From positions 124,001 through 188,000 of the forward strand of contig NZ_CP113054.1 in assembly GCF_026625605.1 (NCBI RefSeq): 64,000 nucleotides of DNA. Reading direction: 5' to 3'. Source of the stretch: Luteolibacter sp. SL250 (lineage in GTDB: Bacteria; Verrucomicrobiota; Verrucomicrobiia; Verrucomicrobiales; Akkermansiaceae). Shown one piece after another: positions 1-64,000 of this stretch; position 1 is the first letter of the stretch, and the number at the start of each line of letters is the position of its first letter. The translations under genes and the position numbers were made by a program. The notes beneath the pieces are model-generated. The model was not told the origin of the DNA. It saw nothing but the letters and a program-made list of their open reading frames with translations, and made no database searches.

Positions 1-158
1 CCCGCCTTGTCCAGCTTCTCCGCCAACACATGGCGATAGACCTTGAAGGTGCTGCCGCCCTCCGTGATGGAGTCCCCCAGACAGAGGATACGGGTCTGGG
101 AGAACGCCTGCGAGGCGAGAGAAAGGACGACAAGGGCGAGGAGGCGGATGGATCTCAT
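1..158 (-). CDS. SGNH/GDSL-family hydrolase, N-terminal fragment (cut by window start)
   Basis: Only the first 52 codons lie in the window. The protein starts MRSIRLLALVVLSLASQAFS, a clear Sec signal peptide, and continues QTRILCLGDSITEGG, which is the block I motif (GDS with the nucleophile serine) of SGNH/GDSL esterases. In Verrucomicrobia such secreted enzymes often deacetylate sugars or polysaccharides, but the substrate cannot be told from this fragment. The ATG lies 7 bases after the stop of the FAD oxidoreductase gene upstream, and its GGAGAG ribosome binding site falls in the last codons of that gene, so the two are probably co-transcribed. Confidence 0.8.
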   Translation of the reverse strand, partial: MRSIRLLALVVLSLASQAFSQTRILCLGDSITEGGSTFKVYRHVLAEKLDKA

Positions 159-165
159 GGGAAAG

Positions 166-2964
166 CTACTCTCCGATACGGAGCTGGAAGAAATTCTTTC
201 CACCACCAAAGGGATCCGAGCCACGGATGGGAATGCCGATGTGGCGGAAATCTCCGGCGGACTGGAACAAGGCGGGTGCCGGCAGGGTGGGCGTGCGCTG
301 CCAGCCGGTGAGGTTGTCAGACTCCCACACCTCCATCTTCATGCCGTTGGCCCGCTGGTGGCGGCGCAGCAGCAGGTAGAGCTTTCCGTCCTGCGCCAGC
401 AGCCGGGGGCGCGCGTCCGGCCCGCCCGCTCCGGAGAAAAACTCCACCAGGTTCGCCACGCCATCACCATCCGGGTCCGCACCGGGTCCGGAAACCTGCG
501 GGTCCGCCAGTTGCGCCGCATCGAACCGTCCGAACCTCCACGCGTCGAACGGCGGGTCAACCAAGGTCACGGTGGCGGAGACATCCGTGCCGAGGAAATA
601 GGCGGTGGAAGGACTGATGGTGACGGTCACCGTGCGTTCCCCTGCCGGCACGGCCGCCGCCGGCGCGCCGACGGACACCACCAGTTGGCTGACCCCGGCC
701 GGGATGGTGATGGAGGCGGGAAATGACGGCGACAGCTCCGACGGGGCCGCCGTGCCGCCGCGCGCGACGTCCACCACCAGCGGGTTGTCCAGCGTGCCGT
801 TCCGCGAGATGATGAACTCCGCCGGCACGCGCCCACCGCGTGTGGTGGTGGGAATGAGCGGCGTGACGCTGACGATGTTGTCCGGGCCGGGCATCGCCCA
901 GCGCGCGGCATCCGCGATGACATACTCGTCGGCTCCGGTGGTCTCGATAAGGAGGCTGCCGGAGTTGGAACTGCCCGCATTGAACTGGAAGGTTCCCAGG
1001 CTCACCCACTCGTTGCTGTCCTGTTCCTGGTCGATGCGGACGAAGTGGCTGCCACCGTTGTGGAAGACGGTGACGGGAACATTCTTCGCGCGGTTCCCCT
1101 GGGCGGGCCAGCGGAGGTACACGGTGTAAGTGCCGGAGACGGGCAGGTCCGGAACGAAGCGCACGGATTTCGTTCCCTGCCCGGTGTTTCCATCCGACAG
1201 GTAGTTTTTCCCGTAGAAGCCGGACTGGGAGGTACTCTCCGTCCACTGGCCGATCTTGATGGCGTTCGGGTCGGCATTGTCGACGATGGTGCTGGTGCCC
1301 GGGCCGCCGTCGGCGTTGGTGGTGAGCGCCTGACCGTCAGCCCGCATCTTCACCACCAGCTTCGCGTAGGGAACCTGCTGCACGGTGAGGCCGTCGTCGA
1401 TGGCGATGGACGCGGCGGTGGCGGACGACTGGCCCAGCCCCATGAACACCGGCTCCATGCGGATGGAGCCGAACGCCATGTGGGAGGCTGACAGGCACCA
1501 GGGGACGAGGAGGTTTTCGCACTCCCCCTGCTTCGGCACGATGGAACGGTAGGAGATCGGATACGGTCCGTTGGTGGGGTCCTGGACGTCGCCCTCGTTG
1601 CGGACGAAGCCGTCCACGTTGACGTAGCGCTGCACATGGTGGGAGTCCATGGTGTAGGCGGCCATGCCGACGGAGTCCGGGGCGATCTCCGAGCCACGGC
1701 AGTTCTTCGTGCTCATGACGTAGTCGGAAACCATCCGCCGCGCCTCGCGCACGTAGAGCTGGTAGGGCCAGTTGCCGTTGTCCGCGAACTCGTCCTTCGG
1801 CAGGCCCCAGGTGGGGTAGAGGCCGTTGGTGTGGCGGGCGCGCACCCGGGGGTGGTTCTGCAGCGTCCAGATGAGGCCGCGCTGCCAGTTTTCATGCTCC
1901 TTCGCCAGCGCGGCGCGCTGGGCGTGGCTGAGGGTGGCCCAGTTCCAGTCCGGCCCGTAGTTCCGCCCGATGTAGTCGGTGGAGACGGCACCCGTGTTGT
2001 TGGAGTCCGTCTTGCGGTTGGGCATCAGGTCCAGCTTGAAGAAATGGTTGCTCTGCCCGGCCTCCACGGCCCGCAGGAGCAGCTCGTAGTTGGCGGCGTC
2101 ATACCCCGGCGGCTGCGCCACCGGCACGCGGTTCGACTCCCGGTCGGTGAGGCACATGCGGAAACAATAGGCCTGCAGCCGGTGGTCCGCCGTGCCGTTC
2201 CCGGCGACGGACGGCTCGATGCCCGGGAGCAGGCCGCTGGCCGGATTTCCCGCGATCCGGTAGGCACTGATGCTGGCGAGGTTGTTGGTGAAGTTGTGGT
2301 GCCCTTTCCCCACCTGCACGCCGCTGTTGTCCTCCCCGTAGACGTTGTTGTCCTCCCGGCCGATGAACCAGCTCACGCCGGCACCGGCCATGACGTCGCC
2401 TTCGTAGGACGCGTCGATGAACATCTTCCCGCGGTAGGTCTGCCCGTCCTCCATCCGCAGGCCGGTGATGCGCAGCCCGTCCAGGACCACGCCGTCATCC
2501 AGATCCAGCAGGCCGGTGAAGACGGGCACGTTCCACTCGGAGAGCATCGTGTTGAAGACGGCTTCCGCCACCTTCGGCTCGAAGATGGAGGCGACCTGCG
2601 TGGTGTGGTTGAACGCCTTGGCCCCCTGCCCATTCATGTCCTTGATCTGGTCCCAGATGTCTTGCTGCTGGGAGTAGTGGGTATAGACCCGGTGGTAGAA
2701 CTCGCGGCTGAGCCCGCCGAGGATGGCGGTGCTCCCCAGGTCCGTCCACCCCAGGCCGCTGGAGGTGAGGCCGCCGAGGTGGGGGGTGGGGGAAACCAGC
2801 GCGACCTTCTTCCCCAACTTCGCCGCCTGGATCGCCGCGGTGATGCCGCCGGAGGTGCCTCCGTACACAACGATGTCGAACTCATCCGGATGCGCGTGCA
2901 GCGCACCATGGAGGAGCGGGAACAGGAGCGCGGCGAACGCCCCGGCCCGGCCGGTGGATTTCAT
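166..2964 (-). CDS. Secreted FAD-dependent oxidoreductase with golvesin-like and Verrucomicrobia C-terminal domains
   Basis: 932 aa. Residues 1-24 are a signal peptide. Residues 31-50 hold the dinucleotide-binding motif (GGTSGG followed by ITAAIQAAKLGKK), followed by HLGGLTSSGLGW, as in the FAD_oxidored (PF12831) family; further on EGDVMAGAGVSW and YVREARRM are typical of it. From about residue 570 there is a golvesin/xanthan-lyase-type beta domain (SGTYTVYLRWP, YVIADAARW), then a Calx-beta-like stretch (about 705-800), then a tail with DPDGDGVANLVEF around residue 830, common at the C-terminus of exported Verrucomicrobia proteins. The substrate is unknown; relatives occur in polysaccharide-use loci. 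It is the first gene of a short minus-strand unit with the SGNH hydrolase. A shorter paralogue lies at 39870-41474. Confidence 0.85.
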   Translation of the reverse strand: MKSTGRAGAFAALLFPLLHGALHAHPDEFDIVVYGGTSGGITAAIQAAKLGKKVALVSPTPHLGGLTSSGLGWTDLGSTAILGGLSREFYHRVYTHYSQQQDIWDQIKDMNGQGAKAFNHTTQVASIFEPKVAEAVFNTMLSEWNVPVFTGLLDLDDGVVLDGLRITGLRMEDGQTYRGKMFIDASYEGDVMAGAGVSWFIGREDNNVYGEDNSGVQVGKGHHNFTNNLASISAYRIAGNPASGLLPGIEPSVAGNGTADHRLQAYCFRMCLTDRESNRVPVAQPPGYDAANYELLLRAVEAGQSNHFFKLDLMPNRKTDSNNTGAVSTDYIGRNYGPDWNWATLSHAQRAALAKEHENWQRGLIWTLQNHPRVRARHTNGLYPTWGLPKDEFADNGNWPYQLYVREARRMVSDYVMSTKNCRGSEIAPDSVGMAAYTMDSHHVQRYVNVDGFVRNEGDVQDPTNGPYPISYRSIVPKQGECENLLVPWCLSASHMAFGSIRMEPVFMGLGQSSATAASIAIDDGLTVQQVPYAKLVVKMRADGQALTTNADGGPGTSTIVDNADPNAIKIGQWTESTSQSGFYGKNYLSDGNTGQGTKSVRFVPDLPVSGTYTVYLRWPAQGNRAKNVPVTVFHNGGSHFVRIDQEQDSNEWVSLGTFQFNAGSSNSGSLLIETTGADEYVIADAARWAMPGPDNIVSVTPLIPTTTRGGRVPAEFIISRNGTLDNPLVVDVARGGTAAPSELSPSFPASITIPAGVSQLVVSVGAPAAAVPAGERTVTVTISPSTAYFLGTDVSATVTLVDPPFDAWRFGRFDAAQLADPQVSGPGADPDGDGVANLVEFFSGAGGPDARPRLLAQDGKLYLLLRRHQRANGMKMEVWESDNLTGWQRTPTLPAPALFQSAGDFRHIGIPIRGSDPFGGGKNFFQLRIGE

Positions 2965-3198
2965 ATGGGTTTTCGGATTTCCGGCGGGATGGGTTTTTTT
3001 TGCCGGAATCCGGGGATTCTCCGCGTGCGGGGCCGCCGTTCAATGAAAATGTTCTACCACCGCCGGTAGGGCTGGCCCGGCCTCGGGCCGCCGAAGCTGT
3101 ACGCCGGGAGGATTGCGCGGCTCCATTCATCATCTCACGTCACCCGCCTGCACGCCGAAAGCCACGGCGCGCCCAGCGGTCGCGACCCTCCCGTTTTT

Positions 3199-4074
3199 TC
3201 ACAATGGCTGCCAGGAATGCCTGGCCCAGAAAGCGCGCAGGTCTTCCACGGAGCCGTTGAAGGCGTTGTGCTCCAGCGGGCGGTCCATGGTGCCGAAGTA
3301 CTGCGGTGCTCTCCAGGGCCCGTGGTTGTAGTGCTTCGAGTTCGACCGGCCGCCCCCCCACTCGACGCCGCCGTATTGCCACATCGCCCAATCATCCCAG
3401 ATGCCGTAGGCCTGCATGAGGTCCCTGGGCGTGCGGAAGCCGTTGTGGTGGTTGTAGAGAGCGATCCAATACGGGCACTGGCGGATGCGGCGTTTCTCCG
3501 CGGCGCTGGCGTTGCTCAGCGTCGCCCGCAGGCCGCCGCTGTTCTCCAGATAAATGACGGGCAGCACCCCGGTGAGCTGCTCGATGCGGTCGATGAACCG
3601 CACGATGTCCGAGGCGCTGGACTTCGTATCGAAGTCCCCCACCAGCAGGATCTTCCGGCCCTGCAGCCCGCGCTGCGCGGCGATCTCCCGCAGGCGGCCC
3701 ACATAGCGGTCCGCCTGCCACACCGGGTCGCTGGTCTTCAGGACGAAGTAGTAGGTGCCCAGCATCATGCCCTCGCGGTTCGCGGCGCTGAGGAAGTCGG
3801 CGCACTTCTCGTCGATCAGCGTCCCCTTTCCGGTGCGGGCGATCAGACCGTGGGCACCGTTCCGGCGGAGGGCGGACACATTCTGCGACGAATAGGAATC
3901 CCCCGCCCGCTGCTTTTCCTTTGGATCGTAACTGGAGACGTTCACCACCTTCGGCGCGTCCAGCAGCCCGACGCTGCCGTAGCCGCCGCCACCGCAACTG
4001 TTGAGGAGAAAGGGGACCAGCGGAACCAGCGCGAGGAAGAGACGTTTCAGCACGGTTCCAACCAAACGGAGCAC
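3199..4074 (-). CDS. Lipoprotein with glycoside hydrolase 25 (lysozyme)-like domain
   Basis: 291 aa. The N-terminus has a hydrophobic stretch ending LLNSC, a lipobox, so it is probably lipid-anchored. The rest has the layout of GH25 muramidases: NVSSYD near the start, IDEKCADFLSAANREGMMLG then TYYFV in the middle, LLVGDFD (place of the catalytic D-x-E), GVLPVIYLENSGG, YWIALY and WAMWQYGG near the end. The family normally has DxE at the catalytic strand; here DFD is read, so the enzyme may be altered or inactive. It would act on peptidoglycan in the periplasm. It stands alone, in the same direction as its neighbours. Confidence 0.7.
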   Translation of the reverse strand: MLRLVGTVLKRLFLALVPLVPFLLNSCGGGGYGSVGLLDAPKVVNVSSYDPKEKQRAGDSYSSQNVSALRRNGAHGLIARTGKGTLIDEKCADFLSAANREGMMLGTYYFVLKTSDPVWQADRYVGRLREIAAQRGLQGRKILLVGDFDTKSSASDIVRFIDRIEQLTGVLPVIYLENSGGLRATLSNASAAEKRRIRQCPYWIALYNHHNGFRTPRDLMQAYGIWDDWAMWQYGGVEWGGGRSNSKHYNHGPWRAPQYFGTMDRPLEHNAFNGSVEDLRAFWARHSWQPL

Positions 4075-4108
4075 CCGCCGGAAAGCAAGCGATCCTTGAA
4101 GCCACCGC

Positions 4109-4684
4109 TCACCGCTTCAGGTCAACGACCGCACCGGCCGGGGCGTCCGGTGGGCGGGATGCCTCCAGCCGCGCCCTGACGATCTCCTCCCGCTCGATCC
4201 CGCGCACGGTGGTCTCCGCCTGGACGTGCATGAGGTGGTGCGCCCAGCGGGCGGCGAAATACTGGCACAGCAGCCATACCCCGGCACCCAGCATGGCCAT
4301 GAGCACCAGCCAGGAAATCCACCCTGCCGCAAGGGGCAGCCACTTTCCGGAAAAGCCCTCTCCGAGTTTCACGCCGAGCGAGGCGGTCCCGGCCAGGATC
4401 ATCCATCCCTTGTAGCTGGGATCAACCGCCCTCACGGAGTAGGCCAGCCCGATCGCCACGGTCAGGAAATTCAGCGCGGCCCATTCATTCAGCAGCCAGA
4501 GGGGTGCCAGCAGGAGGGACCATATCAACCCGGATCCAGGACTACCTCCCCGCACCAGCCACGAAACGACCGGCCCGACCGCTGCGGTCGCGCAGCCGAG
4601 CCAGACGGCACTGGCGAAGTAGAGGAGACGCTTGAAGATCGACCCCACGGCCCCTCCGAAAACATCCAGCGGATCAAAGCTCAT
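4109..4684 (-). CDS. Hypothetical multi-pass membrane protein
   Basis: 191 aa, not recognised. It has about four hydrophobic segments: LLYFASAVWLGCATAAVGPV, LIWSLLLAPLWLLNEW with LNFLTVAIGLAYS, a short one around GWMILAGTASLGV, and AGWISWLVLMAMLGAGVWLL. A charged cytoplasmic tail (IEREEIVRARLEASRPP) follows. The gene sits 34 bases downstream of the GH25 lipoprotein start and 21 bases upstream of a PEP-CTERM gene end, same strand. No function is assigned. Confidence 0.6.
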   Translation of the reverse strand: MSFDPLDVFGGAVGSIFKRLLYFASAVWLGCATAAVGPVVSWLVRGGSPGSGLIWSLLLAPLWLLNEWAALNFLTVAIGLAYSVRAVDPSYKGWMILAGTASLGVKLGEGFSGKWLPLAAGWISWLVLMAMLGAGVWLLCQYFAARWAHHLMHVQAETTVRGIEREEIVRARLEASRPPDAPAGAVVDLKR

Positions 4685-4705
4685 TTCCGGAACGGGGTAG
4701 GCGGA

Positions 4706-5506
4706 TCAGGAACGTCGGCGTCCCAGCAGGAGAAGCGCGGCCAGGCCACCCAATGCCGCGGCGGTGGGTTCCGGGATGGCGGTGAATGACACGTCATCGA
4801 TGCCCACCGCGGCGCGGCGGTTGCCATTGGTGCTGTTGTCCGTCCAGCGGAGCCACAGTTCCTGGCCCTGCCCCCATGAAATGCCCGTCACATCCGAGGC
4901 CAGGACCACGCGGCCGATGGTGTTGCCATTGACCGAGCGCGACGTCCCACCGGAGGGCTCGGTCTCCGGTGCGGTGAAGGTGAGCGCTGAAACGGAGGTC
5001 CAGCCGGCAGCCGCATCCAGCGAACCCGTCCCCGCCGCAAAAATCTGGTAGTCGAAGGTGAGGCCGTCCGCGACCTCTCCGACGATGGCCCGCCATTCCT
5101 CCCCGGCATACTGGAGGTTGAATGCACTGATCAGCCCCGACGTGTCGTTGGAGATGCTCACCCCATAGCTGATCGCCGAGGTGCCGGTATTGTGGCTCTG
5201 TGAACCGAGGGCACGGTCGGAATTCCCGCTGGGCCCCAGGCTCTGGATTTCCCCCACCGCTGCGGTGTTGCCTGAACTCGCCCGGTATGCGGTGAAGCCG
5301 GTGGTAGGCGAAGGGATCCGGGAGGCAGCATACCATCCGGGAATGGTCGAGTTGTCCGCCCATGGGTGCGTTCCTGAGCCGAAGGAGAGTGTGTTGAAGT
5401 TCTCCGTCAGCGTGGAGCCATAGGTCGCATAGCTGAGCGCGGCCTGGAGGGGAGTTGCCAGCAATGCCAGCAACGCGGTCCGAATTAGAAAATCCTTGGG
5501 TTTCAT
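4706..5506 (-). CDS. PEP-CTERM sorting domain protein
   Basis: 266 aa when started at MKPKDFLIRTALLALLATPLQA, a good signal peptide; a longer reading frame upstream adds 30 residues that do not look like protein. The body is beta-rich and low in charge (ENFNTLSFGSGTHPWADNS, VSALTFTAPETEPSGG). The last residues are IPEPTAAALGGLAALLLLGRRRS: PEP motif, hydrophobic helix and arginine tail, the signal processed by exosortase. It is therefore exported and probably ends in the envelope or matrix. The function of the body is unknown. No exosortase gene is in the window. Confidence 0.85.
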   Translation of the reverse strand: MKPKDFLIRTALLALLATPLQAALSYATYGSTLTENFNTLSFGSGTHPWADNSTIPGWYAASRIPSPTTGFTAYRASSGNTAAVGEIQSLGPSGNSDRALGSQSHNTGTSAISYGVSISNDTSGLISAFNLQYAGEEWRAIVGEVADGLTFDYQIFAAGTGSLDAAAGWTSVSALTFTAPETEPSGGTSRSVNGNTIGRVVLASDVTGISWGQGQELWLRWTDNSTNGNRRAAVGIDDVSFTAIPEPTAAALGGLAALLLLGRRRS

Positions 5507-5647
5507 CGCGAAAAAACCCCTACATCGGAATCCACTTCCAAGGCACGGAAAAAGTGTCAATGCCCCCCTTGGTTCGCGTGCGGGCCTTGGATTCACCCAA
5601 GCCCCTGCAACAACCTGTGCAGCAATTTCGACGCGGATCCACTCCGC

Positions 5648-5956
5648 TCAGAGGAACAGCCGGACCAGGATGCCCGAGATTCCGGAGGGTAGTTCAAAGC
5701 TCCCCCCGGCTTTGGCCAAGCCAAGGCGCGCCGCCTCCGCCACCCACTTTCTCGACGAGTCCACCGTCAGCACGGAGATCCGGCTGCCGATGACTTCATA
5801 GGTGGCCTCGATGTGGATGCTTTCCGCTTCCCCTTCCAGCAACACGTCCGCGCTGATGGTTTTGTCCTTCGAGCGGATGTGGAGGCTTTCAAGCTTCAAC
5901 CAATCCAGCCCGAGGGAGGAAATCCTGGCATCAACGGCTTTGCGGATCAGGTCCAT
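5648..5956 (-). CDS. Small hypothetical protein
   Basis: 102 aa, no signal peptide or membrane segment apart from a mildly hydrophobic end. It reads as an alpha/beta domain (SLHIRSKDKTISADVLLEGE, IHIEATYEVIGSRISVLTVDSS). The family is not recognised; a small cytoplasmic domain made of alternating beta strands is likely. It lies 70 bases downstream of the dapL stop on the same strand, so it may share that transcript. Confidence 0.6.
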   Translation of the reverse strand: MDLIRKAVDARISSLGLDWLKLESLHIRSKDKTISADVLLEGEAESIHIEATYEVIGSRISVLTVDSSRKWVAEAARLGLAKAGGSFELPSGISGILVRLFL

Positions 5957-6026
5957 GCGGGAAAAGTAGCACGGTCCGCACGGGATGGAAGGGGGACACC
6001 GGAGCGCGCCCCCCTCCAGTCATCCA

Positions 6027-7259
6027 TCAGGCGACCAGCGCCTTCAGCCTGCGGCAGACTTCCTCCACGTTCGCACGGGAGTTGAAGGCGGAGATGCGGA
6101 AGTAACCCTCACCGGCGGAGCCGAAGCCGGAGCCGGGGGTGATGACGACCTGCGCCTCGCCCAGCATCTTGTCAAACATGTCCCAGGAGGTCAGACCGGC
6201 AGGGCAGCCAACCCAGACATACGGCGCGTTCTCACCACCGAAGACCGGCAGGCCCGCGGCGGCGGCGGCTTCCCGGAGGAGCTTCGCGTTGCCCATGTAG
6301 TGGGAGATGAGTTCGTTGACCTGCGCCTTGCCTTCATCGGAGAAAACGGCGGCGGCGGCCTTCTGGACCGGGTAGCTGGCACCGTTGAACTTGGTGCTGT
6401 GGCGGCGGGACCAGAGCTGGTGCAGGGGGATGCGCTGGCCGTCGTCCGTCTTTCCGGAAACGGTCTTCGGGATCACCACGTAAGCGCAGCGCACGCCGGT
6501 GAAGCCGCCGTTCTTCGAGAAGGAACGGAACTCGATGGCGACGTCCTTCGCGCCTTCGATCTCGAAGATGGAGCGCGGGATGGACGGATCCTGGATGAAG
6601 GCCTCATAGGCGGCGTCGAAGAGGATGATGGCGTCGTTCTTCTTCGCATAGGCCACCCATGCCTCCAGTTGCTCGCGGGTCGCCACGGCACCGGTCGGGT
6701 TGTTGGGGAAGCAGAGGTAGATGAGGTCCGCCTTCTCCGCAGGGACGTCCGCGACGAAGTTGTTGCCCGCGTTGCACGGGAGGTAGAGCAGGCCCGCGTA
6801 GGCGCCCTTGTCATCCGCATCACCGGTGTTGCCGGCCATGACGTTGGTGTCCACATAGACCGGATAGACCGGGTCGGTGATGGCGATGACGTTGCCCTTG
6901 CCGAAGATGTCGAGGATGTTGCCGGTGTCGCACTTCGAGCCGTCGGAAATGAAGACCTCATCGGCGGAGATGCCGAGGTCGGAGAACTGGTTGTCAACGA
7001 TGGCCTGGCGGAGGAACTCGTAGCCCTGCTCCGGGCCATAGCCCTTGAAGCTGCCGCGGTCCGCCAGCTCGTCCACGCCTTCGTGCATGGCCTTCACGAC
7101 GGCGGAAGGAAGGGCCTCCGTCACGTCACCGATGCCGCAGCGGATGATCCGCGCCGCCTTGTCCGGGTTCGCCTCCGTGTAGGCTTTCACCCGACGGGCG
7201 ATCTCGGGGAAAAGGTAGCCCGCCTTCAGTTTCAGGAAATTCGCATTGATGGTTGCCAT
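6027..7259 (-). CDS. dapL: LL-diaminopimelate aminotransferase
   Basis: 410 aa, the usual length. It converts tetrahydrodipicolinate to LL-2,6-diaminopimelate in one PLP-dependent step, supplying lysine and the peptidoglycan cross-link residue. Hallmarks are [23 protein letters not shown] at the start, [35 protein letters not shown] and [10 protein letters not shown], where Lys249 is the expected PLP lysine, then [16 protein letters not shown] near the end. DapL is typical of Chlamydiae, Verrucomicrobia, plants and some other lineages. The start ATG is followed directly by the conserved N-terminus, so the start is secure. Confidence 0.95.
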
Positions 7260-7340
7260 GGCGGCGGAGGTTTAGCCGCCCGCCCCGCACGGTGCAATCG
7301 TTTCGTTGGGGGGCCGCCAACGCGGTAACGCCATCGGGGT

Positions 7341-7526
7341 GCCCGGGGATTGCGCCAGCTTATGGAGTGCGGCGGCCCTCCGCCGCTTTGGGGGTGGATG
7401 GCATCTGCCGGACGATGTGGCGGAAATCACCACGTCCCGACCTGCGGATGGCGTCTCCGCTTAGGGGTGGGTCATGCCTGCGACTGATAGCGGCAGAAGA
7501 CTGCCGCACTCCATGACGCTGCCGCG
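7341..7526. repeat. Interspersed inverted-repeat element, family 1, copy A
   Basis: This fills most of the gap between dapL and the reductase gene. One end contains TATGGAGTGCGGCGG followed by a hairpin-forming GCGG...CCGC stretch, the other GCCGCACTCCATGACGCTG. The inside (GGACGATGTGGCGGAAATCACCA and GATGGCATCTGCC) is shared with copies B and D, and its ends with copy C. It has no reading frame of its own, so it looks like a non-autonomous element. It is in the opposite orientation to copies B and D. Confidence 0.8.
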
Positions 7527-7555
7527 ACTATGGTGGCTCCCCCTGGCCCGGGAAC

Positions 7556-8539
7556 TCAGAACGAGAACAGCACCTTCCCGTCGCGGCCGGGTTCGTCGAG
7601 GCGGGCAAGAGCCTTGGGGAAATCCTCCAGCGAAAACAGCGCATCGACCTTCTGGGTGACGGCGTCCGCCTTCACTTTTTCCGCCAGGGTTCCATAGATT
7701 TCCCGGATCTGCTCCGCGGACGCGCCTTCCAGCCACTTGGTGATCCACAGGCCGCGTACGGCGATGTCGCGGAAGATGAGCAAGCCGTTGGGCACGGTGA
7801 CCGGCCGCCGCCCCATCGCGCCGTAGGTGATGTGGGAGGCGCCTTCGCGGAGGAGCTTCAGCAGGCCGAGGGCGCTGTCACCACCGACGGCGTTGAAGGC
7901 CAGCGCGGCGCGTGCCCCACCGAGCAGTTCCTTCGCGGCGGCGCGGCCCGCATCGTCATCGGTGAAAACGGCATTCCCGCCTAGCGCCTTCAGCTCGTCC
8001 ACCAGCTCCGGCCGCCGGACGAACGACACCGTGCGGATGCCGAAGTCCCGCGCAAGCTGGATGACGCAGCGGCCCACCGCGGAGTTCCCCGCGTTCTGGA
8101 CGATCCATCCGCCATCCTCCACCAGACCGAAGCCGCGCAGCAGCCGCCATGCGGTCGCCGGGTTCACCTTGAGCATGGCCGCCTGCACCGGATCGATCCC
8201 GGCCGGGAGCTTGAAAAGCGTGTCCGCCGGGACGGTGGTGTGGGTCGCCCAGGTGGCGGAGCGTTTCAGGAAAATGACGGCATCCCCTGCGGAGAAATCC
8301 TCCGCCGCGCTGTCCTCCACGACGCCGACTCCCTCGATGCCGGGCGTGGCGGGCAGCGCCGGTTTCACGCCGTACGTGCCCTCGATGGTGTTGAGGTCCG
8401 CCGGGTTGAGCGGGGCGGCGACCATGCGCACCAGCACCTCTCCGGGGGTGGGTTCCCGCGGGGTGAAAGTCTCCAGTTCCAGGACGTCCGCGGGCTTTCC
8501 CGTGGTGCGGAAGATGAGGCGTGTGCCGCTTTCGGTCAT
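7556..8539 (-). CDS. Zinc-independent MDR-family reductase, trans-2-enoyl-CoA reductase/quinone reductase-like
   Basis: 327 aa from MTESGTRLIFRTTGKP. It belongs to the medium-chain dehydrogenase/reductase superfamily: the N-terminal GroES-like domain has NPADLNTIEGTYGVKP and GIEGVGVVEDS, and the Rossmann domain has VQNAGNSAVGRCVIQLARD, the NADPH site. NPADLNTIEG...P resembles mitochondrial-type enoyl reductase (MECR/Etr1). A role in reducing 2-enoyl thioesters or quinones is possible. A longer open frame exists upstream to 9043, but it runs through a REP pair and another gene, so the later ATG is preferred. Confidence 0.8.
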   Translation of the reverse strand: MTESGTRLIFRTTGKPADVLELETFTPREPTPGEVLVRMVAAPLNPADLNTIEGTYGVKPALPATPGIEGVGVVEDSAAEDFSAGDAVIFLKRSATWATHTTVPADTLFKLPAGIDPVQAAMLKVNPATAWRLLRGFGLVEDGGWIVQNAGNSAVGRCVIQLARDFGIRTVSFVRRPELVDELKALGGNAVFTDDDAGRAAAKELLGGARAALAFNAVGGDSALGLLKLLREGASHITYGAMGRRPVTVPNGLLIFRDIAVRGLWITKWLEGASAEQIREIYGTLAEKVKADAVTQKVDALFSLEDFPKALARLDEPGRDGKVLFSF

Positions 8540-8586
8540 GCCCCCAATGTGGAACCCCCGTGCGGCTTTGCAACCTTCTGGGCTGG

Positions 8587-8655
8587 GACCGCGGAATTCA
8601 TTCCGCTTGGTTTCGCTGGATTCTCCGGGGCGGGATGAATCCCGCGGTCCCAGTT
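8587..8655. repeat. Inverted REP pair (GCGGAAT/GCGGGAT subtype)
   Basis: Two palindromic cores face each other: GCGGAATTCATTCCGC at 8591-8606 and GCGGGATGAATCCCGC at 8630-8645, flanked by TGGGACC and GGTCCCA. The spacer contains TTCTCCGGGGCGG, as in the other REP pairs of the window. It lies just upstream of the reductase gene start. Confidence 0.8.
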
Positions 8656-8658
8656 CCG

Positions 8659-8853
8659 TCAACGGGAGTATCGGTCGTAGCGGCCCTCCACGCCGATGGA
8701 GCGGTTGACGCCGCTTTCCTCCGGCGTGGACCGGAGGTGGAGCGACGCGCCATCGTTGCCGGGAGGTCCGTCCAGCGGATCTCCTCCATCGAGGGGGCCG
8801 CAGGAGGTGAAGGCGAGGGCGCAGGCGACGGAGGAAAGGATCAGACGGGTCAT
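8659..8853 (-). CDS. Small putative lipoprotein
   Basis: 64 aa. MTRLILSSVACALAFTSC is a short lipoprotein signal with lipobox AFTSC. The mature part is Gly/Asp/Pro-rich (GPLDGGDPLDGPPGND) and then polar. Family not recognised; small lipoproteins of this kind with GDPLDGP segments are plausible in Verrucomicrobia. The frame is short and sits between a REP pair and a family 2 element, so it could be spurious, but the lipobox argues for a gene. Confidence 0.5.
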   Translation of the reverse strand: MTRLILSSVACALAFTSCGPLDGGDPLDGPPGNDGASLHLRSTPEESGVNRSIGVEGRYDRYSR

Positions 8854-8900
8854 CAGGGAGCCAGGTTAGGGCAATTTCATGAAATGTATAGGGGTCATCG

Positions 8901-9040
8901 CAGCGGACATGCGGGGTAGCGATGACCTGCTGACACCGATACATCATGGATGGCATCTTTCCCATGTGGAACTGTGGCGAAGGATGTGGATTTCCCCAAC
9001 CGTCATGGCGCAACCATGACGCTACCCCGCATGTCCGTTG
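8901..9040. repeat. Inverted-repeat element, family 2, copy a
   Basis: About 140 bases. The left end CGGACATGCGGGGTAGCG and the right end CGCTACCCCGCATGTCCG are inverted repeats, nearly perfect over 21 bases. The right half has GTCATGGCGCAACCATGAC, a palindrome shared with copies at 25021, 35044 and 58915. The middle (GGAAAGATGCCATC in reverse, GTGGATTTCCCC) is also shared. It lies just upstream of the metal-efflux genes and may contain or disturb their promoter. Confidence 0.8.
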
Positions 9041-9111
9041 CAATCGTAAGATACTTGGGATAGCTGAAATTCCTTGAATAAATCCCCAGCCCGGCTACGT
9101 CGGAATCCAGC

Positions 9112-9480
9112 GTGCGCACGTTCCTGACATGGTTCCTGGTCATCGGCTTCATTGCCGGTCTGGGGACGCGTGTGTTCGCCTCCCACGGTGAGGAGCCGGT
9201 GTGCCAGCATGAGCACCACCAATGCGGCAGCCATGACGATGGCCACGGCCATCACCACCACCATGGTCCCGCCGACCACGGCCACAAGCACGATGACACG
9301 TGCCCGCCGGACCACCACCACCACTGCGGCACCTGCCTGCACCATCTCCCGCTCGGTCTCGACCAGGATGTTTTCCACCGCCTCACGGTTCCGGAATTTT
9401 CCCGGAGCGTGATCCGGCATGAGAGCGAACGGCCGCCGGACGGCCCGTTCCAGTCGCTGGACAAGCCACCGTTGATCTGA
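9112..9480 (+). CDS. Histidine-rich exported protein of the metal-efflux operon
   Basis: 122 aa with a GTG start. A hydrophobic N-terminal segment (FLTWFLVIGFIAGLGTRVFA) acts as signal peptide or anchor. The rest holds 22 histidines and 5 cysteines, with clusters such as DDGHGHHHHHGPADHGHKH and CPPDHHHHCGTC, so it should bind Zn, Ni, Co or Cu in the periplasm. It lies 129 bases before the TolC-like gene and probably begins the czc-like operon. Proteins like this are often found next to CzcCBA systems. It has no recognisable domain apart from the His clusters. Confidence 0.75.
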   Translation: MRTFLTWFLVIGFIAGLGTRVFASHGEEPVCQHEHHQCGSHDDGHGHHHHHGPADHGHKHDDTCPPDHHHHCGTCLHHLPLGLDQDVFHRLTVPEFSRSVIRHESERPPDGPFQSLDKPPLI

Positions 9481-9609
9481 CGATCCCTCCCGGGAGCGGC
9501 GTGCCCATTCCGCACGCCCCGCTCCCCTCCATGGCCCGGCCCATTTCCGCCGGATGCCCCCGCAGGAACCACCGTGTTCCCGCCTGCCCAACCGTCAGAC
9601 AACACCCCT

Positions 9610-10836
9610 ATGTTTTCCCATTTCACCGCGCTGTGCGCGGCCTCACTCCTCATGGTCCCGGCGCTCCATGCCGCGCCGGCCGTCGTCGTCACTCCGGACA
9701 CCATCCCGAAACGGATCCGTGCCCAGAACCCGGACCTGGCCGCGGCGCGGCTGCGCATCGCGGAAGCGGTCGGCCGGATGAAGCAGGCCGGACGGCTGGA
9801 CAACCCACAGCTCGAAACGTCCCTCCAGCACAGCCGCGACTTCCGCGAGGGCGGCATCGAGATCGGCATCTCGCAGAGGTTTCCCGTCACCGACCGGCTG
9901 CGCCGCGAGAAAGGCATCTCCGTCACCGAGCTGAAAGCCGCGGAGCTGGAAGTCCGCCAGGTGGAGCAGAAGCTGGTTTCCGATGCGAACCGCGCGCTGA
10001 TCGAGGTGCTGGCCATCCGCTTGCGGAAAGACCTGCTCAACCGGCAGTCCGGCCTGACGAAGGAGCTGGCGGAAAGCATCCGCGCCGCCGCGGAGAAGGG
10101 CGAAGGTTCCCTGCTCGACGCCGGACAGGCGCGGGTGGAGGCGATGCAGGCGGACACGGAGGCGAGGCAGCTCGACGCGAAGGAGGCGTCCGCGCTGGCG
10201 GAGCTGAAGCCGCTGCTGGGCATCCGCCAGGATGAGGGGCTGGTCGTTTCCGGCACGCTGGCGTCCCCCGCCCTGCCGGGCACCGGTGCGGACCCGTCCC
10301 GCCGTGCCGACTTCCAGCTTTCCAAGGTGGAGGCGGACATCGCGGAACAGTCCATCGGCCTGGAGAAGGCGAAGCGGCGCGAGGACTTCGAGGGCGGCGC
10401 GTTTTTCTCCGCCGAACGGACGGAGGATGCCCCGGAGGGCTATGAGAACGAAGCCGTCGTCGGCCTGCGGCTGAAGATCCCGCTGCCGTTCTGGAACAAG
10501 AACGAAGGCAACATCGAGGCGGCGGAGGCCACCCACCGGCGGAAGCAACTGGAGACGCGCGCGCTGGCGGAAACCATCCGCCATGAGGCGGGCGGCGCAC
10601 GCTCCGAAATGGCGGAGTGGGCGAAGCTGATCCGCGAGATCGACAGCCAGCTCCTGCCACTGGCGACCAAGCAGGCCACGGACACGGAGGCGGCATGGCG
10701 CAACGGCCAGGCCGACTTCCAGACCGTCCTCAAGTCCCGCGCACAGCGCCTCCAGCTCGAGTCCACCCGGCTCGACGCGCTGCGTGATTTCCACCTCGCC
10801 CGCGCCCGCCACCAGGCCGCGCTGGGCAACTTCTGA
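9610..10836 (+). CDS. TolC-family outer membrane efflux protein (CzcC-like)
   Basis: 408 aa from MFSHFTALCAASLLMVPALHA, a signal peptide; an upstream ATG at 9574 would add 12 residues without sense. The sequence is a repeat of long coiled-coil helices and strands as in outer membrane factors: NPDLAAARLRIAEAVGRMKQAGRLDNPQ and LEVRQVEQKLVSDANRA in the first half, AAEKGEGSLLDAGQARVEAMQA, then GLRLKIPLPFWNKNEGNIEAAEA and SRAQRLQLESTRLDAL in the second. PLPFWNKNEG is typical of the CzcC branch. It would form the outer membrane channel of the RND pump encoded by the next two genes. Its start is 15 bases before none of them; the adaptor gene follows after 14 bases. Confidence 0.9.
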   Translation: MFSHFTALCAASLLMVPALHAAPAVVVTPDTIPKRIRAQNPDLAAARLRIAEAVGRMKQAGRLDNPQLETSLQHSRDFREGGIEIGISQRFPVTDRLRREKGISVTELKAAELEVRQVEQKLVSDANRALIEVLAIRLRKDLLNRQSGLTKELAESIRAAAEKGEGSLLDAGQARVEAMQADTEARQLDAKEASALAELKPLLGIRQDEGLVVSGTLASPALPGTGADPSRRADFQLSKVEADIAEQSIGLEKAKRREDFEGGAFFSAERTEDAPEGYENEAVVGLRLKIPLPFWNKNEGNIEAAEATHRRKQLETRALAETIRHEAGGARSEMAEWAKLIREIDSQLLPLATKQATDTEAAWRNGQADFQTVLKSRAQRLQLESTRLDALRDFHLARARHQAALGNF

Positions 10837-10850
10837 ACCACCCCATTTCC

Positions 10851-11987
10851 ATGAATTTCAAATCACTCACGCTGGCCACCGCCAGCATCCTCTCCCTCCT
10901 CACCTCCGTCCACGCCGCGGAGAAACCCGTCCTGCTCGATGAGACGGGCGTGCAGTCTCTCGGCATCGAAACCGTCGAAGCGTCCGAATCCGTCTTTGAG
11001 GAAACCACCTTCGCGCTCGGTCGGATCGAGGAGATCCCGGAAAAGCATGCCGTCCTCAGCAGCCGCATCCCCGGCCGCGTGGTGGGCCTGGAAGCCCGCG
11101 AGGGCGACATGGTGACCGCAGGCCAGAACATCGCCCGGGTGGAGAGCCGCCAGCCCGGCGACCCGCCGCCGACCATCGAGCTGAAGGCCCCCATCTCCGG
11201 ACTGGTGGTGGAGTCCCATGTGCGCCTGGGAGAGCCGGTGGAGCCGGAAAAGGAGCTGCTCGACATCTCCGACCTGACGGACGTCCACGCCATCGCCCGC
11301 GTGCCGGAGCACCAGACGTCGAAGCTGCCGCCCGGCACCACCGCCATCATCCGCATCTCCGCGCTGGGCGACCAGCCGCTGGAAGGGAAGCTCATCCGCT
11401 TCGGCACGACCGCCGACCGCGAGCGCGCGACCATCGACGCGATCTTCCTGGTGAAGAACCCGGACAACCGCCTGCGCCCCGGCATGCGCGCCGAGTTCGA
11501 GATCATCACCGCACGCCATGAAAACGTGCTGACCATCCCGAAGGAAGCCGTGCAGGGCGACCCGTCGAACCGCCATGTGTTCCTGAAGGACTTCAACATC
11601 CCGAACGCCTTCGTCCGCTCCGCGGTGAGGACGGGGCGTACGAACGGCACGCAGGTGGAGATCCTTTCCGGGGTGTTCCCCGGGGACCTCGTCGTCACGC
11701 GCGGGTCGTATGCGCTGGGCTTCGTGGGCAGTGGTTCCGGTGTCTCGCTGAAGGAGGCGCTGGATGCCGCCCACGGCCACGAGCACAACGAGGACGGATC
11801 CGAGATGACCGCGGAGCAGAAGGCCGCGAACGAAAAGGGCGGGGCCGCCGCAGGCCACGGCCATGACCACGACCATGAGGCCAGCCCGCTGCGCGAGCGT
11901 ATCTTCATGGGCACCACCGCGGTGCTCGCGCTGGCGCTCGTCGCCGTCCTTTTCATCCGCCGCGGAAACCCATCACCGGAAGCCTGA
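10851..11987 (+). CDS. RND periplasmic adaptor (membrane fusion protein, CzcB-like) with His-rich tail and C-terminal membrane helix
   Basis: 378 aa. Signal peptide to about residue 22. The hairpin/lipoyl/beta-barrel core is visible: SRIPGRVVGLEAREGDMVTAGQ, APISGLVVESHVRLGEPV, HAIARVPEHQTSKLPPG, DNRLRPGMRAEFEI, TIPKEAVQ. Unusually, the C-terminus continues into HGHEHNEDGSE and HGHDHDHEASPL and then a hydrophobic helix (GTTAVLALALVAVLFIRR), so the protein is probably anchored at both ends or carries a metal-sensing tail facing the periplasm. It links the CzcA-like pump to the TolC-like channel. The next gene starts 3 bases after its stop. Confidence 0.88.
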   Translation: MNFKSLTLATASILSLLTSVHAAEKPVLLDETGVQSLGIETVEASESVFEETTFALGRIEEIPEKHAVLSSRIPGRVVGLEAREGDMVTAGQNIARVESRQPGDPPPTIELKAPISGLVVESHVRLGEPVEPEKELLDISDLTDVHAIARVPEHQTSKLPPGTTAIIRISALGDQPLEGKLIRFGTTADRERATIDAIFLVKNPDNRLRPGMRAEFEIITARHENVLTIPKEAVQGDPSNRHVFLKDFNIPNAFVRSAVRTGRTNGTQVEILSGVFPGDLVVTRGSYALGFVGSGSGVSLKEALDAAHGHEHNEDGSEMTAEQKAANEKGGAAAGHGHDHDHEASPLRERIFMGTTAVLALALVAVLFIRRGNPSPEA

Positions 11988-11990
11988 ACC

Positions 11991-14900
11991 ATGCTCGAAA
12001 AACTGATCCGTTTTTCCCTGCGGCACCGCGCGGTCATCATCGGCCTGTGCATCCTCGTGCTGGTCATGGGATACCGCTCGTCCACGAAGCTGCCGCTGGA
12101 AGTGCTGCCGGACCTGACCAAGCCCACGGTTACCATCCTGATCGAGGCTCCCGGACTGGCACCGGAGGAAGTCGAGGCGCTGGTCACCCAGCCCATCGAA
12201 AGCTCCCTCACCGGCATCGCCGGGCTGAACCGGCTGCGCTCACAATCGGACATCGCCTTGTCACTCGTCTTCGCCGAGTTCGACTGGGGGACTGACATCT
12301 ACCAGGCGCGCCAGTTCGTCCAGGAAAGGCTGCAGTCCGTCCGTGAGACGCTGCCGGAAGGAACCGAGCCGTATTTGACACCGGTCGCGTCGCTGATGGG
12401 AGAGATCCTGCTCGTCGGCATCCGCAGCACGGATGGCCAGGTGGAGCCAATGGAGGTCCGATCCATCGCCGACTGGACGGTGCGGCGGAGGATCCAGTCC
12501 ATCCCCGGTATCGCCGAGGTGCTCAACATGGGCGGCGGCGTGAAGCAGGCGCAGATCCAGCCGGACCTGTGGAAGATGCAGGCGTATGGCGTGACGCTGG
12601 ACGAACTGCGGGACGCGGCGAAGAAGGCCGCCACCACCACCACCGGCGGGTTCCTGAGTTCCTTCTCCCAGGAAATCATGGTTCGCAATCTGGCCATGAC
12701 GACGGAACTGGCTGACATCGCGAAGACGCCCGTGAAGACGGTGAAGGATCAGCCGATCAGCATCGGTGACGTCGCCACCGTCGCCTGGGACACGGAGCCG
12801 ATGCGTGGCAACGCCCACGTCAACGGCGACCCCGGCGTCATCATGAGCGTCACGAAGGCACCCGGCTTCGACACACTGAAGCTCACCGGCCAGATCGAGA
12901 CCGCCATCGCGGAAGTCCAGAAGACGCTCCCCCCGGGCGTGGAGGCCACCGTGCTTTTCCGCCAGGGCGACTTCATCGACCGCGCGATGGACAACCTGGT
13001 GAAGGCCTTCGGAGAGGCGGTGATCATGGTCATCATCATCCTGTTCCTGTTCCTGCTGAACTTCCGCACCACCTTCATCACCCTGATGGCGATGCCGCTG
13101 AGCTTCGCCGTCACCCTGATCACCTTCCAACTGATGGGCCTCAGCATGAACAGCATGACGCTGGGCGGACTGGCGGTCGCCATCGGCATGGTTGTGGACG
13201 ACGCCATCGTGGACGTGGAGAACGTGTTCCGGCGGCTGAAGGAAAACGCGGTGCTGGCCGACCCGCTGCCGAAGATCGACGTGATCGCCGCCGCTTCCGG
13301 CGAGGTGCGGAACTCCATCTTCTACGCGACCGTCCTCATCATCCTGGTGTTCGTGCCGCTGCTCGGCCTGAGCGGGGTGGAGGGCCGCCTGTTCGGCCCC
13401 ATCGCCATCGCGACCATCATCAGCATGATCGCGTCGTTCATCGTTTCGCTGACGTCCATCCCGGTGCTGTGCTCGTTCCTGCTCGGCTGGCGGAAGCGCA
13501 AGCCGGGTGACGAGGCGAAGGCGAAGCACCACGACGGCCCGGTCACCCGCGGCATGAAATGGCTGGTGAAGCACACGCTGCTGAAGGTGAGCCTGGACCG
13601 GCCGGTGCTGGTGCTGATCCCGGTGGTCATCCTGCTGGGGCTTTCCCTCACGCTCTACCCGAAGATGGGCAAGGACTTCCTCCCCGCCTTCAACGAGGAA
13701 ACCGTCATCGTCACCACCGGCGCTGCTCCTGGCACCTCGCTGATGGAGATGGAACGGCTGGCCGCCTCCATCGAGAAACAGCTCCGCACGGTGCCGGAGA
13801 TCAACCACATCGGCCGCCGGATCGGCCGCGCGGAACGCAGCGACCACGTGGTGCCCATCTCCAACGCGGAGTTCGACGTGGACTTCAAGACCGGCGTGTC
13901 CGAGCGCTCGCGGGAGGAGATCCTGGAGGACATCCGCCAGAAGGTGCGGCAGGTGCCCGGCTCCTTCAGCGTGCTTTCCGGCCCGCTGTCCCACCGCATC
14001 AGCCACCTGCTCAGCGGCGTGACCGCACCCATCGCGATCAAAGTCTTCGGCCCCGACTTCGAGACGAACCAGAACGTCGGCGAGCAGATCCAGAAGATCG
14101 CCAAGACCATCCCCGGACTGGAGGACGCGAAGCTGGACCAGCAGGCGCCCATCCCGCAGCTCCGGATCGAGGTGAACCGGGAGCGCGCGCTGGCCTACGG
14201 CGTCACCCCCGGCGAGCTGAACGAGACGCTTTCCACCCTGATGGGCGGGGAGGCGGTGGCCCAGCTCCGCGACGGGCCGCGCATCATCGACCTGGCGATC
14301 CGCCTGCCGGAGGAGTGGCGGGAGCATCCGGAGCGCATCCGCGAGCTGCCCATCGACACGCAGGGCGAAAAGTCGATCCCGCTGCGGCTGGTGGCGGAGA
14401 TCCGCGAGGCGAAGGGACCGTCGTCCGTCTTCCGCGAGAACACGCAGCGCCGCTACGTGGTCTCCATCAAGCCGACGCGTCCGGACGCGGGCGAGCTGGT
14501 GCGGCAGCTCCAGGAAAAGGTCACCGCACAGGTGAAACTGCCGACGGGCACGTTCATCAGCTACGAAGGCGACTTCCAGGCGCAGAAGGCGGCTACCACG
14601 CGGATAGCGCTGCTGTTCGCCGGGGTCCTCGGCGTCATCATCATCCTGCTGTTCTCCTACTTCCGCAGCCTCGCGCTGGCGTTGCAGGTGATGGTGAATC
14701 TGCCGCTGGCGCTGATGGGCAGCCTGGCGCTGACGTGGCTGCTGGTCGGCAACATCAGCATCGCCACGCTGGTCGGCTTCATCGCCGTATGCGGGATCGC
14801 CGCGCGGAACGGCATCATGATGATCTCCCACTACCTGCACCTGATGACGCATGAGGGGGAAACCTTCAGCCGCGCCATGATCGAGCGCGGGACGCTGGAG

Positions 14901-15167
14901 CGGCTGGTGCCGGTAACGATGACCGCGCTCGCCGCCGGCATCGCGCTGATCCCGCTGGTGATGGCCGCCGGGGAGCCGGGCAAGGAGATCCTGCACCCCG
15001 TCGCCGTCTGCATCGTCGGCGGCCTGGTGTCCTCCACCTTGCTCGACTTCGCCGTCACGCCCGCCCTCTTCCGCCTGCTGGGCCGGAAGGCATCCCAGGC
15101 CGCCGTCGCGGCGCACGCTTCACCGAATCCAACACCAACCATCAACCCACAACCAACCATCGCATGA
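11991..15167 (+). CDS. RND efflux pump inner-membrane permease (CzcA/HME-like)
   Basis: 1058 aa, normal RND length. The N-terminus LEKLIRFSLRHRAVIIGLCIL gives the first membrane helix; the porter domain has EEVEALVTQPIESSLTGI and the HME-like FAEFDWGTDIYQARQFVQER. The proton-relay helix is read as MVVDDAIVDVEN at residues 400-411 (Asp403, Asp404, Asp408, Glu410). A second half repeats the plan (FAGVLGVIIILLFSYFRSLA, GIAARNGIMMISH). The setting with two His-rich proteins and a CsoR-type regulator points to divalent or monovalent metal export rather than drugs. It overlaps the next gene by 4 bases (ATGA). Confidence 0.92.
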   Translation: MLEKLIRFSLRHRAVIIGLCILVLVMGYRSSTKLPLEVLPDLTKPTVTILIEAPGLAPEEVEALVTQPIESSLTGIAGLNRLRSQSDIALSLVFAEFDWGTDIYQARQFVQERLQSVRETLPEGTEPYLTPVASLMGEILLVGIRSTDGQVEPMEVRSIADWTVRRRIQSIPGIAEVLNMGGGVKQAQIQPDLWKMQAYGVTLDELRDAAKKAATTTTGGFLSSFSQEIMVRNLAMTTELADIAKTPVKTVKDQPISIGDVATVAWDTEPMRGNAHVNGDPGVIMSVTKAPGFDTLKLTGQIETAIAEVQKTLPPGVEATVLFRQGDFIDRAMDNLVKAFGEAVIMVIIILFLFLLNFRTTFITLMAMPLSFAVTLITFQLMGLSMNSMTLGGLAVAIGMVVDDAIVDVENVFRRLKENAVLADPLPKIDVIAAASGEVRNSIFYATVLIILVFVPLLGLSGVEGRLFGPIAIATIISMIASFIVSLTSIPVLCSFLLGWRKRKPGDEAKAKHHDGPVTRGMKWLVKHTLLKVSLDRPVLVLIPVVILLGLSLTLYPKMGKDFLPAFNEETVIVTTGAAPGTSLMEMERLAASIEKQLRTVPEINHIGRRIGRAERSDHVVPISNAEFDVDFKTGVSERSREEILEDIRQKVRQVPGSFSVLSGPLSHRISHLLSGVTAPIAIKVFGPDFETNQNVGEQIQKIAKTIPGLEDAKLDQQAPIPQLRIEVNRERALAYGVTPGELNETLSTLMGGEAVAQLRDGPRIIDLAIRLPEEWREHPERIRELPIDTQGEKSIPLRLVAEIREAKGPSSVFRENTQRRYVVSIKPTRPDAGELVRQLQEKVTAQVKLPTGTFISYEGDFQAQKAATTRIALLFAGVLGVIIILLFSYFRSLALALQVMVNLPLALMGSLALTWLLVGNISIATLVGFIAVCGIAARNGIMMISHYLHLMTHEGETFSRAMIERGTLERLVPVTMTALAAGIALIPLVMAAGEPGKEILHPVAVCIVGGLVSSTLLDFAVTPALFRLLGRKASQAAVAAHASPNPTPTINPQPTIA

Positions 15168-15616
15168 AAACCAACATCATCACCGCCTTCATCGCCCTCA
15201 CCGCCCTGGCCGCCGTCCCCCACGTGACCGCCGCCGAAAAGGAACACAAGCACGACCACGCCGACCATGACGGCGATGTTGACAAGAACAAGAAAGGCCC
15301 GAACGGCGGCATCCTCATCCACTCCGTGGAGCCGCACGCGGAGCTGGTCATCACCAAGGACCGCAAGGCGAAGATCGTCTTCGTCGATGACGACAACAAG
15401 GTCGTCGCCCCGGACAAGCAGGTCGTCACCGCCACCGGCGGCGACCGCGCGAACCCCACGCGCCTGACCTTTGCCAAAGGCGAGGGTGACAACGCGAACG
15501 CCCTCATCTCCGACAAGGAAATCCCGGCGGGCGACCACGTGGACATCGTCCTGCAGATCAAGGTTGCGCCGGATGCGAAGACCGTGACGGAACGCCTGAC
15601 GCTGCATCTGCATTGA
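15164..15616 (+). CDS. Small exported His/Asp-rich protein of the metal-efflux operon
   Basis: 150 aa, overlapping the czcA-like stop by ATGA, so translationally coupled. Signal peptide MKTNIITAFIALTALAAVPH then a metal-binding-looking region EKEHKHDHADHDGDVDKNKKG. The body GPNGGILIHSVEPHAELVIT, KIVFVDDDNKVV and PAGDHVDIVLQIKV is a beta domain seen beside CzcCBA operons in this phylum, as far as I recall. A periplasmic metal chaperone is a guess. Ends TLHLH. Confidence 0.75.
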   Translation: MKTNIITAFIALTALAAVPHVTAAEKEHKHDHADHDGDVDKNKKGPNGGILIHSVEPHAELVITKDRKAKIVFVDDDNKVVAPDKQVVTATGGDRANPTRLTFAKGEGDNANALISDKEIPAGDHVDIVLQIKVAPDAKTVTERLTLHLH

Positions 15617-15651
15617 GCGGGGAATGGAAAGTGGCTGGGGCACTCCATCCG

Positions 15652-15840
15652 CGCGGCAGCGTCATGGAGTGCGGCAGTCTTCTGCCGCCATCAGTCGCAG
15701 TCATGACCCTCTCCCAAGTAAAGATGCCATCCGCAAGTCGCGACGTGGTGATTTCCACCACATCGTCCGGCGGGTGCCATCCGCCCCCAAAGCGGCGGAG
15801 GGCCGCCGCACTCCATAAGCTGGCGCAATGTGCGGGCACC
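15652..15840. repeat. Interspersed inverted-repeat element, family 1, copy B
   Basis: 189 bases. Left end CGGCAGCGTCATGGAGTGCGGC with a CAGTCTTCTG hairpin; right end GGGCCGCCGCACTCCATAAG and CTGGCGCAATG. It is collinear with copy D (36138-36326) and the reverse of copy A (7341-7526). No coding potential. It lies 35 bases after the stop of the His/Asp-rich gene, so it is probably transcribed with the efflux operon. Confidence 0.85.
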
Positions 15841-15870
15841 CCCACCACGCGGGAGGAAGCCTCCCCCACA

Positions 15871-15907
15871 CAAAAAGGCCTGAAGCGGATCCCGCCACTT
15901 CAGGCCT
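15871..15907 (-). terminator. Intrinsic terminator, minus strand
   Basis: A perfect 10-base stem, AGGCCTGAAG (15876-15885) with CTTCAGGCCT (15898-15907), has a 12-base loop. On the minus strand it is followed by TTTTTG. On the plus strand there is no T run, so it would be a weak terminator at best for the efflux operon. Confidence 0.65.
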
Positions 15908-15990
15908 GGTTTGAATCACAGGCGCAACCCATAGCACCAGTGAGTATATGTTGCGGGGAGCCTGCGACAGCCGCCCCGCGTGATTCAGAT
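15871..15990 (-). ncRNA. Possible structured small RNA with its own terminator
   Basis: Read on the minus strand, an 8-base closing stem (TGAATCAC at 15987-15980 with GTGATTCA at 15919-15912) encloses two hairpins: GCGGGG...CCCCGC (15979-15953) and GGTGC...GCGCC (15938-15921). A terminator hairpin with a T run follows. In the second hairpin the third pair is a G-U wobble on the minus strand but a C-A mismatch on the plus strand, which favours minus-strand transcription. There is no reading frame and no match to an RNA family I can name. No obvious promoter was seen upstream. Confidence 0.35.
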
Positions 15991-16076
15991 CATTCCACAA
16001 TCCGGCGGATGCCGCTAACGGCGGGTTGTCCGCTTTGGATGGTGGATTGCGGGATGGATGCCGTCGCGTGGCGATT

Positions 16077-16147
16077 GGAGCGCGGACTTCAGTCCGCCCC
16101 GGAGAATCCAGTCTTTGCGAAGCCAAGCGGACTGAAGTCCGCGCTCC
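16077..16147. repeat. Inverted REP pair (GCGGACT subtype)
   Basis: Cores GCGGACTTCAGTCCGC at 16082-16097 and GCGGACTGAAGTCCGC at 16127-16142, each bounded on the outside by GGAGC/GCTCC. The 29-base spacer CCCGGAGAATCCAGTCTTTG... resembles that of other pairs. It sits directly upstream of the CsoR-type operator. Confidence 0.85.
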
Positions 16148-16175
16148 ATTCAAAAATCCCATTTGCATTTCTACC

Positions 16176-16194
16176 TATACCCCCTATGGGTATA
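16176..16194. promoter_or_regulatory. CsoR/CstR-type operator
   Basis: TATACCCCCTATGGGTATA is a dyad with 7-base arms (TATACCC/GGGTATA) around CCTAT. G/C tracts flanked by TA-rich ends are the usual operator pattern of the CsoR/RcnR/CstR family. It ends three bases before the regulator start codon, so the regulator probably represses itself and the permease gene that follows. TATAAT at 16191-16196 overlaps the right arm; being so close to the ATG, it may not be the true -10. Confidence 0.75.
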
Positions 16195-16197
16195 ATC

Positions 16198-16473
16198 ATG
16201 CACCGCAACTGTTCCGACAAGGCACCGCTGCTGGCCCGTGTGAAGAAGATCGCCGGGCAGACGCAGGGCATCGCCCGCATGATCGAGGAAGACCGGGACT
16301 GCCCGGAGATCCTGCACACCATCACGGCGGTCCACTCCGCGCTGCGCGCCCTGGAGGCGAAGCTGCTGGAGGACCACGTCCGCCACTGCGTGACGGATGC
16401 CGCCACGGACCCCCGCCAGCTTGAGACCCGGCTGGAGGAGATCGTCACGCTCTACAAGCGCCGCCTTTCCTGA
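16198..16473 (+). CDS. Metal-sensing transcriptional repressor, CsoR/RcnR family
   Basis: 91 aa, all-helical. The expected ligand set of a copper-type CsoR is present: Cys35 (RDCPEIL), His60 and Cys64 (EDHVRHC), aligning with Cys36/His61/Cys65 of mycobacterial CsoR. His2 and Cys5 at the N-terminus could add a ligand as in RcnR-like members. LLARVKKIAGQTQGIARMIEE is the conserved DNA-binding first helix. An operator dyad lies just upstream. An alternative start at 16186 would add MGII. It most likely senses Cu(I), but persulfide sensing (CstR-like) cannot be excluded. The permease gene follows after 23 bases. Confidence 0.88.
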   Translation: MHRNCSDKAPLLARVKKIAGQTQGIARMIEEDRDCPEILHTITAVHSALRALEAKLLEDHVRHCVTDAATDPRQLETRLEEIVTLYKRRLS

Positions 16474-16496
16474 ATCCCCTTCCATTTTCCGAAACC

Positions 16497-17627
16497 ATGT
16501 CCTGCTGCACCCCGAAGCCCGAACCGGAGAAAAGGAGCTGCTGCTCCGCCACTCCGCCGGAACCATCCGCTGCGGATCACTCCTGCCACGATGAAGCACC
16601 CGCCGCGGATGCCGCCGACTGCTGCGCGCCGACGCGGAGGATCGACTGGTTGCTGTGGGGTTCCCTCATCCTGCTGGTGGTGGGGCTGGCCGGGCACTTC
16701 GTGAGCGGCGGCCCGGTGTGGTGGCACAAGTTCTCCCACGCCAGCTTCGAGTTCCTGTCAAAGGCATGGTGGGGCATCCTCGTCGGCATCATCGCCGTGG
16801 GGGTGATCGGCCGCATCCCGCGCGAGATCATCGCCAGCCTGTTGGGGCAGGGCGGGACGCTGACGGGCACCATCCGCGCGGTGTTCGCGGGCACGCTGCT
16901 GGATCTGTGCAACCACGGCGTGCTGATGGTCGCCGCGCAGCTCTACAAGAAAGGCGCATCCACCGGGCAGACCATGGCGTTTCTCATTTCCAGCCCTTGG
17001 AACTCGCTCTCCGTAACGCTGATCCTGGCGGCGATGATCGGCTGGAAGTGGATGCTGGTGTTCATCCTGTTGTCCATGGTCATCGGCGTCATCACCGGCT
17101 GGACCGCCGACCGTCTGGTGAAGGCGGGCAAGCTCCCCGCGAACCCGCACCAGTTCACGCTGCCGGATGACTTCCGGCTGCGGAGTGCGCTGCGTGACGC
17201 AGGGCGCGCGGTGAAGCCCACGCCGTCCAACATCCGCGGCATGGTCGTGGACGGGTTCCGGGAGTCCGCCATGATCCTGCGCTGGATCTTCTTCGGTATC
17301 GTCCTGGCTGGCATCATCCGCGCCTTCGTGCCTGACGACCTGTTCTCCCACTACTTCGGCCCGACGTTGCTGGGACTGTTCCTGACGCTGCTGGCGACGA
17401 CGGTGATCGAGGTCTGCTCGGAAGGCTCCAGCCCCATCGCCGCGGACCTGATGGCGCGCGCCGCCGCACCGGGAAATGCGTTCACGTTCCTGATGGCCGG
17501 TGCCGCCACGGACTACACGGAGATGCTGGTGCTGCGTGAAACGACGAAGTCATGGAAAATCGCGCTCGCCCTGCCGCTCATCGCCACGCCACAGATCCTG
17601 CTCATCGGCTGGTTGCTCAACCAGTGA
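16497..17627 (+). CDS. DUF318/ArsP-type permease with Cys-rich N-terminus
   Basis: 376 aa. The first 42 residues hold four CC pairs (MSCCTPKPE, KRSCCS, ADCCAP) plus a DHSCHDE segment, a probable soft-metal binding tail. The rest is a polytopic permease with the ArsP_1/DUF318 plan: AGTLLDLCNHGVLMVAAQLYKKG, STGQTMAFLISSPWNS, then in the second half EVCSEGSSPIAADLMARA and AGAATDYTEMLVL. Members export organoarsenicals or unknown metals. With a CsoR-type regulator directly upstream, metal or thiol-adduct export is likely, substrate unknown. Confidence 0.82.
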   Translation: MSCCTPKPEPEKRSCCSATPPEPSAADHSCHDEAPAADAADCCAPTRRIDWLLWGSLILLVVGLAGHFVSGGPVWWHKFSHASFEFLSKAWWGILVGIIAVGVIGRIPREIIASLLGQGGTLTGTIRAVFAGTLLDLCNHGVLMVAAQLYKKGASTGQTMAFLISSPWNSLSVTLILAAMIGWKWMLVFILLSMVIGVITGWTADRLVKAGKLPANPHQFTLPDDFRLRSALRDAGRAVKPTPSNIRGMVVDGFRESAMILRWIFFGIVLAGIIRAFVPDDLFSHYFGPTLLGLFLTLLATTVIEVCSEGSSPIAADLMARAAAPGNAFTFLMAGAATDYTEMLVLRETTKSWKIALALPLIATPQILLIGWLLNQ

Positions 17628-17657
17628 GCGGGGGATGCTGGGAGGGGAGCAGGTGGA

Positions 17658-17774
17658 TTGACCACTGATTCCACTGATTTACTGATTTGAAGAGAGAATG
17701 AATGGAGCGCCGATCATCCATTCCGGCTGCGAAGGCCGATTCTGAATCAGTAAATCAGTGCAATCAGTTGTGAT
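17658..17774. repeat. Inverted-repeat element (CACTGATT type)
   Basis: The left arm ACCACTGATTCCACTGATTT starts the element and the right arm ends AATCAGTAAATCAGTGCAATC followed by AGTTGT; the arms are inverted over about 27 bases with a few mismatches. The 60-base middle shows no gene. It lies in the 217-base gap between the convergent permease and DUF1552 genes. Confidence 0.65.
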
Positions 17775-17844
17775 CTCCTCCGACCTCCGGGCAGGCCTCC
17801 CGAAATGAAGGAGACGTGGTCGTGAAATCAGGGGGAAGCCCACC

Positions 17845-19158
17845 TCAGATCCCCACGAGCCTGCCGTTGCCGGAGGAGAAGCTCTCCGCTTCCAGACCCA
17901 TGTGCTGGAGGCAGGAGACGAACAGGTTGGAGAGCGGCGGCGCTTCCTTCTCCGCAAAGGCGAGGTGCTGGCCGTGCTTGAAGCCACCACCCGCCAGGAC
18001 GATGGGCAGGTTGCTGTTGTTGTGGCTGGAAGCGTTGCCAAGGCTGGAGCCGATGACGACGGCGGTCTGGTCGAGCAGGGAGTGCTGTCCCTCGCGGAAC
18101 GCCTTCATCTTGCCGATGAACTCGGCGAAGAGAACGAACTCCTCCCGCTCGATGATGGCGAGCATGTCGATCTTTTCCGGGTCCTTCCCGTGGTGGCTCA
18201 GGTTGTGCCAGCCATCGTCCACGCCCTCCAGCGTGACCACCTCATTGCCGCCTGCGCCGACGAAGGTGATGAGGCGGGTGGAGTCCCTGCTGAGGGCCAG
18301 GAACATGAGGTCATACATCAACCGCATCTTGCCGACGAAGTCCGCGCGGTCCTCGATGTCCTTCGGCTTCGGCGCATCCACCTTCGGCTTCGGCTTGTTC
18401 GTCCACTCTTCGGCGGCGACCATGCGTTTCTCGAAGTCGCGCACGCTGGTGAGGTACTGGTCCAGCGTCTCGTGGTCATCCCGGCCGACCTTGCGCTGGA
18501 CGTTCTTCACGTCGTCCATGACCAGATCCATGACGCTGCGGCCGTCCTGGAGGCGCTTGACCTGTTTTTCCTTTTCCTTCGCGGAGCCTTCCAGGAAGAG
18601 CTTTTCGTAAAGGCGGGAGGGACTGACGTCCGGCGGCACCTTCACCCCGGAGCGGGAGATGGAGAGGCTGTTGCCGCTGGTGGCGGACAGGCTCAGCGAG
18701 GGATAGCGCGTCAGGTGGCCGATGGTTTCCGCCGCATACTGGTCCACGGAGATGGTGTTGCGGAAGCTGGGCGCGGACGGATGCGGCGCACCGGTGAGGA
18801 AGCTGGCCTCCGCCGCGTGCCCGCCGTCGACGTCCGGGTGCATGAGGCCGGAGAGGACGGAAAATTTGTCCCGGTGGTCCTGCAGCGGTTCCAGGTACTT
18901 CGTCGGCTTGTAGTCCGCGCCGGTGGTCTCCGGGAAAAGGAACGGCGTGTGGAACCCGAGCGGCGCGCCGATGGCGACGAAACGCTTCACCCCGTCCGGC
19001 GAGGCGTTCGGAGTCTCCGCCGCCAGCGCACGCGGCAGCAGGCTTTCCAGGAAAGGCAGGGTCATCGCCACGCCGGAAGCACGGAGGAACCGGCGGCGGC
19101 TCATGCCTGCGCCCGGAAGCTCGATGCGGGTGCTGCGGAGGGACGGGGACGGGTTCAT
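17845..19158 (-). CDS. DUF1552 domain secreted protein
   Basis: 437 aa from MNPSPSLRSTRI. A twin-arginine signal MSRRRFLRASGVAMTLPFLE lies 19 residues in. The body follows the DUF1552 (PF07586) plan: FVAIGAPLGFHTPFLFPE, VLSGLMHPDVDGGHAAEASF, LTGAPHP, SVDQYAAETIG, and near the end LLDQTAVVIGSSLGNASSHN and LPIVLAGGGFKHGQHL. Such proteins are abundant in Planctomycetes and Verrucomicrobia, usually next to a DUF1592 cytochrome-containing partner, with unknown function. No such partner is present here. A GTG at 19173 is an alternative start. Confidence 0.85.
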   Translation of the reverse strand: MNPSPSLRSTRIELPGAGMSRRRFLRASGVAMTLPFLESLLPRALAAETPNASPDGVKRFVAIGAPLGFHTPFLFPETTGADYKPTKYLEPLQDHRDKFSVLSGLMHPDVDGGHAAEASFLTGAPHPSAPSFRNTISVDQYAAETIGHLTRYPSLSLSATSGNSLSISRSGVKVPPDVSPSRLYEKLFLEGSAKEKEKQVKRLQDGRSVMDLVMDDVKNVQRKVGRDDHETLDQYLTSVRDFEKRMVAAEEWTNKPKPKVDAPKPKDIEDRADFVGKMRLMYDLMFLALSRDSTRLITFVGAGGNEVVTLEGVDDGWHNLSHHGKDPEKIDMLAIIEREEFVLFAEFIGKMKAFREGQHSLLDQTAVVIGSSLGNASSHNNSNLPIVLAGGGFKHGQHLAFAEKEAPPLSNLFVSCLQHMGLEAESFSSGNGRLVGI

Positions 19159-19231
19159 GGCCCCAGAATACACGCCATTTCCAGCGTACTTTCAAGCCAC
19201 CATGTCCTAGGGTCTAGGTGGGTGACGGGAT

Positions 19232-19351
19232 GGAGCGCGGACTTCAGTCCGCCCCGGGGAATCCAGCCAGCATGCGAAGCCAAGCGGGATGAATCCCGCG
19301 GTCCCAGTAAAACCGACGTTGCGAAGCCAAGCGGACTGAAGTCCGCGCTCC
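19232..19351. repeat. Cluster of three REP palindromes, both subtypes
   Basis: Cores: GCGGACTTCAGTCCGC at 19237-19252, GCGGGATGAATCCCGC at 19284-19299, GCGGACTGAAGTCCGC at 19331-19346. Each of the last two is preceded by TGCGAAGCCAA. The presence of the GCGGGAT subtype between two GCGGACT copies shows the two subtypes share flanks and probably one origin. The cluster ends within a few bases of the stop of the ABC ATPase gene. Confidence 0.85.
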
Positions 19352-19353
19352 GT

Positions 19354-20169
<816 letters not shown>

Positions 20170-20266
20170 GGGTAACGAAAGGGCCAGCGGTAAAGTCGCG
20201 GCCGCGCGGGCGGCTGCCTCCGAAAGGCTTGCCGCCGCGTTTCCACCCGCTACCTTCCCCTCCGCC

Positions 20267-21100
20267 ATGAAAGTGCCCCTCCCCGGCCTGACCACCGCCC
20301 TCGCCCTCCTCTCCTGGGCCACCGCACCGGCGGCGGTTGTCACCTGGGCGGGAACCGCCACCGGCATCGATGGGAATGACAATGACGAGGTGGACTCCTG
20401 GCGGACCATCGCCGTCGCGAAGACCTACGACACGGATGGCGACAACGTCTACGGCACCGCGGGATACGTGTTCTACGGAGCGGACTCCGCCACCAACGGC
20501 AACGGCGGCGCGGTCGTCACGGTCGATCCCCTCGCCTACAACGCCAGTGCCACCCGCAGGACCCATCTTTCCGTCCCTTCCTATCTTTCGCTCACCTCCA
20601 CGGGGCAGAACCGCATCGCCTCCAGCTACGGCTACCGCCTGATGGATGACCCCACGCAGCCGCCATCCGCCAGCGTGGCGAACGTGGAAAGCGGCGGCGC
20701 CCTCCGCCAGAGCGTGACGCTCGGCACGGAGGTTGGCATGATCAACTTCACCGTCACCTCCGCTATTCCGGCGGGCGGCCTGCGGATCGGCGTCATCATC
20801 TCCAACCTCGACGCCGCGGCGGGCACCCTGCGCTTCACCCAGACCACCGGCGGCGCGGCCACCTCCACCGCCAACCTCGCGTTCTCCGGCTCCAGCATCC
20901 CCAGCATCGTGTTCTTCGATGTCACGGAGGCCACCACCGGGGATGTGTTCAGCCTCTTCCTGACGAAGTCCAGCCCGGGAAACAGCAACACCAGCGTGGC
21001 CTACGGAGGACTCACCTTCGACGTCATCCCGGAACCCGGCTCCGCCATGCTGGGCCTCCTGGCCGCCGCCACCCTCGGCCTGCGCCGCCGACGCCACTGA
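20267..21100 (+). CDS. PEP-CTERM sorting domain protein
   Basis: 277 aa from MKVPLPGLTTALALLSWATA, a signal peptide. The body is Thr/Ser/Gly-rich and beta-like (TATGIDGNDNDEVDSW, GGLRIGVIISNLDAAAGTL). It ends IPEPGSAMLGLLAAATLGLR then RRRH, the exosortase signal. It is divergent from the ABC ATPase gene, with 97 bases between starts, and is followed in the same direction by another PEP-CTERM gene 44 bases away. Role unknown. Confidence 0.85.
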   Translation: MKVPLPGLTTALALLSWATAPAAVVTWAGTATGIDGNDNDEVDSWRTIAVAKTYDTDGDNVYGTAGYVFYGADSATNGNGGAVVTVDPLAYNASATRRTHLSVPSYLSLTSTGQNRIASSYGYRLMDDPTQPPSASVANVESGGALRQSVTLGTEVGMINFTVTSAIPAGGLRIGVIISNLDAAAGTLRFTQTTGGAATSTANLAFSGSSIPSIVFFDVTEATTGDVFSLFLTKSSPGNSNTSVAYGGLTFDVIPEPGSAMLGLLAAATLGLRRRRH

Positions 21101-21144
21101 CTTTTCGGCTGGAGTCCCGCGATCCGTGGGATATCCTTCCCCGA

Positions 21145-21930
21145 ATGAACCCATTCCTCCCCCTTGTCGGTTCGGCGGCCGTCCTTCTGGCCGGTCCACT
21201 TTCCGCCGCCACCCTCGCCGTGGCCTTTGGTGGAAATTACGTGACGAATGCCAACGGCAGCCAGACGCTCCAGGAAGGCGGCTTCACCCCCGGTGGTGAT
21301 CCCCTCCAGATCAGCCCGGCGGCCAACTACACCGGCCCCGTCATCCACGGGCGCATGCAAGTCTTTTCCGGCACCTCAGGCAACGCGAACTACCGCATCC
21401 TGAACAACGGCGACTTGGACCGCATCGAGCTGAAAACGTCCGACGCCGTCAACAACACCGGCTTCCTGATCCTGTTCCGGCAGGAAAATTTCCTCAACGG
21501 CCTGAACACCGGCAACGTCGGCTTTGACTCCACCTCATCCCTCCGCCTGAACAACGTCATCTACGCCAACCAGACGGCGGACAGCGGCCGCATCGTGCTC
21601 CGCCAGGGCACCACCTACTACATCTCCGAAAGGGTCTACACCGCACTGGGCGACGTCACCACGCCGAACCTCACCACCCTCAGCTACTTCGCCTACGACC
21701 CGGCGACCACCATCGACCCCAACAGCCCCACCACCGCCGTCTCCATCGTCAGCGGCGGCATGATCCAGAACGTGACAGAGGTGGGCTTTTACTTCGAGGC
21801 CCAGAACTCCGCCAACGCCATCCGCATCCAGGACATCGCCATCAACATGGTCGCCATCCCGGAACCCACCGCCGCCGCCTTGCTGGCCCTCGCCGCGCCG
21901 CTCTGCCTGCGGAGACGAAGGAGGCGGTGA
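21145..21930 (+). CDS. PEP-CTERM sorting domain protein
   Basis: 261 aa. Signal MNPFLPLVGSAAVLLAGPLS. Beta-rich body with NANGSQTLQEGGFTPGG and GRIVLRQGTTYYISERVYT, a lectin-like pattern but not a family I can name. The C-terminus VAIPEPTAAALLALAAPLCL plus RRRRRR is the PEP-CTERM signal. The stop codon opens directly into short ACATCGAAC repeats. Confidence 0.82.
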   Translation: MNPFLPLVGSAAVLLAGPLSAATLAVAFGGNYVTNANGSQTLQEGGFTPGGDPLQISPAANYTGPVIHGRMQVFSGTSGNANYRILNNGDLDRIELKTSDAVNNTGFLILFRQENFLNGLNTGNVGFDSTSSLRLNNVIYANQTADSGRIVLRQGTTYYISERVYTALGDVTTPNLTTLSYFAYDPATTIDPNSPTTAVSIVSGGMIQNVTEVGFYFEAQNSANAIRIQDIAINMVAIPEPTAAALLALAAPLCLRRRRRR

Positions 21931-21964
21931 ACATCGAACATCGAACGCCCAACATCGAACGTTG
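21929..21964. repeat. Short ACATCGAAC direct repeats
   Basis: AACATCGAACATCGAACGCC is followed by AACATCGAACGTTGGAATG. These tandem ACATCGAAC units directly follow the stop of the PEP-CTERM gene. Strings of this type recur in intergenic DNA of this phylum; no function is known to me. Confidence 0.6.
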
Positions 21965-21997
21965 GAATGAAGAGAAGGCGGGTGGAAATGCCACCGT

Positions 21998-22163
21998 CGC
22001 GGCAGCGTCATGGAGTGCGGCGGCCCTCCGCCGCTTTGAGGTGGAGACCGCTACCAGGAAAATGATGCGGCCACGGGAGTGCGGACGGAGTCTTTGTATC
22101 GGCGGAAATCCCACCCACGATTGATAGCGGCAGAGACTGCCGCACTCCATGACGCTGCCGCGC
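21998..22163. repeat. Interspersed inverted-repeat element, family 1, copy C
   Basis: 166 bases. In this copy both ends are alike: CGCGGCAGCGTCATGGAGTG at the left and its complement CACTCCATGACGCTGCCGCG at the right, so it has perfect terminal inverted repeats of 24 bases. The middle differs from copies A, B and D except for GATAGCGGCAGAGACTGCC. It may be a recombinant or ancestral form. Confidence 0.8.
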
Positions 22164-22358
22164 GGACGGAGGATCGAGCGTGCTTAGCGGGGTAGCGAAC
22201 CTCGTGAGAGATTCGGCAGGGCGTCGATCCCCTCGCAAACCAAGCTCCGGTTTTCCATGGACTTCCCCCCAGCCGGAGGTTTCACGACTTCCGCTACATT
22301 GCCCAGACCCACAAACCTCTTTCCCCGCACCCGGCGGGCTGATAGGTGGGAGGGAACC
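22164..22358. other. Gap with no gene recognised
   Basis: The 195 bases between the family 1 element and the next gene include AGCGGGGTAGCGAACC, which resembles one end of the family 2 element, and a GGGAGGGAA ribosome binding site at 22351-22356. No gene is seen. Confidence 0.4.
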
Positions 22359-23630
22359 GTGTTTCCCGTGAAGACGTCCGTCCTGTTCCCCGCATGCCTG
22401 GCCATCGGCTTGGTGGGCGGATGGCTGTCCGTACGCGGCGGCGCGCAGGCGGATGACCCGCGCAGCCAACAGGCCGCGGAAAAGCGGAAGGTGGACCGGG
22501 TCAGGCCGGACAGGCCGCAGCGGGCGGACGGCGAGATCCGCGACATGGACGCGTTCATCGCCGCGCTGCTGGAGCGTGCGGAAAAGGCGGCGGCGGACGG
22601 CTCCGTGGAGCACCGGGCCATGTCGGACTGGACGGATGCGGAGGTGCTCGCCGTGCTGGATGCGACGACGGATGACCTGGACTCCCTGCTGGCTGGCGGC
22701 GGCGGCCTGCGCGGAGAAATTTTCCGGGAATACCTGCGGCGGGACTTCGATGCCGGGCTGGCGTGGTTCAGCACCCAGGACAACCGCTGGCAGCCGCAGC
22801 TTTCGTGGTATCTGGCGGAACGCTGGCCGGACGGACGCGGGGAGGACCTGCTGCGTTTCCTGAACAAGCATCCGGACATCACCAGCCGACGCGACACGAA
22901 GGCGATCCTCACGAAGCATATCTCAGCCGCCGCCGCCGGAGGCGTGGGACCATTCCGCGCGACCCTGGAGCGGCTGGGGCAGGAAGGGCTGCTGGACCAT
23001 TTCATGAGGGCCGGATTCACCCCGCCGGAGGGGTTCTCCTTCGCGGAGTTTCTCGGCGGACCGCCCATCACCGGACTGCCACTCTACTTCCGGGATGAGA
23101 TGATGCGATCATGGTTCAAGGCGGACCGGGACGCCGCGTTCGCATGGACGCTGGAGCAAAACGGAGCCGCCGGGCTGATGGTCACGCTGAGCCCCACGCA
23201 GGACGTCAACCGGGAAACGGCGCGCTGGCTGGGATCGAAGATGGACGGTCTCTCGACGGAGCAGCGGGCGGCCTTTCTGGATGCCTTCGAGAACAAGACC
23301 CACCGCATCACGGTCACCGACCGGTTGACCCTGATGGACGGCGCGGATGATCCACAGGTGCGGGAGGAAATCCGCACACGCATCGCGCAGGGCATGTTCA
23401 CCGGCAGGCTGTCGGAGGGCTTGGGACCGGTGGAGGACATCGCGGAGCCGGAGGAGCGGCTGCGCTTTCTGGAGACCCTGGAACAAAGCCCACGGACGCT
23501 GCGGACGCACGCCAGGGGATTCAAAGCCGCCGACCGGGAGACTCTGCGCGGAAAGCTGCGCGACTGGGGTGCCGGGCCCGCACGGGTGGAAGCCATCATC
23601 ACCCATCTCCAGACCCGCGACGCGCCATGA
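22359..23630 (+). CDS. Exported helical protein, family not recognised
   Basis: 423 aa with a GTG start behind GGGAGGGAA; earlier in-frame ATG at 22257 has no such site. MFPVKTSVLFPACLAIGLVGG is a signal or anchor. The body is almost all helix and reads as degenerate repeats of about 35-40 residues (IAALLERAEKAAADG, EYLRRDFDAGLAWFSTQ, MRSWFKADRDAAFAWTLEQ, TARWLGSKMDGLSTEQRAAFLDA). An alpha-solenoid is likely. It overlaps the next gene by ATGA, and the two products are similar in build. Function unknown. Confidence 0.65.
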   Translation: MFPVKTSVLFPACLAIGLVGGWLSVRGGAQADDPRSQQAAEKRKVDRVRPDRPQRADGEIRDMDAFIAALLERAEKAAADGSVEHRAMSDWTDAEVLAVLDATTDDLDSLLAGGGGLRGEIFREYLRRDFDAGLAWFSTQDNRWQPQLSWYLAERWPDGRGEDLLRFLNKHPDITSRRDTKAILTKHISAAAAGGVGPFRATLERLGQEGLLDHFMRAGFTPPEGFSFAEFLGGPPITGLPLYFRDEMMRSWFKADRDAAFAWTLEQNGAAGLMVTLSPTQDVNRETARWLGSKMDGLSTEQRAAFLDAFENKTHRITVTDRLTLMDGADDPQVREEIRTRIAQGMFTGRLSEGLGPVEDIAEPEERLRFLETLEQSPRTLRTHARGFKAADRETLRGKLRDWGAGPARVEAIITHLQTRDAP

Positions 23631-24904
23631 AGCCCATCCTGAAATCCGCCGCCGCCATCGCCCTGCTGGCCGCCGGGGTGCTGGCCGGGCGTTCCCTCAA
23701 CACCGACACCGCCTCCGGGCCTGTGGGAAAAGCCCCGCCGCCGCGTGAATCCCGCAACTCCGGCACCGGCACGTCCCACCAGCAGGCCGCCGCGAATGAC
23801 GTGGAGCAACTGCGCCAGCGGCTCGCCCAAGCCCGGCGTGACCCCGGAGGACACGCCGGGGAGCTGGCCCGGCTGGGTGTGCCCGCGTTGAAGGAACTCG
23901 CCATGAGGGCGGAGGAGGAGGTGCGGTCCGCATCGCAGGCGGGCGGTTCCCCTGACACCCGGCGGGACCTGCTTGTTTCCGTCATCGGGGAACTGCACGA
24001 CCGTCTGGGAAACGGCGTGCTGGAGTGGGCCGCGTCCCTGGAGGAAGGACCGGGCAGGCAGGTCATTTTTGAAAAGGCCCTGCTCCTCGCCGTGCGGACT
24101 GACCCCGCCACCGCCGGTCCATGGTTGAAGGATTTCCGCCGCGACTATCCCGACCAGCGGACGGACATGATTTCCCAGGCCGCCGTCACCGGGGCCATCA
24201 GCCGCAGCGCCGGGGAGTTCCTCCAAGTCATCCAGGACATCGCGTCCGTGGAGGACCTGGGGTATTCCGACGTGCTCCGGACCGGCTACGCCGATGATTT
24301 CGACTTCGCCGCCGCCGCGAAAGGGTTGCCCGGTTCCAGGCACCTGTTCTGCCTGCTGATACAATGGGCTGGCAGGGATCCGGATGAACTATGGGCCGCC
24401 TTGAAATCGGCGGAGGATCTCGGCGATAAAAGCAAACGGTCGAACGCGCTTTCCGCCGTCGCTCTTGGTGCGGTCTCCAAGCTGGGCGAAAGCGCCGGCG
24501 CGGAATGGACCGTCAGCCGCTTGCAGGAACTGCCCGAGAACGAAAGGGCGAAGGTCGCGGAAAGCCTCGCCTACAGCACCCGGGACCGTGACACCATCAT
24601 CGCCACCCTCGGCAAGCTGGAAGGCAGCGCCAGAACCGGATTTCTGTCCGCCTTCAACTACAGCGATGTCGGCGAGGACACCCGGCTGGACGTCATGGCC
24701 TCCCTGCCGAGGGAGGATCTGGTCGGCATGGTGGGACAACAGCGGGCCGCCAGCCGCATGAACGCGAACTCCCACATGGGCCAGGCATGGATGGACGACG
24801 CCCGCACCCGCAGCGAAGCCCGCTTCACCAAGATGAACCACCGCTTCGCCTTCACCCCGGAGGAGCTTTCCCGCATCGAGAGTGCGGAGCTGCCGGAGGA
24901 GTGA
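23627..24904 (+). CDS. Exported helical protein, second of a coupled pair
   Basis: 425 aa, translationally coupled to the previous gene. Signal-like MKPILKSAAAIALLAAGVLAG. Helical repeats such as GVLEWAASLEEGPGRQVIFE, DPATAGPWLKDFRRDYPDQR, DPDELWAALKSAEDLGDKS and AGAEWTVSRLQELPENERAK have spacing like that of the upstream protein (a W in each unit). Probably an envelope protein working with its neighbour. No family or catalytic motif was recognised. Confidence 0.65.
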   Translation: MKPILKSAAAIALLAAGVLAGRSLNTDTASGPVGKAPPPRESRNSGTGTSHQQAAANDVEQLRQRLAQARRDPGGHAGELARLGVPALKELAMRAEEEVRSASQAGGSPDTRRDLLVSVIGELHDRLGNGVLEWAASLEEGPGRQVIFEKALLLAVRTDPATAGPWLKDFRRDYPDQRTDMISQAAVTGAISRSAGEFLQVIQDIASVEDLGYSDVLRTGYADDFDFAAAAKGLPGSRHLFCLLIQWAGRDPDELWAALKSAEDLGDKSKRSNALSAVALGAVSKLGESAGAEWTVSRLQELPENERAKVAESLAYSTRDRDTIIATLGKLEGSARTGFLSAFNYSDVGEDTRLDVMASLPREDLVGMVGQQRAASRMNANSHMGQAWMDDARTRSEARFTKMNHRFAFTPEELSRIESAELPEE

Positions 24905-24921
24905 GCCGTATTTGACCCACT

Positions 24922-25020
24922 GGGACCGCGGAATCCAGAGCGAGTGGCAACGAGCTTCCTTTGGCGCGAAGCGAAACCGGATGGCCGTAGGCAATTCATC
25001 CCGCCCCGGAGAATCGGGCC
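24922..25020. repeat. Degenerate REP pair
   Basis: TGGGACCGCGGAATCC at the left and ATTCATCCCGCCCCGGAGAA at the right resemble the two halves of the GCGGGAT/GCGGAAT REP subtype, but the palindromes are broken. It lies just after the stop of the second helical protein gene. Confidence 0.5.
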
Positions 25021-25170
25021 GCGGGGAAGCGGCATGGCTGCGCCATGACGGTTGGGGGAATCCACCCGTTCTCGACGGCACCGCATGGGAAAGATGCCGT
25101 CCATGGTGGACCGGAGCCGGAGGGCCGCACCCGTCCACCCCGCCGTGATGGCGCAGCCATCCCGCTACCC
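25021..25170. repeat. Inverted-repeat element, family 2, copy b
   Basis: 150 bases. Left end GCGGCATGGCTGCGCCATGA, right end GATGGCGCAGCCATCCCGCT; the interior has CGCATGGGAAAGATGCCGTC and CACCCGTCCACCC, shared with copy c. No gene. It separates the helical pair from the type II secretion genes. Confidence 0.8.
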
Positions 25171-25177
25171 TCACGAA

Positions 25178-25205
25178 GCCAAGCGGGATGAATCCCGCGG
25201 TCCCA
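25178..25205. repeat. Single REP (GCGGGAT subtype)
   Basis: Core GCGGGATGAATCCCGC at 25183-25198, preceded by GAAGCCAA and followed by GGTCCCA as elsewhere. Confidence 0.75.
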
Positions 25206-25288
25206 GTTCCAGGGAACCGACCCTCCCCCCACATTCCACCGACAAGGTTGCATCCCGGCGGCGTTTCAGGTGAGACTGCATCCACCGC

Positions 25289-27010
25289 ATGAGCCAGCTT
25301 TTGATCGAACCCGCCCGCCGCACCGGTTGCGACGACCTGCCCGCCCTCGCGGAGGTGCTGAAGGAAGCCGTTCAGCGCCAGCGTTCCCCGATTGACGATG
25401 TGCTGGATGCGGGACTGGTGGATGAGGAAAAATACCTGGGGGAACTGGCGCGGGAGCTGGGGATCGAGTGGTTGGACAGCATCCCCACCGCGGAGGTGAC
25501 GCTGCCGCTGCGGGAGGCGTGCGGCCCGAGGATCGCCCTGCGGCACCGGCTGCTGCCCGTGGAGATCACGGGGGAGGGCCTCCACCGGCGGTTGAAACTG
25601 GCGACTTTCGATCCTTTCAACCTCGTCGCCCGGCAGGCGGTGGCGCAGGAGCTGGACCTGCCCATCGACTGGTGCATGGCGTCCCGGCGGCGGCTGCACG
25701 AGGCGCTGCGCCGCCTCTATGGGGTGGGTGCGGACACGTTCGAGCAGATCCTGGAGGGCCGGGACTTCGACTACGACAACATCACCGACAACGAGGACGA
25801 GGCGAACGTCATCGACAATGACGACGACGAGGAGGCCAGCGTGGTCAAGTTCGTCAACCAGATCATCCGGGAGGCGCTGGACCAGCGCGCGACGGACATC
25901 CACGTGGAGCCGCTGGCCAACAACCTGCGCATCCGCTACCGCATCGACGGACGGCTGATCGAGGTGACGGTGCCGGAGAACATCAAGGCGCTGCAGAGTT
26001 CCGTGATCGCCCGTCTGAAGATCATGTCGCGGCTGGACATCGCGGAGCGGCGCATCCCTCAGGACGGCCGGATCAACCTCCAGTTCGAGGGGCAGACCAT
26101 CGACGTCCGGGTGGCGACGGTGCCGACGGTGGAGGGGGAGAGCGTTTCCCTGCGTCTGCTCAACCAGCAGAAGTTCAACCTGGAGAAGCTGGGCATGGAG
26201 CCGTTCGTGCGGCGCAAGATCGAGCAACTGCTGCACCTGCCCAACGGCATCATCCTCATCACCGGTCCCACGGGTTCCGGTAAATCGACCTCCCTTTACT
26301 CCTTCCTCAGCGAGGTGAACCACCCGGAGCGGCGGATCGTCACGGTGGAGGACCCGGTGGAAAACAAGCTCACCGGGGTGATGCAGATCGCCGTGAAGTC
26401 GGAGATCGGCCTGACCTTCGCCACCGCGCTGCGGTCCATCCTGCGGGCGGACCCGAACATCGTCATGATCGGGGAGATCCGGGACCTGGAGACGGCGGAG
26501 ATCGCCATCCGGGCGTCCCTCACCGGTCACCTGGTTTTCTCCACCCTGCACACGAACGACGCGCTCGGCGGCATTTCCCGTCTGGTGGACATGGGCGTGG
26601 AGCCGTTCCTCGTTTCCGCCGCTGTCCGTGCCTTCCTCGCCCAGCGTCTGGTCCGCCGCCTGTGCCCGAACTGCAAGCTGCCGCGCGAGGTGTCCGACGA
26701 GGACCGCCAGGAGCTGGGCATCCCGTTGGGTCTCCACGGCCAGGCCTACAGCGCCCGCCCGGGCGGCTGCGACCGCTGCCGCGCCACCGGCTTCGCGGGA
26801 CGGCTGGCCATTTACGAAGTCATCCTCCTCACCCAGCAGATGCAGGAGCTGGTCGCCCACAGCGCGCCGTCGAATGACCTGCGCGCCCAAGCCGTGCGTG
26901 ACGGCTACATCCCCATGCGCAGCTACGGCTGGCACAAGGTGATGCAGGGGGACACCACCATCGAGGAGGTCATCTCCGTCACTTCCTCCGACCTCGGCGG
27001 AGCGGAGTAA
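25289..27010 (+). CDS. Type II secretion/type IV pilus assembly ATPase (GspE/PilB family)
   Basis: 573 aa. N-terminal MshEN-like region (DDVLDAGLVDEEKYLGELA), then the secretion ATPase core: Walker A GPTGSGKST with Lys332, Asp box GEIRDLETAEIA, Walker B region SILRADPNIVMIGEIRD, His box GHLVFSTLHTNDA. The C-terminal zinc motif CPNC...CDRC is intact. An acidic insert (NEDEANVIDNDDDEEAS) precedes the core, as in PulE-like proteins. It would power pseudopilus or pilus assembly with the GspF gene that follows. Other T2S/T4P genes are not adjacent. Confidence 0.92.
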   Translation: MSQLLIEPARRTGCDDLPALAEVLKEAVQRQRSPIDDVLDAGLVDEEKYLGELARELGIEWLDSIPTAEVTLPLREACGPRIALRHRLLPVEITGEGLHRRLKLATFDPFNLVARQAVAQELDLPIDWCMASRRRLHEALRRLYGVGADTFEQILEGRDFDYDNITDNEDEANVIDNDDDEEASVVKFVNQIIREALDQRATDIHVEPLANNLRIRYRIDGRLIEVTVPENIKALQSSVIARLKIMSRLDIAERRIPQDGRINLQFEGQTIDVRVATVPTVEGESVSLRLLNQQKFNLEKLGMEPFVRRKIEQLLHLPNGIILITGPTGSGKSTSLYSFLSEVNHPERRIVTVEDPVENKLTGVMQIAVKSEIGLTFATALRSILRADPNIVMIGEIRDLETAEIAIRASLTGHLVFSTLHTNDALGGISRLVDMGVEPFLVSAAVRAFLAQRLVRRLCPNCKLPREVSDEDRQELGIPLGLHGQAYSARPGGCDRCRATGFAGRLAIYEVILLTQQMQELVAHSAPSNDLRAQAVRDGYIPMRSYGWHKVMQGDTTIEEVISVTSSDLGGAE

Positions 27011-27023
27011 GTTATCTCTTCAT

Positions 27024-27365
27024 ATGAAAATGAGACCCTCTATCCAGTCTGCGGCGTCGGCCATCGTCGCGTTGGTATCCGTGGGTTGCAACTCCAGGAA
27101 CAACGTCTCCCGGGAGATCGCAAAGTGGGAGCAAAAGGGATGGAAGTATGAAGAGACCGTTGGAACAGATCGGACCGATGCCGTTTATGTGGCGCACCTG
27201 ACGAGTGCGACAGCGGACAGTGCCAAAGCCTTTTCAATCACCAATGATGGCAATCGGGCTTCAAAGATTTATCGCCAAGATTCGATGCAGTATCTGATCG
27301 TCACCATGGCTCACGAAGCTCACGGAAACTTTTCGTTGGTTTTCTCGAAGCCCAAGACTCCTTGA
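27024..27365 (+). CDS. Small putative lipoprotein inserted between gspE and gspF
   Basis: 113 aa. MKMRPSIQSAASAIVALVSVGC is a lipoprotein signal with lipobox VSVGC. The mature part (REIAKWEQKGWKYEETVGTD, SKIYRQDSMQYLIVTMAHEA) is mixed alpha/beta and charged. Its base and codon use differ from its neighbours: many A/T-ending codons (AAA, GAA, TAT, TTT) in an otherwise G/C-ending region. This suggests a recent arrival. The family is not recognised. Confidence 0.65.
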   Translation: MKMRPSIQSAASAIVALVSVGCNSRNNVSREIAKWEQKGWKYEETVGTDRTDAVYVAHLTSATADSAKAFSITNDGNRASKIYRQDSMQYLIVTMAHEAHGNFSLVFSKPKTP

Positions 27366-27410
27366 ACCCGAACCGCCGATAACCCTTAACGAATAGCCCC
27401 CAACCGGCAC

Positions 27411-28706
27411 ATGCCCGTCTTCTCCTACAAAGCCCTTGCCGCCAACGGATCCGTCACCACCGGCGAGATCGATGCGACCGACCGTCCGGAGGCGCTGCGC
27501 CTGCTGGACAAGAAGGGCCTGCAACCGGTGAACCTGCGGGAGTCCGCCGCCGCCGCTCCCGCCGCCGCCAAGGCGAAAGGAAAGAAAGCGAAGGAGGAGG
27601 CACCCGCCCTGCGCCAGCCCGCCGCGAAGGCGGCCGAGGAGGAAAAGATCCCCGACGGCCCGGTGAAGCTGAAGCGCCAGGAGGTCATCCTCTTCACCGA
27701 GGAACTGTCCGACATGCTGGGCGCGGGCCTGCAACTGGAACCCGCCCTGAAGTCGATGGAAGGACGCCAGGAGCTGGGCAACCTGAAGGCTGTTTCCTTC
27801 AAGATCCGCCAGATCGTCCGGGACGGTGTGAACTTCTCCGTGGCGCTGAAGAAGGCCAGCCCTTCCTTCGGCCCGCTCTACTGCTCTCTCGCCGCCGCAG
27901 GGGAGGCATCCGGCGCGCTGGATGACATCCTGAAGCGGCAGGCCCATTATCTGAAGACGCTGGCGGAACTCCAGGCGCGGCTCATCCTGGCGATGATCTA
28001 CCCCGCCTTCCTCGTCCTCGCCGGCATCGGCGTGTCCATCGTCTTCGTCACCATCCTCATCCCGCAGCTCACGGAGCTGATCGAGAGCACCCCGGGCGGA
28101 AAGATCCCCATCGGCGCGGTCATCCTCATCGGCGCCGCGGATTTCCTCAAAAAGTGGTGGCTGGTCATGATCATCGCCATGATCGCCCTGGGCATTTTCT
28201 TCAAGGCGTGGAAGGACAACGAGGCGAACAAGCCGGCGTGGGACCGCATCAAGCTGCAACTGCCGCTCGTCGGGCCGGTCATTTCCAGCCGCTTCTACGT
28301 CCAGTTCCTGGAAACCATGGCCAACCTTGTCGGCAACGGCCTGCCCCTCCACCGGGCGCTGGAGCTGTCCCGGGACGCCACCCAGAACCGCTCCCTGCGC
28401 GGCTACCTGAACACCGTCATCGACCAGGTGGGCGACGGACGTTCCTTTTCCAAGTCGATGATCCGCTCCGGCGCGTTCCCGCCGCTGCTCATCGACATGA
28501 TCGCCGTCGGCGAGCAGACCGGAAAGATCGACCTCTCCCTGCGCCGCGCCGCGGAACGCTACGACAAGGAGTTGGACAAGGACCTGCAGCGCATCATGGC
28601 GCTCATCATGCCCACCGTCCTCATCATCATGGCCGGCCTCATCGGCACCATGGCCTACCTGATGATCAACGCCATCTTCTCCACCATCTCCGGCATGTCG
28701 AAGTGA
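27411..28706 (+). CDS. Type II secretion/type IV pilus inner-membrane platform protein (GspF/PilC family)
   Basis: 431 aa. Starts PVFSYKALAANGSVTTGEID, the usual GspF N-terminus, followed by an Ala/Lys linker. Two T2SSF domains are seen: LFTEELSDMLGAGLQLEPAL (about residue 90) and FYVQFLETMANLVGNGLPLH (about 297). Membrane helices: LILAMIYPAFLVLAGIGVSI, WWLVMIIAMIALGIFF, and IMALIMPTVLIIMAGLIGTM near the end. It recruits the GspE ATPase. Normal length. Confidence 0.92.
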   Translation: MPVFSYKALAANGSVTTGEIDATDRPEALRLLDKKGLQPVNLRESAAAAPAAAKAKGKKAKEEAPALRQPAAKAAEEEKIPDGPVKLKRQEVILFTEELSDMLGAGLQLEPALKSMEGRQELGNLKAVSFKIRQIVRDGVNFSVALKKASPSFGPLYCSLAAAGEASGALDDILKRQAHYLKTLAELQARLILAMIYPAFLVLAGIGVSIVFVTILIPQLTELIESTPGGKIPIGAVILIGAADFLKKWWLVMIIAMIALGIFFKAWKDNEANKPAWDRIKLQLPLVGPVISSRFYVQFLETMANLVGNGLPLHRALELSRDATQNRSLRGYLNTVIDQVGDGRSFSKSMIRSGAFPPLLIDMIAVGEQTGKIDLSLRRAAERYDKELDKDLQRIMALIMPTVLIIMAGLIGTMAYLMINAIFSTISGMSK

Positions 28707-28799
28707 CGGGAGGGGCGCAGGCCAGCGTATCGATGGAGCCCCCGCCGCAGAATCGGCCATCCTTGGCATGTGCCATGCTCATGGTTGTCAGTCCGTTCC

Positions 28800-29426
28800 A
28801 TGAACCCGCTGAAATTTTCCCCATCCCGGAGCTTCGCCGCCGCCAGTGCGGGCGTGCTCGGGCTTCTCCCGGCCATCGCCTCCGCCCACCCCGGCCACTA
28901 CCACCCGCCGGGGGAAGAGGATGAGTTCGACGCCTTCACCGCAGGGCTGCTGCACCCCGCGACGGGCATGGACCACCTGCTGCTGGCAGTGGCCGCCGGG
29001 TGGCTGATCTTTTCCTTTCCCAAGGCGAAAGCCGCGCTACCCTCCGCCTTCCTGGCCGCGCTGGCCATCGGCGCATGGACCGGACGCGGCCTGCAGGGCG
29101 GTGCGTTCCTGGAGATCGCCCTTTCCTGCACGCTGCTGGCCGCCGGTGCCGCCGTCCTCATCGGCAGATACCTGAAAGCCGCGCCGCTAGCCGTCGCCCT
29201 GTGCCTGGCAGGTGCCGTCCATGGCTTCGCCCATGGCGCGGAGGCCGCCGCGGGCGCACCCTTCCTGCCGTATGCCACCGGCTTCATCCTCGGCACGGGC
29301 ATGCTGGTCGCCGTGGGTGTCCTGCTGCACGCCGCTACCTCCCGCCTCCGCCAGCCGCTGGTGCCGCGCATCGCCGGGGCCGCCCTGCTCGCCGCGGGCA
29401 CCGCATCCCTCATCCACGCGATCTGA
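28800..29426 (+). CDS. HupE/UreJ-family membrane protein
   Basis: 208 aa from [12 protein letters not shown]. Signal peptide ending around IASAHPGH, then [20 protein letters not shown], the HupE/UreJ signature (HP...GxDHLL), and about six helices including [14 protein letters not shown]. The family is thought to move Ni2+ (or Co2+) across the membrane. Its stop TGA shares a base with the ureA ATG, so it is part of the urease operon and probably supplies nickel. Confidence 0.88.
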
Positions 29427-29728
29427 TGCACCTCTCACCGCGCGAACAGGAGAAACTGCTGGTCGTCGTCGCCGCGGATCTCGCCCGGCGCAGGCGCGAC
29501 CGCGGGGTGAAGCTGAACTACCCGGAGGTCATCGCCCTCATCACCGCGGAGATCTTCGAAGGCGCCCGCGACGGGAAGTCCGTGGCCGAACTCATGAGCT
29601 ACGGCACCACCCTGGTGAAGCGCGACGAGGTCATGGAAGGCATCCCGGAAATGATCCACGACATCCAGGTGGAGGCCACCTTCCCGGATGGCACCAAGCT
29701 CGTCACCGTCCACAACCCCGTACGATGA
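29426..29728 (+). CDS. ureA: Urease gamma subunit
   Basis: 100 aa, standard length. [20 protein letters not shown], then [20 protein letters not shown], then [14 protein letters not shown]. Together with UreB and UreC it forms the nickel enzyme that hydrolyses urea to ammonia and carbamate. Starts inside the hupE stop (TGATG) and overlaps ureB by ATGA. Confidence 0.97.
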
Positions 29729-30042
29729 TCCCCGGAGAAATCATCACCCCGGCAGGCGCTCCCGACTTGGATCTCAATCCCGGCCTGGCCACGAAGACCC
29801 TCGCCGTCGCCAACACCGGCGACCGCCCCGTGCAGGTGGGCAGTCATTTCCATTTCATGGAGGTGAATGACCAGCTCGCCTTTGACCGCGACGCCGCACG
29901 CGGTTTCCGACTCAACATCCCCGCCGGCACCGCCGTCCGCTTCGAGCCGGGCGACACGCGGGAGGTGCCGCTCGTCGCCTTCGCCGGGCAGAGGATCGTC
30001 CACGGCCTCAACAACCTCGTCAACGGACCGCTCGATCCATGA
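29725..30042 (+). CDS. ureB: Urease beta subunit
   Basis: 105 aa. [47 protein letters not shown] and [10 protein letters not shown] are all hallmark segments. Overlaps ureA and ureC by ATGA at each end, so synthesis is coupled. Confidence 0.97.
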
Positions 30043-31760
30043 AACAGACACGCAGGAACTACGCCGGCATGTTCGGCCCGACGGTGGGCGACCAGGTGCG
30101 GCTGGGCGACACGGAGATCTTCATCGAGGTCGAGCGCGACCTCATCGCGGAGAACGGCGGCTACGGCAACGAGGTGAAATTCGGCGGCGGAAAGGTCATC
30201 CGGGATGGCATGGCCCAGCACCCGCTGGCCACGGATGAAGAGGTGCTCGATCTGGTCATCACCAACGCGCTCATCCTCGACGCCGCGCACGGCGTCATCA
30301 AGGCGGACATCGGCATCAAGCGTGGCCGCATCGCCGGCATCGGCCATGCGGGGAATCCGCTGCTGCAGGACGGCATCACCATGGTCATCGGCGCGGGCAC
30401 GGATGTCATCGCCGGGGAAGGCTGCATCATCACCGCGGGCGGCATCGACACGCACATCCACTTCATCTGTCCGCAGCAGATCGAGCACGCCATCGCCAGC
30501 GGCGTCACCACCCTCATCGGCGGCGGCACCGGACCGTCCCACGGCACGTATGCCACCACCTGCTCACCCGGCATCTGGAACATCCACCGCATGCTGGAGT
30601 CCGCGGACGCCTTTCCCGTCAACATCGGCTTTCTCGGCAAGGGCAACTGCTCCTCCATGGACCCGCTGCGAGAGCAGGTGAAGGCCGGCGCCATCGGCCT
30701 GAAACTCCATGAGGACTGGGGCACCACCGCCGCCGCCATCGACACCTGCCTTTCCGTCGCGGATGAACTGGACGTCCAGGTGGCCATCCACACGGACACG
30801 CTCAACGAGGCCGGGTTCCTTGAAACCACGCTCGCCGCCTTCGCCGGACGCACCATCCACACCTACCACTCGGAGGGTGCCGGTGGCGGCCACGCACCGG
30901 ACATCATCCGCGTCTGCGGGGAGTCCAACGTCCTGCCCTCCTCCACCAACCCGACGCGTCCGTTCACCGTCAACACCATCGACGAGCACCTGGACATGCT
31001 GATGGTCTGCCACCACCTGGACTCCCGCATCCCGGAGGACGTCGCCTTCGCCGAAAGCCGCATCCGCCCGGAGACCATCGCCGCGGAGGATCTGCTGCAC
31101 GACCTGGGGGCCATCTCCATGATGTCTTCCGACAGCCAGGCCATGGGCCGCATCGGCGAGGTCATCACCCGCACCTGGCAGACCGCGCACAAGATGAAGG
31201 TCCAGTTCGGCCCGCTGGAAAGCGCGGACCACCCCGCCGCCGACAACTTCCGCGCGCTGCGCTACGTTTCCAAATACACCATCTGCCCCGCGCTCACCCA
31301 CGGCATCGCCCATGAGGTCGGCAGCATCGAGGTGGGCAAGCTCGCGGACCTCGTCGTCTGGAAGCCCGCGTTCTTCGGCGCGAAGCCGGAGACCATCCTG
31401 AAAGGCGGCCTCATCGCGTGGGCCAACATGGGCGACCCGAACGCCTCCATCCCCACCCCGCAGCCGATGATGTACCGCCCGCAGTTCGGCGCGTTCGGAA
31501 AGGCCATCCACTCCACCTCCGTCACCTTCGTCAGCCAGTGCTCGCTGGAGGACGGCGGACTCGACCACCTGGGGCTGAAGAAGCGTCTGGTCGCCGTGAA
31601 GGGCTGCCGCACCGTCACCAAGGCGGACCTTCCGTTCAACAACGCCCAGCCCGACATCACCGTCGATCCGGAGACCTATACCGTCACCGCCGACGGGAAG
31701 GCACTCCGCTGCGAACCGATGTCCGAACTGCCTCTGGCCCAGCGGTACTTTCTTTTCTGA
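30039..31760 (+). CDS. ureC: Urease alpha (catalytic) subunit
   Basis: 573 aa, normal. The nickel ligands and active site are seen: [10 protein letters not shown] (first His pair), [12 protein letters not shown] with Lys222 as the lysine carbamylated to bridge the two Ni ions, [25 protein letters not shown], and [20 protein letters not shown] with the flap His. Start ATG overlaps ureB stop. No break or odd residue was noticed, so the enzyme should be active. Confidence 0.97.
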
Positions 31761-31771
31761 CAAACCTACCC

Positions 31772-32203
31772 GTGCATCTCATCCACCGCCCGCTCACGGA
31801 GGCCTCTTCGCTTCCGCCCGCAGACCAGATCACGCTTTCCGCGGAACGCCGCCAGTTCCTCAAGCGCCGCTGGCGCGGTGAGGCGGAAGACGGCACCGAG
31901 TTCGGCTTCGACCTGGAGTCGCGCCTGACCGACGGCTGCGTCATCCACCATGCGGATGGGAAGGACTACATCGTCCGCCAGCTCCCGGAGGTGGTGTATG
32001 AAATCCCCATCACCTCCCCGGAGCAGGCCGCGCTCGTTGGCTGGAAGTCCGGCAACCTCCACATGCCCGCGCAGATCCTGCCCGACTGCATCCGCATCCT
32101 CCATGACGAGGCGATGAAGCAACTGCTCGAACGCGAAGGCTGGCCCTTCACCGAGCCGGAGGTCGTCTTCACCCCCATGAAAGCCATGGCCCATGCACCC
32201 TGA
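31772..32203 (+). CDS. ureE: Urease accessory protein UreE (nickel chaperone)
   Basis: 143 aa with a GTG start 11 bases after ureC. VHLIHRPLTE, AERRQFLKRRWRGEAEDGTE, EVVYEIPITSPEQAALVGW and LHDEAMKQLLEREGW are family features. UreE brings Ni2+ to the UreDFG complex. The C-terminus ends PMKAMAHAP: the poly-His tail found in some UreE proteins is absent. It overlaps ureF by 11 bases. Confidence 0.92.
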   Translation: MHLIHRPLTEASSLPPADQITLSAERRQFLKRRWRGEAEDGTEFGFDLESRLTDGCVIHHADGKDYIVRQLPEVVYEIPITSPEQAALVGWKSGNLHMPAQILPDCIRILHDEAMKQLLEREGWPFTEPEVVFTPMKAMAHAP

Positions 32204-32823
32204 CCCATGGCTGTGGCTGCTGCAGGCGAATGACACCGCCTATCCCTCCGGCTCCTACGCCCACTCCTTCGGGTTGGAGGAACTGGTGGAGTGCGGCGTC
32301 GTGAAGACCGGGGCCGACCTGGAGACATTCCTCGAAAACCAGGTGCTGCCGAACCTCCTCACCTTCGAGATTCCGCACTTCGTCACCGCCCACGCCGCCG
32401 CTGTCTCCGGGGATGTCCCCGCGCTGCTCGCGCTCGACACCGAACTCGACGCCTGGCGCATCCCCCACGAGCTGCGGGACGCCTCCCGCCGCATCGGCTC
32501 CCAGCGGCTCGATCTTCTCCACCAGCTCGATCCCACGCCGCTCATCGCGGAAATCCGCGCCGCCAGCCCGCGTTGCCACCACCTCGTCGTCACCGCGCTG
32601 GAGCTGTCCTCGCTGCCGGTGGAGCAGGCCGCGCGCGCATTCGGCTTCCAGACCGTCGCCAGCCTCACCGCCGCGTCCATGAAGCTCATGCGCATCGGCC
32701 AGACCGCGGTGCAGAAGATCTCCCGCAACACCCTCGCGAAGCTGGGGGAAAAGATCGACCACTCCCTCACCCAACCCGCCGACGGTTGGTTCAACCCGCT
32801 CCTCGAAATCTCCTCACTCCGCC

Positions 32824-33468
<645 letters not shown>

Positions 33469-33469
33469 C

Positions 33470-33493
33470 GGAGCGCGGACTTCAGTCCGCATC
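33470..33493 (+). repeat. REP palindrome flanking the RAYT gene, left
   Basis: GGAG tetranucleotide at 33470-33473 then core GCGGACTTCAGTCCGC at 33475-33490, then ATC. It begins one base after the ureG stop codon. Confidence 0.85.
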
Positions 33494-33538
33494 TTCCTCT
33501 TCCATCACCGGCGACACACCGATAGCTTCCAACAAGCC

Positions 33539-34189
33539 ATGTCCCACAAAGGCATCCATGACCGGGGTTATTTGCCCCACTGGGATTTCGATGGATCTTT
33601 GCAAGCCATCACCTTCCGCTTGGGTGACGCACTGCCAGACAGCGTGGTCATCTCCTGGAAAGCCGAACTCGCCTCGCTGCTGGAACACCCGGACCGATCC
33701 ATCGTCGAGCAGGCCGCCAAAGAACTCCGCAAACGCATCGCCCGCTACGAAGATTCAGGCCATGGCTCCTGCATCCTTCGCAATCACGGACACATCCTTC
33801 AGGAAATCCTCATCTCCGGGCATACCGAAAGCTACAAATTGATCGAATGGTGCATCATGCCGAACCACGTGCATGTGTTGGTCAAACTGCTCCCATCCCA
33901 TTCACTTGGTTCCACCCTGCAACGATGGAAAGGAGCCTCGTCGGCCCGGATCAACAAGGCGGTCGGCAGGTCAGGAACCCTTTGGTATCCCTACTACCAT
34001 GATCGCTTCATCCGCGACTTCGACCACTACTACAATTCCATCGCCTACATCCGTAACAACCCCGTGAAGGCAGGGCTTTGCCAACATCCATCCGAATGGC
34101 CTCTGGGCTCCGCCGGCATGGAATGGAGCGCGGACTTCAGTCCGCATCTTTCTCCGGCAACGGCCCCACCCACCAAAGATGCGGACTGA
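33539..34189 (+). CDS. REP-associated tyrosine transposase (RAYT, Y1_Tnp/TnpA_REP family)
   Basis: 216 aa. The HUH motif is read as MPNHVHVLVKL (His110, His112), with the Tyr helix region FDHYYNSIAYIRNNPVKAGL; Tyr170 is the likely nucleophile. GTLWYPYYHDRFIRD matches the family's usual (F)W...Y..R.I. segment. RAYTs are single-strand-handling relatives of IS200 transposases that act on REP palindromes; they are domesticated and usually do not form classical IS copies. This one is flanked by the very REP family found across the window, in the urease operon between ureG and ureD. GC is visibly lower than in the ure genes. About the last 20 residues are encoded by REP DNA. Confidence 0.9.
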   Translation: MSHKGIHDRGYLPHWDFDGSLQAITFRLGDALPDSVVISWKAELASLLEHPDRSIVEQAAKELRKRIARYEDSGHGSCILRNHGHILQEILISGHTESYKLIEWCIMPNHVHVLVKLLPSHSLGSTLQRWKGASSARINKAVGRSGTLWYPYYHDRFIRDFDHYYNSIAYIRNNPVKAGLCQHPSEWPLGSAGMEWSADFSPHLSPATAPPTKDAD

Positions 34190-34201
34190 AGTCCGCGCTC
34201 C
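34125..34201. repeat. Inverted REP pair flanking the RAYT gene, right
   Basis: Cores GCGGACTTCAGTCCGC at 34130-34145 and GCGGACTGAAGTCCGC at 34181-34196, with GGAGC and GCTCC outside. The TGA of the transposase (34187-34189) lies in the second core, and the ureD ATG starts 7 bases after the pair. Confidence 0.9.
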
Positions 34202-34207
34202 GTAAAG

Positions 34208-35041
34208 ATGCTCCCAGTCACCAACACCGCCCTCACCGGCCACCTCCAGCTCCGCTGCGAGGCGCGGGCGGACGGCGTCCCATACATCTCCCGCCAGAGC
34301 TTCCGCGCGCCCATCCACCTCAGCAAGTCCCACCTGGATGCGGGCTGCGTGGTGCAAACCATCGTCAATCCTACCGCTGGATTCTTCGACGGTGACCTGC
34401 TGGAGTGCGACGTCTCCGTCGGCGCGGGCGCGCGGCTGGTGCTGAGCACGCCGTCCTCCTCCCGCGTCTATCCCACCCGCACGGGAAAGGCTGCCCACAA
34501 CCTGCAGCGGTTCGAGGTGGAGAAAGACGGCTTCCTGGAGTGGATTCCGGAGCCGTTCATCCCCCACGCGGGCGCGAGCTATTTCCAGAAGACGGACATC
34601 CACCTCCATCCGGAGGCCTCACTGTTGCTGTTCGACTGGATCGCCCCTGGCCGGGTGGCGATGGGCGAGGTCTTTGCCTACCGCAACCTGCGGTGGGAAC
34701 TGGACCTGCATGTGGACGACTCCCTCATTTCCCGCGAGCGTTACGATCTCGATCCCTCCACCCACAGCCTGGAAGCACTGAAGGCGAAGTTCCCCGCCGC
34801 CCACTATCTCTCCGTCTATGCCGCCGGGGATTTCTCAAACTACTGGCCTGCGGCGGAACTCGACGCCCTCGGCGGGGATGACACCTATCTCGGCCACGGT
34901 CCGCTGCCGGGAAATCTCCACGTCATCCGCGCGCTCTGCCGTGACAGTCTTGCCGCGCGCCGCCTGCTGGAGAACCTGCGCGGCCTGCTCTACACCGCCT
35001 CCGGCCACGTCGCTCCGAAGCTCGGGCGGATCTTCCTCTGA
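34208..35041 (+). CDS. ureD: Urease accessory protein UreD/UreH
   Basis: 277 aa. GHLQLRCEARADGVPYISRQ, IVNPTAGFFDGDLLECDVSV, GARLVLSTPSSSRVYPT, LEWIPEPFIPHAGASYFQ and DWIAPGRVAMGE are classic UreD segments. UreD is the scaffold that binds apo-urease and UreFG. It is separated from the rest of the operon by the RAYT/REP unit (739 bases from ureG), so its expression may depend on read-through or a promoter in the insertion. An immediate ribosome binding site was not obvious (TAAAG before ATG). Confidence 0.93.
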   Translation: MLPVTNTALTGHLQLRCEARADGVPYISRQSFRAPIHLSKSHLDAGCVVQTIVNPTAGFFDGDLLECDVSVGAGARLVLSTPSSSRVYPTRTGKAAHNLQRFEVEKDGFLEWIPEPFIPHAGASYFQKTDIHLHPEASLLLFDWIAPGRVAMGEVFAYRNLRWELDLHVDDSLISRERYDLDPSTHSLEALKAKFPAAHYLSVYAAGDFSNYWPAAELDALGGDDTYLGHGPLPGNLHVIRALCRDSLAARRLLENLRGLLYTASGHVAPKLGRIFL

Positions 35042-35043
35042 AA

Positions 35044-35190
35044 GGTAGCGTCATGGCTGCGCCATGACGGTTAGGGAAATCCACCCTCCTCCCCACGACT
35101 CCGCATGGGAAAGGACGCCATCCATCACCAACCGGCACCGGAAGGCCTCACCCGTCCACCCAGCCGTAACGGCGCAGCCGTTCCGCTACC
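35044..35190. repeat. Inverted-repeat element, family 2, copy c
   Basis: 147 bases. GGTAGCGTCATGGCTGCGCC at the left and GGCGCAGCCGTTCCGCTACC at the right; inside CGCATGGGAAAGGACGCCATC and CACCCGTCCACCC. It begins two bases after the ureD stop and ends 22 bases before the convergent gene's stop. Confidence 0.85.
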
Positions 35191-35212
35191 AAAGGATGAC
35201 GCTACCGGATAA

Positions 35213-36058
35213 TCACTCCGCCTTTCCCAGAGCCGCACGCACCTTCTCCAGCCCGTCGAGGTTCCCCTTCAGGATCACCTCCGCATCCTGGTCGAGATGG
35301 CACAAGATGCCCACCGGGCCTTTCCAGCCGCTGGCCAGCACCACCTCGATCATCTCCTGCTCACGGTCCCCCGCACCGATGGGCAGGATCTTTTTCCCCT
35401 CCTTGTCACCATCACGGACCATCCCGTTCAGGTTCAGTGCGAGCAGGTGCGGCTTCATCGCCGCGAACAGCTCCGGGAACCGTTCCATATGCCCGTGCGC
35501 GTGGTGGAAATTATAGACGATGCCCACGTTCTCCATCCCCAGTTCCCTGATGACCGCAAGCTGGTTCTCCGGCTCGCCGAACCAGCCGCCGTGGTTATAG
35601 AGCGCGACCTTGCAGCCCAGCCGCTTCCCTTCCTCCGCGATCGGGCGGATCTGTTCCGCCGCCGCCTTCACCTTCGCCTCCTGGCCGTCCACCTTCGGTT
35701 CATCGACCAGCACCCAGAGCTGCGGGTGGATCTGGTGGCGGGAGACGACGTCAAAGATGCGCCGGTTCGCCTCGTCCTTCCCGCGGGACATCCACCACGC
35801 GCTGATCTCGACGCCGTGGGATTTCATCGCCTCCACCTCCGCGTCGAAGGTGGGCAGGTGTTCCGCCCTCCAGTCGTAGGCCATCTTCGTGATGCCCAGC
35901 CGGTTCAGCATCTCCGCGCGCTCCACCGGACCACGTTTCTCCGAATCGAAAGGAACAATGCACCACGCCGCGAGGTTCTCTTTCCCCAGCAGGGATAGTT
36001 CCCGCGCGGATGCGGCGAGCGACGAGCACAGCAGAAAGGCAGCGAGCAGGAGTTTCAT
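35213..36058 (-). CDS. Secreted TIM-barrel protein, sugar phosphate isomerase/epimerase-like
   Basis: 281 aa from MKLLLAAFLLCSSLAASA, a signal peptide; an ATG six codons earlier is possible. The rest has the xylose-isomerase-like TIM-barrel plan: ITKMAYDWRAEHLPTFDAEV, VKAAAEQIRPIAEEGKRLGC then KVALYNHGG, GIVYNFHHAHGHMERFPELF, LLALNLNGMVRDG, and a terminal helix. Many exported members in Planctomycetes/Verrucomicrobia act on sugars of unknown identity. Substrate unknown. Confidence 0.78.
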   Translation of the reverse strand: MKLLLAAFLLCSSLAASARELSLLGKENLAAWCIVPFDSEKRGPVERAEMLNRLGITKMAYDWRAEHLPTFDAEVEAMKSHGVEISAWWMSRGKDEANRRIFDVVSRHQIHPQLWVLVDEPKVDGQEAKVKAAAEQIRPIAEEGKRLGCKVALYNHGGWFGEPENQLAVIRELGMENVGIVYNFHHAHGHMERFPELFAAMKPHLLALNLNGMVRDGDKEGKKILPIGAGDREQEMIEVVLASGWKGPVGILCHLDQDAEVILKGNLDGLEKVRAALGKAE

Positions 36059-36137
36059 GGGATTGGCCCATGCCATCCGTTCTTCCCCGCATCGACAAGC
36101 GATCTTTCGGCGCCCCCCGCGGGGGATCCTCCCCACA

Positions 36138-36326
36138 CGCGGCAGCGTCATGGAGTGCGGCAGTCTTCTGCCGCTATCAGTCACGGGCACGGCGTTCCCC
36201 AAAGTGAAGATGCCATCCGCAAGTTGCGACGTGGTGGTTTCCCCCACATCGTCCGGCAGGTGCCATCCACCCCCAAAGCGGCGGAGGGCCGCCGCACTCC
36301 ATAAGCTGGCGCAATGCCCGGGCACC
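36138..36326. repeat. Interspersed inverted-repeat element, family 1, copy D
   Basis: Same 189-base layout as copy B: CGCGGCAGCGTCATGGAGTG, CAGTCTTCTGCCGC hairpin, GATGCCATCCGCAAGT, CATCGTCCGGCAGGTGCCAT, GCCGCCGCACTCCATAAG, CTGGCGCAATG. It occupies most of the 312-base gap between two minus-strand genes. Confidence 0.85.
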
Positions 36327-36370
36327 CTCCATCACGCGGCAGCGCCATGGAGGGTCCGCCTTATCATCCC

Positions 36371-36943
36371 TCACTGCCCGTCCGCAGCCGGGGCATCGAC
36401 GGCTTTCACCACGATGTCATCCAGATCAAAGGTCCCCGCCTCCACCTGGAACAGGCTGGGCATGAACTGGAGGAACGCCGCGTATTCCGGCACATCGATG
36501 GTGATGCTCTTCTCCTCCCATCCCGTGGTGTCCTTCGCCACGTTCGGCGCCTTCGGCTTGCCGGAGATCTTCACCCGGTCGGCATTCGCCCACTCCAGCA
36601 TGATGCGCACGTCGAACCACGGCTGCGCGCCGCGCTTCAGGCCGGTCACGCGCTGCTTCCAGGAGACCTCCAGCTTCTTCGTCCCGGCGGGAATCTTGAA
36701 CTCTTGGTACAGCATCACCATCTCCCCCGGCGTGGTGGACTTCAGGGAGAGGAAGCGGTTCGTCCCTTCCTTGCCCCATTCGCCACCGGCTTTCGGTTTG
36801 CCCCAGCCTTCGGGCCACTCTCCGGCGGCGGCCGCCTTTTCGAAATCACCGTTGGTGGCGATGTTGTCAGCGGCCTGGGCGGTGGGGGAAACGGCGAGGA
36901 GAGCCAGTGCGGCCAGCGGGGAAAAATGGATGATGGATTTCAT
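36371..36943 (-). CDS. Exported carbohydrate-binding-like protein
   Basis: 190 aa from MKSIIHFSPLAALALLAVSP, a signal peptide. Mature part starts NIATNGDFEKAAAAGEWPEG, the opening of CBM4/9-like or DUF642-like beta-sandwich domains, followed by ...MLYQEFKIPAGTKKLEVSWK and FDLDDIVVKAVD. It probably binds sugar polymers outside the cell. It is transcribed away from the histidine kinase gene; 197 bases lie between their starts. Confidence 0.7.
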   Translation of the reverse strand: MKSIIHFSPLAALALLAVSPTAQAADNIATNGDFEKAAAAGEWPEGWGKPKAGGEWGKEGTNRFLSLKSTTPGEMVMLYQEFKIPAGTKKLEVSWKQRVTGLKRGAQPWFDVRIMLEWANADRVKISGKPKAPNVAKDTTGWEEKSITIDVPEYAAFLQFMPSLFQVEAGTFDLDDIVVKAVDAPAADGQ

Positions 36944-37140
36944 GATGGTGGTAGCCAGGGGTTTCGGATGAATGACCGGAAAGGAATCATTTTGCCTTAC
37001 CGTCGGGCCCGAAGGAACGGTAAAGTTCATTCCGCCCACAGAAATGAAACCGCCTCCTCCGGGGCCCGTCCACTGCCCGGACGGTTAGTGAAATACCGGT
37101 CATCATCCGCTTTCCTGCAACGTAACATCTCATCCGCCGA

Positions 37141-39231
37141 ATGTCCCGCCGCTTCCATTTCCTGGTCATCCCCGCCATCGCGGGTGCGCTCCAGGCCCAG
37201 CCTGTGGCACCGCTGCCGGTCATCACGGAGGCGAAGGAACTCCATCGGCTGACCCGCGCGGAGACGCTGCTGCCCCGGCAGGTGAAGATCCGCGGCGTCA
37301 TCACCTACAAGCGCGGGGACGAGTTCAATGACTTCGCCATGCAGGACAGCACCGGCGGCTTCATCGCGGACGTGCAGACCGCCATCCCCATGACCCAGTC
37401 CCTGCAACCCGGGCAGGAGATCGAGATCGAGGGGTACACGGTGATCGACCCTCCACCGGCGCCGCGGATCAGCGTCACCCAGATGAAGCCCGGCCCCATC
37501 GTGGGGCTTCCGGCGCCGCTGCCCGTCACCCCCCAGTCCCTGCTCGGCGGGGCGGGTGTCTTTTCCTACGTCGAGTTCAGCGGGGTGATCCGCAGCACCC
37601 GCATCGAGCGGGATCTCAACCCCCACCGGCTGGTCCTCGACCTCGGCCCGCCGGACCAGCGCCTTGCCGTCAGGATCGCCCGCTTTGATGATGACACCAT
37701 CTCACGCCTCACGCCGGACACCCGGGTGCGCGTGCGCGGCACCGCGCTGGCCTGGACCAGCGTGAACCTCCAGCCCTACTCCATCTTCATCGGCGTCCAT
37801 GATGCCGCACAGGTGGAGGTGCTGGATGGCACACGGAATCCCACCGACATCCCCCTCACGGAATTCGGAAAGCTGGTTTCCTCCCACCCGGAGGGATTCG
37901 ACGCCCGCCGGGAAAAGCTCCACGGCGTCGTCACGCTCAACTGGCCCGGTGAAATGGTCGTTGTCCAGGGCAACGGCGGGGCCATCCGCGCCATCCCCGC
38001 CGGAGAGACGCGTTTCCAGGTCGGGGACGAGGTGGATGTCGCTGGTTTTTCCTCTGCGGAAGGTGGGCGGATCTTCCTGGACGAGGCGGTGTTTTCCAAT
38101 GTCACACCAGGCAGGCTGCCCGCAGCGGAGGAAGTCGAAATCAGCCGCCTGAAGGTGGAGGCCGGCACGGCTGACCGTGAAGCACACCGTGTGCGCGTGA
38201 CCGGCTCCCTGATGGAAATCACCCGGCGGGACGACAATCCGATGCTGAAACTGGAATGGAACGGCAGCACGTTCGACGTGCTGATGCGTGCAGGCACCCA
38301 GATTCCGCAGGATCTCCGGAAGGGGGCGGTCCTGGAAGTCACCGGCGTCTGCCACTACCAGCTCGGGGAGACCGCCCGCAAGTTCGCCATCCGGCTCGAC
38401 GGCGTGGAGATCCACCTTGCGGAAATGGCGGACATCCGGATGCTTTCCGCGCCCCCATGGTGGACGCCCGCACGGCTGGCCATGGTCATCGCCGTCATCC
38501 TTTTCATCCTCGGCCTGTCCCTGTTGTGGGTGGTCGCCCTGCGGCGGCGGGTGGCCGTCCGCAGCGCCATGCTGGTCCGGGAGATCCGCGCCAGGCATGA
38601 CACGCAGCTCCTCGTCTCAGAACGGTCCAGGCTCGCCGCCGACCTGCACGACACGCTATCCCAGACGCTCTCCGGTGCGGCGCTGCAGATGGAAATCGCG
38701 GACTCGATGGATGACACCACCGCCACCTCCCACCGGGAACTCGCCCGCCGCCTGCTGGACCGCAGCCGTGAGGATCTCCGCCGGGCCGTCTGGGACCTGA
38801 CCCCCAGCGTGCTGCTCAACCAGGACCTGGGCGGGGCGTTCCGCTCCATCGCGGAAGAGGTCTCCGCAGAGCACACCTGCGAGGTTCGCATCGACGCCCC
38901 GGAACACCTTCCCGCCCTGCCGGAAAGGACCCGCTCCCACCTCCTGCGGGTGGGTCAGGAAGCCATCCACAACGCCATCCGCCACGGCGGTGCGGAAACG
39001 GTCACCGTCTCCCTCCTGCCCGACGAAGGTGGTGTGCTCCTCCGCGTCTGGGATGATGGTTCCGGTTTCGACCCCAGCCGGGCCCCCGGCCCCACCGACG
39101 GCCACTTCGGCCTCAGTTCCATGCGCAACCGCATCCAGCGCCTCGGCGGCACCTTCACCATCAGATCCTCTCCCCGCGGCACCACCGTCACCGCCACCGT
39201 CCCCATCTCACCGATGTCCGAAGATTCATGA
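37141..39231 (+). CDS. Sensor histidine kinase (HisKA_3 type) with large periplasmic beta domain
   Basis: 696 aa. A short signal anchor (RRFHFLVIPAIAGALQA), then about 420 residues of repeated beta units of OB-fold look (PRQVKIRGVITYKRGDEFND, FSYVEFSGVIRSTR, REKLHGVVTLNWPGEMVVVQ, ARKFAIRLDGVEI). Membrane helix RLAMVIAVILFILGLSLLWV. Then the HisKA_3 dimerisation helix with phospho-acceptor His503 (SRLAADLHDTLSQTLSGAAL) and a HATPase_c domain (VGQEAIHNAIRHGGAETVTV, DDGSGFDPSR, FGLSSMRNRI). NarX/DegS-type kinase. Stop overlaps the regulator gene start (ATGA). The signal sensed is unknown. Confidence 0.9.
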   Translation: MSRRFHFLVIPAIAGALQAQPVAPLPVITEAKELHRLTRAETLLPRQVKIRGVITYKRGDEFNDFAMQDSTGGFIADVQTAIPMTQSLQPGQEIEIEGYTVIDPPPAPRISVTQMKPGPIVGLPAPLPVTPQSLLGGAGVFSYVEFSGVIRSTRIERDLNPHRLVLDLGPPDQRLAVRIARFDDDTISRLTPDTRVRVRGTALAWTSVNLQPYSIFIGVHDAAQVEVLDGTRNPTDIPLTEFGKLVSSHPEGFDARREKLHGVVTLNWPGEMVVVQGNGGAIRAIPAGETRFQVGDEVDVAGFSSAEGGRIFLDEAVFSNVTPGRLPAAEEVEISRLKVEAGTADREAHRVRVTGSLMEITRRDDNPMLKLEWNGSTFDVLMRAGTQIPQDLRKGAVLEVTGVCHYQLGETARKFAIRLDGVEIHLAEMADIRMLSAPPWWTPARLAMVIAVILFILGLSLLWVVALRRRVAVRSAMLVREIRARHDTQLLVSERSRLAADLHDTLSQTLSGAALQMEIADSMDDTTATSHRELARRLLDRSREDLRRAVWDLTPSVLLNQDLGGAFRSIAEEVSAEHTCEVRIDAPEHLPALPERTRSHLLRVGQEAIHNAIRHGGAETVTVSLLPDEGGVLLRVWDDGSGFDPSRAPGPTDGHFGLSSMRNRIQRLGGTFTIRSSPRGTTVTATVPISPMSEDS

Positions 39232-39854
39232 AAAAACGCATCCGCCTCCTGCTCGCGGATGATCACGCGATCGTCCTTGCCGGCCTCACCACGCTGCTTT
39301 CCCTCGAACCGGAAATCGAAATCTCCGCCACCGCGGAGAGCGGCGAGGAAGCCGTCACCCGCTACCGTGAAGCCCGGCCGGATGTCGCCCTGCTCGACCT
39401 CCGCATGCCCGGCATCGACGGCGTGGAAGCCGCCGCCCGCATCCTCAGGGAATTTCCGGACGCGCGCATCCTCATCCTCACCACCTTCGAGAGCGAGGAG
39501 GACATCCACCGCGCCCTCCAGGCCGGGGTGCGCGGCTACCTGCTGAAGGAGTCGAAACGCCCGGACCTGCTGGCCGCCATCCACGCCGTGCTCGCCGGAA
39601 ACCGCTGGCTGCCCCAGCCCATCGCCCGGCTCGCCGCGGAGCGGGCGAAGCAGCCCGGACTTTCCGCACGCCAGCTCGAGGTGCTGGATCTGGTCTCGAA
39701 AGGCCTGACCAACAAGGAGATCGGCGCCATCCTCGGCTTCAGCGCGGAGGGGGCGAAGCAACATCTTCATCAGATTTACCAGAAACTCGGCGTATCCACC
39801 CGGGCCGAAGCCACCGCCGAAGCACTCAAGCGCGGCATCCTCAGACCCGACTGA
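39228..39854 (+). CDS. Response regulator, NarL/FixJ family
   Basis: 208 aa. Receiver domain with LLLADDHAIVLAGL (acidic pocket) and phospho-acceptor Asp57 in VALLDLRMPG, then LKESKRPDLLAAIHAVLAG. C-terminal LuxR-type helix-turn-helix LSARQLEVLDLVSKGLTNKE then IGAILGFSAEGAKQHLHQIY. Cognate of the upstream kinase by 4-base overlap. The FAD oxidoreductase gene follows 15 bases later and is a plausible target or co-transcribed gene. Confidence 0.93.
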   Translation: MKKRIRLLLADDHAIVLAGLTTLLSLEPEIEISATAESGEEAVTRYREARPDVALLDLRMPGIDGVEAAARILREFPDARILILTTFESEEDIHRALQAGVRGYLLKESKRPDLLAAIHAVLAGNRWLPQPIARLAAERAKQPGLSARQLEVLDLVSKGLTNKEIGAILGFSAEGAKQHLHQIYQKLGVSTRAEATAEALKRGILRPD

Positions 39855-39869
39855 CCCACCCTGAAACCC

Positions 39870-41474
39870 ATGAGAAACACCCTCGCCCTCCTCACCGCCG
39901 CAGGCATCGCGGCCGCAGCCGCCCAGCAGAAAACGGAGACCGACGTGCTGGTCTACAGCGGTGTTCCCTGCGGCATCGCCTCCGCCATCACCGCCGCCCG
40001 TGAGGGCGCGAAGGTCATCCTCATCGAGCCGGAAAAGCACGTCGGCGGCCTCTCCACCAGCGGCATCAACACCGCCGAGTCCGAGCACATGCTGAAGTGG
40101 ACCATCGGCGGATTCGCCGACGAGTTCTACCGCGAGCTGGGCAAACACTACGGCAAGGGTGACAAGCCCGAATACTACTTCGAGTCCAGCGTCGCCCAGC
40201 AGGTCTATGACACCATGCTGAAGAACGCGGGCATCGAGATCCGCTACGGCTCCCCGGTGGACAAGGTGGCGAAGGACGGCGCGCGCATCACCTCCGTCAC
40301 CCTCACGGATGGGTCCGTCATTTCAGCGAAGGTGTTCATCGACGCCAGCTACGAAGGCGACCTCATGGCGCGCGCCGGAGTGGACTACCGCATCGGCCGT
40401 GAGGCGAAGTCGGAGTTCGGCGAAGAAGCCGCCGGCATCCGCTTTGACAAGACGCCGCGCAAGGCCCCGACCGTCGATGCCGACGGCAAGCTGCTCCCCG
40501 GCATCTCCGCATGGGCGAAGAACCTGAGGGAAGGTGACGCCCACCCCGCGCCGATGAACTACAACTTCCGCTTCACCATCGCCCGCGACCCCGCCCTCCA
40601 GGTGCCGTTTCCGGAGCCGGAGAAGTATGACGCGAAGCGCTACACCATCCTCGCCAACTGGCTGAAGGAACGCACCGCCGCCGGGGAGAAGACCACTTTC
40701 AAGGACATCATCGACCCCTACAAGCGCCGCAACGGCAAGTTCGAGATGAACAACCGCCAGGCCGCCATCTTTTCGCTCGGCCACTTTGGCGGGCAGTTCG
40801 AATGGGCGGATGCTTCCTATGAAAAGCGAAAGGAGATCTTCGACGACCACATGGAATACTCGCTCGGGCTGATCCACTTCCTCCGCAACGATGAGGCCGT
40901 GCCCGCCAACATCCGTGACGAGGCGAAGTCCATCGGCCTGCACATGGACGAGTTCAAGGACAACGGCAACATCCCCTACCAGCTCTACGTCCGCGAGGCA
41001 CGGCGCATGCGCGGCGAGTATGTCGTCCGCCAGCAGGACGTGCAGGATGAACGGCGGAAGGAAGACAGCATCGGCATCAGCAGCCATTTCATCGACAGCC
41101 ACCACGTCCAGCGTGTGGCCCTTTCCGAAACTGAGTTCGTCAACGAAGGCCGCATCTGGCGTCTAGGCTACGCCTACCAGATCCCCTACCGCGCCATCAT
41201 CCCCAAAGCCGCGCAGGCGTCCAACCTGCTGGTCCCCGGTGCCGCCAGCTACACCCATGTCGCCTTCTGCACCCTGCGTCTGGAAAGCGTGTGGATGATC
41301 ACCGGCCACGCCGCGGGCATCGCCGCCTCCATGGCCGCCAAGGGCAACGGTGACGCTCACAGCGTCCCCGTCGCAAAGCTCCAAGAAAAGCTCCGCGCCC
41401 AGAAGCAGGTCGTCGATTTCATCGAAGGCCAGCCCGAGAAATGTGAGAAGCTCAACGGCCCGCCGGAGTTCTGA
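39870..41474 (+). CDS. Secreted FAD-dependent oxidoreductase (FAD_oxidored family)
   Basis: 534 aa. Signal MRNTLALLTAAGIAAAAAQQ, then TDVLVYSGVPCGIASAITAA with the G-x-x-x-G-I FAD motif, VGGLSTSGINTAE, VFIDASYEGDLMARAGVDYR, PYQLYVREARRMRGEYVV, and VPGAASYTHVAFCTLRLESV near the end. It lacks the golvesin and Calx-like domains of the paralogue at 166-2964 but shares the core. Downstream of a two-component system in the same direction. Substrate unknown; carbohydrate oxidation is a guess. Confidence 0.88.
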   Translation: MRNTLALLTAAGIAAAAAQQKTETDVLVYSGVPCGIASAITAAREGAKVILIEPEKHVGGLSTSGINTAESEHMLKWTIGGFADEFYRELGKHYGKGDKPEYYFESSVAQQVYDTMLKNAGIEIRYGSPVDKVAKDGARITSVTLTDGSVISAKVFIDASYEGDLMARAGVDYRIGREAKSEFGEEAAGIRFDKTPRKAPTVDADGKLLPGISAWAKNLREGDAHPAPMNYNFRFTIARDPALQVPFPEPEKYDAKRYTILANWLKERTAAGEKTTFKDIIDPYKRRNGKFEMNNRQAAIFSLGHFGGQFEWADASYEKRKEIFDDHMEYSLGLIHFLRNDEAVPANIRDEAKSIGLHMDEFKDNGNIPYQLYVREARRMRGEYVVRQQDVQDERRKEDSIGISSHFIDSHHVQRVALSETEFVNEGRIWRLGYAYQIPYRAIIPKAAQASNLLVPGAASYTHVAFCTLRLESVWMITGHAAGIAASMAAKGNGDAHSVPVAKLQEKLRAQKQVVDFIEGQPEKCEKLNGPPEF

Positions 41475-41537
41475 GCGGCATATCTCCCCCGCACTCCTGT
41501 CCTCCGGCGGCATTGGCAAAAAAGAAGGAAAAGTTTT

Positions 41538-41670
41538 CAGTGTTCAGTTTTCAGGGAAGAGAAGAAGGCTGACCGCGAATCCTCCGAGCAATGCGAACTT
41601 GAAGAGGTCCACATGGAATCTTTGCGCATTCTTCGCGTCCTTTGCGTCTTTGCGGTGAATCTTTGATGAT
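41538..41670. repeat. Intergenic region with common low-complexity motifs
   Basis: TTTTCAGTGTTCAGTTTTCAG at 41537-41557 and TTCTTCGCGTCCTTTGCGTC near 41632 followed by TTTGCGGTGAA are stock strings of a kind seen between genes in many environmental genomes. No gene was seen in the 268-base gap. Confidence 0.5.
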
Positions 41671-41684
41671 TCGCCAATGCCGCC

Positions 41685-41738
41685 GGTGGACAAGAATGGG
41701 AGCGAAGCGGACATAGCGGCTCTGCCGCAATGTCCACC
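41685..41738. terminator. Hairpin at the end of the MNIO operon
   Basis: GGACATAGCGGC (41709-41720), loop TCT, GCCGCAATGTCC (41724-41735), with an outer GGTGGACA at 41685-41692 able to pair with TGTCCACC at 41731-41738. The stem is strong but lacks a T run. It lies between the convergent ends of the FAD oxidoreductase and BufC-like genes and could end either transcript, or be another REP-like palindrome. Confidence 0.45.
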
Positions 41739-41742
41739 CTCC

Positions 41743-42651
41743 TTACTCCTCCCCCATCGCCACGGCCTGCGAGCCCATCTTGTCGAGGCCGTTCCAGTCC
41801 ATCTCCTCCACCGCCTGCTTCCTCGCTGGCATGAAATCGATCACATCTCCCTCCGGCGCGGTGGCGATCCATCCCCGCGCCTGCCAGGCGGCGAACCATG
41901 CGGAAATTTCCTCCGGCTCCGGTTCACGGCTCGCGGGTTCGGCGAACACACCCTCCAGCGTGCCGCCCTTCCGCAGCCGCTCCAACAGCTCGTACTCCAC
42001 ATCATCCAGACGGCACTGGAGCCGCCCGCGGTTTTCCCCGCGCCAGACGGCCAGCCGCGTCACGGCTTCCTCCACCGGCGTGAATGATTCCCATTCCTCG
42101 CACAGGTCAGCGGGCACCGGCAGTTCCAGCAGGATGACATGCGGCTGCAGGCCCAGCACCGCCGTGGCCAGGTCTTCCGGCGCGACCGGCTCCCAGTCCG
42201 CCGCTTCGAAAATTTCCATGTAGGCATACTCGATCCGTGCGAGCGCGGAAAACCACCGCCGCTCCGTTTCATCCAGCACCTCCCAGCCCGCGACGAACTC
42301 CGGCATCTTCCGCCCGAGGTGCCGCAGCGTGAAACTGCCGGACGGACAGGCCACCATGTAAGCCTCCATCAGGTCCCAGAACACCTGCTCCCCCGCCATC
42401 TTCCGCAGCACCGGAAAATCCTCAGCCACGGAGTCCAGCACCCGGAACCAATACTGTCGGTGGTAAAGCTCCAGCCGCTCCTCGGAGGAAAGGTTCTCGC
42501 CCGGCTTCATCAGTTCCCGTGCCTTGGCCAGGAACTCCTCAGCATGGCCGTCATCGTTCGGCGTCAGTTCAGTGCTTTCCCGGCTGGTGCCACGCAGCGG
42601 CATCTGGATGGCGGCGAAAAACTCGCGCTGCAGTTCATCAAGCGGCTTCAT
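41743..42651 (-). CDS. DUF2063 partner protein of an MNIO enzyme (HvfC/BufC-like)
   Basis: 302 aa from MKPLDELQREFFAAIQMPL. The N-terminal DUF2063 domain (PF09836) is clear: EERLELYHRQYWFRVLDSVA, EDFPVLRKMAGEQVFWDLME, AYMVACPSGSFTLRHLGRKM PEFV. In this family the protein binds the RiPP precursor and hands it to the DUF692 oxidase. The C-terminal half (EYELLERLRKGGTLEGVFAE, WFAAWQARGWIA) looks like a winged-helix-type precursor-binding domain. It overlaps the DUF692 gene by 14 bases, so the two are co-translated, as in known buf/hvf operons. Confidence 0.88.
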   Translation of the reverse strand: MKPLDELQREFFAAIQMPLRGTSRESTELTPNDDGHAEEFLAKARELMKPGENLSSEERLELYHRQYWFRVLDSVAEDFPVLRKMAGEQVFWDLMEAYMVACPSGSFTLRHLGRKMPEFVAGWEVLDETERRWFSALARIEYAYMEIFEAADWEPVAPEDLATAVLGLQPHVILLELPVPADLCEEWESFTPVEEAVTRLAVWRGENRGRLQCRLDDVEYELLERLRKGGTLEGVFAEPASREPEPEEISAWFAAWQARGWIATAPEGDVIDFMPARKQAVEEMDWNGLDKMGSQAVAMGEE

Positions 42652-43501
42652 GATCCCCCCTCTTCTCCATCGCGGAGGCCCGCCATGTTTCCGACTTCCG
42701 CGCCTCCGTCCACACCTCCTCGAACGACGGGATCCGCCCGTCCCACTCCAGCAAGGTGGCCACATGCCCGCATCGCTCGATGGCGCGTTCATAGAGCTTC
42801 CACACCGGATCGATCACCGGGTGGTCATGCGTGTCCACGATGAACCGTTCATACCGCGAGTGCCCCGCGATGTGGATCTGCGCCACCCGCTCCGGCGGCA
42901 CGAAATTGACATACTCCAGCGGGTCGAACCCGTTGTTGATGGAGGAAACGTAGATGTTGTTCACGTCGAGCAGGATGCCGACGTCCGCCAGCTCGCACAC
43001 CTCCGCGAGGAACTCCCACTCGGTCATCTCGTTGCCGTTGAACTCGCCGTAGCTGCTCACGTTCTCCATCGCCAGCGGCGTTTCCAGGAAGTCCTGCACC
43101 ATCTTCAGGTTCTCCGCCGTTTTCCGCGCCGCCTCGAAAGTGAAAGGGATGGGCAGCAGGTCATGGCTCATGCGGCCATCCACACTGCCCCAGCAAAGGT
43201 GGTCGGACACCCATGGCGTCTTCGTCCGGCGGACCAGCCGCTTCAGCCGCTGCAGGTGGTCCCTGCTCACGCCGCCCGCATTTCCCGGATACAGGCCAAC
43301 CCCGTGCTGCACCACGCGGTACTGCTCCAGGATCATGTCCAGAACCTCCAGCGCGCGCCCGCCCTCCACCATGTAGTTTTCCGAAATGATCTCGAACCAC
43401 CCGACCGCGGGTTTCTCAGAAAGGATGTGCTGGTAGTGCGGCACCCGCAGGCCGATGCCCGTGGCAAGCTCCACTCCGCCGGTGAATTTCGACGCACTCA
43501 T
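42638..43501 (-). CDS. DUF692 multinuclear non-heme iron oxidative enzyme (MNIO; HvfB/BufB/MbnB family)
   Basis: 287 aa. TIM-barrel MNIO. Typical segments: GIGLRVPHYQHILSEKPAVG, WFEIISENYMVEGG, VVQHGVGLYPGN, TPWVSDHLCWGSVDGRMSHD, LAMENVSSYGEFNG, GILLDVNNIYVSSINNGFDP, and QIHIAGHSRYERFIVDTHDH, where the His, Asp and Glu iron ligands of the family lie. Known members modify cysteines in RiPP precursors to oxazolone/thioamide or 5-thiooxazole, producing copper-binding peptides. Here the gene lies 69 bases after the precursor gene, beyond an intrinsic terminator. Confidence 0.93.
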   Translation of the reverse strand: MSASKFTGGVELATGIGLRVPHYQHILSEKPAVGWFEIISENYMVEGGRALEVLDMILEQYRVVQHGVGLYPGNAGGVSRDHLQRLKRLVRRTKTPWVSDHLCWGSVDGRMSHDLLPIPFTFEAARKTAENLKMVQDFLETPLAMENVSSYGEFNGNEMTEWEFLAEVCELADVGILLDVNNIYVSSINNGFDPLEYVNFVPPERVAQIHIAGHSRYERFIVDTHDHPVIDPVWKLYERAIERCGHVATLLEWDGRIPSFEEVWTEARKSETWRASAMEKRGDHEAA

Positions 43502-43520
43502 CCCTGTTGGTGGTTCCGGG

Positions 43521-43559
43521 AAAAAAGAAACCCCGCGGCACGGTGGCGCGCCGCGGGGT
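43521..43559 (-). terminator. Intrinsic terminator/attenuator between precursor and MNIO genes
   Basis: A perfect 10-base stem ACCCCGCGGC (43530-43539) and GCCGCGGGGT (43550-43559) with a 10-base loop, followed on the minus strand by TTCTTTTTT. It starts 11 bases after the precursor stop. Partial read-through would give much precursor mRNA and little enzyme mRNA, the ratio a RiPP operon needs. Confidence 0.85.
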
Positions 43560-43570
43560 CTCCGTGAAAA

Positions 43571-43852
43571 TCAGAGAATGGTGCCCTTCTTCTCTTCTTC
43601 CTTCTTCTTGCCGGGGCAGTCATCCTTGTCCTTCTTGTCCTTGCCGGCGATGAGGGTGCCTTCCTTCTTCTTCTCCTCTTTCTTTTTGCCGGGGCAGTCG
43701 TCCTTCTCCTTCTTGTCCTTGTTCGGGCAGTCGTCCTTTTTCTTCTCAGCGGCGACGGCCTTCTCCTGGAGAGGGGCGGCGGTGACGACGTTGGAACCGG
43801 CGGCGAGGACTCCGGCGACGGCGGCTGCAACGAGTGCGTTGGTGGCTTTCAT
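43571..43852 (-). CDS. Secreted Cys-containing RiPP precursor (BufA/HvfA-like position, new core type)
   Basis: 93 aa. A signal peptide (MKATNALVAAAVAGVLAAGS, cut near VTAA-PLQ) is followed by a highly charged region of Lys, Asp and Glu. Three cysteines, at 42, 53 and 79, each sit in DDCP(N/G)K: KKDDCPNKDK, EKDDCPGKKKEE and DKDDCPGKKKEE. The second and third units each end in a GT-hydrophobic patch (KKKEGTLIAG, EEKKGTIL). The place, first in an operon with DUF692 and DUF2063 genes, and a Sec signal used as leader, match bufferin and HvfA systems. The cores known to me are EGKCG repeats (HvfA) or the four-Cys DUF2282 (bufferin 1); this one is neither. Expected to be secreted and to bind a soft metal, probably copper. 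Confidence 0.82.
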   Translation of the reverse strand: MKATNALVAAAVAGVLAAGSNVVTAAPLQEKAVAAEKKKDDCPNKDKKEKDDCPGKKKEEKKKEGTLIAGKDKKDKDDCPGKKKEEEKKGTIL

Positions 43853-43983
43853 TTGGGTTCGGTTGTTTTCTTTGGTTTTAGCGTGGAAGCCGGACACGCA
43901 TCCGCACCCGGCTCCATCCGCACTATTAGCACGAATTTCCCCGGCGCGAGAGATTTCCTCAGCCACCCCCCGGAAATTTCTCC
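43853..43983 (-). promoter_or_regulatory. Probable promoter region of the RiPP operon
   Basis: 131 bases without a gene between the cardiolipin synthase stop and the precursor start. On the minus strand TGCTAATAGTG, about 70 bases before the ATG, is a possible -10; no good -35 was fixed. The 5' leader before the ATG is A-rich (CTAAAACCAAAGAAAACAAC). Confidence 0.35.
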
Positions 43984-45426
43984 TCACTGCACCGGTGCCA
44001 GCAACTTCGCCAACCGCGCCCCCACCCGGAAGTGGAACGGCCTGCGGGTGAAGTCCTCCACCGTCTCCTCCGCGCAGTTCCGGAAGTCCTGCTCCAGCAT
44101 CTCCGTCACTTCCCGGATGAATTTTTTGTCCGAAGAAAATGCCATGATTTCGAAATTCAGGCGGAACGACCGGTTGTCCAGGTTCGCCGATCCCACCGCC
44201 GCCAGCCGTTCGTCGATGAGCATCACTTTCTGGTGCAGAAAGCCGGTCTGGTAGCGGAAAATTTTCACTCCGAAGGGAATCGACTGCTCGTAGTAAGTGA
44301 ACGCGGAAAGCCACACCAGCAGGTGGTCGGCCCGTTTCGGGATCATGATCCGGACATCCACCCCACGGATCGCCGCCGCCTGCAGCGCCGTCATCACCCC
44401 CTCATCCGGCACGAAATACGGGGACGCGATCCACAACCGTTCCCGGGACGAGTTCGCCGCCTCCGCCACCATCAGTTGCCAGGAGTCCAGCTCGTCCGCC
44501 GGGCCGGTCGGGATGATCGCGGCGATCTGGTCGTCGTCCTCCACTTCCTTTTCCCACGTCAGGTCCAGGAAATGGTCCGTCGCCCAGTGCCAGTCCTGCA
44601 GGAACACGAGCTGCAGCGCCTCCACCGTGGGGCCGCGCATCATCAGGTGCGTGTCCCGCCATTTCCCGAACTTCTGCGCCCGCCCGAGGTATTCGTCCCC
44701 CACATTGATGCCGCCGATGAAGCCAAGCTCGCCGTCGATCACGACGATCTTCCGGTGGTTGCGGAAATTCAACTGCAGCCGGGAGTACCACATCCGGTTC
44801 GTGCCAAAGGATTCACAATGCACCCCCGCCTCCTTCAGCTCCCGCAGGTAACGCCGGGGCAGCTTGCTGGAGCCGATCTCGTCGAACAGGAACCAGACGT
44901 CCACCCCTTGCCGCGCTTTCTCGATGAGGAGCTGCTGGAACTTGATGCCGATGCGGTCGCTTTTGACGATGTAAAAGTTCACGCAGACATACCGCTCCGC
45001 CGCCCGGATGGCGGAGAAGATGGCCTCGAAGGTTTCCTCTCCGTCGATGAGCAGCTTGAGCGAGTTCCCGCGCGTGAAGGGCAGCCCGCCCAGGTAGCGT
45101 GCGGTGCGGGCGAAGGCATCGTCCCGCGGGATCTCCACCTCGCGGATGGCCAGCTTGTCATAGATGGAGGCGGCCAGGCGGCTCATCCGGCTGTCGTCGT
45201 TCCGGCGCGCCCTCACGTAACCCTCGAACCGCGTCCGTCCCAGCAGCCAGTACAGCGGGATGGCGACGTAGGGGAACGTCAGCAATGAAATCACCCACGC
45301 GATGGTCCCCTGCGACGTGCGCACGTGCATCACCGCATGGATGACATGGACCAGGCCCAGCACATGGAGGGTGGCCACCCCCGCGATACCTAGCCAAGCC
45401 ATCACCTCCGGACTGATCAATGCCAT
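43984..45426 (-). CDS. Cardiolipin synthase, phospholipase D family
   Basis: 480 aa from MALISPEVMAWLGIAG. Two N-terminal membrane helices (ATLHVLGLVHVIHAVMHV, AWVISLLTFPYVAIPLYWLL), then two PLD domains with HKD motifs HRKIVVIDGELGFIGGIN and HQKVMLIDERLAAVGSANLD. It joins two phosphatidylglycerols (ClsA/ClsB type) to cardiolipin in the inner membrane. Length fits ClsA-like enzymes. It is directly upstream of the RiPP operon on the same strand. Confidence 0.92.
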   Translation of the reverse strand: MALISPEVMAWLGIAGVATLHVLGLVHVIHAVMHVRTSQGTIAWVISLLTFPYVAIPLYWLLGRTRFEGYVRARRNDDSRMSRLAASIYDKLAIREVEIPRDDAFARTARYLGGLPFTRGNSLKLLIDGEETFEAIFSAIRAAERYVCVNFYIVKSDRIGIKFQQLLIEKARQGVDVWFLFDEIGSSKLPRRYLRELKEAGVHCESFGTNRMWYSRLQLNFRNHRKIVVIDGELGFIGGINVGDEYLGRAQKFGKWRDTHLMMRGPTVEALQLVFLQDWHWATDHFLDLTWEKEVEDDDQIAAIIPTGPADELDSWQLMVAEAANSSRERLWIASPYFVPDEGVMTALQAAAIRGVDVRIMIPKRADHLLVWLSAFTYYEQSIPFGVKIFRYQTGFLHQKVMLIDERLAAVGSANLDNRSFRLNFEIMAFSSDKKFIREVTEMLEQDFRNCAEETVEDFTRRPFHFRVGARLAKLLAPVQ

Positions 45427-45483
45427 CACCGCCCAGCCTAAGCCGTGTCCTCATCCGCACAAGGAATCTATCATACCTCTGAT

Positions 45484-45545
45484 GGAGCGCGGACTTCAGT
45501 CCGCCCCATTCGAACCTGTCCCTGCGAAACCAAGCGAACTGAAGG
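45484..45545. repeat. REP pair, second half decayed
   Basis: Core GCGGACTTCAGTCCGC at 45489-45504 with GGAGC before it. The facing copy is degraded to GCGAACTGAAGGGCACT near 45534, after the usual TGCGAAACCAA. Confidence 0.75.
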
Positions 45546-45598
45546 GCACTACCGTCAAGGCCTGGGGATACTTGTTAGGGAAAGGCGGCCCTCTTTAA

Positions 45599-45722
45599 GC
45601 GCAGATTAAAGGATTAAGAAGGATTCCGCGGATTCCAATTCGCCGCTGGCGCTATTTTTACCCCTCGCTGATTTCGTCTTATTCTTAATCTGCGGAATCC
45701 GTTTAATCCTCTTAATCTGCGT
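45599..45722. repeat. Inverted-repeat element (CGCAGATTAA type)
   Basis: Left arm GCGCAGATTAAAGGATTAAG then AAGGATTCCGCGGATT, right arm AATCTGCGGAATCCG then TTTAATCCTCTTAATCTGCG. The arms are about 35 bases with few mismatches. The region is AT-rich compared with the rest of the window and carries no gene. Confidence 0.75.
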
Positions 45723-45790
45723 TGAATATGACTCGCTCGGGCCTTCGGATTTCCAATCCTTGGTATGCACTGGACTCCTATCTCTGCGAA

Positions 45791-45820
45791 TCCCAGCGGA
45801 CTGAATTCCGCGCTCCATCT
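45791..45820. repeat. Single REP, one mismatch in the core
   Basis: GCGGACTGAATTCCGC at 45796-45811 followed by GCTCC. It lies just downstream of the stop of the minus-strand gene at 45826. Confidence 0.7.
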
Positions 45821-45825
45821 TCGAT

Positions 45826-46563
45826 CTAACCGCCTTTCCCGATGCGGTGGAAATGCCAGCGGATCTCCTCCTCATACGCGCGCAGGGAGGGATAGGCCGT
45901 GTCCGGCTGGCGGATGCCGGTGTTCGCGCGCTCCGGCGGGAGCAGTGCCCGCAGCTCGGCGATGCCAGCCGCGAGATCCTCCTGCTTGTGGAGCTGGATC
46001 GACCGCCCCTTCACGAAGATCGCCTTCGCCGCGGCGAGTGACATCTTCAGCCGCTGCGGCTCCGTCCAGAAAAAGAACTCGATGCGGAACTCCTTCTCCA
46101 TTTCCTCCCGATACGTGCGCTCCATCCGTGTCTCCGGGTCGTTCCGCTTCCATCCGTTGTTCGGGTTGAGGATGTTTTCCGACTTCGGCCTCAGCTTCGA
46201 GACATGCCCGGCGGAAAGGAAAACCAGATCCGCCAGCGCCCGGGACGTCACCCGTCCCATGGAGTCCGTGAACCGCAGCCACTCCCCGTCCGCATCCACC
46301 CGCTGCACCTGGAAGTCCGCCGGCAGCGGCGGAAGCTCCGCATCATCCACGATCTCGACCGGGAACCCGCGCGCATCCAGCGCCGCCTTCATCCGCACGG
46401 CATCCTCATGCGGGAGCCGGGACACCACGATGCCGAACAGGTCCCGGTAATACTGCACCAGGTCCGCCTTCGCCACGGTTTCCGCCGCTCCGGCGGTTTC
46501 CAAAAAAGAATCCCGCCCGATCGTCTGATCGAGCGAGATTTGCAAAAGGCTGAAAGTGGGCAT
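45826..46563 (-). CDS. Hypothetical protein
   Basis: 245 aa from MPTFSLLQISLDQTIGRDS. No signal peptide. The N-terminal part (DLVQYYRDLFGIVVSRLPHE, DAVRMKAALDARGFPVEIVD) resembles an alpha/beta domain with a FGIVVSRLP ... GFPVEIV pattern, possibly ferredoxin-like fold. The middle FTDSMGRVTSRALADLVFLS looks like a beta barrel surface. I do not recognise the family. A similar-looking pattern of a short regulatory domain in the cytoplasm is only a guess. It is transcribed in the same direction as ndk upstream, 37 bases apart. Confidence 0.65.
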   Translation of the reverse strand: MPTFSLLQISLDQTIGRDSFLETAGAAETVAKADLVQYYRDLFGIVVSRLPHEDAVRMKAALDARGFPVEIVDDAELPPLPADFQVQRVDADGEWLRFTDSMGRVTSRALADLVFLSAGHVSKLRPKSENILNPNNGWKRNDPETRMERTYREEMEKEFRIEFFFWTEPQRLKMSLAAAKAIFVKGRSIQLHKQEDLAAGIAELRALLPPERANTGIRQPDTAYPSLRAYEEEIRWHFHRIGKGG

Positions 46564-46600
46564 GCCGCCCACTTAATCCATCCCCGGAGGGAAGTTCACC

Positions 46601-47038
46601 TCAAAACTTGAAGACTTCGCCGGGCTGGAAGAAGCGCTTGATCTCCGCTTCCGCCGCTTCCGGGGAGTCGGAGGCGTGGCAGACGTTGCGCATCTTGGAC
46701 TCGCTGTCCTTGAAGCCGAAGTCACCGCGGATGGTGCCGGCGGGAGCCTGGGTGGAGTCGGTCGGTCCGAGGAGGTCGCGCACGCGCCCGATCACGTTCT
46801 CACCTTCCAGGGCGAGGGCGATCACCGGAGCCTCCTGCATGAAGCCGCGCACGGACGGGAAGAACGGCTTGTCGGCGATGTGGGAGTAGTGCTCCGCGAG
46901 GATCTCGTCGCTCAGCGCGAGCATCTTGATGCCGCGGATGACGAAACCTTCCTTCAGGAAACGGGCAAGCACCTCACCGGTGAGGTTTTTCTGAACCGCA
47001 TCCGGCTTGAACAAAATCAAAGTGGTCTCAAGAGCCAT
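46601..47038 (-). CDS. ndk: Nucleoside diphosphate kinase
   Basis: 145 aa, usual length. ETTLILFKPDAVQKNLTGEV at the start, HYSHIADKPFFPSVRGFM, the nucleotide-binding GRVRDLLGPTDSTQAPAGTI with RGDFG, and NVCHASDSPEAAEAEI, whose His is the phosphorylated residue. It balances NTP pools by moving the gamma-phosphate between nucleotides. Confidence 0.96.
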   Translation of the reverse strand: MALETTLILFKPDAVQKNLTGEVLARFLKEGFVIRGIKMLALSDEILAEHYSHIADKPFFPSVRGFMQEAPVIALALEGENVIGRVRDLLGPTDSTQAPAGTIRGDFGFKDSESKMRNVCHASDSPEAAEAEIKRFFQPGEVFKF

Positions 47039-47080
47039 GCAGCGAAGTAGGTGGCGGAACGCGGGGTGGCAAGCCTTTCT

Positions 47081-48409
47081 TCAGGGCGGGTCGAGGGCGT
47101 CCGCCCGTTGTTTCAAGGCCTTCGCGGCATCCGCATTCCGGTTTTCCCGATCCCACAGCCCCGCCAGCCGCCTCAGCGCGGACGCGGTTTCCTTCTTCTT
47201 CTCCGGCGGGAATGACTTGATGGCGGTGCGCAGCCGCTCCTCCGCCGCCTTGCTCTGGCCCTCTTCCAGCAGGCAGTCCGCGGACTCCATCAGGAAGGCG
47301 GCGTCCGGCTTCATGTCGCCCATGGCGGCCTCCGCCTCCCGGAACAACCGCCCGGCCTTCGCCTTCGTCTCCGGGTCCAGCCGCGTGGCGACCGCCAGCT
47401 TCATGGCAAGTTCCGGCCGCGCGGGATGGTCGAAAACCCCCTTCTCCAGCAACAACCTGGCCGCCCGCGCATCTCCCGCCGCGATGAACTCATCCGCCAG
47501 GATGGCGAACTCCTTCGGTGAACCGCCACGGGCCTTGAGCAGTTCCGCCCCGTAGTGGCGGGCTTCCTTTTCGTTCCCCTTCAGCCGGTGGAACTTCGCC
47601 AGAGACTGCAGGGCAAGCTCGCTCTTCGGGCGGATCTCCACCACCTCCTTCAGCGCGGCCTCACCCTCGGCATCCCGCTTCGCCGAAAAGAACAGGACTC
47701 CCAGACGGGTCCGCAGGTCCAGCGACCACGGAGCGGCCTTCACATGGTCGGACAGGATGCGGATCGCCTCATCCTGACGGCCCGTGGTGCGGAAGTAATC
47801 CGACGCCGCCCGGGCAAGGTGCGGGTCCTCCGGATGCGCCTGCAGCGCGGAAAGATAGCGGCGGTCCACCCGGTCCCGCGCGACGATGTCCCCCCCCCTG
47901 AACAATCCCCGCGCGGTGGAGGCATAGATCTCCGCCGCGACCGGGTCCGACGGCGGCAGGAGTTCCATCAGCGCCGTCGCCTTTTCCGTGTCCCCGCGGG
48001 TCCGGAAAATGGTCAACAGGCGGGAGATCAGCGTCAGGTCTTCCGGACTTTTCTCCAGCGCTTTCTCCAGGATCTCCACCGCCAGCTTCTGCGCCATGGC
48101 ATCCCCATGGCCCGTCTGCTCCAGGATGGAGGCATAGGCGAGCTGCACATCCGTCCGCTCCGGCGCACCCTCCGCCAGGTCCCGGTAAAGTTTCACCGCC
48201 CCCGCGCGGTCGTCCGCGGCCAGCCGGTATTCCGCCAGCTTCCGCACCAGCGGCAGCGCCTGCGGGTCCAGCTTCCACGCCGCCTCAAAGGCCGTCTGCG
48301 CCGCCGCATCATCCCCCCGTTCCTCCGCCCGCACGCCCATCGCGTACTCCACGCGGGGATCCGCCGCCAGGAGGGGTAGCGGGAATAGCAGCATGCACGC
48401 TACCTTCAT
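47081..48409 (-). CDS. Tetratricopeptide repeat protein, exported
   Basis: 442 aa from MKVACMLLFPLPLLAADPRV, a signal peptide; the frame is open upstream to 48526 but the early part does not read like protein. TPR units are obvious: YAMGVRAEERGDDAAAQTAF, LRKLAEYRLAADDRAGAVKL-like units, SDYFRTTGRQDEAIRILSDH, LGVLFFSAKRDAEGEAALKE, SLAKFHRLKGNEKEARHYGA. About ten repeats. Such proteins are adaptors in envelope assembly or stress systems; no partner can be named. Confidence 0.78.
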   Translation of the reverse strand: MKVACMLLFPLPLLAADPRVEYAMGVRAEERGDDAAAQTAFEAAWKLDPQALPLVRKLAEYRLAADDRAGAVKLYRDLAEGAPERTDVQLAYASILEQTGHGDAMAQKLAVEILEKALEKSPEDLTLISRLLTIFRTRGDTEKATALMELLPPSDPVAAEIYASTARGLFRGGDIVARDRVDRRYLSALQAHPEDPHLARAASDYFRTTGRQDEAIRILSDHVKAAPWSLDLRTRLGVLFFSAKRDAEGEAALKEVVEIRPKSELALQSLAKFHRLKGNEKEARHYGAELLKARGGSPKEFAILADEFIAAGDARAARLLLEKGVFDHPARPELAMKLAVATRLDPETKAKAGRLFREAEAAMGDMKPDAAFLMESADCLLEEGQSKAAEERLRTAIKSFPPEKKKETASALRRLAGLWDRENRNADAAKALKQRADALDPP

Positions 48410-48556
48410 CCCCGATGTCATCGGCCAGTTTCGTTTCATCGGCAGTTTCATCACCATTGCGGCAGTCCTGACGCCTACTTTCCGGTGCCACCGTAGCCGA
48501 TGGCCCCCGCACCGGCAAGTGGTCATGAGAATGGCTCGTCGGACTCCTCCCCCGAC

Positions 48557-51500
48557 TCACTTCACCGGGATACGCCGGTGCAGCTCACCTGAGACGCGGC
48601 CGTCCTTCTCCAGCACGATGGTGACGGGCAGTTCCCGGACCGCCGTGGTGGCGGGTGGGGTGAGCGTGAGATTCCCCGCCGTCTTCCAGCCGGGCGGGAC
48701 GATCACCTTCGTTGTGACGCCGGAGGAAAGGGTCACCGGGATCTGGGTCTCCGCCGCGCGCGAGACGGACGACGGAACCTCACCGAATCCGGTGCCGCCC
48801 TTCCCGAGTGTCGCCGCAAGCTCCCCGCCGCCGTCATACACCAGGAGGATGGGATCCGCGCCGAGGCTGAGGGTGAGCGCCTTTCCGCCCGCATCCAGCA
48901 CGGAGGTGGTGCCATCCACCCGCACCAGCTTCACCGCGCCCACGCCTTCCAGAGGGATGTCCAGGTCGGCATCCCCGGATTCCTTCCACAGGAACTGCAG
49001 TGACTTGCCATCCCGGTCACGGAAAAGGAACGCCTGCACACCGCCGTCATAGGTCTTCTCCGCGACGAACTTCTTGATGCCGACGGCGTTGACCGTGTGG
49101 TACCACGCCACCGCATCCAGACGCGGCGCGTAGCGGTTGAACCGGCAGTCGAACAGGTTGTGCGAGTCCCCGGACGAGCCGTGACTCTTCCCCTCCGGGT
49201 CCGGATAGAGGAAGCCGAACCAGCACATGTTCGCCCCGCCTTCGGCGAAAAAGGCCGCCGTCTTCTTGAAAACCTCCACCGCCACCACATGGCGCGTCTG
49301 GCCCTGGCTGTTGAGGCCCAGCTCCGTGGACCACAGCGGCTTCACCACGCCGTGCTGCTTCATCAGGTCCTTGTATTTCACCATCGTCCGCCGCACGTCC
49401 GCGGGCCGCTCGTAGATGTGGAAGTCGAAGGCGTCGCAGTATTTCCCGTAGCCGAGGCCGAAGTACTCCGGGTTCGGCTCCACGGACGTCGCCACCACCG
49501 GGATGGTGGGGTCGGTTTTCTTGATCTCGTCGTAGAGCACGCGGTAGGCCTCCACGTTCGCCTTCACGCGCTCGCCGGTGCCGTGCGGCTCGTTGCCCAG
49601 GTTGATGATCATCGGCCGGTAGCCGCCGAACTCATTGATGAAGTTCCGCACGCCCTGGCGCAGCGAGGTTTCATCATAATCGCGCTTCCCGTCCTCGATG
49701 AACTTGGCCGGGGTGGTGGTCAGCCAGCCGAGTCCAAGTTCCTTCACCAGATCGATCCGGGGCAACTCCGGCTTGTAGGGTGGCTTCGACGACCACCCGC
49801 CCCACAGGCCGACGATGCGGATGCCCACGCGGTCGCTGAGGCGGATGTATTCCGCGATCCGGTTGTCCCAGTTGCGGGCGGTGAAGGGCACCTCCTCCGG
49901 CTTGTACTGCCGGTTGGTGGACTCCGGCAGGATGGCGAAGGACGTCTGGTGGGAGAATGGTTTCGCACCCGCCTGCTCGCTGGTCGCCTCGATCTCATAG
50001 TAGCGGCCGATCTCCAGCGGTGCCTGTGCCAGGTCGAGAGTAGCGGTGTAGGTGTTCTTTTCCCCCGTGGTGAGCTTCAGCTTCACCGGCGTCATCTGCT
50101 CCGCGCCCCAGTAGTCACGAACCACGCAGGTAATTTCATGATCCTTTGGCAGCGGCTTCGCAGCCTGCACGGTGATGGCGACCGTGCGCGGGTCTTCCGG
50201 CTTCAGCAGGTTCCCCAGTGCCGCTGTGGAAAACAGGATGCGCGTGACGGCGTTCGGCATTCCGCTGGCCGGAGTGAGGAACCCCGCGCTCACGTTTCCG
50301 ATCCAGAAGGACCCCCAGGTCTTGTTGAGCTGAGCGACGAACCGGGCGGAGGCGGCACCTTTCGGCAGCTCGACGGCCTGCTGGATCTCCGTCTCCGGCT
50401 TCGGCCCGTACACGTCCGCGATGGTGAAATTCTCCAGTGCCTTTCCAGAGGCGTCCGCCACCTCCAGCACCACCGTCCCGCTGTAGGAACTGTCCGGTGA
50501 CTTCAGCTCGGACCGGACGGCGAGGGACACCTGCCAGTTCCCGGGCGTGACCTTGAAGGAGGGGCTGGCCGCCGTGGCCGGTTGGTTCGCCTCATTCTCG
50601 GTGCGGGAGAATTTCAGGCGGTCCCCGTCCACGGACACACCGCCCTGGGTCTTCCACGGGGCTTTGGCAAAGTCCGCCCTGAATGCCTCCGCCACCACCG
50701 AGGCGCGCGTGCCTTCCACCGTGATGTCCTTCAGCAGGATAACCGGCTCCTTTTCCGCGCCGCTGTTGAGGGCGATGGAAATGAGCTTGGCCGGAGCATG
50801 CCACTTGCCGTCCTTCGCGCCGCCCCAGTGTTCGCCACCGGCGATCTTCGACGGCAGGATCTCCAGGTCGTTCCATTGATTATCAGCGGTGATCTTCACC
50901 CGCGCCTGGTGCGTCTCGCCGGTGCCATCCACGAGCTGGATGCGGATGCCGGAGGCATTGGCGGACCGGTATTTCAGCCGGAAGCCGGAGGTCTCCTTGA
51001 AAGCGAGATCCTCCAGCCGCTTCACCGCCGCGACGTAGGCACCGCCGCCGGTGAAGTCTCCGGAAAGCTTCATCGCTCCGTCTTCGTCACCGAGGGAACC
51101 TTTCGCGCCCTTGAACTCCGGGCCGTTGGTGAAGTTCCACGCGCCGCTGCCACCCTCGCTGAGGGAGGCGGTCGCTTTCACCAGCGTCTCCGGCGGCGTC
51201 TGCAGCAGGGACACCTCATTCAGCCAGAGGGTGCGCACGGGCTGCTTCTCCGTCTTGCCCAGCAGCAGGTAGATCGCGGATGCGGGCTGGTGCCATTTCC
51301 CGTCCTTCGCACCGCCCCAGGATTCATACTTCGCCACCCCGGGGATCGCGTCCGACTGCCCGCGCTTCGCGAAAAATTCCCCGATGGGGAACTCAATCTT
51401 CTGCCAGCCATCGGAGGCATCCGTCACCAGCGCGAGCTGGTGGCACTGGCCGGAACCGTCGATGAGCCGCATGGTGAAGCGGTCGGAGCCGGGGTTCTTC

Positions 51501-51784
51501 ACCCACATGGACACCCCGGAGATCGCGGTTTTCGGGAACTGCTTCCCCGCCTGGACGTACATCCCCGCCTTGGTGAAGTCCGCGCTGAGCTTGAGCGACG
51601 GCTTCCCGTCACGAGGCGCGGAGGCGTCGATCTCCAGACCTCCTTTCGCCCCGCCTCCGAATTCCTGGCCGTTGTTGAACGACCAGCCCTTGGAAGGCTG
51701 CGCGTCCTCGATCAGGGGAACCACGGGCTGCGCGGAGAGCAGTCCGGTGCTCAGGGTCAGAAGCAGGGCGGCTTTTTTGATCAT
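48557..51784 (-). CDS. Secreted clan-A glycoside hydrolase-like protein with carbohydrate-binding modules
   Basis: 1075 aa. Signal MIKKAALLLTLSTGLLSAQP. Residues about 20-370 hold two similar beta-sandwich modules (GWSFNNGQEFGGGAKGG, WNFTNGPEFKGAKGSLGDED; each with a WGGAKDGKWH segment), and about 370-520 another binding domain. A linker of Ig-like type follows. The TIM barrel starts near RNWDNRIAEYIRLSDRVGIR; Glu732 (NLGNEPHG) is the likely acid/base and Glu821 (LWSTELGL) the likely nucleophile, the GH5/GH39/GH30 clan-A layout. A C-terminal beta domain ends the chain. Polysaccharide cleavage outside the cell is likely; substrate unknown. Confidence 0.78.
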   Translation of the reverse strand: MIKKAALLLTLSTGLLSAQPVVPLIEDAQPSKGWSFNNGQEFGGGAKGGLEIDASAPRDGKPSLKLSADFTKAGMYVQAGKQFPKTAISGVSMWVKNPGSDRFTMRLIDGSGQCHQLALVTDASDGWQKIEFPIGEFFAKRGQSDAIPGVAKYESWGGAKDGKWHQPASAIYLLLGKTEKQPVRTLWLNEVSLLQTPPETLVKATASLSEGGSGAWNFTNGPEFKGAKGSLGDEDGAMKLSGDFTGGGAYVAAVKRLEDLAFKETSGFRLKYRSANASGIRIQLVDGTGETHQARVKITADNQWNDLEILPSKIAGGEHWGGAKDGKWHAPAKLISIALNSGAEKEPVILLKDITVEGTRASVVAEAFRADFAKAPWKTQGGVSVDGDRLKFSRTENEANQPATAASPSFKVTPGNWQVSLAVRSELKSPDSSYSGTVVLEVADASGKALENFTIADVYGPKPETEIQQAVELPKGAASARFVAQLNKTWGSFWIGNVSAGFLTPASGMPNAVTRILFSTAALGNLLKPEDPRTVAITVQAAKPLPKDHEITCVVRDYWGAEQMTPVKLKLTTGEKNTYTATLDLAQAPLEIGRYYEIEATSEQAGAKPFSHQTSFAILPESTNRQYKPEEVPFTARNWDNRIAEYIRLSDRVGIRIVGLWGGWSSKPPYKPELPRIDLVKELGLGWLTTTPAKFIEDGKRDYDETSLRQGVRNFINEFGGYRPMIINLGNEPHGTGERVKANVEAYRVLYDEIKKTDPTIPVVATSVEPNPEYFGLGYGKYCDAFDFHIYERPADVRRTMVKYKDLMKQHGVVKPLWSTELGLNSQGQTRHVVAVEVFKKTAAFFAEGGANMCWFGFLYPDPEGKSHGSSGDSHNLFDCRFNRYAPRLDAVAWYHTVNAVGIKKFVAEKTYDGGVQAFLFRDRDGKSLQFLWKESGDADLDIPLEGVGAVKLVRVDGTTSVLDAGGKALTLSLGADPILLVYDGGGELAATLGKGGTGFGEVPSSVSRAAETQIPVTLSSGVTTKVIVPPGWKTAGNLTLTPPATTAVRELPVTIVLEKDGRVSGELHRRIPVK

Positions 51785-51827
51785 GCAGCCACCAGATACG
51801 CGCCGCCGCGCAACTTTCGTTCGTTGA

Positions 51828-52520
51828 TCAACCGTGCCGCCGCCGGACCAGCAGGAAAGCCGCGGCCCCCGCTCCCAGCAGGGCGACGGATGGCTCCGGC
51901 ACGCTGGTGATCTCCATCACGCCGAGGTAGAAGAATTTCTCCGTGGTCGCGTTGTTGGCACCGGAAGTCACGTTGATGGTGATCCGCCCGTTGCTGTCAG
52001 GGATAAGCCCGGAAGCCGCGACCGATCCGTTGGTGTTGTTGGCGTTCAGCGTCCGGGTCTGGGAGCCATTTCCATCCGCAACAATGTAGGAAGTCTCACG
52101 GTTGACCGAGTCCCCGGTGCGCGACGCGTAGAACAAAATGCTGTAGGTTTCCGCAGGATTCAGCCCGCTCAGCGTGAGCTGGGAACCCAGGTAGGTTCCC
52201 GGAAAGCTCCCCGTGGACACGGTGTTTCCGAAAAAACTGTCCCGGGAGGCATCCGATGGAAAAAGCGTCGAGGTGGTCGTCCCGCCGCTGTTGACGCCAC
52301 GGAATGCCCCGGTGATCTCCAGCCGGATGCCGGTCAGCCCGTCCCCGGTGTCGCGAAGGTTCGCGATGTTCGAGCCGGCGGCATATCCCGTCAGGTTGTT
52401 CCAGGTCACGCCGGACTCCGTGGTCTGGTTGGCCGTGCCACCGAAGTCGACGCGGATGACGGCGGCTCCGGCGGTGGAAGCGAGGGCGAGTGCGGCGAAC
52501 GGGGCAAGGAATCGGCTCAT
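51828..52520 (-). CDS. PEP-CTERM sorting domain protein
   Basis: 230 aa from MSRFLAPFAALALASTAGAA, a signal peptide. Body IRVDFGGTANQTTESGVTWN, QLTLSGLNPAETYSILFYAS and VADGNGSQTRTLNANNT reads as a galactose-binding-like beta sandwich. C-terminus TSVPEPSVALLGAGAAAFLL then VRRRHG is the PEP-CTERM signal. Lies downstream of leuA on the same strand, separated by a GC-rich hairpin. Confidence 0.84.
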   Translation of the reverse strand: MSRFLAPFAALALASTAGAAVIRVDFGGTANQTTESGVTWNNLTGYAAGSNIANLRDTGDGLTGIRLEITGAFRGVNSGGTTTSTLFPSDASRDSFFGNTVSTGSFPGTYLGSQLTLSGLNPAETYSILFYASRTGDSVNRETSYIVADGNGSQTRTLNANNTNGSVAASGLIPDSNGRITINVTSGANNATTEKFFYLGVMEITSVPEPSVALLGAGAAAFLLVRRRHG

Positions 52521-52538
52521 GGGAAGAAATGGGGGTTG

Positions 52539-52559
52539 GCGGGGGCACTGTGCCCCCGC
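52539..52559. terminator. GC-rich hairpin between leuA and PEP-CTERM gene
   Basis: GCGGGGGCA and TGCCCCCGC form a 9-base perfect stem with a 3-base loop, 12 bases after the leuA stop. There is no T run on the minus strand, so it may pause or stabilise the mRNA end rather than terminate fully. Confidence 0.5.
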
Positions 52560-52570
52560 GCCCGCGGATT

Positions 52571-54256
52571 TCAAGCCCTGAGCAGATTCCAGGCGGTGAC
52601 CAGCGCCTTCAGGCCGGCCATCTCGATGGAGGGATCGACCCCCGCGCCCCAGATGAGGCGGCCGTCATCCGCCTGCAACTGCACGTAGGCCGCCGCATTC
52701 GCGTCCGAGCCTCCGCGCACCGCGTGGGAACGGTAGTCGGTGAGCTTGAAGTTCTTCAGCCCCGCTTCCTCCAGCGCGTGGACGAAGGCGTTGATCGGTC
52801 CGTTGCCGAGACCCTGGATGTCCCGCTTTTCGCCATTCAGCTCAACGGTCGCGTTGCACTGCACCTGGCCGCGCTCCGTGGTGTGGTGGCCCAGCTCGTA
52901 GTCCAGCACGGCCAGCGGCGCGTCCGTGTTCACGAACTCGCGGAAAAACGCATCGCGGATCTCATCCGTCGAAAGCTCCCGGCCCAGCTCGTCGGCCAGG
53001 TCGTAGACGCGCTTGCCCACCTGCGGGTGCATCGTCTTCGGCAGGTCGAAGCCATGCTCGCGGTCCAGCACGTAGGCGACGCCGCCTTTCCCGGACTGGG
53101 AGTTGATGCGGATGATCGCCTCATAAGAGCGGCCAATGTCCTGTGGGTCGATGGTCAGGTAGGGCACACCCCACGGCACCTCCGGGTCTGCGGCGGTTTC
53201 CTTTCCCCGGAGATCCAGACCCTTCTTGATGGCGTCCTGGTGGGAGCCGGAAAAGGCGGTGAAGACCAGCTCGCCCGCATAGGGCTGCCGCTCCGGCACC
53301 ACCAGCCGGGTCATCCTTTCATAGACGCTGCGGATCGACTGCAGGTCGGAGAAATCCAGCCCGGTTTCGATGCCGTGGCTGTTCATGTTCAGCGCCACGG
53401 TCACGATGTCCAGGTTGCCCGTCCGCTCCCCGTTACCGAAGAGGGTGCCCTCCACGCGGTCCGCGCCAGCCATCAGGCCCAGCTCGGTGGCGGCCACCCC
53501 CGTGCCACGGTCATTGTGCGTGTGCAGGGACAGGATGACGGACTCCCGCCGGTGCAGGTGGCGGCCCATCCACTCGATCATGTCGGCATGGATGTTCGGC
53601 GTGGTCCACTGCACGGTGTCCGGCAGGTTGATGATCATCTTCTTCTCCGGGGTCGGTTCCCAGACGTCGATGACCGCGTTGCAGATCTCCGCGGCGAAAT
53701 CCAGCTCCGTGTCCGAGAAGGACTCCGGGGAATACTGCAGCACCACCTCCGTGCGGGGGATGGTCGGCACCAGTTCCTTCACCAGCTTCGCGCCCTCGAT
53801 GGCCACCTGTTTGATGGAATCCCGGCTCGCGTCCCCGAAGGTCACGCGCCGCTGCAGCGGCGAGGTGGAGTTGTAGATGTGGACGATCGCCCGCTTCGCG
53901 CCGTCGATGGCTTCGAAGGTGCGGCGGATCAGGTGTTCCCGCGTCTGCACCAGCACCTGGATGGTCACGTCCTCCGGAATGCGGTTCCCATCGATCAGGC
54001 GGCGCAGGAAATTGAACTCCGTCTCAGCGGCGGACGGGAAGCCCACCTCGATCTGCTTGAAACCGACGCGCACCAGCAGGTCGAAGAACTCGAGCTTCTC
54101 CTCCACGGACATCGGTTGCGGCAGGGCCTGGTTGCCATCGCGGAGATCGACCGAGCACCATTCGGGGGCTGCTGTAATCGTTTGGTCCGGCCACGTGCGG
54201 TCGGGCAGGGACACCGGCGGGAATGGCCGGTATTTCTTCAGGGAAGTCGGATTCAT
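52571..54256 (-). CDS. leuA: 2-isopropylmalate synthase
   Basis: 561 aa, the longer (yeast/actinobacterial, LeuA type 2) form. NPTSLKKYRPFPPVSLPDRT, WCSVDLRDGNQALPQPMSVE (substrate-binding start of the HMGL barrel), EVGFPSAAETEFNFLRRLID, LHTHNDRGTGVAATELGLMA (metal-binding HxH), FGNGERTGNLD, and a C-terminal LeuA dimerisation/leucine feedback domain (GERQVQ-like GQVQCNATVELNGEKRDIQG). First committed step of leucine synthesis: 2-oxoisovalerate plus acetyl-CoA. It stands alone, not with leuBCD. Confidence 0.96.
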   Translation of the reverse strand: MNPTSLKKYRPFPPVSLPDRTWPDQTITAAPEWCSVDLRDGNQALPQPMSVEEKLEFFDLLVRVGFKQIEVGFPSAAETEFNFLRRLIDGNRIPEDVTIQVLVQTREHLIRRTFEAIDGAKRAIVHIYNSTSPLQRRVTFGDASRDSIKQVAIEGAKLVKELVPTIPRTEVVLQYSPESFSDTELDFAAEICNAVIDVWEPTPEKKMIINLPDTVQWTTPNIHADMIEWMGRHLHRRESVILSLHTHNDRGTGVAATELGLMAGADRVEGTLFGNGERTGNLDIVTVALNMNSHGIETGLDFSDLQSIRSVYERMTRLVVPERQPYAGELVFTAFSGSHQDAIKKGLDLRGKETAADPEVPWGVPYLTIDPQDIGRSYEAIIRINSQSGKGGVAYVLDREHGFDLPKTMHPQVGKRVYDLADELGRELSTDEIRDAFFREFVNTDAPLAVLDYELGHHTTERGQVQCNATVELNGEKRDIQGLGNGPINAFVHALEEAGLKNFKLTDYRSHAVRGGSDANAAAYVQLQADDGRLIWGAGVDPSIEMAGLKALVTAWNLLRA

Positions 54257-54483
54257 GGAAAAATGGAAATGAAACGGAGTTTGGAGAAGGAGTGGCCGCG
54301 CCGAAAAGATGGGCGTGCCGGGGAACGGAAGTGAAGGAAAGAAATGGTCAGCGGGAGGCCAACCCTAGAAGAAGGGTGAGGCTGCTTGGAAGTGTCCCGG
54401 TGAAATTCACTGCGCCGCCACTATGGAGCCGCAGGGCGGCAGGTCAATGGAGAAGATGGGACCACACAGGGTCACAGCCCGAA
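54257..54483. other. Upstream region of leuA, no gene seen
   Basis: This stretch presumably holds the leuA promoter and leader. No leader peptide with leucine codons, T-box or other known leader structure was recognised. TCCGGGACACTTCCAAGCAG read on the minus strand could form part of a leader, but nothing firm can be said. Confidence 0.3.
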
Positions 54484-54628
54484 CCGCAGATGAACAGGAT
54501 GGGCGCAGATGAACGCCAGGCCTGCCTGGCACCGGGAATCCGAACAACAATCTCCGCCCCGAAGGATTGAATCGCAAAGGAAACAGGAATTTCCCGTCCA
54601 TCTGCGGCCATCCGTTCATCGGTGGTTG
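54484..54628. repeat. Inverted-repeat element (CGCAGATGAAC type)
   Basis: Left arm CCGCAGATGAACAGGATGGG then CGCAGATGAAC; right arm GTCCATCTGCGGCCATCCGT then TCATCGGTGG. Imperfect inverted repeats of about 30 bases around 80 bases of unique sequence. It resembles the CGCAGATTAA element at 45599 in build. Confidence 0.6.
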
Positions 54629-54656
54629 GATCTCTTCCCGAATATGGGAATCCTGA

Positions 54657-55985
54657 TCACAAGCGGGTGATCCGCATCTCGACCCGCCGGTTCAGCGCGC
54701 GGTTCTCCTCCGTGTCATTCGGCGCCACCGGTTGGTCGGGCCCGAAGCCGATGGTGGTCACGCGACCAGGATCGATCCCGCTTTCGGCGAGCTTGTTCTT
54801 GCAGGAGAGCACCCGGCGGAAGGAAAGGTCGCGGTTAAGGGCGGCGGTGCCCTCGCTGGAGGTATGGCCGGAAAGCAGGATCTCCGCACGCGGGTTCTCC
54901 TTGAGGAACGCGGCGATGCGGTCCAGCTCCGCCACGCCTTCCGCCCGCAGCACGGCGCTGTTCACATCGAACTGGATCTTGTTGAGCGTGATCGAATCCC
55001 CCTCACGCATCTCCTTCCCGGTGAAGGTGGCGGAAGCGGACTTTTTCAGCCGCAGTTCCACCGGCTCGGAAGTCTCCCCGCCGATGACATCCACCGTCGC
55101 CTGCGCGGACGAATACCCGGGTGCTCCCGCCTGGATGACGGCAAGGCCGGCGGGAATCTTCCGCAGGGTGAACCCGCCGTTGCCGGACGCCTCCGAATCC
55201 CCGAACCCGATCGCGCCGACTTTCGCCTTTGCGATGGGTTCTCCGGTTTCGTCATCAACCACCCGCCCCGGCACAACGCCGACGTGGATGAACTCCTTCA
55301 CGTTCACCATCAGCTTCGCGAAGTCATAGCTGAAGCCGTCCCCGGCCTTCGTCGCCGGGTCATCGATGAGGATGGAAAGGGACTCCCCCTTGAGCTGGTC
55401 CAGCATCTCCTGCGTGAACCGGACGTAGATCACCTTGCCGATGGGTCCTGTCTGCAGGAGCGCGTTGACCGTCTTTTCCATTTCCGGGAATCGGACGCCA
55501 TTGACCGTCACCTGGAAATTGCTCTTGAACTGGGGCGACTGGAAATCATCCACCATCAGGCACAACACCGCGTCACGGATCACCACCTCCTTCAGGGAGC
55601 CGAGCGGGATCATGATCGGGGAGTTTTTCAGAGGCCGGTCGGTGGGGTGGAAATCGAACGTGTAACCGTCCACGCCCTCCGGCACGTCCCGGCCGGTGAA
55701 GCCGCTGCCAACCAGGATCCGGTCGGTTGGAGCAACGTCGTCCGCGGACGGCTCGAAAGGAAATCCGTGCGGATCGGTGGACCGCCCGGTGAAGGGATCG
55801 AACCCCTCCGGAAATCCGAAACCGAGGTTGTCGATGTCCCCGACGCGGATCACCCGTTCCGCTTCCTTCGTGTCACTGAGTTCGACTTTCTGCGCCTTCC
55901 AGTCGCCGTCCGTTCCGGTCGTCATCGCGGAGGCCGCGAACGGAAGGGCGAAAAACAGCGCGGTCAGCAACGAAGTCCGGTCCAT
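54657..55985 (-). CDS. OmpA-family outer membrane/peptidoglycan-binding protein
   Basis: 442 aa. Signal MDRTSLLTALFFALPFAASA. Middle part has VGVVPGRVVDDETGEPIAKA and GFTLRKIPAGLAVIQAGAPG, a carboxypeptidase-regulatory-like (CarboxypepD_reg) beta domain. The last 110 residues are an OmpA C-terminal domain: LNKIQFDVNSAVLRAEGVAE, ILLSGHTSSEGTAALNRDLS, RRVLSCKNKLAESGIDPGRV, NRALNRRVEMRITRL, which binds peptidoglycan. It tethers something to the wall; the N-terminal 200 residues are a domain I cannot name. Confidence 0.85.
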   Translation of the reverse strand: MDRTSLLTALFFALPFAASAMTTGTDGDWKAQKVELSDTKEAERVIRVGDIDNLGFGFPEGFDPFTGRSTDPHGFPFEPSADDVAPTDRILVGSGFTGRDVPEGVDGYTFDFHPTDRPLKNSPIMIPLGSLKEVVIRDAVLCLMVDDFQSPQFKSNFQVTVNGVRFPEMEKTVNALLQTGPIGKVIYVRFTQEMLDQLKGESLSILIDDPATKAGDGFSYDFAKLMVNVKEFIHVGVVPGRVVDDETGEPIAKAKVGAIGFGDSEASGNGGFTLRKIPAGLAVIQAGAPGYSSAQATVDVIGGETSEPVELRLKKSASATFTGKEMREGDSITLNKIQFDVNSAVLRAEGVAELDRIAAFLKENPRAEILLSGHTSSEGTAALNRDLSFRRVLSCKNKLAESGIDPGRVTTIGFGPDQPVAPNDTEENRALNRRVEMRITRL

Positions 55986-56051
55986 GGCCGACCATGGTCA
56001 ACACCCGCCCGGGTGTTTCAAGCAATTTTGATCTCCGGAAACGTCGCCGGA

Positions 56052-56825
56052 TCAGCGGGTGACCCCCCGCTCGGACTGCTCGATGAACTTGATCAGGTGC
56101 GCCACCTGCGGCACGGAGGCTTCGTGCGTCGCCTTCAGCGAGCTGAGGCCGTTCGCCATGTTGCCATCCTTCTTCAGGAACAGCTTCTTGTAGGCGAACT
56201 TGAGCGCCTTGATGTCCTCCTCCGGAAAGCCCCGCCGTTGCAGGCCGATGAGGTTCAACCCGCGCGTGACACCCGGATTCCCGTCCACGATCATGAACGG
56301 CGGCACGTCCTGCGTGATCTTCGACAGGCCGCCGACAATGGAGTGCATGCCGACGCGGCAGAACTGGTGGAAGCCCGCCATCGCGGAAAGGATCGCGTGG
56401 TCCTCCACCACCACATGCCCGGCGATGCCGGACGAGTTCGACATGATGATGTGGCTGCCGAGCTGGCAGTCATGCGCCACGTGGGAGTAGCAGAGGAAAA
56501 GGTTGTGGTCGCCGATGCGGGTCGGCGTCTCCGCCACCGTGCTGCGGTGGATGGTCGTGTTCTCCCGGAACACGTTGTGGTCGCCGATCTCCAGGTACGT
56601 CGGCTCCCCGAGGTACTTCAGGTCCTGGGTCTTCATCCCGATGGCCGCGAACGGGAAGAACTCGTTGTGCCGGCCGATCTTCGTGTGTCCCTCAACCACC
56701 ACATGGGAGTGCAGCACGGTGTCATCCCCGATCTCCACATTCGCCCCGACCACGCAATACGGGCCAATGCGGACATTGTTGCCGATGTGCGCAAGCGGGG
56801 AGACGATGGCGGTGGGGTGGATCAC
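56052..56825 (-). CDS. lpxA: Acyl-ACP--UDP-N-acetylglucosamine O-acyltransferase
   Basis: 257 aa if started at the GTG giving VIHPTAIVSPLAHIG, the canonical LpxA N-terminus; an ATG at 56888 would add 21 residues (SPRGAGFCLNPG) that do not look native. Left-handed beta-helix of hexapeptide repeats: IGPYCVVGANVEIGDDTVLH, FFPFAAIGMKTQDLKYLGEP, FRENTTIHRSTV, LCYSHVAHDCQLGSHIIMSN, HQFCRVGMHSIVGG, and DGNPGVTRGLNLIGLQRRGF near the start of the helical tail. First step of lipid A synthesis, which places this organism among outer-membrane bacteria. Confidence 0.92.
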   Translation of the reverse strand: MIHPTAIVSPLAHIGNNVRIGPYCVVGANVEIGDDTVLHSHVVVEGHTKIGRHNEFFPFAAIGMKTQDLKYLGEPTYLEIGDHNVFRENTTIHRSTVAETPTRIGDHNLFLCYSHVAHDCQLGSHIIMSNSSGIAGHVVVEDHAILSAMAGFHQFCRVGMHSIVGGLSKITQDVPPFMIVDGNPGVTRGLNLIGLQRRGFPEEDIKALKFAYKKLFLKKDGNMANGLSSLKATHEASVPQVAHLIKFIEQSERGVTR

Positions 56826-56892
56826 GCCCGGATTCAGGCAAAACCCCGCCCCCCGTGGCGAGTGGAAATTTCCGGGACCGGATGGCATCCTG

Positions 56893-57309
56893 TCAGAGCC
56901 TGACCGCCCGCGCCATCATCCCGATCACGACGACCACTACGAAGACAAGGCAGGGAACGACAAGGATTTGGAGGAGGAAGAATTTCAATACATGCCAGCC
57001 GTCATCGAACCGGTCGTCCTCCCGGGAGATCTTTTGCTGATGGCGCTTCAGCCTGGCATCCAGGTGGCCGAGGCCGAGGACTCCAACCATGGATCCGACC
57101 ATCCAGAGCACGATCACGAAACCCTCCGCTCCCTGAGAGCCGTTGAACCCGCCCCTTTTCGCGAGTGATATGAACACCCAGGCCACCAGCATCGCCAACC
57201 CTGCGACAAACGCCGTGGGCATGAGCCATACGAAAACGCGGAACCACGCCACCGCCGCGTTGCCCTCACCCTGCGGCGCAGGGTCACTCTGGGACGGTTC
57301 ATGGATCAT
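56893..57309 (-). CDS. Small membrane protein, unknown
   Basis: 138 aa from MIHEPSQSDPAPQGEG. Three or four hydrophobic helices: VAWFRVFVWLMPTAFVAGLA with MLVAWVFISLA, GFVIVLWMVGSMVGVLGLGH, and FLLQILVVPCLVFVVVVVIG. A loop DARLKRHQQKISREDDRFDD is charged. Family not recognised. It sits between lpxA and a large exported protein gene on the same strand, but no functional link is evident. Confidence 0.6.
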   Translation of the reverse strand: MIHEPSQSDPAPQGEGNAAVAWFRVFVWLMPTAFVAGLAMLVAWVFISLAKRGGFNGSQGAEGFVIVLWMVGSMVGVLGLGHLDARLKRHQQKISREDDRFDDGWHVLKFFLLQILVVPCLVFVVVVVIGMMARAVRL

Positions 57310-57320
57310 ACCTACGGATA

Positions 57321-58823
57321 CTACTCCTTGGTGACTTTCACCCTTCCGAATCGTTTGCCCGATCCGGCCACGGTATCCTCGATGACGACCCGTTCCCAGG
57401 AAGCATCGATCGGCGTGACGGTCTGCGATCCGGTCGCGGCCTGCCATGATCCGGCACCCGCCTGGAGCAGGTTGTCCGAAAACTGCGGTTGATAGACGAT
57501 GCCCGGCAGGGAAGAGGCCGTGCGCCGGATGTATTCGAGCCGGAGTTTTTCCGAACCCTTCGCCCCGGCCAGCGAGATATGGGGCAACCCGCGGTTCCCG
57601 CTGCCCGGTGTCATCACCGTCTGGGTGGCGTGCCAGGGATCGAGGCCCGAGGCGTATTCGATGAGATTGGGGATGCCATCGAAGTCGGCGTCATGGAGAT
57701 CCGCCGCATCCGGGGCCGCCGGATCGCCGAAGTGCCGGCGCTTCCAGACGATCATCTCCGGCTCCGGGGTGATCGTGAAATTGTCCGCATACAGGGTGCC
57801 CGCCGTCACGACCTGGTTGTCGGCATTTCCGAAAACCGCGACCCGGAAGGACTCGGATCCGGTCATCCCCCACCCGGCCACGGACGATGTGGAGAACGGC
57901 TCCCAAAAGTAGCCTCCCGTGGGCCCGTTCCTGTCGATGAAGGAAACGATCTGCTTCGCCGCCGCCCGGTAGATCATGCGGATGGAAGCGGAATTTCCGG
58001 CCTCCGGGTACTCCATTCTCCCCAGGGTCCAGTTCGCGGCGATGGAGTATCCGGAATCGCCATCGTCCGTCCAGCGGGTCAGCTCCACCTGGTGGTGGTT
58101 CTCGATGGAATGCGGGGAAACGATGGCGATGCCCATGCCTGCGGTGGCGAATCCGGAGGAGGGCAGTGCGATGGTGTTGCTGATGTCCACGGACATCTCC
58201 CAGTCTTTGTCGTAGGTCGCGTTTCCGGTGCGGACCCACGGCCGGTACGCGTCATGGGAGCCCCTGACGCCGGTCACGAACTGCAGGCGTCCATTGCTTT
58301 CGGCCAGCGTGCCCGGAGTTTCCATGGTGCTGATGTCATCCCCCCATTTGGAGGGATCCTTGGCGTTGTCGTCGAAGTTGTCGCCGACAGGAGCGAGGGT
58401 CGCGGAGACCGGCAGGAGGTAGCCGAACGTGCCCGTTTCCGTGAACGGAAAGCTACCATAGCCCGGAATGGTGTAGTTTCCCGTGGAGGTGTAGGTGCCG
58501 CTGGTCGGGGAGGTGAAGGTCATCAGGTGGACGGCGTTCCAGGTCGCTCCTGCATCACTGATGTTGAAGGCCAGTGTCGCCGTGTCCGGCCCCGTCTTGG
58601 TGTAGGTGTAGGTTCCCGGCGCGGTGGAAAACTCCATGGTGCCCGGTCCCTTGACCGCGAAGATCATGTTGGATTCGTAGGAGTAGCCGCCGGTTTCCTC
58701 GAACCAAGAGCTCTGGGTGAGCAGCCGCCCCGCCGTCAGGGAGCTGGGTGCGTGCTGGGCGTGGGAGGCAGAGGCGGCGGAGAACCATGCGGCGAGGCAG
58801 GCGAAGGAGAAACGCAGGATCAT
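57321..58823 (-). CDS. Large exported beta-rich protein, unknown
   Basis: 500 aa from MILRFSFACLAAWFSAASAS, a signal peptide. An N-terminal beta domain (GYSYESNMIFAVKGPGTMEF, TYTYTKTGPDTATLAFN) is followed by a concanavalin/laminin-G-like part (DNFDDNAKDPSKWGDDISTM, RPWVRTGNATYDKDWEMSVD, LYADNFTITPEPE). Near the end DAADLHDADFDGIPNLIEYA is the Verrucomicrobia-type Asp-rich segment seen in other exported proteins here. It may be a surface sugar-binding protein. Function not assigned. Confidence 0.72.
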   Translation of the reverse strand: MILRFSFACLAAWFSAASASHAQHAPSSLTAGRLLTQSSWFEETGGYSYESNMIFAVKGPGTMEFSTAPGTYTYTKTGPDTATLAFNISDAGATWNAVHLMTFTSPTSGTYTSTGNYTIPGYGSFPFTETGTFGYLLPVSATLAPVGDNFDDNAKDPSKWGDDISTMETPGTLAESNGRLQFVTGVRGSHDAYRPWVRTGNATYDKDWEMSVDISNTIALPSSGFATAGMGIAIVSPHSIENHHQVELTRWTDDGDSGYSIAANWTLGRMEYPEAGNSASIRMIYRAAAKQIVSFIDRNGPTGGYFWEPFSTSSVAGWGMTGSESFRVAVFGNADNQVVTAGTLYADNFTITPEPEMIVWKRRHFGDPAAPDAADLHDADFDGIPNLIEYASGLDPWHATQTVMTPGSGNRGLPHISLAGAKGSEKLRLEYIRRTASSLPGIVYQPQFSDNLLQAGAGSWQAATGSQTVTPIDASWERVVIEDTVAGSGKRFGRVKVTKE

Positions 58824-58914
58824 GATGGACTTGGATGCGAAATTGGAAACCAAAGAGTTACCGGGTCATCACCTCGCCTGTCGAGAGAGGAAGATGACTA
58901 CCTTCTACTGGAGT

Positions 58915-59056
58915 GGCGGCATGGCTGCGCCATGACGGGTGAGGAGATCCAACCACTCCTTGCAGCTTCGGATGGGAAGACAGCGATCCATTGCGGTTCG
59001 AAACGGAAAGATGGCCCCCGTTCGCCCATCCGTCATGGCGCAGCCATGACGCTACG
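58915..59056. repeat. Inverted-repeat element, family 2, copy d
   Basis: GGCATGGCTGCGCCATGACG at the left, GTCATGGCGCAGCCATGACG then CTAC at the right. The interior has GGATGGGAAGACAGCGATCC and CGTTCGCCCATCC. 142 bases, in the gap before the U32 gene end. Confidence 0.82.
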
Positions 59057-59064
59057 GGAGCAAG

Positions 59065-61578
59065 TCACCTCTCCGCCAGCGTGCCCTCGGTCACGCCGAG
59101 TTTTTCGATGGCCTCCACGTCATCCAGCAGCTCGGTGGCGGTGGATTTCCCGTCGAGCAGGGCCTGGTAGGCGCGGATGGTGCGCCCGGCGGTGGCGCCG
59201 TCCTCGTCCAGCAGCTCGATGCGGAAATGCGAAAGCCCCGTCGCGCGGAGGTCGCGGTAGAACCTCGCGCCGGTCTGGGCGCGGCCGTTGAAGAGGGTGT
59301 TGCGGCAGCCGACGTCCGCCTGCAGGCGGTGGAGCTGGCCGACGCGGTCGCGCAGGTGGACCACATGGCTTTCGCACGGACGGCCGCAGTCCTTGTAGGT
59401 GGTGCCGGTGCTGAGGAAGGTGCAGAAAACGCAGTGCTCCATATGGAACATGGGCATGTGCTGGTGCAGGGTGACCTCGAACCACTCCGCGGGCGCGCCG
59501 TTGAGAAGGTCCAGCACCTGGCCGATGTTCAGGTCATAGGAAACGGTGAGCCGGTCGAGCTTGGCGCGTTCCTTCAGCAGCCGCGCGGTGATGGGGTTGG
59601 CGACGTTGAGCGAGAAGTCGCCCGTCTTCACCAGGTCACTACGGTCCTTGTAGTATTCCAGCGACGACAGGTTGCGCAGCAGCAGGCCGTCCGGCTCCGC
59701 CCGCTCGATGAGCTTGAGGTATCCGCCCTCGCCCGGCTTCAGGATGCGCGGGGTGGCGAGGTGGATGGTGGAGTCCGATCCGCGGACCAGCGCGACGGCG
59801 TCCTTGTAGCGGCGCGGATCCTCGAAGTCGCAGTAGATCTTCACCACCCCGGCGGCGATGGCGGATTCCACCTGGTCCTCGGTCCGGCAGAGGACGCTGA
59901 GGTCCGGGGCTGCGGAGGGTGTGGAGGTTTTGGCGGGGAGGAGATCGCGATGGGAAACGGGCGAAGAGGTGCGGACTGAAGTCCGCGCTCCATCCCCGGC
60001 GTCCAGTGCGGCGACCAGATCGCGGCGGAGCTGGTTGAGGGCGGAGAGCGGGAAATGGCAGTCGCCTTCCAGTTGGTTGTCGAGGGACGCCAGTTCGTAC
60101 GACGTATCCCCGAGACGGCCGAACTGCGCGGCCAGCGTCTCCGTGGAGAGCGCGTGCTTCGCCGCAGGCTGGAGGCCAATGGCACTGGCCACGGTGACCG
60201 GGGACTGGCCGGATGTCCCAGCCACGGTGACCGGGGACTGGCCGGATGTCCCAGCCACGGTCATCGGTTCGCCGGGCTTTCCGGTCACGGTGAGGTGCAG
60301 CGGCGTCTTCTTCTCCGCCGGGCGGGCGTTCTGCCAGAACTTCCGGATGTCGGACTCCAGCTTCGGGTCGGAAGTTTTATAGACGGTGTCGCCGGGCTTG
60401 ATCCGCTCGAAGTTGATGCCGCTGTAGGTGCGGTGGAAGACCAGCCGGTCGCCCTCCACCTTCCAGACGGACGCGCCCTGTTCCAGGTCGCGATTTTCCC
60501 CCGCGTCGAACACCACGCCGTCGCCCGGCTTCACCGGGATGCCGGACGTGTTGTGCAGGATGATCCAGCCGTAGCCGCAGTCCGTGATCTCCCCCAGCAG
60601 CGGGCCGCGCTTCTTCCCGAAGCGCCCATGCGTGAGATAGGGGTGGTTCGTCCCGCCCAACCAACCGCCGGTCAGGCCGCGGGAAAACGTCATCTCCAGC
60701 TCATAGCGGTCCTCCGGGGTGATGGGGGACGGGGCGGTGCCGCTGCCGTCGGAAAGCGCGGCGTCGATCGCCTTGCGGTAGACCCTCGTCACCGCGGCCA
60801 CATACTCCGGAGACTTCAGGCGGCCCTCGATCTTGAACGACTTCACGCCCGCCTTGATCAGGCCCGGGATGAAATCCACCGCCGCCAGATCCTGCGGGCT
60901 CAGCAGGTAGCGCTTCTCGCCCATCTCCCGCTTCACGCCATCGACGATCAGCTCGTAGGGCATGCGGCAGGCCTGCGCGCACTCGCCGCGGTTGGCACTC
61001 CGCTGTCCCAGCGATTCGCTGGTCAGGCACTGGCCGGAATAGGCCACGCAGAGCGCACCGTGGACGAACACCTCCAGCGGCGTCTTGTGATCTTCGGCGT
61101 AAGCCTGGAAACGCTCGATCTCCTTCACGGACAGCTCCCGCGCCAGCACCGCTCGCTCCATGGGAAAGAGGGACTCGATGAAAGCCAGCCCCTCCGGAGA
61201 GGTGATGGTCATCTGGGTGGAGGCGTGCAGTTCCACCTTCGGCGCGATCTCCCGCGCCATCTTGGCCAGGCCCAGGTCCTGGATGATGAGGGCGTCCACC
61301 CCGGCCTCCGCGATCAGACGGAGCTGGCGTTCCGCCGCCTCCAGCTCGCGGGTAAAGACCAGCGTGTTCATCGTCACGAAGCCCTTCACCCCATGGCGGT
61401 GCAGGTAGTTCATGAGTTCCGGCAGATCCTCTTCGGTGAAATTGTCCGCCCGCAGCCGGGCGTTGAACTTCGGCATGCCGAAAAAGATGGCATCCGCCCC
61501 CGCCGCCACGGCGGCACGCGCACAGTCCCAGTTCCCCGCGGGGGAGAGCAGTTCGGGCATGGTATCGGCAGCGGGCAT
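59065..61578 (-). CDS. Peptidase U32-family protein, RlhA-like (23S rRNA hydroxylation)
   Basis: 837 aa from MPAADTMPELLSPAGNWDCA; an ATG at 61560 is equally possible. U32 signature EVFVHGALCVAYSGQC with further Cys in SANRGECAQACRMPYE, then FKIEGRLKSPEYVAAVTRVY. The second half has YCDFEDPRRYKD and a Cys-rich end (HCVFCTFLSTGTTYKDCGRPC), as in RlhA-type proteins (E. coli RlhA is about 650 aa), which hydroxylate C2501 of 23S rRNA. The extra length is mainly a linker near residues 440-550. It contains TVAGTSGQSPV twice from a 33-base duplication, and GDGARTSVRTSSPVSHRD, which is translated from a REP palindrome. Confidence 0.85.
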   Translation of the reverse strand: MPAADTMPELLSPAGNWDCARAAVAAGADAIFFGMPKFNARLRADNFTEEDLPELMNYLHRHGVKGFVTMNTLVFTRELEAAERQLRLIAEAGVDALIIQDLGLAKMAREIAPKVELHASTQMTITSPEGLAFIESLFPMERAVLARELSVKEIERFQAYAEDHKTPLEVFVHGALCVAYSGQCLTSESLGQRSANRGECAQACRMPYELIVDGVKREMGEKRYLLSPQDLAAVDFIPGLIKAGVKSFKIEGRLKSPEYVAAVTRVYRKAIDAALSDGSGTAPSPITPEDRYELEMTFSRGLTGGWLGGTNHPYLTHGRFGKKRGPLLGEITDCGYGWIILHNTSGIPVKPGDGVVFDAGENRDLEQGASVWKVEGDRLVFHRTYSGINFERIKPGDTVYKTSDPKLESDIRKFWQNARPAEKKTPLHLTVTGKPGEPMTVAGTSGQSPVTVAGTSGQSPVTVASAIGLQPAAKHALSTETLAAQFGRLGDTSYELASLDNQLEGDCHFPLSALNQLRRDLVAALDAGDGARTSVRTSSPVSHRDLLPAKTSTPSAAPDLSVLCRTEDQVESAIAAGVVKIYCDFEDPRRYKDAVALVRGSDSTIHLATPRILKPGEGGYLKLIERAEPDGLLLRNLSSLEYYKDRSDLVKTGDFSLNVANPITARLLKERAKLDRLTVSYDLNIGQVLDLLNGAPAEWFEVTLHQHMPMFHMEHCVFCTFLSTGTTYKDCGRPCESHVVHLRDRVGQLHRLQADVGCRNTLFNGRAQTGARFYRDLRATGLSHFRIELLDEDGATAGRTIRAYQALLDGKSTATELLDDVEAIEKLGVTEGTLAER
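59971..59995 (-). repeat. REP palindrome inside the U32 coding sequence
   Basis: Core GCGGACTGAAGTCCGC at 59971-59986 followed by GCTCC, identical to intergenic REPs. On the minus strand it encodes ARTSVR in frame. Confidence 0.9.
60188..60253. repeat. 33-base tandem duplication inside the U32 gene
   Basis: Two identical 33-base units (60188-60220 and 60221-60253), then a partial third (GCCACGGTCATCGG, 60254-60267). Each unit encodes 11 residues (TVAGTSGQSPV, minus strand) and keeps the frame. Confidence 0.92.
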
Positions 61579-61719
61579 GCGGGGACTAAACCACGGCCCG
61601 CAGCGGAAAGACAGGCGGGATTCCAGCGAAATCCGCACCGCACCCGCGAAATTTTTCCGTACTTCGAGCAACTCCTCCGTCAAAGCGGGGTTATCTTCAT
61701 CGACCCATCCCACTTTCCC

Positions 61720-63273
61720 ATGCTCACACCAGCACCTGATTCCTGGACCGTTTTCGAGGCGGCGCACCTGCTGAACCGCGCGGGTTTCGGCGGCAGCCCC
61801 GCCGAGATCAAGACGTTCCACTCGCTCGGCCGGACCAAGGCCGTCGATTCCCTGCTCAACCCCGGCGAGCCGGTGGATGCCATCGCTCCGCCGGAGTGGT
61901 CCCAGCCCGCGAAGGCACTGGAAATCTTCCGCGACTACCGTGAAGCCGCGCGCGAAGCGGCGGAGAAGGCGAAATCGATGCCCGCCTTCGAAGGCTCCCA
62001 GGTGAAACGCGCGGTCCAGAAAAAGTACCAGCGCCTCCGCAACGACCTGGGACGGGAGGCGGAGGCATGGTGGCTGGGCAAGATCCTGGCGACCAAGGCC
62101 CCGCTGCGGGAAAAGATGACCCTTTTCTGGCACGACCATTTCGCCACCTCCTTCCAGAAGGTGAAGCAGCCGCCCATGCTGGTCCGCCAGAACGAACTGT
62201 TCCGCACGCATGCCTTCGGCGACTTCAGGGTCCTCACCCACGCCGTCGCGAAGGACCCGGCGATGATGTCCTATCTCGACTCCCAGAACTCGAAGAAAGG
62301 CTCGCCCAACGAGAACTTCGCCAGGGAGGTCATGGAACTCTTCACCCTCGGCGAGGGCAACTACACCGAAGATGACATCCGGGAAGCGGCGAAGGCCTTC
62401 ACCGGCTACCGCATCGACCGCACCACCGGCACCATGGTATTCCAGAAACGGCAGTGGGATGAATCCGAGAAATCGGTCTTCGGGAAGAAAGGCGCATTCA
62501 CCGGAGAGGATGTCATCGACCTGATTTTCGAGCAGAAATCCGCAGCCACCTACGTGCCGTCGAAGCTCTGGGCCTACTTCGTCGCGGATGAAGCACCCGC
62601 GCCCGTTGTGGAGGCGCTCGGCAAGAGCTTCCGTGCCGGGAACTTCAATACCGGCACCCTCCTGCGGGAGATCTTCCTTTCACAGGACTTCTATGCGGAA
62701 GGCATCATGCGGACGCAGATCAAGCCGCCCGTGCAGTTCATCACCCAGATGCTCAAGCAACTGGAGGTCGCCACGCCCCCGGCAGGCTTCGAGCTCCGTG
62801 CCGGGCGCGAACTCGGCCAGCAACTGTTCTCCCCGCCGAATGTCGCGGGCTGGGACTGGGGGAAGGCATGGATCAACACCAACACCCTCCTCACCCGCTA
62901 CAACCTCGCCGGATACATCACGAAGGGCGCGGATGACCGCCCCATCGCGGACAATGCCGGCGGCGGGAACATGATGGAGATGATGGATGAGGGAGCGCCG
63001 AGGAAGGTCGCCATGCGGAAGTCCGACCGCGCCGGGAGCCGCGCGTGGAGCGGCCCGGACTACGAAAAGATCGCCCCCCGCCAGCTCCGGGAAAACCCGG
63101 CGGACCTGGTGGACGCCCTCATCTTCCGCTTCTTCCAGGGCACCGTGCCGGACAAGGCCCGCGGCTCCTTCATCGAGTACGCCACCGCCAAGCAGGGCGT
63201 CGTCTTCACCAACAAGGAGGTCGCGGAACTCGTGCACCTCATGCTCAGCACCCCTTACTACCAACTCTCCTGA
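61720..63273 (+). CDS. DUF1800 domain protein
   Basis: 517 aa from MLTPAPDSWTVFEAAHLLNR; the open frame upstream belongs to the antisense of the U32 gene. AAHLLNRAGFGGSPAEIKTF, LREKMTLFWHDHFATSFQKV, SPNENFAREVMELFTLGEGN, YTEDDIREAAKAFTGYRIDR, FSPPNVAGWDWGKAWINTNT are typical of DUF1800 (PF08811). These proteins are abundant in Planctomycetes, Verrucomicrobia and others, nearly always followed by a DUF1501 gene, as here (4 bases gap). Their role is unknown; export or redox functions have been suggested. Confidence 0.9.
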   Translation: MLTPAPDSWTVFEAAHLLNRAGFGGSPAEIKTFHSLGRTKAVDSLLNPGEPVDAIAPPEWSQPAKALEIFRDYREAAREAAEKAKSMPAFEGSQVKRAVQKKYQRLRNDLGREAEAWWLGKILATKAPLREKMTLFWHDHFATSFQKVKQPPMLVRQNELFRTHAFGDFRVLTHAVAKDPAMMSYLDSQNSKKGSPNENFAREVMELFTLGEGNYTEDDIREAAKAFTGYRIDRTTGTMVFQKRQWDESEKSVFGKKGAFTGEDVIDLIFEQKSAATYVPSKLWAYFVADEAPAPVVEALGKSFRAGNFNTGTLLREIFLSQDFYAEGIMRTQIKPPVQFITQMLKQLEVATPPAGFELRAGRELGQQLFSPPNVAGWDWGKAWINTNTLLTRYNLAGYITKGADDRPIADNAGGGNMMEMMDEGAPRKVAMRKSDRAGSRAWSGPDYEKIAPRQLRENPADLVDALIFRFFQGTVPDKARGSFIEYATAKQGVVFTNKEVAELVHLMLSTPYYQLS

Positions 63274-63277
63274 AACC

Positions 63278-64000
63278 ATGAGCTTCCCGGACTTCATGAA
63301 AACCCGCCGCGATTTCCTCCGCTCCACCGTCCTCGGCGCTTCCGCCGCCTGGACCGTGCCGATGTTCGTCGACAGGACCTTCGCCCAGCTCAACGAGAGC
63401 ACCCGCGACAAGGCCACCCAGTTCGCCACCGGAAAGGATGACACCATCCTCGTCGTGCTCCAGCTCGCGGGCGGCAACGACGGCCTCAACACCGTCGTCC
63501 CCTTCGCGGATGACGCCTACCACAAGGCCCGCCCCATCATCGGCAAAAAGGAAAAGGATCTCATCCGGCTTTCGGACCATGTCGGACTGAACGGCTCCAT
63601 GCCGTTCCTCGGCTCCCTGTTCAAGGAAGGGAATCTCGGCATCGTCCAGGGCGTCGGCTACCCGAACCCGAACCGCTCCCACTTCGTCTCCACCTCCATC
63701 TGGGAAACGGCGGATCCGGCGAACCGCTCCGCCACCGGCTGGCTGGGCCGCTACTTTGACAACGCCTGCTCCGGTTCCGACCCCACCGTCGGCATCAGCT
63801 TCAACAAGACCCAGCCGGAGAGCTTCGGCGCGGTGAAGAACCCCGGCGTCTGCCTGAACACCCCGGAACTCTACCGCTGGATCTATGGTGGCGGCGAGAA
63901 AGCCCAGGCGGAGGAATTCTTCGCCGACCTCAACTCCCCGGAAGACGATGGCATGTCCAACCAGGGGGCCTCCATCGACATGCCCGCTGGCGGGAAAACC
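63278..64000 (+). CDS. DUF1501 domain protein, N-terminal part (cut by window end)
   Basis: At least 241 residues. Tat signal MKTRRDFLRSTVLGASAAWT with the twin arginines. The mature part begins LVVLQLAGGNDGLNTVVPFA and has GLNGSMPFLGSLFKEGNLGI, VQGVGYPNPNRSHFVSTSIW, features of the DUF1501 (PF07394) family related to sulfatases/phosphatases. It is partner of the DUF1800 gene, 4 bases upstream. The C-terminus lies outside the window. Confidence 0.9.
   Translation, partial: MSFPDFMKTRRDFLRSTVLGASAAWTVPMFVDRTFAQLNESTRDKATQFATGKDDTILVVLQLAGGNDGLNTVVPFADDAYHKARPIIGKKEKDLIRLSDHVGLNGSMPFLGSLFKEGNLGIVQGVGYPNPNRSHFVSTSIWETADPANRSATGWLGRYFDNACSGSDPTVGISFNKTQPESFGAVKNPGVCLNTPELYRWIYGGGEKAQAEEFFADLNSPEDDGMSNQGASIDMPAGGKT

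Follow-up and report, generated by a model that had tools for sequence, protein, structure and literature searches.

Three genes lie together on the minus strand of the window, the stretch of 64,000 nucleotides of Luteolibacter sp. SL250 that was analysed here, and the initial annotation had read them as a RiPP operon built around an MNIO (DUF692) enzyme. The three open reading frames were found again over the span that had been given, in the order precursor, MNIO and DUF2063 partner (Table 1), with a gap of 69 bases between the first two genes and an overlap of 14 bases between the last two. Pfam searches of the neighbouring genes placed a FAD oxidoreductase and a PLD-family protein at the flanks, and the claim that no DoxX gene adjoins the operon also held, the three DoxX matches of this genome being located elsewhere, away from the operon. 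Directly 3' of the operon is a dispersed, MITE-like repeat some 220 bases long, whose inverted ends form arms of 36 nt (81% complementary); the same genome has 76 match pieces for it, of which about 20, besides this copy, are near full length. A histidine kinase (HisKA_3) and a LuxR-type response regulator form a pair upstream of the FAD oxidoreductase.

Table 1. Features of the operon and its surroundings, in positions of the window.
Feature	Position	Strand	Basis or location
Precursor gene, 93 aa, 3 Cys	43571-43852	minus	ORF and translation
MNIO gene (DUF692), 287 aa	42638-43501	minus	PF05114, NF050167
DUF2063 partner gene, 302 aa	41743-42651	minus	PF09836
Terminator-like hairpin, 17-bp stem and T run	43526-43563	minus	precursor-MNIO gap
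Upstream region with degenerate element TGCTAATA	43853-43990	minus	alignment of 13 loci
Dispersed repeat, MITE-like	41485-41705		
Histidine kinase and response regulator pair	37141-39854	plus	

The precursor begins with what looks, judged by eye, like a typical Sec-type signal at about residues 1-25, followed by three [D]DCP[N/G]K units set in linkers rich in Lys, Glu and Asp, and it ends in Ile-Leu. The three Cys stand in the contexts DDCPNK, DDCPGK and DDCPGK, so that every one of them is followed by Pro. The sequence confirms the earlier remark that EGKCG is absent, and the remark that there is no DUF2282 agrees with the lack of any DUF2282 match at E<=10. No Pfam or NCBIfam family scored above its cut-off, the bufferin models of both collections included, and the BufA2 model NF050166 gave no match at E<=10. 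CbtA was considered as a family for the precursor and rejected (22 of 30.7 bits, below threshold and mostly over the signal region). A single-sequence structure model is disordered and of low confidence (pLDDT 55.5). Compared with the near relative G141, the precursor differs by one amino-acid-changing and five silent codons in 91 (dN 0.005, dS 0.091), the MNIO has a dN of 0.003 and a dS of 0.224, and the DUF2063 partner a dN of 0.036 and a dS of 0.345. The precursor is under purifying selection, and this conservation, together with the recurrence of clustered units in other genomes (see below), speaks against a chance ORF.

The enzyme belongs to the MbnB_TglH_ChrH family (PF05114, E=1.8e-100, Pfam). 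Among the NCBIfam models it passes NF050167 for MNIO_BufB with 330.6 bits against a cut-off of 310, and it stays far below the cut-offs of HvfB, ApyH, ChrH (58 of 600 bits) and MbnB; at 35.5 of 325 bits with TIGR04159, it is not of the methanobactin MbnB type. Directly after the catalytic Asp254 comes Gly255, which we refer to as the gate site. In an alignment with 3bww this residue lies opposite the Phe of 'RDF', and in the accessible text of PMC13097082 the corresponding residues are Phe250 in FonB and Asp251 in BufB2, Cys-Lys substrates going with Asp at this site. The second protein, the partner, contains a DUF2063 domain (PF09836, E=5.5e-15, Pfam) and an RRE-like domain, which is the PME1 layout. 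It had no sequence match in the PDB at E<=1 and remained under the cut-off of the HvfC model NF050145 (41.6 of 142 bits). Its AlphaFold model (pLDDT 89.2) had 3dee, 8hci_A and 8hi7_A as best PDB matches, and the predicted fold resembles the PME partners NGO1945 (3dee, a gonococcal PME1) and TglI.

The hairpin between the precursor and MNIO genes has a free energy of -34.9 kcal/mol and a z score of -5.6. Similar hairpins were present in 35 of 100 precursor-MNIO gaps examined, against 1.55 expected from mononucleotide shuffles, and by type of gate residue they were found in 30 of 81 Asp, 4 of 10 Gly and 1 of 9 Ala loci. The hairpin is probably an attenuator holding the enzyme below the peptide, and the terminator between the genes would probably leave more precursor than enzyme. 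About 95 bases ahead of the start codon, the relatives carry an element, TGGAATAA, which is exact in 9 of 13 aligned loci; the exact form occurs in neither the window nor G141, and the window has only the degenerate form. A sigma-70 promoter scan of positions 41480-44100 found none. A dedicated ECF sigma factor was tried as regulator of the operon and set aside: it is present in related operons (L008, by Pfam), but a search of 23 genomes at E<=1e-20 found it in 3 and in 0 of the 9 Cys-Pro genomes. Sister operons at four loci (L008, L151, L152 and L154) have three further genes inserted between the precursor and the MNIO, for DoxX, for an ECF sigma factor and for a small Cys protein, and at two others (L010 and L011) DoxX sits after the DUF2063 partner. 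The Cys-Pro loci examined have only the precursor, the MNIO and the DUF2063 gene as their common set. The small protein lying between the ECF sigma factor and the MNIO (L008, 5531-5989, and its equivalents in L096-L101) has three or four Cys and may be called anti-sigma-like from its position alone.

Relatives of the locus were collected by a contig scan, which gave the best 80 of 564 relatives (the nearest named records being Akkermansiaceae MAGs and Haloferula sp. BvORR071), and by searches that yielded 30 of 244 genomes of the family (E<=0.001) and 30 of 387 genomes of the phylum (E<=1e-60), two samples that overlap. Loci with an MNIO identity of at least 55% were kept and enzymes identical over residues 20-250 were collapsed, which reduced 145 to 118; G141 was collapsed out of this set and is counted apart. 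It had been asked of the small ORF whether it is present at other DUF692 loci, and it is: a precursor gene stands directly before the MNIO gene in 111 of the 118 unique relatives by the filter used, and the repeated core lies beside an MNIO gene in nine genomes of nine. Among the seven loci left without a precursor by the filter, L018 does have one, and one locus of the set (L088, from G064) is truncated where its contig stops. The reading of the three genes as an MNIO RiPP operon is supported by their sequences, by the fold of the partner and by this association across relatives. Ahead of more distant MNIOs (46-48% identity; L104 and L105) lies a gene for a protein of about 230 amino acids, at positions 2346-3035 of the minus strand in L104. 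The protein starts in a Tat-like manner (SRRDFIKTF in L104) and contains a HSCEGGNSCKGLGACGTG stretch; the L104 protein had no Pfam match.

The relatives, which are found in Verrucomicrobiota and Acidobacteriota, have mostly BufA2-like 'CKGK' precursors, the majority being of the type KHxCKGxNxCKGxGGC...CKGKGGC. Against the BufA2 model NF050166, with its cut-off of 60, precursors of Asp-type relatives scored 36-42 bits (three tested) and that of L002 scored 18 bits, and those of L003, L004, L010 and the window gave no match. Read as a series, these sequences link the Cys-Pro core stepwise to BufA2/Cys-Lys precursors. Since the relatives are mostly of the 'CKGK' kind, the window precursor seems to have branched off from the Buf2 (Cys-Lys) lineage and to have drifted far from it.

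The window MNIO falls in a clade of 20 rows (SH-aLRT 97) whose members have Ala or Gly at the gate, and in which the position after Cys has loosened and takes Lys, Ser, Asn, Asp, Glu or Pro. At eight unique loci within it (nine genomes with G141) all units read (D/E)D-C-P-(G/D/N)-K, and all 31 Cys of the eight have Asp before them, Pro after them and Lys at +3. The 87 Asp-type loci have Lys after Cys in 410 of 522 cases, and the sole Pro among these counts comes from the mis-set start of L027. A codon pattern for DDCP(G/D/E)K, which leaves EDCP and DDCPN units uncounted, was clustered (at least two matches) in 9 of the 244 genomes of the family, always next to a Gly-type MNIO, one of these genomes (G064) having part of the precursor on another contig end. 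A single isolated match occurred in each of 16 further family genomes, and no genome outside the family had more than one match in the sample of 387 from the phylum. Three genomes (G039, G064 and G079) have both a Gly-type locus with Cys-Pro units and an Asp-type MNIO at a Cys-Lys locus with DoxX nearby. Across the sampled genomes, the repeated Cys-Pro core goes exclusively with MNIOs of the Gly type.

In the other direction, the link between a change from Asp to Gly or Ala and the core is loose. Lys is in the minority after Cys at 14 of 24 loci without Asp at the gate, against 1 of 87 with it (111 loci), and the Cys-Lys majority is kept at the other 10 of the 24, several of them Ala-type. Two loci inside the Cys-Pro clade, L002 and L009, have a Gly gate and MNIOs of 91 and 89% identity, and their cores are CSGK/CKGK, so Gly permits Pro and does not demand it. 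Parsimony counts five losses of the gate Asp, and an independent-pairs test for dependence of Pro on Gly had two supported pairs, one agreeing and one without difference (p=1), a number with which significance is out of reach. The precursors of the Ala/Gly clade (n=19) end in Ile-Leu in 18 cases and in Ile-Ile in one, and each repeat contains a short hydrophobic patch, for example TVLAG or LVISG; these ends and patches might possibly be a recurring docking tag.

On balance, we favour the view that the operon encodes a periplasmic metal-buffering RiPP system of the MNIO-PME1 (captophorin/bufferin) kind, of Buf2/Cys-Lys descent, whose core has been rebuilt to (D/E)D-Cys-Pro-x-Lys repeats. The DUF2063/RRE partner would grip the precursor through its signal region, and the di-iron MNIO would perform a four-electron oxidation of each Cys to a 5-thiooxazole, with a loss of 4 Da each and of about 12 Da for the three. 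The ring would be formed with the amide N-terminal to each Cys (that of Asp-Cys) because proline offers no N-H, and Gly, where Cys-Lys enzymes have Asp, would make room for the proline. The modified peptide would be exported by Sec and would bind copper, or another soft metal, through the thiooxazole S/N and the neighbouring Asp. Buffering of copper or another metal is plausible by descent from Buf2-type operons. Perhaps the system buffers or senses something besides copper instead, such as another metal or oxidative or sulfur stress: there is no copper gene among the operon neighbours examined, the Asp side chain of the ring and the acidic repeats would make a different ligand set, and non-copper roles are discussed in PMC12452194. 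We consider this rather unlikely, however, given that the characterised MNIO-PME1 products described in the available text of PMC13097082 bind copper.

The MNIO-PME1 pairs so far studied install 5-thiooxazole, according to the accessible parts of PMC13097082 and PMC13419390, and the former presents two proposed routes, one through an azetidinone intermediate (a four-membered ring, which needs the N-H after Cys) and one in which the amide preceding Cys attacks directly. Proline lacks the N-H in question, and a modified Cys-Pro would therefore leave only the direct route. The best-studied enzyme, FonBC, tolerates no Pro at any tested position (PMC13097082), so the enzymes of the Cys-Pro clade must differ from it. 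That this Verrucomicrobiota clade moved from Cys-Lys to Cys-Pro by replacing the Asp next to the catalytic base with Gly, giving an MNIO which oxidises a Cys whose next residue lacks the amide N-H, is a proposal whose chances we judge to be evenly balanced. Alternatively, proline could block the usual ring route and the Cys be oxidised to something other than 5-thiooxazole, that is, to a new MNIO product. The intolerance of FonBC would fit with this, as would the residues that set the window clade apart (the gate, and others such as Asn190, where 93 of 93 Asp-type enzymes have His) and the several MNIO products already known (PMC12452194). We find this improbable, since the MNIO scores as BufB, every position read as a metal ligand, and the catalytic Asp too, is the same in all 118 unique MNIOs, enzymes 89-91% identical serve cores without Pro, and the direct route does not require the missing N-H (PMC13097082). 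That the Cys-Pro repeats stay unmodified and bind metal through thiols and acidic residues, with the MNIO acting on another, unlinked substrate, would suit the low acceptance of Cys-Pro by FonBC and the known cases of precursor genes distant from MNIO genes (PMC12452194), but it is quite improbable given that the repeated core was seen only next to an MNIO gene (nine genomes of nine), that the apparent signal peptide, unit spacing and gene order are unchanged from the Cys-Lys operons, and that the genome (G000, 4.92 Mb in one contig) has one PF05114 match.

If the Cys-Pro product is 5-thiooxazole, the azetidinone route is not obligatory; if it is not, MNIOs would have a further, new product whose ring bears an Asp and which possibly serves another metal. 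A natural enzyme with all its target Cys before Pro could separate the two routes in one experiment. The clade is also ready material for studying the choice of Cys, as near-identical enzymes serve Cys-Pro and Cys-Ser/Cys-Lys and three genomes have both types. This is a real operon of sharp mechanistic use.

The initial annotation had called the core of a type not known to it. In favour of this, a string search of the main texts in the open literature found no MNIO paper containing the core motif strings, and Acidobacteriota and Verrucomicrobiota are absent from the text of the leading MNIO papers; within the same scope we did not find a description of the Cys-Pro branch. The claim stands less well for the lineage, in view of the stepwise link to BufA2/Cys-Lys precursors and of the hundreds of further small Sec/Cys ORFs preceding MNIO genes that PMC12452194 reports. 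The Cys-Pro arrangement, the Asp-to-Gly change of the enzyme and the hairpin in the precursor-MNIO gap go beyond what that annotation had noted. These lists of ORFs, together with 'NACKG', a 5-mer tested in PMC13097082 that occurs in Cys-Lys relatives here, indicate that the wider family is partly catalogued.

With the Buf2 bufferins (BufA2B2C2) and the Cys-Lys captophorins, the operon shares the A-B-C order, an apparent Sec-type signal, the BufB-type MNIO and the DUF2063 partner, and those of its relatives whose cores are CKGK give weak matches to the BufA2 model. It differs from this group in a precursor with 3 Cys rather than 6 or 12 and without a BufA2 match, in a Pro where Lys would follow Cys, in an Asp ahead of Cys, in the lack of an adjacent DoxX, and in Gly instead of Asp beside the catalytic Asp. 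Short Cys repeats in an apparently secreted peptide and an MNIO with PME1 are features in common with the EGKCG captophorins (oxazolin HvfABC and fontiphorin FonABC); the window has no EGKCG, however, and Lys-Cys enzymes have Phe at the gate (RDF in 3bww). The Buf1 (DUF2282) bufferins likewise combine an MNIO and PME1 with a Sec signal, which the window precursor appears to have as well, but the window precursor has no DUF2282 match. The chryseobasins (ChrH, motif CPACGMG) also have Cys-Pro within an MNIO substrate motif, but the proposed starting point of oxidation by ChrH is the other Cys, the one before Gly (PMC10214503, accessible text). Finally, adjamnio-3 of PMC12452194 and the remaining small Sec/Cys ORFs that its Table S2 lists ahead of MNIO genes, compared here by their description only, are similar in having a Cys peptide with apparent secretion and a DUF2063 partner, and an overlap with the Cys-Pro core is possible. 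The operon is real, and it combines the known layout of an MNIO-PME1 operon with an unusual core.
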